From Gemmatimonadales bacterium (GTDB taxonomy: Bacteria > Gemmatimonadota > Gemmatimonadetes > Gemmatimonadales > JACORV01): a stretch of 38,976 bases of DNA. Position numbers and translations under genes: made by a program. The stretch spans positions 1-38,976 of the forward strand of contig JAUYOW010000290.1 of assembly GCA_030697825.1 (NCBI GenBank), read 5' to 3'. The notes beneath the pieces are model-generated. The model made no database searches, had not been told where the DNA came from, and worked only from the letters and a program-made list of their open reading frames with translations. Below, in pieces: positions 1 to 38,976 of this stretch. Position 1 is the first letter of the stretch. Every line of letters starts with the position of its first letter.

Positions 1-1074
1 CTCGAGCCGGGCGGTGCGGGCCGACATGGCCGCGGCGCTCTGGCCGAGCGGCCGGGTGGCCCACGCGCGCGCGGAGTCGTGCGCCGGCTGGAGGGCGCGC
101 ACCAGCGCGCTATCCGGGCGCACCGTGGCGAGCGGGATCAGCTCGCCGGTCTTGCGCACGATCTGCCAGCGGCCCGCCCGACGCGCCATGGACAACCGCA
201 CGACGGCCACGCTCTGCGCCCAGAACTTCGGCTGCACCACCAGCGTGGTCCCGACCGTGCTGTCGGCGATCTCGCGATGGGTGTGCCCGATGATGGCGAC
301 GTCGAGGCCCGGCGACGCCGCGAGCGCCGCCGCGACGTCGTTCTCGGGCGGGACATCGGGGAGGTCGCCGTAGCTCGAGGCGCCGTCGAGACCCGCGTGC
401 GCGACCAGCACGGTGACGTCCGCGCCGTCGGTTCGCAGCTGCCGGATCACCGGCGGGACCGCTTGTGCGACGTCGAGGAAGCGCAGCTGGCCGCGCACCG
501 CCGGGCCGTCCCACACCAGCACTCCGGGAGTGGTGGCGCCCGTGATCCCGATCTGCACGCCGCCGCGCGTCACTATCGTCGAAGTTTCGGCAAGCGGCTG
601 GCCGTTGGCGCGCTGGATGTTGGCGGAGACGTAGAGGAAGCGCGCCGGCACGATGGCACGCGCCATGACGCCCAAGCCGAAGTTGAAGTCGTGATTGCCG
701 AGGGTCGCCGCGTCGTAGCGCATCCGGTTCATGACGTCGATGATCGGGTGCACCGGCTGCGGCGAGATCCGCGCGAAGTACGTGGCGAACGGGTTGCCCT
801 GGATGAGGTCGCCCGCGTCCACCAGCACCACGCGGTCCGGATACCGGCGTCGCAGCGAGTCGATGACGGTGGCCGCGCGCACCAGGCCCAGCGGGGCCTC
901 ACGGTCGCGCTCGTAGTCCCAGCTCATCGCTCGGCCGTGGACGTCGGTGGTGGCGACGATGACGATCGTGGTGGTGTCGGCGGCGGCGGAGCGGGCCGCG
1001 GGGAGGCGCGCGCCAGGCCGCGGTTGCTGCATGAGCAGAAGGGCGGCCGCCAGCGCGGCGAGAGGGCTCGTCAT
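1..1074 (-). CDS. Secreted 5'-nucleotidase / metallophosphatase (UshA/CpdB-like), 3' end outside window
   Basis: The first 358 residues are visible and the frame is still open at the window edge, so the C-terminal nucleotide-binding domain is missing. The protein starts with a short hydrophobic leader (about residues 1-25), indicating export. The calcineurin-like metallophosphatase motifs follow in order: TTDVHGR (D44, H46), VDAGDLIQGNP, GNHDFNFG, VAHAG and IIGHTH, which supply the two-metal ligands and catalytic His-Asp. UshA/CpdB family members strip phosphate from extracellular nucleotides or 2',3'-cyclic nucleotides; the exact substrate cannot be told. ATG at 1074 is the first start before the leader. 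It is divergent from the phosphate-regulon array with a 62-bp shared spacer, which fits a phosphate-scavenging role. Family certain, substrate uncertain. Confidence 0.88.
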   Translation of the reverse strand, partial: MTSPLAALAAALLLMQQPRPGARLPAARSAAADTTTIVIVATTDVHGRAMSWDYERDREAPLGLVRAATVIDSLRRRYPDRVVLVDAGDLIQGNPFATYFARISPQPVHPIIDVMNRMRYDAATLGNHDFNFGLGVMARAIVPARFLYVSANIQRANGQPLAETSTIVTRGGVQIGITGATTPGVLVWDGPAVRGQLRFLDVAQAVPPVIRQLRTDGADVTVLVAHAGLDGASSYGDLPDVPPENDVAAALAASPGLDVAIIGHTHREIADSTVGTTLVVQPKFWAQSVAVVRLSMARRAGRWQIVRKTGELIPLATVRPDSALVRALQPAHDSARAWATRPLGQSAAAMSARTARLE

Positions 1075-1094
1075 AGGTGCGCGAAATGTAAGAC

Positions 1095-1127
1095 CGACGT
1101 TGCACGTCGCTAGTGGTCCCTGTCATA
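1095..1127. promoter_or_regulatory. Shared divergent control region: palindrome plus PhoB-like half-site
   Basis: The spacer between the nucleotidase and first porin holds a perfect 15-bp inverted repeat (1095-1109, CGACGT-TGC-ACGTCG). Twenty-five bases from its start lies CTGTCATA (1120-1127), identical to one E. coli Pho-box half-site. No second half-site at 11-bp spacing is visible, so PhoB binding is only suggested. A weak -35/-10 pair (TTGCAC 1100-1105, CATACT 1124-1129) would put transcription of the porin almost at its ATG, implying a very short or absent leader. Treat as candidate sites. Confidence 0.35.
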
Positions 1128-1136
1128 CTGTGGGCC

Positions 1137-2336
1137 ATGCGAATCCCCACCCGGTCCGTTCTCGGGCGCGCCGCCGGCGCGGTCCTCCTCCTCGCGGCTG
1201 CGGGACACCGGGCCTTTGCCCAGACCCCTACAGTGCACATCGTGGGCCGGGTCCAGACCCAGTTCTCGGCGGTGACCGGCGATTCGACGTCGAGCTTCAA
1301 CCCCAACGGCGTCGTGGCTTCGGGATTCGAGGTCCGCCGGCTGCGCCTCGACGCCAACGTCGAGATCGGCGAGAACGTCAGCCTGGTGATGCAACCGGCG
1401 TTCGAGATGGGCGCCCTCAGGATGAGGGACGCCTACGTGCGGGTGCGCGTGGCGCACCGCGCGGGCTCGGCGGTCGCGCTGATGATGGGGCAGTTCAAGA
1501 AGCCGTTCAATCGCTACGAGCTGAACTCGTCGAACAACCTCCCCTCCATCGAGCGCGGCGCTCGGCTCCGGGGCCTCGCGGAGGTCGCGGCCCAGAACAA
1601 CCTCCTCCTCTCCGACGGCTACATCGCGCAGGACCTCGGCGCGGCGCTGGACGGCAGCTTCCTCGAGGGCCGCGTCACGGCGCGGCTCGGGGTGTTCAAC
1701 GGCGCGGGGGAGAGCGCCGCCGAGGTGAACAACGCCAAGACAGTCGGAGTGCGCGCCACGGCGACCGTGCTGCGCACCGCGGACGGCCATCCGCAGCTCA
1801 ACGTCGGCGCCGCGTTCCTCACGCGGGACCGTGCGGTCACGACGACCGCCACCGGCACGGCGTTCTCACCCGATTCGTCCCACCGCGCCAGCGCGGCCGG
1901 TCTCGACGCCGAGTGGGGCGGCTTCCGGCCCGGCCTCCACTTCATCCTCGACCTCGCGAGCGGGGACCACCTCGACGACCCCGCATTCCGATACGACGCC
2001 GGACGAAACGAGGGCAACCTGCGGCCTAACGCCCCGGACAGCGCGTTCTCGACCTTCCGGTCCGTACAGATCGTCGGCGCCTGGCGCGTCCAACTCGCCG
2101 CCCCCGCCGGTACGCGCCTGGTCAAGATCATCGAGCCGGCGCTCAGGGTGGACCTGACGGACCCCGACGCCGACCGTGACGATGACGCTGGGATGCTGGT
2201 CACCGCTGTCCTCAACCTCTATTTCACCCCGACGACGGTGATGCGGGCCGGCCTCGACTGGTACCGATACCGCGACGCCGCGGGGGCGAGCCGGTCGATC
2301 CGGGCCTTCCGGCTGGCCTGGCAGGCCAGCTTCTAG
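1137..2336 (+). CDS. OprO/OprP-like phosphate-selective porin (copy 1)
   Basis: A 399-residue protein with a clean signal peptide (basic MRIPTR start, hydrophobic core, cleavage near AFAQ) and a mature part rich in alternating beta strands ending in an aromatic residue (WQASF), the outer-membrane insertion signature. Sequence style (VGRVQTQF start, FKKPFNRYEL, IERGARLRG, repeated DLGAAL/RLGVFNGAGE strands) matches the phosphate-selective porin O/P family. It would pass phosphate or polyphosphate through the outer membrane. ATG 1137 is chosen over an upstream GTG at 1113 because it starts the signal peptide directly. The nearly collinear second copy at 4875 and the phoBR genes between them support a phosphate role. 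Selectivity is inferred from family and context. Confidence 0.85.
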   Translation: MRIPTRSVLGRAAGAVLLLAAAGHRAFAQTPTVHIVGRVQTQFSAVTGDSTSSFNPNGVVASGFEVRRLRLDANVEIGENVSLVMQPAFEMGALRMRDAYVRVRVAHRAGSAVALMMGQFKKPFNRYELNSSNNLPSIERGARLRGLAEVAAQNNLLLSDGYIAQDLGAALDGSFLEGRVTARLGVFNGAGESAAEVNNAKTVGVRATATVLRTADGHPQLNVGAAFLTRDRAVTTTATGTAFSPDSSHRASAAGLDAEWGGFRPGLHFILDLASGDHLDDPAFRYDAGRNEGNLRPNAPDSAFSTFRSVQIVGAWRVQLAAPAGTRLVKIIEPALRVDLTDPDADRDDDAGMLVTAVLNLYFTPTTVMRAGLDWYRYRDAAGASRSIRAFRLAWQASF

Positions 2337-2355
2337 CCGGCATGAGGCGGGCGCG

Positions 2356-3066
2356 GTGAGCGACGAGCGCATCCTTGTCGTGGATGACGAGAAGGACATC
2401 ACGGCACTGGTCGCGTACCATCTCGCCAAGGCCGGCTACCGCGTCGTCACCGCAGGGACCGGCCCCGCGGCCCTGGAGGCCGCACAACAGGACCCACCCG
2501 ACCTGGTCGTCCTCGACATCATGCTACCGGGGCGCAGCGGCTATGAGGTTCTCGAGGAGCTACGCCGCCGCGAAGAGACGCGGGACGTCGGCGTGATCCT
2601 GCTGACCGCGCGCAAGGACGAGGCCGACCGCATCAGGGGCCTCGCGGGAGGAGCTGACGACTACCTCACCAAGCCGTTCAGCCCTGAGGAGCTGGTGCTG
2701 CGCGTGGGCGCGGTGCTGCGTCGCCTGCGCGCGCCCGCCGGAACCGGCACCGGAGCGGTGCTCAGGGTAGGTTCGATCGCGATCGATCGCGCGGCGCACA
2801 CCGTCGCCGTTGAAGGTGAATCGGTCGATCTCACTCCGATCGAGTACCGTCTGCTCCTCCTGCTCGCCGAGCGGCGCGGGCGAGCACAGAGCCGGCCGCA
2901 GCTCCTCGAGTCGGTGTGGGATGCACAGGCCGACATCCAGACGCGCACGGTGGACATGCACGTGCAGCGGCTCCGCGCGAAGCTCGGTGCCGCCGGTACG
3001 ATGCTCGAAACCGTCCGCGGATTCGGCTACCGTCTCCCCTCAGCAAAGGACGCGCCGGACCGGTGA
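2356..3066 (+). CDS. phoB: Phosphate-regulon response regulator PhoB (OmpR/PhoB family)
   Basis: 236 residues: an N-terminal receiver domain (about 4-118) with acidic pocket D10/D11, phospho-acceptor D54 in VVLDIMLPG, T84 and K106 in TKPF; then an OmpR/PhoB winged-helix DNA-binding domain (about 138-232) ending in the usual TVDMHVQRLRAKL recognition region and VRGFGYRL. It starts at GTG 2356, and its stop overlaps the GTG start of the sensor kinase (GTGA), a translational-coupling arrangement. Phosphorylated by PhoR, it should activate the porins, pst genes and probably the divergent nucleotidase. The name rests on family plus the pst/phoU context. Confidence 0.92.
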   Translation: MSDERILVVDDEKDITALVAYHLAKAGYRVVTAGTGPAALEAAQQDPPDLVVLDIMLPGRSGYEVLEELRRREETRDVGVILLTARKDEADRIRGLAGGADDYLTKPFSPEELVLRVGAVLRRLRAPAGTGTGAVLRVGSIAIDRAAHTVAVEGESVDLTPIEYRLLLLLAERRGRAQSRPQLLESVWDAQADIQTRTVDMHVQRLRAKLGAAGTMLETVRGFGYRLPSAKDAPDR

Positions 3067-4775
3067 CGCTTACGCGCAAGTTGCTTCTTTCCTACCTGGC
3101 GCTGGTCGGAGTGACCGCCCTCACGCTCGTCGTCGCGGCGGACCGCCTGCTCCGCGCCCGGCTCAGCAGCGAGGCCGCCGTCGAGCTGGAGCGCGAAGCG
3201 CGCTTCCTCGGTGCCGCGGCGCGCGGGCGCAGCGGCGCCGAACTCGATTCGACCGTGCGCTCGCTCGGTCGGGCGACGGACCGCCGACTGACGATCGTCG
3301 ACGCAAACGGCGTCGTGATCGTGGACTCCGATTTTCGTCGCGACGAAGTGGCCTCGCTCGAGAACCACGCCGATCGGCCCGAGGTGCGCGCCGCACATGC
3401 CGGCCGTACCGGCATGGACCTGCGGCGCAGCGCATCGACCGGCCGCTGGGAGCTGAAGGTCGCGGTGCCGATCGGCAACGGGGCGGTAGTGCGGGTGTCA
3501 TCGCCGCTCCCCCAGGTGGACGCGCTGGTGGCGGACGCGCAGGGCGCGGTGCTGCTCGGCGCCGTGATTGCCGCCGGCGTCGCCGCGCTGCTGGCGCTCG
3601 GTTTCGCCGGGGACGTAGCGCGCCCGCTCGTCCGGTTGCGCGACGCGGCGCAAGCCATAGCGGGGGGCGAGAGCCCGGCGCTCGACCTCCGCGGCCGTGA
3701 CGAAGTCGGAGACCTGGCACGCGCGCTTCGCACCGTGGACGAGCGCCTGAGCGCACGGCTACGGGAGCTGGAGCACGAGCGGTCCGAGATGGCAGCGCTC
3801 ATCGCGTCGATGGTCGAGGGTGTGGTCGCGTGCGACGCGTTGGGTGCCGTGACCACGCTCAATCCTGCCGCGCGGCTCCTGCTCGGCCTCGGATCGGACG
3901 ACCGACCCGCGTCCGTGCGCGAGTTGTTCCGGCAACGCGCCGCGCGCGAGGCCGTGGACGCGACGCTCGCTGGCGGTGCCACGGCAGGCCTCGAGGTCGA
4001 GCACGAGAACCGCACCATTCTGCTTTCGGGCCAGGCGCTTCCCGGGGGGGGAGCCGTGTTCGCGCTCCACGACGTCAGCGACCTCAAGCGCCTCGAGACG
4101 GTCCGACGCGACTTCGTGGCCAACGTCTCGCACGAGCTCAAGACACCGCTCACCGTGGTACGCGGGTACGCGGAAACCCTGCTCAAGGACGACCCCCCTT
4201 CGGACATCCGGCGGGGCTTCCTCGATACGATGCTCACCCACTCCCGTCGAATGCAGCGGCTCATCGACGACCTGCTCGACCTCTCGCGCATCGAGTCGGG
4301 TGCGTGGCGGCCCGAGCCCGCGGCCATACCGCTGTCGGCAGCCGTCGCCGACGCCTGGCGATCGCTGCGGGACCGACCCGGGGCGGGAACGCTCGCGTTC
4401 ACGACCCAGGTCGATCCCAACTCCGCGGCGCTCCAGGTAGATCCCGGGGCGCTGCAACAGATCCTGCTCAACGTCCTCGACAACGCGGTGCGCCACACGC
4501 CGGCCGGCGGGCGCATCGCGGTGCGGGCGCGACGCGACGGGCCGGACGTGCGCCTTGACATCTCCGACACCGGCGCCGGCATCCCGGCCGAGCATCTGCC
4601 CCGCATCTTCGAGCGCTTCTACCGCGCCGACCCCGCTCGGGACCGCGAACGGGGCGGCACCGGCCTCGGCCTTGCCATCGTCAAGCACCTCGTCGAGGCG
4701 CATGGCGGGCACGTCGAGGCCGAGAGCACCGTCGGTACCGGCACGACGATTCGGATGCGCCTCCCCGCCGCCTAG
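3063..4775 (+). CDS. phoR: Phosphate-regulon sensor histidine kinase PhoR
   Basis: 570 residues starting at GTG 3063, overlapping the phoB stop by 4 bases. Order: TM helix 1 (about 7-27), a sizeable extracytoplasmic segment, TM helix 2 (about 160-185), HAMP linker, PAS domain (about 245-340), HisKA with phospho-acceptor H357 in FVANVSHELKTPL, and HATPase_c with N box NVLDNAVRHTP, G1 DTGAGIP, F box FERFYRAD and G2 GTGLGLAI. All kinase motifs are intact. It autophosphorylates and passes phosphate to PhoB under low phosphate, restrained by the Pst complex and PhoU, whose genes follow. The extracytoplasmic domain is larger than the minimal one of E. coli PhoR and resembles the Gram-positive PhoR layout. 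A longer in-frame extension back to 2916 overlaps phoB and is rejected. Confidence 0.92.
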   Translation: MTLTRKLLLSYLALVGVTALTLVVAADRLLRARLSSEAAVELEREARFLGAAARGRSGAELDSTVRSLGRATDRRLTIVDANGVVIVDSDFRRDEVASLENHADRPEVRAAHAGRTGMDLRRSASTGRWELKVAVPIGNGAVVRVSSPLPQVDALVADAQGAVLLGAVIAAGVAALLALGFAGDVARPLVRLRDAAQAIAGGESPALDLRGRDEVGDLARALRTVDERLSARLRELEHERSEMAALIASMVEGVVACDALGAVTTLNPAARLLLGLGSDDRPASVRELFRQRAAREAVDATLAGGATAGLEVEHENRTILLSGQALPGGGAVFALHDVSDLKRLETVRRDFVANVSHELKTPLTVVRGYAETLLKDDPPSDIRRGFLDTMLTHSRRMQRLIDDLLDLSRIESGAWRPEPAAIPLSAAVADAWRSLRDRPGAGTLAFTTQVDPNSAALQVDPGALQQILLNVLDNAVRHTPAGGRIAVRARRDGPDVRLDISDTGAGIPAEHLPRIFERFYRADPARDRERGGTGLGLAIVKHLVEAHGGHVEAESTVGTGTTIRMRLPAA

Positions 4776-4781
4776 TCGCTC

Positions 4782-4825
4782 TTTACCGAATCGTTACACG
4801 ACCACGGCTTCGGCGTGACACGCCG
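4782..4825 (+). promoter_or_regulatory. Pho-box-like direct repeats and 15-bp palindrome upstream of porin 2
   Basis: Hexamers TTTACC (4782-4787) and GTTACA (4793-4798) are spaced exactly 11 bases start to start, and GTGACA (4815-4820) lies 22 bases further, in the same phase. Tandem TT-ACA-type hexamers at one helical turn are how PhoP/PhoB-class regulators bind. A perfect palindrome CGGCGTG-A-CACGCCG (4811-4825) overlaps the last hexamer. The site is in the only sizeable gap (99 bp) inside the array, just after phoR, so an internal PhoB-driven promoter for porin 2 and pst is plausible. The assignment is by pattern only. Confidence 0.42.
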
Positions 4826-4837
4826 GAGCGAGGTTCT

Positions 4838-4866
4838 CTCCGTGTCGAGCGACCCCTCTCACGGAG
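4838..4866 (+). promoter_or_regulatory. Hairpin that can mask the ribosome-binding site of porin 2
   Basis: CTCCGTG (4838-4844) and CACGGAG (4860-4866) are exact inverted complements with a 15-base loop. The second arm contains the GGAG (4863-4866) that sits 8 bases before the ATG at 4875. The mRNA could therefore open or close the porin start. A 7-bp stem may occur by chance in GC-rich DNA. Confidence 0.3.
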
Positions 4867-4874
4867 CAGACTGC

Positions 4875-6101
4875 ATGCGCATTGCTGGAGTCCGCGCCAT
4901 GGCCCGAGTCCTGGCCATCGCAACCTCGGCCGCCTTCGCCACCGGTGCGGCGGCCCAGACCCCCAACATCCGCGTCGCGGGCCGGGTCCAGACCCAGTTC
5001 GCCACGGCCTCCGGCGATTCGACCGGCAGCTTCAACCCGAGCGCCGTCGTGAGCTCGTCCTACGAGATCCGGCGGCTCCGTATCCAGGCCGACGTCCGCC
5101 TTGGCGACAACATCAACATGGTGCTCCAGCCCTCGTTCGAGATGGGCGCGCTGCGGATGCGCGACGCCTACCTCCGCGTCGTACTGTGGCACAACCCCAC
5201 GTCGGGGTTCGGCCTCACCATGGGCCAGGAAAAGAAGCCGTTCAACCGCTACGAGCTGACCAGCTCCAACAATCTGCTTTCCATCGAGCGAGGCGCCCGC
5301 TTCCGCGGATTCAGCGGCGTGGCGGCACAGAACAACCTCCTCGAAGAGAACGGTTACCTCGCCCACGACCTGGGCGCGAGCGCGGACTTCACCACCTGGC
5401 AGAACCGCTTCACGGTCAAGGCCGGCCTATACAACGGCTCCGGCGAGAGCAGCAACGACGTCAACAACGCCAAGACCTTCGGAGCGCGCGCCACGGCGAC
5501 GGTGATCGCCGACGAGGAGGCCCGACCGGTGCTGCGCCTGGGCGCCGCGGTCGTCTCCCGCGACCGAAGCGTCACCACGACGGCGACCAGCACCACCTTC
5601 TCGCCCGACTCCTCGCGCCGGACCTCGGCCATCGGTCTCGACGCCGAGTGGGGCGACTTCCGGCCCGGGCTGCACGTCATCGCCGACTTCGCGTCGGGCA
5701 AGACGTTGCGCAGCGGCACCGACTGCCTGAACGGCACGACCGCAATCTCCTGCCGGGTCGACGTCGGCAGGAACACCGCGAATCTTCGTCCCAACACACC
5801 GGACTCGGCTTTGGCGACGTTCCGGTCGTTCCAGGTCGTCGGCGGTTGGCGCTGGCAGCCGGACGACCCGAACGGCACGCGACTCGTCAAGATCATCGAG
5901 CCCGCGCTGCGCCTGGACTACACCGACCCCAACACGAGCCGTGACGACGACCATGGCATGCTGATCACGCCGGTGCTCAACGTCTATTTCGCGCAGACCA
6001 TGGTGCTGCGGGCCGGCCTCGACCTGTACCGGTACAAGGACGCGGCGGGCGCGAGCCGATCCTTCCACGCGTTCCGCCTGTCCTGGCAAGCCAACTTCTA
6101 G
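4875..6101 (+). CDS. OprO/OprP-like phosphate-selective porin (copy 2)
   Basis: 408 residues, paralogous to the porin at 1137 along its whole length (shared VGRVQTQF/AGRVQTQF start, KKPFNRYEL, SIERGAR, RPGLH, RLVKIIEPALR, RAGLD and a terminal WQ-aromatic strand). The signal peptide ends near GAAAQ. ATG 4875 is chosen because GGAG lies 8 bases upstream; the in-frame start at 4815 would add a non-hydrophobic stretch before the signal peptide. A short insertion around residues 278-292 containing two cysteines (CLNGTTAISC) is absent from copy 1 and may form a disulfide in a loop. It directly precedes pstS, so the pair probably hands phosphate from the outer membrane to the periplasmic binding protein. 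Why two porins flank phoBR is unknown; different specificities are possible. Confidence 0.86.
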   Translation: MRIAGVRAMARVLAIATSAAFATGAAAQTPNIRVAGRVQTQFATASGDSTGSFNPSAVVSSSYEIRRLRIQADVRLGDNINMVLQPSFEMGALRMRDAYLRVVLWHNPTSGFGLTMGQEKKPFNRYELTSSNNLLSIERGARFRGFSGVAAQNNLLEENGYLAHDLGASADFTTWQNRFTVKAGLYNGSGESSNDVNNAKTFGARATATVIADEEARPVLRLGAAVVSRDRSVTTTATSTTFSPDSSRRTSAIGLDAEWGDFRPGLHVIADFASGKTLRSGTDCLNGTTAISCRVDVGRNTANLRPNTPDSALATFRSFQVVGGWRWQPDDPNGTRLVKIIEPALRLDYTDPNTSRDDDHGMLITPVLNVYFAQTMVLRAGLDLYRYKDAAGASRSFHAFRLSWQANF

Positions 6102-6111
6102 GAGCATGCTG

Positions 6112-7194
6112 ATGAGAAAGACCGCGATCGTCCTCCTCGCCGCCGGTCTCAGCGCCGGCCCGCTGCCGGCGCAGAGCGACATCCGCCTAACGGGCGCCGG
6201 CGCGACGTTCCCGTACCCGATCTACTCGAAGTGGGTATTGGAATACACGCGCACCCGCCCGAACGTCGAGATCAACTACCAGTCCATCGGCTCCGGCGGA
6301 GGCATCCGGCAGTTCACCGACCGCACGGTGGACTTCGGCGCCACCGATGGGCCGATGACCGACTCACAGATCACGGCCGCGCGCGGGAATGTGCTGCACG
6401 TCCCGACGGTGCTCGGCGCCGTGGTGCCGATCTACAGCGTCCCGGGCTTGACCCAGCAGCTCCGCTTCACCCCGGAGATCCTGGCCGCGATCTTCCTCGG
6501 TCAGATCACCAACTGGAACGACAGCCGGATCGCCGCAGCCAACCCCGGCGTCACCCTGCCGGACCGCGACGTGCTCGTGGTGCACCGCTCGGACGGCTCC
6601 GGCACTACGTACGTGTGGACGGACTACCTGGCCAAGGTGAGCCCCGAGTGGGCCCGGCGGGTCGGCAAGGGCACCGCGGTGAGCTGGCCCGTCGGACTCG
6701 GCGGCCAGGGCAATCCCGGCGTCGCCAACACGGTTCAGCGCACGCCCGGCGCGATCGGCTACGTGGAGCTGGTCTACGCACTCCAGAACCGCATCGCATA
6801 CGGGCTGGTGCGAAACCGCGCCGGCGCCTTCGTGAACGCGACACTGGCATCGACAACCGCCGCCGCGGCGGCCGCCGTGGCGGCGCTTGGTGAGGACACC
6901 GATTTCCGCGTTTCGATCACCGACCCCGTGGGAGCGGACGCCTACCCGATCGCCTCGTTCACCTGGATCTTGCTCCCGCGCGAGATGAGCGACGCCGTGA
7001 AGGCCCGCACCCTGCTCGAGTGGCTCTGGTGGTGTACCCACGACGCCCAGCGCTTCACCACCGACCTGGGCTACGCCCCGCTCCCCGAGCGCGTCGTCCG
7101 TCTGCTCGAGGCACGTCTCAAGTCGGTGACCGTGCAGGGCCGGCCGGTCCTGGCAGCCAACTACGGCCAGGAGAGCCCGCGTCGCCGAAGCTGA
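6112..7194 (+). CDS. pstS: Periplasmic phosphate-binding protein PstS
   Basis: 360 residues with a signal peptide (MRKTAIVLLAAGLSAG, cleavage near PAQ) followed by the PstS hallmarks: LTGAGATFPYPIYSKW, YQSIGSGGG, VDFGATDGPM, the domain-crossing NWNDSRI, VVHRSDGSGTTYVWTDYL and a TPGAIGYVEL segment. The S/T/D/R residues in those stretches bind phosphate. ATG 6112 is preferred over ATG 6106: GGAG at 6101-6104 is 7 bases from 6112 but only 1 base from 6106. The porin stop and pstS SD overlap, indicating co-transcription. It delivers phosphate to PstCA. Confidence 0.95.
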   Translation: MRKTAIVLLAAGLSAGPLPAQSDIRLTGAGATFPYPIYSKWVLEYTRTRPNVEINYQSIGSGGGIRQFTDRTVDFGATDGPMTDSQITAARGNVLHVPTVLGAVVPIYSVPGLTQQLRFTPEILAAIFLGQITNWNDSRIAAANPGVTLPDRDVLVVHRSDGSGTTYVWTDYLAKVSPEWARRVGKGTAVSWPVGLGGQGNPGVANTVQRTPGAIGYVELVYALQNRIAYGLVRNRAGAFVNATLASTTAAAAAAVAALGEDTDFRVSITDPVGADAYPIASFTWILLPREMSDAVKARTLLEWLWWCTHDAQRFTTDLGYAPLPERVVRLLEARLKSVTVQGRPVLAANYGQESPRRRS

Positions 7195-7198
7195 ACCC

Positions 7199-8203
7199 GT
7201 GACCATATCGCCGGTCGTTCTTCACGAGACCACCGCTCCTCGGCTCTCCGCCGACGAGCGGTGGAGTGCGCTTCGGACCGTGAGCCGCGCGGACCTGTTC
7301 TACCGCATCGTGCTCACCGTCCTGGCGCTGTCGCTGCCTTTGCTCCTCCTCACCATCTCGGGGGAGCTGCTGGTTGGCGCGTGGCCGGCCATCCGCCGTT
7401 TTGGTTTCGGCTTCTTCGCCCGCAGCGCCTGGGACCCCGTGGCCGGCGACTTCGGCGCGCTCCCGCTCATCGTAGGAACGCTGTACTCCTCGCTCGTCGC
7501 GATAGTGATCGCCGTGCCGCTCGCGCTCGGCGTCTCGATCTTCCTCACCGAGTTCGCGCCGCGCCGGCTGCGGCGTCCCGTCGCGACCCTCGTCGAGCTG
7601 CTCGCGACGATCCCGAGCGTTATCTACGGGTTGTGGGGGATCTTCGTGCTCATCCCGCTGCTTAGGGACGTGGTCTGGCCGGTGGTGCGTCCCATCGTCG
7701 GGTGGATGCCGATGTTCAGGGGAACCTTCTACGGCCCCTCCGTGCTCGCCGGCGGCGTCATCCTCGCCATCATGATCCTCCCCTACATCGCCGCCGTCTC
7801 GCGCGAGGTGCTGCTCGCGGTCCCCCCGGCGCAGCGCGAGGCCGCGCTCGCCCTCGGCGCCACCAGGTGGGAAGCGGTGTGGACGGTGATCCTGCCGTAC
7901 GGCCGCGCCGGGATCCTCGGCGCCGTGATCCTCGGCCTGGGGCGCGCGCTGGGCGAGACGATGGCGGTCACCATGCTGATCGGAAACACCCACGAGATCT
8001 CCGTCTCGCTGGTGCAGCCCGGGTACACCATCGCCTCCGCGATCGCCAACGAGTTCGCCGAGGCGGTGAGCCAACTGCACCTCGCCGCGCTGTTCTATGT
8101 CGGGCTCGTGCTATTCCTCATAACCGTGATCGTGAACGCCCTGGCGCGCGTTCTCATCTGGCGCGTCGCGCGCGGGTCCGCGGCCGGAAGCTCGGCGGTC
8201 TGA
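7199..8203 (+). CDS. pstC: Phosphate ABC transporter permease PstC
   Basis: 334 residues with about six hydrophobic helices and the ABC permease EAA signature (about 220-240: [20 protein letters not shown]), where the PstB ATPase docks. The N-terminal cytoplasmic arm is followed by TM1 (FYRIVLTVLALSLPLLLL). The conserved PstC patches LPLIVGTLYSS, IPSVIYGLWG and LGRALGETMAV are present. It starts at GTG 7199, four bases after pstS ends. The stop overlaps the pstA start by one base (TGATG). Confidence 0.94.
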   Translation: MTISPVVLHETTAPRLSADERWSALRTVSRADLFYRIVLTVLALSLPLLLLTISGELLVGAWPAIRRFGFGFFARSAWDPVAGDFGALPLIVGTLYSSLVAIVIAVPLALGVSIFLTEFAPRRLRRPVATLVELLATIPSVIYGLWGIFVLIPLLRDVVWPVVRPIVGWMPMFRGTFYGPSVLAGGVILAIMILPYIAAVSREVLLAVPPAQREAALALGATRWEAVWTVILPYGRAGILGAVILGLGRALGETMAVTMLIGNTHEISVSLVQPGYTIASAIANEFAEAVSQLHLAALFYVGLVLFLITVIVNALARVLIWRVARGSAAGSSAV

Positions 8204-9045
8204 TGTCGTCGCGCACCGCCCGCCGCATCGTCGGAGCCGCGATGACCGGCGCCACCTACGGCGCCGCCGCGCTCGCCCTACTGCCGCTCGCCGCGATACT
8301 CGCGATGCTCCTGCTCAAGGGCGCCGGCTCGCTCGACTGGAACTTCTTCACCAAGTCGAGTGTCCCGCTGGGCGAGGACGGCGGCGGTTTCGCGCACGCC
8401 ATCGCCGGCACGATGCTCATCGTCGGGGTGGCCTGCGCCATCGGCATCCCGGTGGGGGTGGGCGCGGGCATCTTCCTCGCGGAGTTCGGGAACGGGCTCC
8501 TCGGCTGGCTGGTGCGCTTCGTGGCAGATACGTTGAACGGCACTCCTTCGATCGTCATCGGCATCTTCGCGTGGACCTGGATCGTTCGACCTACCGGCCG
8601 CTTCTCGGGCCTCGCGGGCGCGGCAGCGCTGGCCTGCATCCTCGTGCCGATCATCGCGCGTACCACGGAGGAGATGGTCCGCCTGGTGCCGAACTCGCTG
8701 CGCGAGGCCGCGCTCGCCCTGGGCTACCCGCGCTGGCGCACCTCGCTCCAGGTGGTGGTCCGCACCGCGGGAACGGGCATCGTCACCGGCTGCCTGGTCG
8801 CCCTGGCGCGGGTGGCCGGCGAGACGGCGCCGCTCCTGTTCACCGCGCTCGGCAACCAGTTCTTCTCCACCAACCTCCTGGGCGCGATGGCGGCGCTGCC
8901 GCTCCAGGTGTACGCGTACGCGGTGGGCCCGTACGAGGAGTGGCACCGGCAGGCGTGGGCCGGGGCGCTGGTCCTCATCCTGCTGGTGTTGATCATCGGA
9001 ACCGCGGCCCGCATCGTGACCGGGGGAAGACGTGCCGGTGGTTGA
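8203..9045 (+). CDS. pstA: Phosphate ABC transporter permease PstA
   Basis: 280 residues, about six TM helices, with the PstA motifs [47 protein letters not shown] (EAA loop contacting PstB) and [21 protein letters not shown] 8203 is chosen because it overlaps the pstC stop in TGATG; reading further upstream in this frame only runs over pstC. It pairs with PstC to form the inner-membrane channel. Its 3' end overlaps the likely start of pstB1 by 14 bases. Confidence 0.94.
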
Positions 9046-9796
9046 CCGCATGGCTGCCGTGGGCCTGACCGCCTGGTACGGCGGGACATCCGCCATCCGG
9101 GACGTGACGCTGAGCGTCCGCGCCAACACCGTGACTGCCCTGATCGGCCCTTCCGGATGCGGCAAGTCCACCTTCCTGCGCTCGCTCAACCGCATGCACG
9201 AGCTGGTGCCGGATGCGCGCGTCGCGGGCCGCGTCCTCCTCGACGGCCACGACATCTACGCCCCCGGCGTCAACCCCATCCAGGTACGCCGCAGCATCGG
9301 CATGGTCTTCCAGAAGCCGACGCCGTTCCCGACGATGTCCGTCGCGGAAAACGTGGCCGCCGGTCTCAGGGTAGGTCCGAAGCTCGGTCGCGCCGAGCGC
9401 GAAGCGATCGTCGAGCGCGCCCTGCGCCGGGCCGCGCTCTGGGACGAGGTGAAGGACCGCCTGCACCATTCCGCACTGGATCTGTCGGGCGGGCAGCAGC
9501 AGCGCCTCTGCGTCGCCCGCACCCTCGCGCCGGAGCCGGAGGTCCTGCTGCTCGACGAGCCCACGGCCTCGCTCGATCCGGTCGGCACCGCGCGCATCGA
9601 GGAGCTGGTCCGCGAACTCAAGTGCGACTTCACCGTGATCATCGTGACGCACAACCTCCAGCAGGCCGCGCGGGTCTCCGACGTGACCGCCTTCTTCTAC
9701 CTCGGAGACCTGGTCGAGGTCGGGCCTACTACCCAGATCTTCACGGCGCCCGCTCGCGCGCAGACCGAGGCGTACGTGACCGGACGGTTCGGATGA
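9032..9796 (+). CDS. pstB: Phosphate ABC transporter ATPase PstB (copy 1)
   Basis: 254 residues with intact Walker A (GPSGCGKST), Q loop ([10 protein letters not shown]), signature LSGGQQQR, Walker B ([13 protein letters not shown]) and H loop (VTHN), so it should hydrolyse ATP. Start is uncertain among GTG 9032, GTG 9038 and ATG 9050; GGGGGAAG at 9023-9030 fits 9038 or 9032 best. It overlaps the end of pstA. Sequence deviates more from classic PstB than copy 2 does: [13 protein letters not shown] instead of [12 protein letters not shown], and PTASLDP instead of PCSALDP. Copy 1 and copy 2 may form a heterodimer or alternate homodimers. Confidence 0.92.
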
Positions 9797-10593
9797 GCGC
9801 CGTCGCTCCCGCCGTGCTCGAAGCGAGCGTCGTCGGCGCCGGCCCCGCGCTCCGGGCGGAGCGGTATTCCTTCTGGTACGGCCCGAGCCAGGCGTTGTTC
9901 GAGGTCTCGCTCGACGTCGCCCGCCACACCGTCACCGCCCTCATCGGCCCGTCCGGTTGCGGGAAGTCGACCTTCCTGCGGTCCGTGAACCGGCTCCAGG
10001 AGCTGCTGCCGAACACGCAGCACACCGGCGAGATCCTTTTCGACGGAGGATCGGTCTTCCGCCGCGGCGTGGATCCCGTCGAGCTCCGACGGCGAATCGG
10101 CATGGTGTTCCAGCGCCCGAACCCGTTCCCGAAAAGCGTCTTCGACAACGTGGCCTACGGGCCCCGCGTGAGCGGAGCAGCCTCGGAGCGGGACATGCCC
10201 GGCATCGTCGAGCGCTCGCTCCGCCGCGCCGCGCTCTGGGATGAGGTGAAGGACCGGCTCGACGACCCGGGCACGTCGCTGTCCGGCGGGCAGCAGCAGC
10301 GCCTGTGCATCGCGCGCGCCCTTGCCAACGAGCCCGAGATGTTGCTCATGGACGAACCCTGCTCGGCCCTCGATCCGATCGCCACCATGCGCATCGAGGA
10401 GCTGATCGTCGAGCTGAAACGCGAAGTCACCATAGTCATCGTCACCCACAACATGCAGCAGGCGGCGCGCGTGTCCGACGACACCGGATTCTTCTATCTC
10501 GGCCGGCTCGTCGAGTTCGGGCCCACCGAGCGGATCTTCACCAGTCCGGCGGACGAGCGCACCGAGGCCTACATCACAGGGAGATTCGGATGA
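9793..10593 (+). CDS. pstB: Phosphate ABC transporter ATPase PstB (copy 2)
   Basis: 266 residues. ATG 9793 overlaps the copy 1 stop (ATGA). Walker [11 protein letters not shown] loop [10 protein letters not shown], signature LSGGQQQR, Walker [14 protein letters not shown] and the H loop [13 protein letters not shown] are all canonical PstB, as is the [14 protein letters not shown] segment. It has an N-terminal extension of about 20 residues compared with copy 1. It energises phosphate uptake through PstCA. The tandem layout, with the stop overlapping phoU's ATG, implies tight co-translation of pstB1, pstB2 and phoU. Confidence 0.94.
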
Positions 10594-11300
10594 GCGAAGG
10601 ACCGGTGCGGCACTTCCACGAAGAGCTCGCGATCCTCAAGCAGCGGCTGATCGCCCTGTCGAGCGAGGCGGAGGAAGCCGTGGGAAACGCGGTCGCAGCG
10701 CTGTTGAAGCGCGACCGGCAGATGGCGCAGGCGGTAATCCGCGGCGACCGCATCATCAACACCCAGGAAAGCAGCATCGAGGAGCAGGCGTTCCAGTTGA
10801 TCGCGCTCCACCAGCCGATGGCCCGCGATCTCCGACTTATCTTTTCCGCGATCAGGATCGTGCACAACCTCGAGCGGGTCGGCGACCACGCGGTCAACAT
10901 CGCGCAGTCGGCAGAGCGGCTGCTCGAGTACCCGCACATCATCCCTGAGCCGGAAATCGTCGAGATGGCCCGGCAGTCGCGCCAGATGCTCGGGGACTCC
11001 CTTTCGGCCTTCGTTCGGGGGGACGGCCCGCTCGCCCGGGAGGTCTGCCGCCGCGACGATGCCGTGGACTCCCTCAACGACTCCGTCTTCCGGATCCTCC
11101 TCACCCACATGATGGAGGACCAGCGGAGCATCGGGCCTTGCATGGAGCTGCTCCTGGTGAGCCGGAACCTGGAACGCGTGGCCGACCTCGCCACGAACAT
11201 CGCCGAGGATGTAGTATTCGTAGCTGAAGGAAAGACCATCAAACACCACGCCGAAGACGAGTTCCAGTCAGGGTCCGATGGGCATTCGGGAGGCACATAA
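10590..11300 (+). CDS. phoU: Phosphate transport regulator PhoU
   Basis: 236 residues forming two PhoU three-helix bundles in tandem. Each carries the metal-binding signature: [11 protein letters not shown] in the first and [13 protein letters not shown] in the second. ATG 10590 overlaps the pstB2 stop (ATGA). PhoU couples the Pst transporter to PhoR and shuts the regulon off when phosphate is plentiful. A short polar tail after the second bundle (rich in H, D, E, S, G) overlaps the next gene by 23 bases and may only reflect that overlap. Confidence 0.95.
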
Positions 11301-11979
11301 GTACCCGGGCCGCTTGATCGTCGTCGAAGGCATCGACGGCTCGGGGAAGTCCACCCAGCTCTCGCTCCTCCAGACGTTCCTGCTGTCGGAGGGGTACGAC
11401 GTGTCGTTCACCGAGTGGAACTCGAGCCCGCTCGTGAAGGACACGACCAAGCGCGGGAAGAAGAAGAATCTCTTTTCGCCCACGACCTTCTCGCTCATCC
11501 ACGCCACCGACTTCGCCGACCGCCACGAGCGCTCCATCCTGCCGCCGCTCCAGTCCGGCCTGGTGGTGCTCGCGGACCGCTGGGCGTACACCGCTTTCGC
11601 GCGCGACTACGTGCGCGGCTGCGACCCCGAGTGGCTCCGCAACCTGTATGAGTTCGCGACCCGGCCCGACCTCTCGCTCTACTTCCGGGTGGACATCGAC
11701 ACGTCGGTCGCGCGCATCACCGGCGGCCGCATCCAGCCCAGGTACCACGAGGCCGGCATGGACCTCGGCCTCTCGCCCGATCCCATCACCAGCTTCCGGC
11801 TCTTCCAGAGCAAGGTGCTCGAGGTCTACGAGGGCGTGGCCAAGGAGTTCGAGCTGACGGTCATCGACGGCTCGCGATCGGTCGTGGAGCAGCAGCGCGA
11901 GGCGCGGCGCCTCGTAAAGCCGCTTCTCAAGGGCCTTCGGCGCACCGGACTCACCCGCCCGGTCCTGGCGGCGCGCTGA
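11278..11979 (+). CDS. Thymidylate-kinase-like P-loop kinase (tandem copy 1, intact Walker A)
   Basis: 233 residues of the thymidylate-kinase fold. Residues 14-26 read IVVEGIDGSGKST, a perfect Walker A with K24. Further on are a DR motif (ADRWAYTAFARDYVRG) and a C-terminal DGSRSVVEQQ strand/helix as in TMK. The sequence between differs from housekeeping Tmk: FSLIHATDFADRHERSILPPL replaces the usual LLFAADRAQH, and the DRY-SS-AYQ nucleotide patch is not classic. It may phosphorylate dTMP or another nucleotide. It overlaps phoU by 23 bases and is followed by a paralogue at 1-base overlap, so all three are probably co-translated. The link to phosphate or polyphosphate metabolism is contextual. 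Confidence 0.75.
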   Translation: MGIREAHKYPGRLIVVEGIDGSGKSTQLSLLQTFLLSEGYDVSFTEWNSSPLVKDTTKRGKKKNLFSPTTFSLIHATDFADRHERSILPPLQSGLVVLADRWAYTAFARDYVRGCDPEWLRNLYEFATRPDLSLYFRVDIDTSVARITGGRIQPRYHEAGMDLGLSPDPITSFRLFQSKVLEVYEGVAKEFELTVIDGSRSVVEQQREARRLVKPLLKGLRRTGLTRPVLAAR

Positions 11980-12698
11980 TGGAGACCCGCTTCTACGGCA
12001 GCGGGCTCGGCAGGCTCGAGGTCGGGGCGCTCCCAGGGCACCTCATCGTGATCGAGGGCGCCGACGGCGTCGGCCGCTCCACGCACATCGAACTGCTCCA
12101 GGGCTGGCTCGAGGGCCATGGCTTCGCCGTCGCCTCCACCGGGCTGAAGCGCTCAGCGCTCACGCGCCGCGGCATCGTGTCGGCCAAGCAAGGGCACTCC
12201 TTCGACCGCACGACGATGTCCCTCTTCTACGCCACCGACGTCGCCGACCGGATCGAGCACGAGGTCATCCCGGCGCTGCGCTCCGGCTTCGTCGTGCTGT
12301 CCGACCGCTACGTCTTCACCACCATGGCGCGCGGGCTGGTCCGCGGCCTCCATCGCGAGTGGCTCGACAAGCTGTACGGCTTCGCGCTGGTCCCGGAGCG
12401 GGTCCTGTTCCTCCGCCTCGACCCCGACGAGCTGATCCGCCGCACCCTGCGCCGCGGCGCCGAGCTGGACTACTGGGAATCCGGCCGAGACATCGGCCTC
12501 GCGCCGGACCTCTACTCGTCGTTCCGCCAGTACCAGTCGCTGATTCTCCAGGAGTTCGACCGGATGGCGGAGACGTACTGCTTCACGACGATCGACGCCT
12601 CGCGCTCGGTCGAGGAAGTGCAGTCCGACCTCCGCCGCGAGCTGGCGGGGCTCCTTGATCCCACGCTTCTCGCGCCGATGGGCGATGCCACCGACTGA
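11979..12698 (+). CDS. Thymidylate-kinase-like protein with Arg in Walker A (tandem copy 2)
   Basis: 239 residues, clearly paralogous to its neighbour: IVIEGADGVGRST, SLFYATDVADRIEHEVIPAL, LSDRYVFTTMARGLVRG, RDIGLAPDLYSSFRQYQ and IDASRSVEEVQ align with the upstream gene. The invariant Walker A lysine is replaced by arginine (R33, codon CGC, within 12076-12102). In most P-loop kinases this abolishes or strongly reduces catalysis, so this copy could be a regulatory or structural partner of copy 1; some P-loop proteins do tolerate the change. The ATG overlaps the preceding stop in TGATG, typical of subunits made in equal amounts. Its end overlaps ppx by 14 bases. No function is assigned beyond the fold. 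Confidence 0.72.
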   Translation: METRFYGSGLGRLEVGALPGHLIVIEGADGVGRSTHIELLQGWLEGHGFAVASTGLKRSALTRRGIVSAKQGHSFDRTTMSLFYATDVADRIEHEVIPALRSGFVVLSDRYVFTTMARGLVRGLHREWLDKLYGFALVPERVLFLRLDPDELIRRTLRRGAELDYWESGRDIGLAPDLYSSFRQYQSLILQEFDRMAETYCFTTIDASRSVEEVQSDLRRELAGLLDPTLLAPMGDATD

Positions 12699-14247
12699 GC
12701 GTTTCGCGGCGATAGACGTCGGATCCAACTCGATCCGCTGCCTGATCGCCGAGCGCGGCGACGACGGCCACCTCCACGTCATAGACGACCTCAAGGACCA
12801 GCCGCGCCTGGCGCGCGGCCTCGCGGCCACCGGCCGCCTCTCTGATGAGGCGATCGAGCGGGCCATCGAAGCCCTGGGCCGAATGAAGCAGGCGGCCGAG
12901 CGGCGGGGCGCGACGCGGGTCGCCCTGGTAGCGACCTCGGCCGTCCGCGACGCTTCGAACGGCGCCGACTTCGCCGAGCGGGTGAAGCGCGAGATCGGCA
13001 TCCCCCTCGAGGTCATCGACGGCGAGACCGAGGCTCGCCTCGCGTTCCTGTCGGTGCGCGAGCACTTCGCCATCGTCCGGGGACGCACCATCGTGGCGGA
13101 CATCGGCGGCGGGAGCCTGGAGCTGGTACTGGCCGTGGGTGGCATGGTGGAGCACGTCGTCTCACTCCCCTTTGGCGCGGTGCGGATGACGGAGCAGTAC
13201 CTCTCGGATCACCGGCCGACCGAAGCCGCGGTGCGCCGGCTCAGGAGCGCGGTCCGCCGGCGCCTGCGCCGCGCGCTCGTGGCGCGCGAGTGGAACGGCG
13301 CGAAGCTCTACGGCTCCGGCGGGACGTTCACCAACGCGGCCCGGGTCGCGGCATTCCGCGATCAGGGAAGCGAGCCGACGGGAGGCGTCCACGGCGGCAC
13401 GCTCTCGCTCGCGGAGCTGCAACGGATCCTCGAGTGGCTGAGCACGCTCTCTCTCGAGGAACGCCTCAAGGTTGGCGGCCTCAACCCCGAGCGCGCCGAC
13501 ATCATCGTCGCTGGACTCGCGGTGGCGGCCGAAGTCCTCGAGCGGTTCGACGCGCGCGGCGTGACCGTCTCGGCGTTCGGGCTGCGCGAAGGGTTGCTGC
13601 TGCACCTCGCCACGCCGACCGACGAGCAGCAGCCCAGCCGCGCCAAGGCGCTGCGCCGCTTCGCCGACCGCTGCCGCACCGACCGGCGTCACGTGGAGCA
13701 GGTGCTTCGGCTCTCCAAGCGGCTATTCGACACCCTGGGCAAGCACCTGGGCTGCGTGCCGGCGGACTGGGAGCTGCTGGAGGCGGCGGCGCTGCTCCAC
13801 GACGTCGGGCAGTTGGTCTCGTACCAGAGCCATCACAAGCACAGCTACCACCTCATCGCGCACGCCGAGTCGCTGCCGTTCTCGCCGAGGGACCGGATGC
13901 TGGTGGCGGTGATCAGCCGCTACCACCGCAGCCGCCCACCGACCAAGAAGCATCCCGAGTTTGCGGTGCTGGAGCCCGAGGAGCGTGCCCGGGTGCGCCG
14001 GATCGTGGCGCTGCTGCGCGTCGCGGACGGGCTGGACCGCGGGCACGTGGCGGCGGTCGAAGCGATGAAGATCCGGGTGATGCCTGGAAGACTGCTGATT
14101 GACGTGGTGCCGCGCCTCGCCACGACCGACCTCAAGCTCGAGCTTTGGGGCGCGAAGAGGAAAGCGGACTTGCTGGAGAAGTTGTTGGAGAAGGAAGTGG
14201 TGGTGCGCGCCGCGGCGGTCGCGGAGACCAAGAAAGCGGCGAGCTAG
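12685..14247 (+). CDS. ppx: Exopolyphosphatase / guanosine pentaphosphate phosphatase (Ppx/GppA family)
   Basis: 520 residues. The N-terminal actin-like fold opens with FAAIDVGSNSIRCLIAE (phosphate-1 loop), then ALVATSAVRDASN, IDGETEARLAF, the phosphate-2 loop ADIGGGSLEL and the GSGGTFTN segment. The C-terminal half (about 340-510) is an HD-like helical domain with LLEAAALLHDVGQLV and an HHKHSYHLI histidine cluster, the long form typical of exopolyphosphatase. ATG 12685 is chosen over an upstream in-frame TTG because the beta-1 strand begins at once. It releases phosphate from polyphosphate or converts pppGpp to ppGpp; sequence alone cannot separate the two. As last gene of the phosphate array, a polyphosphate role is more likely. 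Confidence 0.9.
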   Translation: MPPTERFAAIDVGSNSIRCLIAERGDDGHLHVIDDLKDQPRLARGLAATGRLSDEAIERAIEALGRMKQAAERRGATRVALVATSAVRDASNGADFAERVKREIGIPLEVIDGETEARLAFLSVREHFAIVRGRTIVADIGGGSLELVLAVGGMVEHVVSLPFGAVRMTEQYLSDHRPTEAAVRRLRSAVRRRLRRALVAREWNGAKLYGSGGTFTNAARVAAFRDQGSEPTGGVHGGTLSLAELQRILEWLSTLSLEERLKVGGLNPERADIIVAGLAVAAEVLERFDARGVTVSAFGLREGLLLHLATPTDEQQPSRAKALRRFADRCRTDRRHVEQVLRLSKRLFDTLGKHLGCVPADWELLEAAALLHDVGQLVSYQSHHKHSYHLIAHAESLPFSPRDRMLVAVISRYHRSRPPTKKHPEFAVLEPEERARVRRIVALLRVADGLDRGHVAAVEAMKIRVMPGRLLIDVVPRLATTDLKLELWGAKRKADLLEKLLEKEVVVRAAAVAETKKAAS

Positions 14248-14276
14248 CGGCGCATCGCCGTTGGGGAGGGCCGGCG

Positions 14277-15278
14277 TCAGTACGGCTGCCCACCCCCCCC
14301 TGCCGGCGCACACGTCCCGCTGGTGCACGACGCCCCGTGCGCGTGCGGCTGCTTCAGCAGCTCGGCCAGCGGCAAGGGCCCCGGCCCGAGACACGTCACG
14401 AACCCCACCCCGCTCGACGTCCCGATCCGGCTCGCACCGGCGGCGATCATCGCCAGGGCGGTCGCGCAGTCCCGCACCCCGCCCGACGCCTTCACGCCCA
14501 GATCGTCACCCACCACCAGCCGCATCAGCCGGACCGCTTCGGTCGTGGCGCCGCCCGAGGCGTGGAAGCCGGTGGAGGTCTTGACGAAGTGCGCGCCGGC
14601 CTCCTTCGCGATCGCGGAGGCCTTCACGATCTCCTCGCTCGTCAAAGCTGAGCTTTCGATTATCACTTTGACGATGGCGCGCCGCGACGCTTCCACGACC
14701 GCCCGGATGTCGTCCTCGACGTAGGCCCACTCACCGCCCTTCGCGCGGCCCAGCGCGATCACCATGTCCACCTCGCCCGCGCCGCCGGCCACGGCCTCAG
14801 CCGCCTCAGCCGCCTTGGCTCGCGACGTGGTGGCGCCGAGCGGGAACCCGCACACCGTGGCGACCGCGACCTCGGCGCCTTCCAGCTCCTTCGCGCAGAG
14901 CTCGACCCACCCTGCGTTCACGCACACCGCCGCGAACCGGTGCTGCCGCGCCTCCCCGCACAGCTTCACGACTTCCTTGCGGGTCGCCTCGGCCTTGAGC
15001 AGCGTGTGGTCCACGAAGTCCGCCACCCGGCGCGCGCCCTTCGCCGGTGACCACGCCGCCTTCATCACGTTCGGCCCGCGCCAGGAGATGTCCGTGATGG
15101 CGACCGCCGCGGGTTGCGTCGCCGGCGCCAGGGCCAGCGCCAACGCCCCCCTGCTCACTGCCTCCTGCCGACCACTGCGCGTCGGCGCGTCTGCGCGTCT
15201 ACCGCCGACTGCCTTCCTGCCCGACTGAATCCGGGCTACGATCTCATCCGCCAGCGCATTGAGCTCAGCCTCGGTCAC
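14277..15278 (-). CDS. deoC: Deoxyribose-phosphate aldolase with microcompartment-targeting-like N-terminus
   Basis: 333 residues. The catalytic domain (about 82-295) is class I DERA: D171 in EVDMVI, Schiff-base lysine K233 in FVKTSTGF and proton-relay K263 in GVKASGGVR, matching E. coli D102, K167 and K201. It splits 2-deoxyribose-5-phosphate into acetaldehyde and glyceraldehyde-3-phosphate. Ahead of it, residues 1-20 (TEAELNALADEIVARI) make an amphipathic helix, followed by about 60 residues of Ala/Arg/Pro-rich linker. That layout is the encapsulation-peptide style of microcompartment cargo. The C-terminus has an extra tail with HAH and CTSGTC. GTG 15278 overlaps the stop of the EutN-like gene (GTGA); the longer ORF to 15347 would enter that gene. 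Confidence 0.88.
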   Translation of the reverse strand: MTEAELNALADEIVARIQSGRKAVGGRRADAPTRSGRQEAVSRGALALALAPATQPAAVAITDISWRGPNVMKAAWSPAKGARRVADFVDHTLLKAEATRKEVVKLCGEARQHRFAAVCVNAGWVELCAKELEGAEVAVATVCGFPLGATTSRAKAAEAAEAVAGGAGEVDMVIALGRAKGGEWAYVEDDIRAVVEASRRAIVKVIIESSALTSEEIVKASAIAKEAGAHFVKTSTGFHASGGATTEAVRLMRLVVGDDLGVKASGGVRDCATALAMIAAGASRIGTSSGVGFVTCLGPGPLPLAELLKQPHAHGASCTSGTCAPAGGGGQPY

Positions 15279-15559
15279 AGGACCTGCCTCCCGCGTATGT
15301 CCACTCGATCCAGCACGCCCACTATCACCGCCTGCACGGGTATCCATTGATCGTCGAAGATCTTCCGCGCCGACGAACCCTCCTGCACCACGAGCACCTT
15401 GTCACCCACGCCCGCGTCCACCACGTCGAGGCAGATGACTTCCGTGCCCTCAGGCTTCAGGTCGAGGGAAAGCCGCCGCACCAGCAGCAGCTTCTTCCCT
15501 TCGAGCCGTTCATTCTTGTGCGTGGAAACAACATCGCCGACCACGGTGCCAAGGTACAC
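15275..15559 (-). CDS. EutN/CcmL-family microcompartment vertex protein (copy 1)
   Basis: 94 residues, the normal size for the EutN/CcmL (BMC-P) family. It opens with MYLGTVVGDVVSTHKNERLEGKK in two short pieces typical of the family: a hydrophobic first strand, then the VVSTHKNE turn and KLLLVRRL. The GDKVLVVQEGSSARKIF segment and a final VGVLDRVDI strand complete the small beta barrel. Such proteins form pentamers that cap the vertices of bacterial microcompartments. GTG 15559 has GGAGG a few bases upstream, and the stop overlaps deoC. With the aldolase carrying a targeting-like helix, it implies encapsulated sugar-phosphate metabolism. Family assignment is strong; the existence of a compartment needs shell hexamer genes elsewhere. 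Confidence 0.87.
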   Translation of the reverse strand: MYLGTVVGDVVSTHKNERLEGKKLLLVRRLSLDLKPEGTEVICLDVVDAGVGDKVLVVQEGSSARKIFDDQWIPVQAVIVGVLDRVDIRGRQVL

Positions 15560-15572
15560 TCAGCCTCCAAGA

Positions 15573-15647
15573 GGGGAGCGGTTCCTGGGGGAGCGGTACC
15601 CTGGGGTGCGCCACCGCTGGTACCGCTCCCCGCTCCCCGCTCCCCGT
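15573..15647. repeat. Spacer of GC-rich hairpin and 7-bp tandem repeats between the two EutN-like genes
   Basis: A 13-bp perfect inverted repeat, GGGGAGCGGTACC (15588-15600) and its complement (15619-15631), flanks an 18-base loop. A near copy, GGGGAGCGGTTCC, sits 15 bases upstream at 15573-15585. From 15626 the unit GCTCCCC/CTCCCCG repeats three times at 7-bp period to 15647, immediately before the stop of the next gene. The block fills almost the whole 88-bp spacer. It might act as a weak terminator, an mRNA stabiliser or a repeat element; no T-run is present on the minus-strand 3' side. Confidence 0.8.
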
Positions 15648-15920
15648 TCACTCCCCATGAATGTCCAACCTGTCAACCTTACCCACCACCGCGGCGTCAA
15701 CAGCGACGTCGAGCTTCCACAAAGCAATCGATGCCTCTCGCGCCGTGATGTAGTAGCACAGCTCGCCCGGGCCCAGCCCGAACGTGTCGGCCGCGACCAC
15801 CGGCCCGCCGCGTTCCTTGCCAGAAGCATCCACCGGCTGGAGCCACTGCAACGGAATCCCTTGCAGCGTGTCCTGCTTCGCGGTGGAGACCACGCGGCCG
15901 ATGATCCTGGCGAGGTACAT
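15648..15920 (-). CDS. EutN/CcmL-family microcompartment vertex protein (copy 2)
   Basis: 90 residues starting with MYLARIIGRVVSTAKQDTL, the same opening as copy 1 (MYLGTVVGDVVSTHK), followed by GIPLQWLQPVD, GPVVAADTFGLGPGELCYY and a final VVGKVDRLDI strand. Size and pattern are those of the EutN/CcmL pentamer family. The two copies are clearly diverged, as in loci that use different vertex proteins. ATG 15920 is chosen because an in-frame start 36 bases upstream would encode the repeat block. No Shine-Dalgarno sequence is visible: the bases before the ATG belong to an inverted repeat. It lies between the rhomboid gene and copy 1 in one orientation. Confidence 0.85.
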   Translation of the reverse strand: MYLARIIGRVVSTAKQDTLQGIPLQWLQPVDASGKERGGPVVAADTFGLGPGELCYYITAREASIALWKLDVAVDAAVVGKVDRLDIHGE

Positions 15921-15921
15921 G

Positions 15922-16007
15922 TCAGCGGGCACAGGGGCACAGGCGCACAGGCGCACAGGCGGCGTCCCTTCCGTGCCGCTGTGCCCCTGTGCCCCTGTGC
16001 CCGCTGA
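15922..16007. repeat. Large inverted repeat of 8-bp units filling the rhomboid/EutN spacer
   Basis: Arms 15922-15950 and 15979-16007 are 29 bases each and complementary at 28 positions, separated by a 28-base loop. Each arm is built from an 8-bp unit, GGGCACAG or GGCGCACA-like, in tandem. One arm starts one base from the EutN copy 2 ATG and the other ends exactly at the rhomboid stop, so the repeat is the whole spacer. An RNA hairpin this strong would affect transcription or translation between the genes. Confidence 0.85.
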
Positions 16008-16760
16008 TCACCGCCACCCCATCCGCTGCGGCCGCCACTTGTGCACCTGCCGAGCCGCCACGTAGTCCGGCCGCGCGAACAGCTTGATCAGCGCCGCCCC
16101 GACCACGAACCCGCCGAGGTGCGCCCCGAACGCCACGCCACCCCCGTCGCCGGCACCCAGCGTGCCCAGCAGCTGCAGCAGCATCCAGTAGCCGAGCATG
16201 ACCCACGCCGGCAACGCGATAGTGGTGAGGAAAAAGCCGATCGGCACCAGGGTGAAGACACGAACCCTGGGATAGAGGACAACGTATGCCCCCATGATGC
16301 CGCTGATCGCACCCGACGCCCCGACCATCGGCACGACCGATCCTGGACCCAACCCGACCTGCATCGCCGCCGCGCCGATCCCGGAGAGCAGATAGAACAG
16401 GGCGAAGCGCGGCCGCCCCATCGAGTCCTCGACGTTGTTCCCGAAGATCCAGAAGAACCACATGTTGCCGAGCAAGTGCATCCACGACCCGTGCAGGAAC
16501 ATCGACGTGAAGACATGACTCAACTGCCGCCCCGGACCGACCCTACAGAATACCCCTCGGCCCATCTCGAAGCTGGCGCCTGGCTCGGCGATCAGAGTCA
16601 ACTCCCCGGGGATCAGCCCCAAGTCGCAGACCGACTTCACGAGCGGCGAGCCCGCGCCCGCCCCCTGCACCAGTACCCAGGCGAGTACGTTGAGTCCGAT
16701 GATAACGAAGGTGATGACCGGCGTCCGCTCGGTCTTGTTCTCGTCGCGGTAAGGAAACAC
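16008..16760 (-). CDS. Rhomboid-family intramembrane serine protease
   Basis: 250 residues, six or so TM helices. Catalytic features: N99 and upstream [10 protein letters not shown] (the HxxxN of TM2), S149 in VGASGAISG (GxSG) and H214 in [10 protein letters not shown]. All three are in place, so it should be active. The N-terminus [17 protein letters not shown] is the standard opening of the bacterial rhomboid group with a long loop 1. It starts at GTG 16760. It cleaves membrane proteins within the bilayer; the substrate is not evident. It is first in the minus-strand group before the EutN-like genes, but the large repeat after it may separate the transcripts. Confidence 0.92.
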
Positions 16761-16909
16761 CTGCCCAACCTAACCCGCCAACCGGGCCTGTCAACGAACA
16801 GCAGCTGTCGTTCTGGCAGATTTTGGCAGGGTTAGGTGCGGCATACGGCTTGCTCCGCGACGCTCTTGGGGATTACCGCATCCATTACCCTAGCGTTCGG
16901 AGCTTCGAC

Positions 16910-18835
<1,926 letters not shown>

Positions 18836-18838
18836 GAA

Positions 18839-18857
18839 CCCCGGCCGCCGGCCGGGG
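18839..18857 (+). terminator. GC hairpin after dnaK
   Basis: CCCCGGCC (18839-18846) and GGCCGGGG (18850-18857) form a perfect 8-bp stem with a 3-base loop, four bases after the dnaK stop. It is followed by TATAG, not a T-run, so it may be a partial terminator or an mRNA-protecting hairpin. Confidence 0.55.
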
Positions 18858-18894
18858 TATAGTTGACGAACCTCAACGCAGGATCGGAAGCACT

Positions 18895-20442
<1,548 letters not shown>

Positions 20443-20467
20443 GCAGCGGCCGGTTCATCGTGGATCC

Positions 20468-20496
20468 ACGAGCGCCCGCCCCCGGCGGGCGCTCGT
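20468..20496 (+). terminator. Strong stem-loop after degP
   Basis: A perfect 13-bp stem (20468-20480 with 20484-20496) closes a 3-base CCC loop, 25 bases after the degP stop. The downstream bases CGTCTCCTTCCCC are pyrimidine-rich but not a pure T-run. It is likely to end degP transcripts before the tRNA gene. Confidence 0.7.
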
Positions 20497-20532
20497 CGTC
20501 TCCTTCCCCGCGGGTTATCTTTAAGGGTACGC

Positions 20533-20616
20533 GCGAGAGTGGCGGAATCGGCAGACGCGCGGGCCTTAGGAGCCCGTGGGGGTGACCCCGTGGGGGTTCG
20601 AGTCCCCCCTTTCGCA
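20533..20616 (+). tRNA. tRNA-Leu, anticodon UAG
   Basis: A full class II cloverleaf can be drawn. The acceptor stem pairs 20533-20539 (GCGAGAG) with 20609-20615 (CTTTCGC), with one G-U pair, and 20616 is the discriminator A. The anticodon stem CGGGC/GCCCG encloses loop CTTAGGA, giving anticodon TAG (reads CUA/CUG-type Leu codons). A long variable arm (TGGGG/CCCCG) and T arm GGGGG-TTCGAGT-CCCCC follow. The sequence after the discriminator is CCT, so the CCA end is not fully encoded and must be added. Confidence 0.95.
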
Positions 20617-20624
20617 CCTCACCA

Positions 20625-20678
20625 AGAGTTGCAGAGTTGCAGAGTTGCAGACAGCAAGCAGCTAACAGGAGACAGGAG
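20625..20678 (+). repeat. 8-bp and 7-bp tandem repeats between tRNA-Leu and tig; doubled ribosome-binding site
   Basis: AGAGTTGC is repeated three times without change (20625-20648). Then ACAGGAG is repeated twice (20665-20678), giving two AGGAG Shine-Dalgarno copies 7 bases apart. The second AGGAG (20674-20678) ends 6 bases before the TTG start of tig. Changes in unit number would alter the initiation region. Confidence 0.8.
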
Positions 20679-20684
20679 ACCAGT

Positions 20685-21962
20685 TTGACCGAGGCAGCAA
20701 CCGTCAAGAACGAGATCGAGATCACCGTAGAGAAGAGGGATGCGGCGAGCCGCACCTTCACGGTGACCGTCCCCGCCGAGCGGGTGCGCGCGGCCGAGGA
20801 TGAGACCACGGCGTGGTACGGCAAACGCGCCAAGGTGCCGGGCTTCCGGAAGGGGCACGTGCCCGCACCGGTGGTCCGCCGCCGGTACGGGGACGCGATC
20901 CGGCAATCGGTGCTCGAGGACCTGCTGCGCGCGAGCTGGGAGCAGGCCCGGACCCGGGAATCGCTCAAGGCTATTGGTGAGCCGCACATCCACAACCTGA
21001 AGTTCGAGGAGGGTGCGCCGCTCACGTTCGAGCTGCGCGTGGACGTGAGGCCCGACATCGCGCTCGACCGGCCTGGGGGCTTCCACCTGACGCGCCGTGT
21101 CACCGCCGTCGCGGAAGAAACGGTGGACGCGCAGCTCCTGGCGCTGCGCGAGCAGAGGGCGCCCTGGGTACCGGCCGACGGCAAGGCCAAGCCCGGCGAC
21201 CTGGTGCAGGCGACGATCGTGAACCTCGACGAGGCCGAGGCATCGGCTCCGGACCCGGTCCGTTTCGTGCTGGGCCAGGGACGCGCGCTCCCGGACCTCG
21301 AGGCGCACTTGATGGAGCTGGACGTGGAGGCCGCCTGGGAAGGCACGTTGCGTTTCCCGGATGACCATCCCGACGAAGCCAAGCGCGGCCAGAGCCGGCG
21401 CGTCCGGGTGACGCTGTACGAGGTGAAGCGCCAGTCCCTGCCCGAGCTGACCGACGACTTCGCCCGCGAGCTGGGCGACTTCGATTCGGTGGCAGCGCTG
21501 CGGACCGCCGTGCGTGGCGATCTCGAGGCCGACGCGCGCCGCGACGCCGAGGCGCGGCTGCGCGGAGAGCTGGTCGACCAGATAGCCGCGGCCAACAACA
21601 TCGCCGTCCCGCCGTCGCTGCTCGAGCGCACGCTGCGCGCCTACCTGGCCGCGTACGAGGTCCCGGAGGAACAGCGCGACCGCTTCGCGTCCGAGTTCCG
21701 GCCGGTCGCCGAGTCGGGGGTTCGCCGCGAGCTGATCGTGGACGCCGCGGCCGAGAAGCTAGGCCTGGCCGCCACGCAGGACGACCTCGAGACCCGCCTA
21801 GCCGAGATCGCGGCGCGGCGGGGCGAGCCGCCGCACGCCGTGAAGGCGGCGCTCGAGAAAGCCGGCCGCCTGCGCGAGCTCGAGCGCTCGCTCACCGAAG
21901 AAAAGGTCTTCGCGCACCTCCTCGGTCTGTCGACCGTGGAAGACGCGCCCATCGCCCGCTGA
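20685..21962 (+). CDS. tig: Trigger factor (ribosome-associated chaperone/PPIase)
   Basis: 425 residues. The N-terminal ribosome-binding domain has the signature [17 protein letters not shown]. The central PPIase-like domain lies around 150-235 ([32 protein letters not shown]), followed by the helical C-terminal chaperone domain. The PPIase domain looks diverged from the FKBP consensus, so isomerase activity may be weak. TTG 20685 is chosen because AGGAG lies 6 bases upstream and the chaperone sequence begins within a few residues; the longer ORF start at 20637 would translate the repeat block. It is followed by clpP and clpX, the usual bacterial order. Confidence 0.93.
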
Positions 21963-21994
21963 GAAGCGAGCCGAACCCCAGACCCGTGAGTCGT

Positions 21995-22612
21995 ATGTCG
22001 ACGCTCTATCCGCCTTACATCATCGAACGCTCCAGCCGGGGCGAACGCACCTACGACATCTTCTCCCGGCTCCTCATGGACCGCATCATCTTCCTGGGCG
22101 TCCCGATCAACGACGACGTGTCGAACATCATCATCGCCCAGCTGCTCTTCCTGCAGGCGGACAGCCCGGACAAGGACATCTACGTGTACCTGAACTCCCC
22201 GGGCGGCCTGGTCTCGTCGGGCATGGCGATCTACGACACCATGCAGCACATCAGCGCTCCGGTGAACACGATCTGCATGGGAATGGCCGCCTCGATGGGC
22301 TCCTTCCTCCTCGCGGCCGGCCGCAAGGGGAAGCGTTCCGCCCTGCCCCACTGCCGGATCATGATGCACCAGCCGTCGGGCGGGACTCAGGGCACCGCCG
22401 CGGACATCGAGATCCAGGCGCGGGAGATCCTTTACCTGCGCGGGAAGCTCAACGACCTGTACGCCAAGCACACCGGCCAGACGATCGAGCAGATCGAGAA
22501 GGACATGGACCGGGACCGGTTCATGTCGGCCGAGGAGGCCAAGGCCTACGGCATCATCGACCACGTCCTGGCCCCCGGCGCCTTCCCCGCGCCGGATGGC
22601 AAGAAAGTCTAG
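21995..22612 (+). CDS. clpP: ATP-dependent Clp protease proteolytic subunit
   Basis: 205 residues from ATG 21995; a GTG three codons upstream (21986) is also possible. The N-terminal axial loop region [22 protein letters not shown] is typical (given here as the family hallmark), followed by YVYLNSPGG, catalytic Ser in GMAASMGSF, catalytic His in MMHQPSGG and Asp in AADIEIQ. All three catalytic residues are present. It forms the tetradecameric protease that ClpX feeds. The gap to tig is 32 bp, suggesting one transcript, while a promoter candidate follows it for clpX. Confidence 0.97.
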
Positions 22613-22616
22613 CTTC

Positions 22617-22646
22617 TTGACTGGCGCGTCGGCCGTCCCCTACTAT
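22617..22646 (+). promoter_or_regulatory. Candidate sigma-70 promoter for clpX
   Basis: TTGACT (22617-22622, 5 of 6 to the -35 consensus) and TACTAT (22641-22646, 4 of 6 to the -10) are separated by 18 bases, in the spacer between clpP and clpX. Transcription would begin about 25 bases before the clpX ATG at 22679. This could let clpX be made separately from tig-clpP. Confidence 0.5.
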
Positions 22647-22678
22647 TGCGAGGGCGGCCGAACCGCCCACGACCTATC

Positions 22679-23929
22679 ATGACCAACGACCGGCACTTAC
22701 GCTGCTCCTTCTGCGGCAAGTCGAAGGATGCGGTCCGGAAATTCATCTCCGGACCGTCGGTCTACATTTGCAACGAGTGTATCGCCCTCTGCAACGAGAT
22801 CCTGGCTGAGGACGAGGAGCGGGAGGTCGCCGAGGCGATCACCCAGGTCCCGACCCCGGTCGAGATCAAGGAGATCCTGGACCAGTACGTCATCGGCCAG
22901 GAGAGCGCGAAGAAGGCCATCTCGGTCGCCGTCTACAACCACTACAAGCGCATCAACTCGCAGTCGCTCAAGGACGGCGAGGTCGAGCTCGAGAAGTCGA
23001 ACATCCTGCTGATCGGCCCCACCGGCGTCGGCAAGACGCTCCTGGCCCAGACGCTGGCGCGGATGCTGGACGTGCCGTTCACGATCGCGGACGCGACCAC
23101 GCTCACCGAGGCGGGTTACGTCGGTGAGGACGTCGAGAACATCCTGGTGCGGCTGCTGCAGGCGGGCGACTTCAACGTCGCCGAGTGCGAGCGCGGCATC
23201 GTCTACATCGACGAGATCGACAAGATCGCGCGAAAGAGCGAGAACCCCAGCATCACGCGCGACGTCTCCGGCGAGGGCGTGCAGCAGGCCCTGCTCAAGA
23301 TCCTCGAGGGCACGGTGGCGTCGGTGCCGCCGCAGGGGGGCCGCAAGCACCCGCAGCAGGAATACATCCAGATCAACACCAAGGATATCCTCTTCATCTG
23401 CGGCGGTGCGTTCGACGGGCTCGACAAGATCATCGAGTCTCGGACGGGGCGGCGGCGGATCGGGTTCACGAAGGAAGAGGTCGAGCTCGGCGTCCCCGAG
23501 AAGTCGAAGCACAATCCGTACGGAGAGGTCGAGCCGGACGATCTGCTGCGCTACGGGCTGATCCCGGAGCTGATCGGCCGGCTGCCGGTGGTGGTCGCGC
23601 TCGAGTCGCTCGACGAGGACTCGCTGGTCCGCATCCTGGTGGAGCCGAAGAACGCGCTCACCAAGCAGTACCGGAAGCTGTTCGAATTGGAGGAAGTGCG
23701 GCTCACCTTCGACCAGGAGGCGCTCCGCGCGGTGGCTTCCAAAGCCATCGGCCGCGGGGCCGGGGCGCGCGGCTTGCGCGCGATCCTGGAGAGGGTGATG
23801 ACCGACATCATGTTCGACCTGCCCGGCCGCGAAGACGTGAGCGAGGTGGTGATCACCAAGGAGTGCATCGCCGAGGGCCGCCAGCCGCTGCTGGTCACGG
23901 AGCGACCGCGGGCCAAGAAAGAGGCGTGA
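22679..23929 (+). CDS. clpX: Clp protease ATP-binding subunit ClpX
   Basis: 416 residues. The N-terminal zinc-binding domain has the four cysteines (CSFCGK and CNECIALC). The AAA+ core shows GPTGVGKT Walker A, the pore loop [15 protein letters not shown] Walker B, the RKHP (RKH) loop and IGRLPVVV ahead of the small domain. An [12 protein letters not shown]-type ClpP-contacting loop region is present (RRIGFTKEE). It unfolds substrates and feeds ClpP. ATG 22679 is chosen because the zinc domain starts at once; the in-frame 22646 start adds unrelated sequence. Confidence 0.97.
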
Positions 23930-23930
23930 C

Positions 23931-24542
23931 GTGACGCGGACCGAGGCCCCCTCCCAGAGGGGGCTTTTGCTGAGCGAGTACCTCACGTCGTTGACCCGTG
24001 CCGATGCGCCGATCCCGGGTGCGCCGCTACCCGAGATCGCCCTGGTGGGACGGTCGAACGTAGGCAAGTCGTCGCTGCTCAATCTGCTGGTCGGCCGGCG
24101 CTCGCTCGCCCGGGCCAGCCGGACCCCCGGGAAGACCCGCGCGTTGAACGTCTTCGGCTGGGGCGGCCGTTGCTACCTGGTGGACGTTCCGGGGTACGGA
24201 TGGGCGAAGGTGGGTCAGGCCGAGCGCACCGCCTGGCGCCGCCTGGTCGAGCGATACCTGGCCGAGCGTCCCTCCCTGGCAGCGGTGATCTGGCTGCTCG
24301 ATATTCGTCGGGACCCGTCGCCGGACGACCGCGACCTCCGCGCCCGCCTGGTAACGCGGGCTGTGCCGACGCTCGTGGTGCTCACCAAGGCGGACCAGGT
24401 GGGGCGCGCGAAGCGGGCGGGGCGCGCCACCGCGATCGGCGCGGCGATCGGCATGGACGGGAAGGATTTCCTGCTCACCAGTGCGCGCACCCGCGAGGGT
24501 GCCGAGGAGCTCCGTGAAGCGGTTCTTGCGTTCCTGGGTTGA
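23931..24542 (+). CDS. engB: Ribosome-biogenesis GTPase YsxC/YihA (EngB)
   Basis: 203 residues from GTG 23931. G1 ALVGRSNVGKSS, G2 region RTPGKTR, G3 VDVPGYGWAKV, G4 LTKADQV and G5 TSARTREGAEEL are in order, the EngB pattern. It helps assemble the 50S subunit. The start is in doubt: a perfect intrinsic terminator (23946-23968) lies within the first 13 codons, and the EngB-type sequence begins only after it (SEYLTSLT). TTG 23967 or a nearby codon may be the true start. The gene order clpX-engB is common. Its end overlaps the next gene by 29 bases. Confidence 0.9.
   Translation: MTRTEAPSQRGLLLSEYLTSLTRADAPIPGAPLPEIALVGRSNVGKSSLLNLLVGRRSLARASRTPGKTRALNVFGWGGRCYLVDVPGYGWAKVGQAERTAWRRLVERYLAERPSLAAVIWLLDIRRDPSPDDRDLRARLVTRAVPTLVVLTKADQVGRAKRAGRATAIGAAIGMDGKDFLLTSARTREGAEELREAVLAFLG
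23946..23968 (+). terminator. Canonical intrinsic terminator at clpX/engB border
   Basis: GCCCCCTC (23946-23953), loop CCA, GAGGGGGC (23957-23964), then TTTT (23965-23968): a perfect 8-bp GC stem with a T-run, 16 bases after the clpX stop. It overlaps the first codons of engB as annotated from GTG 23931, so either it ends clpX mRNA and engB starts downstream, or it attenuates engB. Confidence 0.75.
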
Positions 24543-25134
24543 ACCGGCGCTGGGCCTGGCGATGGCGTGCGCGCCGGCCGCCGGCGTGGCCCAGGACAGC
24601 ACCGACGTTCCCCCCGCCGGCTTCGGTACCCTGCGCCAGGACCAGGTGGGCGTCCGCATAACCACCGAGAACCTGGCGGTGCGGACGCTGCCGCTCGATG
24701 AGCGCATCATCCGCCTCCTGGCTTCCGACGCCTACCGCTCCCTCCACGAGCTGGTGCAGAGCCGGGCTGCGGACATCGCCGCGGCGGCGCGCGCCGCGGG
24801 GCACGACAGCGCCGTCATCTTCGTGGTGACGTACTTCGCCCTCCAGCCCCAGGTGCGGTTCAATCCCGACCAGTTGTACGTATCGAGCCAGAACACCTTC
24901 TTCCGCCCCATCGGCATCGTCCCGCTGACGGCGCGGTGGAGTGAGTACCAGCTCGACCAGCGCCAACAGGCGATCGCCATCTACCTCTTCGAGCCGGGCG
25001 TCGTGGTGATGCGTCCCTTCACGGTGTTCTACGGCGACCGCAGCTCGGACGCGTGGGCGGGCACGCTGCGGGTCCTCGACGGCGAGCGCACTCGCGTGCG
25101 ATCCCGCGCCGCAACCCAGCCGCCACAACCCTAG
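24514..25134 (+). CDS. Exported protein of unknown function
   Basis: 206 residues from GTG 24514 with GAGGAG (24504-24509) as SD. Residues 1-26 look like a signal peptide (KRFLRSW, then hydrophobic ALGLAMACAPAAG, cleavage near GVAQ). The mature part is about 180 residues, with a helical stretch rich in Ala/Arg (about 85-105, RAADIAAAARAAGHD) and beta-like strands (AVIFVVTYFAL, AIAIYLFEPGVVVMRPF). It has no cysteines in the mature part and no motif I recognise. It overlaps the end of engB and is followed, in the same reading frame after its TAG, by the hybrid kinase. A sensor-accessory role is possible but unsupported. Confidence 0.75.
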   Translation: MKRFLRSWVEPALGLAMACAPAAGVAQDSTDVPPAGFGTLRQDQVGVRITTENLAVRTLPLDERIIRLLASDAYRSLHELVQSRAADIAAAARAAGHDSAVIFVVTYFALQPQVRFNPDQLYVSSQNTFFRPIGIVPLTARWSEYQLDQRQQAIAIYLFEPGVVVMRPFTVFYGDRSSDAWAGTLRVLDGERTRVRSRAATQPPQP

Positions 25135-25188
25135 CCGGAGCGTTTCGCGCCCCCGCCCGATCGCGAACCGGATCGCCGCGCCGACGAC

Positions 25189-27222
25189 GTGACGGCGCTC
25201 ATTGCGGAGCGCGACCGGCTGGCGGACGAGTTGGCGCGCCGGCTCGTCGAGCTGTCGTCGGTCCAGGAGCTGACGCACATCCTCTCCGCGTCACTCCAAC
25301 TCGACCGCGTGGTGGGGGAGGTGGCGAGCTACGCCATGCGCGCCAGCGACGCCGGCGGCGCCGCCGTGCTGCTCACCGGGGAGGACGGCCACACGCTCGA
25401 GGTCCTGGCGGCCGAGGGCGCACTGGCCCACTGTCTAGGCCGCGCGCTCGACGTCGAGGCCGACAGCCTCGTTTCCGAGGCAATCGGCCACGAGCGCCTC
25501 GAGTGGCGCAACACCGACCGCGACGACGGCGTACTGCTGTGCGGGCCGGAACGAGCGCGCTCGGCGGTCGTCGCGCCCCTGCGCGCGCATGGCGTCACCA
25601 CCGGCGCCGTGGTCGTGATGAACAAGCGTTCCGGCGGGTTCACCGACGAGGATGCGAGGCTCCTGTCCACGGTGGCGTCGCACGCAGCGGCGGTGCTCGC
25701 CAACGCGCGCTTCTTCGAGCTGATCCGGCGCGGCAAGGAGCAGTGGGAGGCGACCTTCGACGCGCTGGCCGACGGCATCGCCCTGGTGGACCGCGAGGGG
25801 CGAGTCCGCCGAGCCAACGGTGCGTTCGCCGAGATCGCCCGCCAGCCGATACGCGCGGTGGTGGGCAGCCACCTCTGCCACATCCTCTTCCACGAGCACC
25901 TGACGCTGGCCGAGTTGCTGAGCGCCGCCAATCGGGGTGAGCGCCCGGCGCCGATAGTCCGGCGCTCCGAGAGCCTGGGGCGTACGCTCCGCGTCGTGGC
26001 GGCGCCGGTCGCCGGCCCCGCCGCCGAGGCCGCGGCGGTCGTGGTCGTCGAGGACGTCACCGAGCAGAAGGCGCTCGAGGCGCAGCTCATCCAGAGCGAG
26101 AAGATGGCGGCGGTAGGCACTCTGGTATCCGGCGTGGCCCACGAACTCAACAATCCGCTGACGTCGATCGCGGGGCTGTCGGAGTTCCTCCTGGAGCAGC
26201 CGCCCGGGGGCGAGCACGAGCGCGAGCACCTTCGCGTGATCAACGACCAGGCCGAACGGGCCAGCCGCATCGTGCGCAACCTGCTTTCGTTCGCACGCAA
26301 GGCTCCTTCGGAGCGGGCGCCGCTCGACCTCGGGGAGGTGGTGCAGCGGACCGTGCAGCTGATGGACTACGAGATGAAGCAGCGCGGCATCGCGGTCGAT
26401 ACCACCTTCCCTGCGGACCTGCCGCCGGTAGTGGGCAATCGCGACCAGCTCCAGCAGGTGGCGCTCAATCTGCTGCAGAATGCCGGGCAGGCGCTCGCCA
26501 CGCTGCCTGACGGGCGGCCGCGCCGGATCGAGGTCGTGGCCGAGGCGGAAGGGGACCGGGTGACGCTGCGCATAACCGACTCCGGGCCGGGGATCGCGCC
26601 GGAGGCGGCGTCGCACATCTTCGATCCGTTCTTCACGACCAAGCCGCCGGGTGAGGGCACGGGACTGGGCCTGTTCCTCTCGTACGGCGTGGCCGAGGCG
26701 CACGGCGGCACGCTGAGCGTGGACCCGCGGCCCGGGGAGGGGGCGAGCTTCCTCCTGGCCCTGCCGTGCGCGGCGCCGGGCGCGAGCGTAACCGCCGCTT
26801 CGCGGCGCAGCGGCCCGCCCGTGGTGACGGCGGTGTCCGGGCCGGCGCGGCGCATACTGGTGGTAGACGACGACCCGGCGGTGCAGCGGCTCGTGACCGC
26901 CCTCTTCACTCGCGAAGGACATCACGTGGACGCCGCCGCGGACGGCGCGGCGGCGCTCGGGCTGGTGGGGTCGGCCGACTACGACCTCGTGATCAGCGAT
27001 CGCCGGATTGCCGCGGGCGGCGAGCCGTTCGTCGACGCGCTCCGGAAGCTCCGACCGGCGTGGGCTACGCGGGTGATCGTCTCGACCTCCCAGGGGCGGC
27101 GATCAATCTCCGGCACGGACCGCGACGAGACCGCAGCTTCGCGCGTGCTGAGGAAGCCGTTCAACCTGCGCGACCTCCGAGCCGCGGCGGCCGCCGTCTG
27201 GGAGGCGGCGGGTACGGCCTAG
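25189..27222 (+). CDS. Hybrid histidine kinase: GAF-PAS-HisKA-HATPase-REC
   Basis: 677 residues, no TM segment, so a soluble sensor. A short coiled coil is followed by a GAF domain (about 20-175), a PAS domain (about 185-295), HisKA with H318 in SGVAHELNNPLTSI, HATPase_c (N box LNLLQNAGQAL, DSGPGIAP, GTGLGLFLSYG) and a C-terminal receiver (about 550-675) with D604 in LVISDRRI and RKPF lysine. All phosphotransfer residues are present. The AHELNNPL H box and GLFLSYG place it with NtrB-like kinases of cytoplasmic sensing. GTG 25189 is the only start between the previous stop and the GAF domain. No cognate regulator is adjacent; the nearby ATPase with a receiver domain is one candidate target. 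Confidence 0.92.
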   Translation: MTALIAERDRLADELARRLVELSSVQELTHILSASLQLDRVVGEVASYAMRASDAGGAAVLLTGEDGHTLEVLAAEGALAHCLGRALDVEADSLVSEAIGHERLEWRNTDRDDGVLLCGPERARSAVVAPLRAHGVTTGAVVVMNKRSGGFTDEDARLLSTVASHAAAVLANARFFELIRRGKEQWEATFDALADGIALVDREGRVRRANGAFAEIARQPIRAVVGSHLCHILFHEHLTLAELLSAANRGERPAPIVRRSESLGRTLRVVAAPVAGPAAEAAAVVVVEDVTEQKALEAQLIQSEKMAAVGTLVSGVAHELNNPLTSIAGLSEFLLEQPPGGEHEREHLRVINDQAERASRIVRNLLSFARKAPSERAPLDLGEVVQRTVQLMDYEMKQRGIAVDTTFPADLPPVVGNRDQLQQVALNLLQNAGQALATLPDGRPRRIEVVAEAEGDRVTLRITDSGPGIAPEAASHIFDPFFTTKPPGEGTGLGLFLSYGVAEAHGGTLSVDPRPGEGASFLLALPCAAPGASVTAASRRSGPPVVTAVSGPARRILVVDDDPAVQRLVTALFTREGHHVDAAADGAAALGLVGSADYDLVISDRRIAAGGEPFVDALRKLRPAWATRVIVSTSQGRRSISGTDRDETAASRVLRKPFNLRDLRAAAAAVWEAAGTA

Positions 27223-27686
27223 CGTACCCGAAGCACGTCGTCCACCGGTCCCGCATCGCCGCCGCCCAGGAGCACCAGCACGTCGGCCAGAGCGCGGCGC
27301 TCGCGAGGCCACGCGAAACGCCTTTCCGCCTCCTCGACGCCCACCCATTCCGCGCGATCGTGCTCGGCCGAAGTCACCGGCCTCGCTTCCGCGCCGACCA
27401 CCGCGCAGAACACCGGTATCAGCGCCACCGTGTCTCGGATGTGAAGATAGAACGCCTCCACACGGCTGGCGTTGTAGAGCCGCTCCGGCACGAACCCGGT
27501 CTCCTCCCGCAGCTCGCGCAGCGCCGCATCCACCGGATGCTCGCCCTGGGCGATGTGCCCGTGCACCGTCTCCCACGTGCCCGCACAACGCTGGCCTTCC
27601 GCGCGGCGCAGGCAGAGCACCTGGACGCCGGCGCCGGCCCGGCGCAGCACGTACACGTCCACGATGAGGACGCGGACGTCGGTCAT
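27219..27686 (-). CDS. Nudix hydrolase
   Basis: 155 residues. The Nudix box is exact: G at GHIAQGE, then HPVDAALRELREETGF, i.e. GX5EX7REUXEEXGU with the metal-binding glutamates. The preceding strand (VLCLRRAEG) and the W-E-T-V region resemble dATP/dihydroneopterin-triphosphate pyrophosphatases. It cleaves a nucleoside diphosphate linked to another moiety; the substrate is not clear. It follows the ATPase gene by 16 bases on the same strand, so is probably co-transcribed, and its stop overlaps the end of the convergent histidine kinase by 4 bases. Confidence 0.9.
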   Translation of the reverse strand: MTDVRVLIVDVYVLRRAGAGVQVLCLRRAEGQRCAGTWETVHGHIAQGEHPVDAALRELREETGFVPERLYNASRVEAFYLHIRDTVALIPVFCAVVGAEARPVTSAEHDRAEWVGVEEAERRFAWPRERRALADVLVLLGGGDAGPVDDVLRVR

Positions 27687-27702
27687 GAATTGGATGGGAA
27701 AG

Positions 27703-30012
<2,310 letters not shown>

Positions 30013-30072
30013 TCGATCGCTTTCAGGCTACCTGGTCTGCTCCAAGGCTGCTCTCATCCCGCAAGTCCACAC

Positions 30073-30102
30073 AGTATACCGCGCGGCGGCGCCGAACGTA
30101 AA
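30073..30102 (-). promoter_or_regulatory. Sigma-70-like promoter for the ATPase gene
   Basis: On the minus strand TTTACG (30097-30102) and TATACT (30073-30078, 5 of 6 to TATAAT) are 18 bases apart, about 60 bases before the ATG at 30012. This is the best promoter match in the window. Confidence 0.6.
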
Positions 30103-30135
30103 GTTTCCAGGGCACCGACAAGAGGTACGCGCAGC

Positions 30136-32193
30136 CTAGAGGATGTCCCAAAAGTCCCGGCTGACGTCCAGGGCACCCGCAAAGCGGCCGCTCCTCACCC
30201 CATACCCTACGTCCACCCTTACCAAGTCGTGGAGCCAGCCGAAGCCGAGGCCCACCGACGGCTCGACCCCGCGCGACGGAGTGCGGGGGGATCCAGGCAT
30301 CCGGCCGTCCACCCACCCCAGCGCCACGAACGGCGCCACCGTCAAGGTCCGCCCGGTGCCCGCAAACGAGCCCAGCGGGATCTCGGGGATGTTGACCGGC
30401 AGCTGCCACTCGACGGCCGTCCAGGCGGCACGCTTGCCGGACCGGGCGCGGAACGGCTCACCGAGGAGGGTGCCGCGTCCGCCCAGCACCCACACCCGGT
30501 GCGGTGGCAGGTCCCGGGTCGCGGCTCCCCCGCTGGCCCGGACCAGCAGCCAGCCGCTGCCCGCCGGCACGCGCCAGCGCAGCTCGCCGAAAGCACGGAC
30601 GTAGTCCTGCGGTCCGGAGCCGCCTTCGACCTCGGCCCGGCCCGACAGCTCGCTAACAGTGGCGAAGGAGTGCGACTGTCGCCGCAGCCCCAGCCTGGCG
30701 TAGGTCCACTCCCCTTCGGCCACCCCGAGGTTCGGGCGGTAAGCGCCCCGCGACCAAGTTGCGGACATGGCGAGCGAATCGATCCGATCGTAGCCGACCG
30801 CGAGCCGCAGCGCCGTGCGGCCGGTCACAGCCCGCGTCACGCTCGCTTCACCGCCTCCCGCGAGGTAGTAGTCGCCGTAATCGGCGCCCGCCTCCTGCGC
30901 CAGCACTGAGTTCATCGCGCCCGAGATGACCGGCGTGTCGCCGAGGTCCCGGACCTCGCGGCTGGCCCCGATACGCCACACGTATGGGCCGTGTCTCACG
31001 ACGAGCGTGACCGCTCCGGTGAAAAGACGCGTCGCGGTCGCAGCTCCGGCGTGCAGGCGCAGCTCGGTCGCCTCGTCGTCGGCGCGCAGGGTGCCACCCA
31101 CGCCCACGGCGAGTCCCTCCACCCGGTTCACGTGGACGAAATCCGAGATCGCCGAGCCCGCGAGCTGGGTCCGGCGGAGCCCGCTCAGCGCGTGGCCCAT
31201 CGCTATGGCGGTGGCTTCCGCCCGCACCGCGGCGAAATCGGCGAGCCGCGCCGGCCGCGCGATCTCGCGGATCTCCTCGCCCAGCGAATCGCGCCATGGG
31301 AAGGCGTCGCGCACTCCTGGAGGAGCGACGACGATCTCGCTTCCCGCGCGGAAGAGCGAGTCGGCGAGCCCCTGATTGAAGCGGTACCCGTCGATCTCGA
31401 AGCGCCCCCGAATGATGCCGCGCGCCGGGAAGTCGAGCCACGTGGCGCGCCTCCGGATCTCGATCTCCTGTCGCAGGGGAAGCCAGAACCGCCCGCCCCA
31501 CAGGCTGTTCTCGATCACCACCGAGATGTCCTCGAGCTGGCTGTCGAGGTACGACGAGCGCGTGAAGTTGAACGTCATGCGCACCAGATCGCCCAGCGCG
31601 ACGTCGAGGAAGACGGACCCCACGATGCGCGGCGAACGAAAATCGCGCGGCCGCACCCGCAGCTCGTAAACGCGTATCTCGCGATCGGGGAGCTGGACGG
31701 CCAGGGAGTCGACCAGCGCGAACTCGTACAGCTCTGGTCCGTTCCCGGACAGCGGATGCGGAACGTCGCGCACCTCGTCGCCCTCACCCAACCGGATGCG
31801 GTCGGCGAAGTTGTTCAGGACGATGCCGAGGTGGTCGCGGTGGTAGTTGATGTCGGTGGGTAGGTCCTTCCGGTCCCGCCACCCGATGATCCGCTGCTTG
31901 CTCCGGTTCGGCGCCCTCCAGTACACTTCCAGTTCCAGCTGGTCGGCCTTGATCAGCCGCGGCGGCTCCGAAAGGCCCTCCCCGATCTGACCGAGGAAGA
32001 AGACGAAACCGTGGGCGCGGGCACTGAAGTCGGAGAGGCCCGTGTCGGCGAGCGTCGCCGCGCGCCTTGCGATCGCGCGCGCCACCAGCGCCCGCGACGT
32101 GGGGCTGTCCCAGGCCTGGGCAGCCAGCGGGCGATGCGCGGCGATCGCGAGCAAGGACAGCCCGAGGAAGGAACGCGCGGCGTGACGCTTCAT
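30136..32193 (-). CDS. Large outer-membrane beta-barrel protein (Omp85/surface-antigen-like C-terminus)
   Basis: 685 residues. A signal peptide (MKRHAARSFLGLSLLAIAAHRPLAAQ) leads into an N-terminal domain of about 300 residues (FSARAHGFVFFLGQ, YWRAPNRSKQRIIGWRD, REIRVYELRVRP, VFLDVALGDLVRMTF) that looks like a lipoprotein-like or carboxypeptidase-regulatory periplasmic region. The C-terminal part (about 350-685) is a barrel with many alternating strands and an Omp85-like LGGRGTLLGEPF segment, ending in a terminal aromatic-containing strand (DVSRDFWDIL). No POTRA repeats are evident. Role could be surface antigen or import/assembly; I cannot name it further. Its ATG overlaps the start of trpE head to head by 12 bases. 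Confidence 0.78.
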   Translation of the reverse strand: MKRHAARSFLGLSLLAIAAHRPLAAQAWDSPTSRALVARAIARRAATLADTGLSDFSARAHGFVFFLGQIGEGLSEPPRLIKADQLELEVYWRAPNRSKQRIIGWRDRKDLPTDINYHRDHLGIVLNNFADRIRLGEGDEVRDVPHPLSGNGPELYEFALVDSLAVQLPDREIRVYELRVRPRDFRSPRIVGSVFLDVALGDLVRMTFNFTRSSYLDSQLEDISVVIENSLWGGRFWLPLRQEIEIRRRATWLDFPARGIIRGRFEIDGYRFNQGLADSLFRAGSEIVVAPPGVRDAFPWRDSLGEEIREIARPARLADFAAVRAEATAIAMGHALSGLRRTQLAGSAISDFVHVNRVEGLAVGVGGTLRADDEATELRLHAGAATATRLFTGAVTLVVRHGPYVWRIGASREVRDLGDTPVISGAMNSVLAQEAGADYGDYYLAGGGEASVTRAVTGRTALRLAVGYDRIDSLAMSATWSRGAYRPNLGVAEGEWTYARLGLRRQSHSFATVSELSGRAEVEGGSGPQDYVRAFGELRWRVPAGSGWLLVRASGGAATRDLPPHRVWVLGGRGTLLGEPFRARSGKRAAWTAVEWQLPVNIPEIPLGSFAGTGRTLTVAPFVALGWVDGRMPGSPRTPSRGVEPSVGLGFGWLHDLVRVDVGYGVRSGRFAGALDVSRDFWDIL

Positions 32194-33720
32194 GCCTCAA
32201 TATCGCCGTCCGGCGGGGCGGCGAACAAGCAGCGGTGGGTGGAGCGCGCGGCGGCTGGAGGCATCGTGCCCGTGGTCCGCGAATGCATACTCGACGCGGA
32301 CCAGCCGGTCGCGGTGCTGGCCAAGATCGCGCGCGGGCCGTTCGCCTTCCTGCTCGAGTCGGCCGTGGGCGGGGAGCGCTGGGCACGCTACACCTTCCTC
32401 GGCACCGAGCCTCGCGAGGCCTGGCGCTACCGCGGCGGGAACGTCGAGCGGTGGACGCCGGAGGGGGGCTGGGCGGCGACCGGCTCGACCGCCGACCCGA
32501 TCGGCCACCTCGGCGATCGCATGCGGTCGCTCGGAGCCGCGCCGGAGCCGGACCTGCCGCGCTTCTTCGGAGGCGCGATCGGGTTCTTCGGGTACGACGT
32601 GGTGCGCACGCTCGAACGGCTGCCGGGAGGTGCGGCGGCGGACGAAGGTCTGCCGGACGCGCTCTTCGTCGTCGCCGACACGGTCTTGATCCTCGACAAC
32701 CTGTACGGACGCGCCAGGATCGTGGTGAACGTCGAGGTGCCGCGGGGCGCGTCGCCGAGGGCCCGCGAAACCGCGTTCGACCGCGCCGAGGCCCGCATCG
32801 CGGACTGGATGAGCAGGCTGGACGCGCCCGGCACTCTCGGGGTGCTGGCTCTGGACGACGGCCTGCCGCCCGCCGAGGGCTCCAGCCCCTATCCCGACGA
32901 CCAGTTCCTGCGCGACGTCGAGCGGGTCAAGGCGTACATCGCGGCAGGCGACATATTCCAGGGCGTGCTCTCGCGCCGGGTGGACGTCGCCGGCGCCGTG
33001 GACCCGCTGCTGCTGTACCGGTACCTCCGCGCGCTCAACCCGGCGCCGTACCTCTACTACCTGGCGCTGGACGAGCTTGCCATCGTTGGCAGCTCGCCCG
33101 AGGTTCTGGTGCGGGTCGAGGAGCGCGACGTCACGCTGCGGCCCATAGCCGGCACGAGGCCGCGCGGCTCGACCCCACAGGAGGACGAGGCGCTCGCCGC
33201 GGAGCTGGCGGCGGACCCCAAGGAGCGGGCTGAACACCTCATGCTGGTGGACCTCGGCCGCAACGACGTCGGAAGGGTGGCGGAGTTCGGGTCGGTACGA
33301 CTCCACGAGCTGATGGCGATCGAGCGCTACGCTCACGTGCAGCACCTCGTCTCCGAGGTTCGCGGCGTGCTGCCCGCGGGAAAGGACGGGATAGACGTCC
33401 TGAAGGCATGCTTCCCGGCCGGGACCGTCACCGGTGCTCCCAAGGTCCGCGCGATGGAGATCATCGACGGCCTCGAGCCCACGCGCCGGGGACCCTACGC
33501 CGGAGCCGTGGGTTACATCGGTTGGGGCGCGCGCAACCTCGATACCGCGATCGCCATCCGAACCTGCGTGGTCCAGCGGGACCGGGTGCTCGTCCAGGCG
33601 GGCGCCGGCATCGTCGCCGACTCGGTGCCGGAGCGCGAACTGGCCGAAACCGAGGCCAAAGCCCGGGCGGCCCTGCGGGCCGTCGCGCTCGCCTGCCGCG
33701 AACCGGTCCGGAGGCGCTAG
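32182..33720 (+). CDS. trpE: Anthranilate synthase component I
   Basis: 512 residues from GTG 32182. The allosteric tryptophan motif FLLESAVGG and RYTFLG are in the N-terminal domain; the chorismate-binding core has IVGSSPEVLVRVE, PIAGTRPRGSTPQEDE, ELMLVDLGRNDVGRV-like (HLMLVDLGRNDVG), CFPAGTVTGAPKVRAMEII and GAVGYIGW. The LLES motif marks TrpE rather than PabB. It makes anthranilate from chorismate with a TrpG glutaminase; no trpG follows here. GTG 32182 has GAGGAAGGAA (32164-32173) upstream; GTG 32239 is the alternative and would avoid the overlap with the divergent barrel gene. The next gene is unrelated signalling, so trpE is separate from any trp operon. Confidence 0.92.
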   Translation: MTLHASISPSGGAANKQRWVERAAAGGIVPVVRECILDADQPVAVLAKIARGPFAFLLESAVGGERWARYTFLGTEPREAWRYRGGNVERWTPEGGWAATGSTADPIGHLGDRMRSLGAAPEPDLPRFFGGAIGFFGYDVVRTLERLPGGAAADEGLPDALFVVADTVLILDNLYGRARIVVNVEVPRGASPRARETAFDRAEARIADWMSRLDAPGTLGVLALDDGLPPAEGSSPYPDDQFLRDVERVKAYIAAGDIFQGVLSRRVDVAGAVDPLLLYRYLRALNPAPYLYYLALDELAIVGSSPEVLVRVEERDVTLRPIAGTRPRGSTPQEDEALAAELAADPKERAEHLMLVDLGRNDVGRVAEFGSVRLHELMAIERYAHVQHLVSEVRGVLPAGKDGIDVLKACFPAGTVTGAPKVRAMEIIDGLEPTRRGPYAGAVGYIGWGARNLDTAIAIRTCVVQRDRVLVQAGAGIVADSVPERELAETEAKARAALRAVALACREPVRRR

Positions 33721-33742
33721 CGCCCCCCGCCCGGGCTGGCCA

Positions 33743-33748
33743 TATTAT
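33743..33748 (+). promoter_or_regulatory. -10-like element before the FHA-cyclase gene
   Basis: TATTAT (33743-33748, 5 of 6 to TATAAT) lies 24 bases before the ATG at 33772 in the short trpE-cyclase spacer, an AT-rich island in GC-rich DNA. No good -35 is seen at 16-18 bases upstream. Confidence 0.35.
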
Positions 33749-33771
33749 TTCGGTCCGGGAGTCCCCAACGC

Positions 33772-35403
33772 ATGGCAGACGCCTTCAAGCTCGTCAGCAC
33801 CTCTGGCGACCAAACCGTCGATGTAAAGCCTGGCGTTACCCTGATCGTAGGCAGGGCCGTCAATAGCGACGTGCCCATCTACGACCCCACGATCTCCCGC
33901 CAGCACGCCCAGGTCACCGCCAGCAACGGCGGCGTCCAGATCAAGGATCTGGGCTCGTCGAACGGCACCTTCCTGAACGGCAGCAAGATCACCGAAGCCG
34001 TAGCCACGCCGAACGACGTCGTGATGTTCGGCAAGGTGTCGTTCTACGTTCGCGAGGTCGCCAAGGCGGCCGCTCAGCCGGCCAAGCCCGCCGGCGGCGG
34101 CACGCGCGACTTCCAGCCTCCCAAGTCGGCCGGCGCGACGATCGTGCGCCAGCTCCCGATCAGCGGCGAGGGCAACCTCGGGCTGGCGGGCATCAAGCGC
34201 GTCTCGATGGAGACACCGGCCGAAGGCCTCGCCACCGTCGAGGCTGCCAAGAGCGCCAAGAAACTCGAGCTGCTGCTGGAGATCTCCAAGGCGCTTTCCC
34301 GCCAGCAGGACGTGGACAAGCTGCTGGAGACCGTCGTGGACTTCACGTTCCAGGTCATGCCGGTCGACCGCGTCTCTATCCTTCTCAAGGAGGCCGGCGC
34401 GGAGGAGCTGCTGCCGCGGATCTCGAAGAGCCGGCTCGGCGAGGGATACGCCTCGGCGCGGCACGTCCCCAAGTCCATCGTGTCGCAGGCGGTGAACGAG
34501 CGCGTGGCCATACTCACCGACAACGCCGCCGAGGACGAGCGGTTCAAGGGCAAGTCCATCCTGATGCAGAGCGTGCGGTCGGCGATGGGCGCGCCGCTGA
34601 TGTCGTCCGCCGGCCAGGTGCTGGGCCTCCTCTACGTGGACAATCTCACCGCCACGCACGCGTTCAACAGCGAAGACCTCGACTTCCTCATCGCCTTCTC
34701 CGGCGTGGCCTCGGTCGCCATCGAGAACGGCCAACTGTCGGACCGGATCCGGCGCGAGGCGCTGGTCCTCTCCAACTTCCAGCGTTACTTCTCGCCCGAC
34801 CTGGCCAAGACGATCGCCGAGCACGGCGAAGAGGTGAAGCTCGGCGGCCAGAAGCGGGACGTGGTGATCCTGTTCTCCGACATCCGCGGCTTCACTTCGA
34901 TGTCCGAGAAAATGGACCCGGACGACGTCGCCCTCATGTTGCGGGAGTACTTCACCGAGATGGTGGAGATCATCTTCCGGCACGAGGGGACGCTGGACAA
35001 GTTCATAGGCGACGCGATCATGGCGCTGTGGGGCGCGCCCTTCGGCAGCGAGGAGGACGCCGACAAGGCGATGCGGGCCGCGATCGACATGCAGCGCAAG
35101 CTCGTCGAGCTCAACCAGCACTGGGAAGCCACCGGGAAGCCGCACATCGCGATCGGCATCGGCATCAACTTCGGCCTGGTCTTCGCCGGCAACATCGGCA
35201 GCGAGCAGCGGCTCGAGTACACCGTCCTCGGCGATGCCGTGAACACCGCCTCGCGGCTCTGCTCCAACGCGGGCAAGGGCGAGATCATGATCTCCGAGCC
35301 GTTCTTCAAGCGGCTCAAGTTCCCGCCCGAGGTCGAGGCCCGCGAGCCGATCAAGGTCAAGAACAAGGCGCAGCCGGTCCCCAACTACCTCGCCAAGTTC
35401 TGA
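33772..35403 (+). CDS. FHA-GAF-class III adenylate cyclase
   Basis: 543 residues, no TM segment. FHA domain (about 10-90): LIVGRAVNSDVPIYDPTISRQHAQV with GSSNGTFLNG, so it should bind phosphothreonine. GAF domain (about 165-325). Class III cyclase domain (about 360-530): metal-binding D370 (FSDIRGFT) and D414 (GDAIMALWG), adenine-selecting K410 (DKFIGD) and D488 (VLGDAVN), catalytic N491 and R495 (NTASRL). These predict cAMP production. The RYFSPDLAKTIAEHGE segment is the usual linker that couples sensory domains to the cyclase. FHA suggests activation by a Ser/Thr kinase, not in the window. Followed directly by a KdkA-like kinase gene starting at TTG after its stop. Confidence 0.93.
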   Translation: MADAFKLVSTSGDQTVDVKPGVTLIVGRAVNSDVPIYDPTISRQHAQVTASNGGVQIKDLGSSNGTFLNGSKITEAVATPNDVVMFGKVSFYVREVAKAAAQPAKPAGGGTRDFQPPKSAGATIVRQLPISGEGNLGLAGIKRVSMETPAEGLATVEAAKSAKKLELLLEISKALSRQQDVDKLLETVVDFTFQVMPVDRVSILLKEAGAEELLPRISKSRLGEGYASARHVPKSIVSQAVNERVAILTDNAAEDERFKGKSILMQSVRSAMGAPLMSSAGQVLGLLYVDNLTATHAFNSEDLDFLIAFSGVASVAIENGQLSDRIRREALVLSNFQRYFSPDLAKTIAEHGEEVKLGGQKRDVVILFSDIRGFTSMSEKMDPDDVALMLREYFTEMVEIIFRHEGTLDKFIGDAIMALWGAPFGSEEDADKAMRAAIDMQRKLVELNQHWEATGKPHIAIGIGINFGLVFAGNIGSEQRLEYTVLGDAVNTASRLCSNAGKGEIMISEPFFKRLKFPPEVEAREPIKVKNKAQPVPNYLAKF

Positions 35404-36174
35404 TTGCGCGCGATTCCCGCGCTCCCACCCGGCTACGACTCGTGGACCTTCGACGGCGGCTTCGCGGCGGCCCGCGACGACGTCGCGGCCGCCGTCCGTG
35501 AGGCACTCCGCGCCGAAACCTCGCTCTACGCCTGGGCCCGATCCCATCCCGATCGCGACGTCTTCCATGGCCGCGGAGCAACGTACGCCGTACGCCTCGG
35601 CGCGGTGGACGTGGTGGTGCGGCACGCCCGCCGGGGCGGCGTGCCGGCGCTCTTCTCCGAGGACTGGTTCACCGGTACGCCGCGGTTCTTCCACGAGCTC
35701 GACCTGTCCCTGCGCCTCGCCGCGGCAGCCGTCCCCACGCCGTCGGTCCTTGCCGGCGTCGCCTATCGGGCCGGCGTCGGCTACCGCGCGGACGTCGCCA
35801 CCGCCCGAGTGGCCGGAGTTGACCTCGCGTCGCGATGCTTCGGCGAGCGGCCACCAGAGGGCCCCGCGCGGACCGCGCTGTTCCAGGTCGTCGGGTACCT
35901 CATCCGGCGGCTGCACGACGCCGGGTTCGTTCATCCCGACCTCCAGCTCCGCAACCTCCTGGTGACCGGCGCCGACTCGGCGCCGCCGGAGGCGTGGCTG
36001 CTTGACGTGGACACCTGCCGTGCCAGCCTTCCCCGCGACCAAGGCGCGCGGCGGCGGAATCTCGAGCGTTTTTATCGGAGCTGGGAAAAGTGGAACCGAA
36101 GGTACGGCAACCGGCTCACGGCAACTGACCGCGCCACGTTCGAATCGGCCTACGCCGGGGGCGCCGGAGGGTGA
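35404..36174 (+). CDS. 3-deoxy-D-manno-octulosonic acid (Kdo) kinase-like (KdkA/WaaP family)
   Basis: 256 residues from TTG 35404, directly after the cyclase stop with no visible SD. Kinase-fold motifs: VVVRHARRGG (ATP-binding Arg/Lys region), FFHELDLSLRL, catalytic loop FVHPDLQLRNLLV (HPDLxxxN) and LLDVDTCRA (metal-binding Asp). This is the KdkA/WaaP lipopolysaccharide kinase pattern. It would phosphorylate Kdo or heptose of the LPS inner core. Its 3' end overlaps the first heptosyltransferase-like gene (GTGA), supporting a core-oligosaccharide role. The classic eukaryote-type Ser/Thr kinase HRD motif is absent. Confidence 0.83.
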   Translation: MRAIPALPPGYDSWTFDGGFAAARDDVAAAVREALRAETSLYAWARSHPDRDVFHGRGATYAVRLGAVDVVVRHARRGGVPALFSEDWFTGTPRFFHELDLSLRLAAAAVPTPSVLAGVAYRAGVGYRADVATARVAGVDLASRCFGERPPEGPARTALFQVVGYLIRRLHDAGFVHPDLQLRNLLVTGADSAPPEAWLLDVDTCRASLPRDQGARRRNLERFYRSWEKWNRRYGNRLTATDRATFESAYAGGAGG

Positions 36175-37229
36175 GCGCTTTCCCCGCCTGGACCGGCGGC
36201 CGCGTGTGCGTCGTGATGATGAGCGCCATCGGTGACGCCGTGCACGCCCTGCCCGTCGTCACCGCCCTCAAGCGTCACACGCCAACCTGTCGCATCACCT
36301 GGGTACTGCAGCCGGGGCCCGCGGCGCTAGTGCGCGGGCACCCCGCCGTGGATGAGATCGTCCTGTTCGAGAAGTCCCGCGGCTGGCGGGCCTATCGCGA
36401 CGTGCGGCGGCGGTTGCGCGACCCGTTCGACCTCGTGCTCTCGCTCCAGGTGGCCATCAAGGGCGGCATCGTGACGGCCCTGACCCGGGCTCCGGTCAAG
36501 CTCGGCTTCGACCGGGCGCGCGCGCGCGACCTCAATTGGCTCTTCACGACCCATCGCATCCCCCCGCACCGGCCACAGCACGTGCAGGACCAGTACTTCG
36601 AGTTCCTGGATGCGCTCGGTGTGCCGCGCGAGCCCGTACGGTGGGACCTGGGACCCTGGCCCCGGGAGCGCGACGCGCAGCGGAGATTCACGTCGACGCT
36701 CGACCGTCCCGCAGTGGCGCTCGCCATCGGCAGCAGCGATCGGGAGCGCGAGTGGCTGCCCGACCGCTGGGCGGATGTGGCGGTGGCGCTGGACCGCGAC
36801 TTCGGGCTGGAGCCGGTGCTGGTGGGCGGCCGCTCGCCCCGCGAACTCGCGACCGAGGCCGCGATCGGCGCTCGCGCCGCGCGCCCGCCGCGATCCACGC
36901 TCGGCATCCCGTTGCGGGATCTGGTCGGTGTGCTCGACGCTTCGGCGCTCGTCGTGTCCGTGAACACGGCACCGCTGCACCTCGCGGTAGCCTTGGAGCG
37001 CCCGGTCATCGGCCTCCTGGGGCACTGGAACCCGAAGCGCACCGGACCATACCGGCGCTTCGGCGATCTGCAGCTCGACGCCTACGGGGAGCCCGGTGAG
37101 GACTATCCGATCTCCATGCAGAAGCGGCCCGGGCGCATGGGCCGCATCACCGTGCGCGACGTGCTCGAGAAAGCCGAGGTGTGGCGCTCCTGCTACGGCC
37201 CGACTTGGCGCGGATCCGCGGAGGCGTGA
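36171..37229 (+). CDS. GT9 glycosyltransferase, heptosyltransferase-like (copy 1)
   Basis: 352 residues from GTG 36171, which overlaps the KdkA-like stop by 4 bases. GT9 features: N-terminal CVVMMSAIGDAVHALPVV (Rossmann strand and the catalytic-side GD), ITWVLQPGPAALVRGHP, the second-domain strand AVALAIGSS, and the donor-binding loop VSVNTAPLHLAVALERPVIGLLGHWNP ending in YRRFGD (in two pieces). Note VNTAPLH where most GT9 enzymes have DTGPLH/DSGPMH. It transfers heptose or a related sugar to the LPS core. Operon with the Kdo kinase is likely. Paralogue at 37799. Confidence 0.88.
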   Translation: MSAFPAWTGGRVCVVMMSAIGDAVHALPVVTALKRHTPTCRITWVLQPGPAALVRGHPAVDEIVLFEKSRGWRAYRDVRRRLRDPFDLVLSLQVAIKGGIVTALTRAPVKLGFDRARARDLNWLFTTHRIPPHRPQHVQDQYFEFLDALGVPREPVRWDLGPWPRERDAQRRFTSTLDRPAVALAIGSSDREREWLPDRWADVAVALDRDFGLEPVLVGGRSPRELATEAAIGARAARPPRSTLGIPLRDLVGVLDASALVVSVNTAPLHLAVALERPVIGLLGHWNPKRTGPYRRFGDLQLDAYGEPGEDYPISMQKRPGRMGRITVRDVLEKAEVWRSCYGPTWRGSAEA

Positions 37230-37241
37230 GCCGCGCCAGCG

Positions 37242-37511
37242 TCAGACCGGGGCGCGGTACTGCGGGTCGTTGTACATCTTGAACTGACGATAGACCATGG
37301 GGACGACGCGCCCGGCGCTGACGTCGGCCAGGAGCGCCGAGAGCTCCGCGGCGAGGTCGTCGCGCTGGGTTTCCAGCACCCCCACGCGCTCCAGGCAGCG
37401 GGCGCGGAAATCCGGGGCGGCGTCGGCGCGCGCCGCCTGCTCGCGCATGTGGTAGATCTTCAGCTCGACGATGCTGAGCTTGTCGGCCAGCCAGCCCACC
37501 GTTTCAGCCAC
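37242..37511 (-). CDS. DUF4254-like protein, C-terminal half as a separate gene
   Basis: 89 residues. It begins ETVGWLADKLSIVELKIYHM, continues with CLERVGVLETQRDDLAAEL and ends VYRQFKMYNDPQY, which I recognise from the C-terminal half of DUF4254 proteins. GTG 37511 overlaps the stop of the N-terminal-half gene (GTGGCTGA, 8 bases). Helical, with no signal peptide or TM. DUF4254 has no known function but often sits with GT9 glycosyltransferases; here GT9 genes lie on both sides on the opposite strand. The split could be a real gene fission or a frameshift. Confidence 0.65.
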   Translation of the reverse strand: MAETVGWLADKLSIVELKIYHMREQAARADAAPDFRARCLERVGVLETQRDDLAAELSALLADVSAGRVVPMVYRQFKMYNDPQYRAPV

Positions 37512-37728
37512 GCGCCGACCCCGACCGGCGCGACGCCAGCGCCAGGCTCAGCACCTCGGCGTCGATCCGCTCGATCAGATCGTTACGCTGCTGGTTGAGC
37601 TCGTCGATGCGACGCTTCGCGGCCGCCACCTGATGGTCGTCCTCGACACGCGCCTTGTCCTCTTCGTGCCACAACTCGATATTCGTCTGTGCCAACCGCG
37701 CAATCAGGGTGCCGATCGTGTCGACCAT
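37504..37728 (-). CDS. DUF4254-like protein, N-terminal half as a separate gene
   Basis: 74 residues, mostly helical. IGTLIARLAQTNIELWHEED and KRRIDELNQQRNDLIERID match the N-terminal half of DUF4254 as I recall it. It is also visibly related to the following small protein: TIGTLIARL vs TVGWLADKL, and ELNQQRNDL vs VLETQRDDL, at the same spacing, suggesting an internal duplication in the family. ATG 37728 with GGATCC upstream as weak SD. The C-terminal tail SRRSGSARG lies at the linker where a full-length protein would continue. Function unknown; an LPS-related role is guessed only from neighbours. Confidence 0.62.
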   Translation of the reverse strand: MVDTIGTLIARLAQTNIELWHEEDKARVEDDHQVAAAKRRIDELNQQRNDLIERIDAEVLSLALASRRSGSARG

Positions 37729-37798
37729 CGCAGGATCCGGGAGAGAGCATCGGGTCGCCGGCGCGGACCATCCGCCCGGCCGCTGCTAGAACTTAACG

Positions 37799-38872
37799 TT
37801 GCCGCGCCACGTCTGCATCGTGATGCTCACCGCCTTGGGCGACGCAGTTCGCGTGCTCCCGGTCGTCAACGCACTCAAGCGACACGACCCGGCGACCCGC
37901 ATCACGTGGGCGCTCCAGCCCGGGCCCGCCGCGCTGGTTCGCGGCCACCCCGCGATCGACGAGATCGTGCTCTTCGAGCGCGCGCGCGGCTGGCGCGCCT
38001 TCCTGGACTACCGGCGCGCCATGCGCGGACGGCGCTTCGACCTGGTGCTGGGCCTCCAGTCGTATCTCAAGGCGGGCATCCTCACCGCGCTCACACCCGC
38101 GCCGGTCCGCCTCGGCTACGACCGGGCCCGCGCGCACGACTTCAACTGGCTGTTCACGAACCGCCGGATCCCCCCTCGCGTCCCCGGGCACGTGCAGGAC
38201 GAGTTCCTCGAGTTCGTCACGGCGCTCGGGATCCCGGCCGAGCCCGTGGAGTGGAAGCTCGCGCCGACCCCCGAAGAGCGTGCTCAGGCTCGGTCCATGA
38301 TCGGCGGCGCCGACGGGCCGCTGGTGGGGCTCGTCCTTGCAAGCACGGGCCCCGACCGGTGCTGGGTGACCGAGCGCTGGGCCGAGGTGGCCGGCGCGCT
38401 CCGCGCCGAGTGCGGCGCGCGCTGCGTTCTCCTGGGTGCGACCTCAGGGTACGAAGTCGCGACCGCGCAGGCCATCCTCGCGGGTACCACCGCCGAGCCG
38501 ATCAACGCGCTGGGCTCCGGCCTGCGCGTGCTGCTCGCGTTGCTGGAAGCGTGCGATATCGTCGTCGCGCCCGATACCGGGCCGTTGCACATGGCCGTGG
38601 CGATGGAAGTGCCGGTCGTCGGGCTGTACGGCTACACCAATCCGAAGCGGGCTGGTCCGTACCGCAGGTTCGGCGAACTGTTGGTGGATGCGTATGGGGA
38701 TCCGGGAGAGGACTACCGGGCCGCGCGCGCCTATCGGACGGGGCGCATGGCCCGCATCACGGCGCGCGAAGTCATCGAAAAGGTCAGGCTGGGACTGGCC
38801 CGCTACGCCCCCGCTCCGCCCTGGCGCCGCGCCGGCACAGCCAACGGCCAACGGCCAACGGCTAACGGCTAA
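37799..38872 (+). CDS. GT9 glycosyltransferase, heptosyltransferase-like (copy 2)
   Basis: 357 residues. CIVMLTALGDAVRVLPVVNAL, ITWALQPGPAALVRGHPA, FDLVLGLQSYLKAGI and the donor loop APDTGPLHMAVAMEVPVVGLYG with YRRFGE identify GT9. It keeps the canonical DTGPLH motif that copy 1 has altered, and is otherwise very similar to it (LQPGPAALVRGHPA-DEIVLFE). TTG 37799 is the only start before the first strand; no SD is seen. The last 12 residues (roughly TANGQRPTANG) are translated from a 7-bp tandem repeat and the stop codon is part of a repeat unit, so the C-terminus was probably reshaped by the repeat. Confidence 0.87.
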   Translation: MPRHVCIVMLTALGDAVRVLPVVNALKRHDPATRITWALQPGPAALVRGHPAIDEIVLFERARGWRAFLDYRRAMRGRRFDLVLGLQSYLKAGILTALTPAPVRLGYDRARAHDFNWLFTNRRIPPRVPGHVQDEFLEFVTALGIPAEPVEWKLAPTPEERAQARSMIGGADGPLVGLVLASTGPDRCWVTERWAEVAGALRAECGARCVLLGATSGYEVATAQAILAGTTAEPINALGSGLRVLLALLEACDIVVAPDTGPLHMAVAMEVPVVGLYGYTNPKRAGPYRRFGELLVDAYGDPGEDYRAARAYRTGRMARITAREVIEKVRLGLARYAPAPPWRRAGTANGQRPTANG

Positions 38873-38909
38873 CGGCCAACGGCCAACGTCTAACGGCTAG
38901 CGGCCAACT
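38840..38909 (+). repeat. Ten 7-bp tandem repeats (GCYAACG)
   Basis: Units of GCCAACG or GCTAACG run from 38840 to 38902 without gaps, with variant units TCTAACG (38889-38895) and GCTAGCG (38896-38902) and a final GCCAACT (38903-38909). Because 7 is not a multiple of 3, the units supply stop codons in several frames. The block forms the end of the GT9 gene on the plus strand and the end of the partial gene on the minus strand. Confidence 0.92.
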
Positions 38910-38976
38910 CTCCGAACCTGTACTCCAACCCCACTTCGGCCAGCAGCGCCACGAGCCGGACAAGCCCCAGCCCCAT
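38890..38976 (-). CDS. C-terminal end of an unidentified protein, 5' end outside window
   Basis: The minus strand is open from the window edge to TAG at 38890-38892, giving 28 residues that include LVRLVALLAEVGLEY and FGELAASR. Codon use and amphipathic character are compatible with a real C-terminal helix. The final residues are encoded by the 7-bp repeat. Too short to assign; an ATG at the very edge (38976) is more likely internal than the start. Confidence 0.4.
   Translation of the reverse strand: MGLGLVRLVALLAEVGLEYRFGELAASR

Follow-up and report, generated by a model that had tools for sequence, protein, structure and literature searches.

A satellite locus with two vertex-protein genes and a helix-tagged deoxyribose-phosphate aldolase, probably part of a fragmented microcompartment in Gemmatimonadota

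Two EutN/CcmL-family vertex-protein genes and a deoxyribose-phosphate aldolase gene (DeoC/DERA) follow each other in the order BMC-P1, BMC-P2, DeoC on the minus strand (14277-15920) of the window, i.e., the whole stretch of 38,976 nucleotides of Gemmatimonadales DNA analyzed here (Table 1). The locus raises the question of what an aldolase does beside microcompartment (BMC) vertex proteins when no shell hexamer is encoded with them. A first-pass annotation had read it as a minimal cluster with a targeted-looking DERA and had left two options, namely hexamer genes elsewhere in the genome, which would make it a satellite locus, or some unknown mode of assembly between the pentamers and the enzyme. 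The first option is very probably correct: the cluster appears to be a satellite locus of a fragmented BMC in Gemmatimonadota with DERA-based acetaldehyde chemistry, whose assembly, encapsulation, substrate and flux we infer. This is the best explanation of the gene families, the tails shared by DERA and PduL, the conserved scattered synteny and the co-occurrence of the parts.

The three genes were confirmed as annotated. In profile searches, BMC-P1 and BMC-P2 matched PF03319 with 68.9 and 90.9 bits, respectively; the nearest solved chains were 5V74 for BMC-P1 and 4I7A and 5V74 for BMC-P2. DeoC matched PF01791 and the TIGR00126 deoC equivalog (254.6 bits; cut-off 117.3) and was the sole DeoC match found in the host genome. 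Its barrel resembles many solved DERA structures, and the EVDMV and KTSTG motifs and the lysine of KASGG are invariant in the DeoC alignment (A1). Translation of DeoC probably starts at the GTG, since this codon overlaps the BMC-P2 stop codon by four bases (GTGA) and the start in relatives coincides with it; the mechanically called ATG at 15347 was ruled out on both counts. The proposed translational coupling would apply to this pair, but a gap of 88 bp containing a GC-rich inverted repeat separates BMC-P1 from BMC-P2, so that overlap is limited to BMC-P2 and DeoC. Repeat-like sequence similar to the inverted repeats of the window was seen by eye at two further loci of the genome, on contigs C10 and C150. 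Tandem thymidylate-kinase-like genes (n = 2) followed by Ppx/GppA (window 11278-12698) adjoin the DeoC/BMC-P locus in the family to which the window belongs.

Table 1. Features of the window, loci of the dispersed layout and the module of RpiB and PduL.
Feature	Position	Strand	Description
BMC-P1	15648..15920	-	EutN/CcmL vertex protein, 90 aa, ATG at 15920
BMC-P2	15275..15559	-	EutN/CcmL vertex protein, 94 aa, GTG start
DeoC/DERA with N-terminal extension	14277..15278	-	333 aa, probable GTG start at 15278
Putative encapsulation peptide of DeoC, MTEAELNALADEIVARIQSG	15219..15278	-	pattern as in PduL N-termini
DeoC linker	15027..15218	-	low conservation (alignment A1)
Conserved DISWRGP in DeoC linker	15072-15092	-	alignment A1
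DERA TIM-barrel domain	14403..15026	-	TIGR00126 match to residues 85-292
26-nt inverted repeat, GC-rich	15570..15634	.	between BMC-P1 and BMC-P2
35-nt inverted repeat, GC-rich	15922..16007	.	abuts BMC-P1 start codon
Locus A	dispersed genomes		DnaK/rhomboid/BMC-P1/BMC-P2/DeoC
Locus B	dispersed genomes		BMC-H1/BMC-H2/AldDH/PduL/thioesterase/HEAT protein
Locus C	dispersed genomes		MazG/alanine racemase/deoB/cdd/BMC-P3/lipoprotein
~45-aa TPAARD module	L199:3-494, L200:23-310, L210, other RpiB loci; L006:9833-10897		RpiB N-terminus, PduL C-terminus

The remaining shell genes were found in the same genome, a draft of 333 contigs that is 98% complete. Profile searches with PF00936 and PF03319 returned two BMC-H and three BMC-P above cut-off: the BMC-H pair on contig C10, the third BMC-P on contig C56 and the two BMC-P of the window. 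Satellite loci lie away from the main locus and encode shell proteins with or without enzymes; since the window contig carries two BMC-P and DeoC while the BMC-H lie on another contig, the locus is read as a satellite. Thus, the statement that a shell hexamer is missing is true of the window and not of the genome, and the term minimal cluster is misleading for an organelle spread over at least three loci, none of which contains BMC-H and BMC-P together. On C10, BMC-H1 and BMC-H2 are followed by an aldehyde dehydrogenase (AldDH) and PduL, so that both parts of the metabolosome core, a CoA-acylating-type AldDH and the phosphotransacylase, are present. PduL scored above its family cut-off. The best NCBIfam model of the AldDH was TIGR02518 (578 bits, under the cut-off of 620), and its nearest solved matches are acetylating acetaldehyde dehydrogenases, the type to which it would be assigned by closest match. 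An aldehyde dehydrogenase with an N-terminal helix had been anticipated; the conserved helix is instead C-terminal, following a variable linker, in seven genomes. C56 carries deoB, cdd and BMC-P3, the latter two overlapping; deoB, cdd and a thymidine/pyrimidine phosphorylase on C150 all scored above their cut-offs. No BMC-T was found in this draft, where only the two single-domain BMC matches were obtained; the same search picked up tandem-domain BMC-T-like proteins in three other genomes (G022, G038 and G050), and a BMC-T may have been missed given the 333 contigs and 98% completeness. In dispersed genomes, BMC-H2 (L006:12439-12894 and homologues) ends in a conserved extension of ~45 residues, LKVVELRxxAR...FPLKGRxLxxAxRxELLxxFR, which looks SAP-like by eye and has no Pfam match.

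Homology to deoC starts at residue ~84-85, and the N-terminal extension of DeoC thus comprises ~84 residues, a helix followed by a linker. With the GTG as start codon, the helix lies at the very N-terminus. The linker of roughly 60 residues noted earlier is present and poorly conserved, within an extension longer than was stated, and holds one conserved motif, D-[IL]-S-W-R-G-P, at residues 63-69. AlphaFold2, run on a shallow alignment and with low overall confidence, modelled residues 3-24 as a helix, the stretch up to ~90 as disordered and the barrel beyond it, with strands and helices spanning 92-286 (pLDDT of ~52 in the helix and below 50 at residues 16-94). Residues 1-20 had been described as an amphipathic helix. 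The helix is conserved across nine tailed DeoC genes, but its amphipathicity was not significant in the hydrophobic moment of the single window sequence (p = 0.31). For this reason, comparison across enzymes and species was used, and it is conservation and sharing that carry the argument. Outside the DERA model, the four closest DeoC proteins also share a conserved C-terminal tail (residues 314-333; window 14280-14339) with the motif H-x(3)-C-x-[ST]-G-T-C.

PduL on C10 starts with MTKDEVAKLVELVATRLAEK, and its N-terminal helix pattern is common to DeoC and PduL. We derived a helix score from the N-termini of seven PduL proteins alone and used it to score the 1,041 N-termini of all loci examined. 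The window DeoC reached 22.1 (background mean -14.6, sd 7.8; z = 4.7) and was outscored by one PduL and by the DeoC of a same-genus relative. Next below it ranked two more tailed DeoCs, a G050 protein resembling purine nucleoside phosphorylase and the AldDH N-terminus of a consolidated SPU-type locus (see below). Among 12,072 20-mers of window proteins, the DeoC helix alone reached this score. The two f2 DeoCs (G029 and G037) scored poorly because their helix is displaced by a residue or two and the test is ungapped. Encapsulation peptides are described as amphipathic helices of ~18 residues at a protein terminus, connected by a linker of low conservation and required for packaging (PMC12339742; PMC8217296), and the tails agree with this description in part: in DeoC, the terminal position, the pattern and the linker were seen and the pattern recurs in PduL, amphipathicity standing at the p value given above. 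BMC-H genes in the genome and conservation of the DERA helix among relatives were the two points on whose absence the first-pass annotation would have given up its reading; both were observed.

Among 61 genomes compared, BMC-H occurred in 10, BMC-P in 11 and PduL in 8, in largely overlapping sets, and every PduL-bearing genome was shell-positive. In ten genomes of the order, the dispersed layout of three loci (A to C; Table 1) was found complete or in part, with matching neighbours. In G029, which is assembled in 20 contigs and rated 100% complete, one contig holds B and C, at a distance of 109 kb, and a different contig holds A; the scatter is therefore real and no assembly artefact. Synteny of the dispersed loci is kept across three families with intact frames. 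When 39 loci of the collection were scanned for shell genes, BMC-P turned up in the three closest only (L010-L012).

Two further genomes, G022 and G038, carry a consolidated SPU-type locus consisting of RpiB, DeoC, BMC-T, BMC-H, BMC-P, AldDH, BMC-T and two BMC-P (L128:6577-13154 and L129), and scattered and single-locus forms thus coexist within one order. In G022, a triose-phosphate isomerase gene adjoins this locus. In the BMC-P tree, each member of the dispersed triplet pairs with one member of the consolidated triplet (support of 98/94 for BMC-P1, 87/83 for BMC-P2 and 95/91 for the third pair), and judged from this tree the two triplets are orthologous. At a separate locus of G050 (L143:6872-8807), a BMC-T-like gene stands beside a gene that looks PduS/RnfC-like by eye, which possibly adds cofactor recycling.

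Tailed DeoC was present in 10 of the 12 shell-positive genomes; the other two, 71% and 80% complete, had no DeoC match. For the association of tailed DeoC with shell genes, Fisher p was 7e-10, shared ancestry ignored. The DeoCs of shell-negative genomes are different ones, with core identities of mostly 33-54%, and the helix was absent from the approximately ten of their N-termini that were read; the other genomes of the set lack the shell genes, the tailed DERA and PduL alike. These observations bear on the possibility that the BMC is functional while its aldehyde comes from another enzyme, DERA being an ordinary cytosolic enzyme of nucleoside salvage with a tail that does something else. As the sole DERA found in the genome, it must also serve housekeeping, and its helix is weakly amphipathic. 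However, the tail accompanies the shell genes and matches that of PduL, the gene adjoins BMC-P, and the closest relatives of the AldDH, acetaldehyde dehydrogenases, argue against another source of aldehyde, so that we regard this explanation as unlikely.

At locus C, BMC-P3 is flanked by cdd and the lipoprotein gene in each of the six dispersed genomes that were read, and its position in G029 and G037 agrees by coordinates; in G042 the contig ends within the locus. It is missing in 23 other genomes, both consolidated ones included, where the flanking genes are usually kept. BMC-P3 thus has a fixed site in the deoB-cdd operon, where it is either present or cleanly missing, and it alone is BMC-specific there; deoB occurs in 54 of the 61 genomes, which rules out deoB and cdd as BMC-specific genes. 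Pyrimidine phosphorylase and bare RpiB are near-universal and hence uninformative as markers. Relative to a same-genus genome, dN/dS was 0.12 for BMC-P1 and 0.09 for BMC-P2; within DeoC it was 0.23 for the barrel vs. 0.60 for helix plus linker. Both vertex proteins and the DERA barrel are under constraint, and the helix with its linker is freer. An SPU-type BMC in decay, with its genes split up and its assembly lost, would fit the lack of BMC-T in comparison with G022 and G038 and the absence of the system from most of the order, but is made very improbable by these low ratios and by the intact frames and synteny across three families. An equally improbable reading, BMC-P and DERA forming a hexamer-free assembly of unknown kind apart from BMC-H, was suggested by their joint occurrence without BMC-H at locus A of every dispersed genome and by two drafts (G002 and G003) having BMC-P without detected BMC-H, and was rejected as needless because BMC-H exist in the genome, all best-assembled dispersed genomes carry them, PduL at a contig edge of G003 places the hexamer locus probably in a gap, two relatives hold DeoC, BMC-H and the BMC-P triplet in one locus, and DERA shares its tag with PduL.

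For the fragmented BMC, the following pathway is proposed. The facets would be built from the two BMC-H proteins and the vertices capped by the three BMC-P, two from the window and one from C56. DERA and PduL would be drawn in by their near-identical N-terminal helices and AldDH by its C-terminal helix. In the cytosol, pyrimidine-nucleoside phosphorylase and phosphopentomutase (DeoB), together with cytidine deaminase, would convert deoxynucleosides via dR1P (phosphorylase) to deoxyribose-5-phosphate (dR5P; DeoB), which would enter the shell and be cleaved by DERA to acetaldehyde and glyceraldehyde-3-phosphate (G3P). Acetaldehyde, which is toxic, would be retained and converted to acetyl-CoA and then, via PduL, to acetyl-phosphate, with CoA being recycled. 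Since no acetate kinase was found and two PTA-family genes are present, one of them fused to malic enzyme, acetyl-phosphate is probably converted back to acetyl-CoA by cytosolic Pta. The search for acetate kinase covered the host genome and six others of its family, and its absence is unusual for a PduL-containing metabolosome. An alcohol dehydrogenase of the PF00465 type for NAD+ recycling was not found in the host genome either, the sole PF00465 match being better explained as AroB (3-dehydroquinate synthase).

In a literature search mostly outside subscription journals, no paper on a DERA microcompartment of Gemmatimonadota was found beyond Axen 2014 and Sutter 2021. The system combines published features of FRAG, HO and SPU types; its functional assignment is well supported, and it is not a categorically new system. 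FRAG types, with shell genes at several genomic places and a BMC-P triplet, were reported from Gemmatimonadetes; a few have a proximal AldDH, and they are listed as having no obvious signature enzyme that produces an aldehyde (Sutter et al. 2021, PMC8217296). The host resembles them in its scattered shell genes and BMC-P triplet but differs in that helix-tagged DERA, PduL and tailed RpiB are identified and the chemistry can be named. The HO type I satellite locus holds two BMC-P and an aldolase, as does the window, and some HO genomes encode elsewhere a pfam01791 enzyme with an encapsulation-peptide-like N-terminus (Sutter et al. 2021); 5V74, the best solved match of both vertex proteins beside 4I7A for BMC-P2, is itself an HO shell entry. 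HO shells have BMC-T, however, while none was found in the host genome, whose BMC-H pair and third BMC-P occupy two further loci.

SPU loci were named from single-cell genomes including Gemmatimonadetes, and DNA-sugar catabolism was proposed for them (Axen 2014, PMC4207490). Shared with SPU (Axen 2014; Sutter 2021) are DeoC, RpiB, AldDH and PduL, DNA breakdown products as proposed substrate and a BMC-P triplet that the tree makes orthologous to that in the consolidated loci of relatives. SPU BMCs are defined by BMC-linked DeoC (pfam01791) and RpiB (pfam02502). In the host, DeoC adjoins BMC-P; RpiB is present, but its N-terminal module ties it to the shell indirectly. A single main locus with BMC-H, BMC-P and enzymes exists in G022 and G038 and not in the host, where no BMC-T was found, RpiB lies apart and the third BMC-P sits in the deoB-cdd operon. 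The organelle is thus apparently fragmented, BMC-T-free and SPU-like. FRAG BMCs are listed in the 2021 catalogue as functionally cryptic; from the shared tag and the conserved linkage, DERA would be the missing aldehyde-producing enzyme of such a system, which makes DNA-sugar breakdown in a shell without BMC-T testable. The scattered genes, including one shell gene that comes and goes at a fixed site of a deoxynucleoside-salvage operon, offer a natural experiment on how such an organelle stays intact over evolution.

RpiB of the host and of other dispersed genomes carries the N-terminal module of ~45 residues, and in the consolidated loci the same module is placed after a helix; the host gene is split over the ends of two contigs. 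Among the RpiBs read, the module was found in shell-positive genomes only and was absent from ordinary RpiBs, and those of the family of the window showed no obvious helix tag. It matches the PduL C-terminus (hhalign probability of 98.2%, E of 5e-14). The module, [IV]TEADVRxAA...GAxVTPAARDLARxLGVAL, may possibly be a further element for docking cargo, different from encapsulation peptides and recruiting the separately encoded RpiB, a suggestion that we hold to be less likely than not. In that case, shared protein tags rather than gene clustering would unite an organelle encoded at four or more unlinked loci. The module also gave weak matches to the E3-binding domain and to the end of the ethanolamine-utilisation family model TIGR02536 (E of 6e-4).
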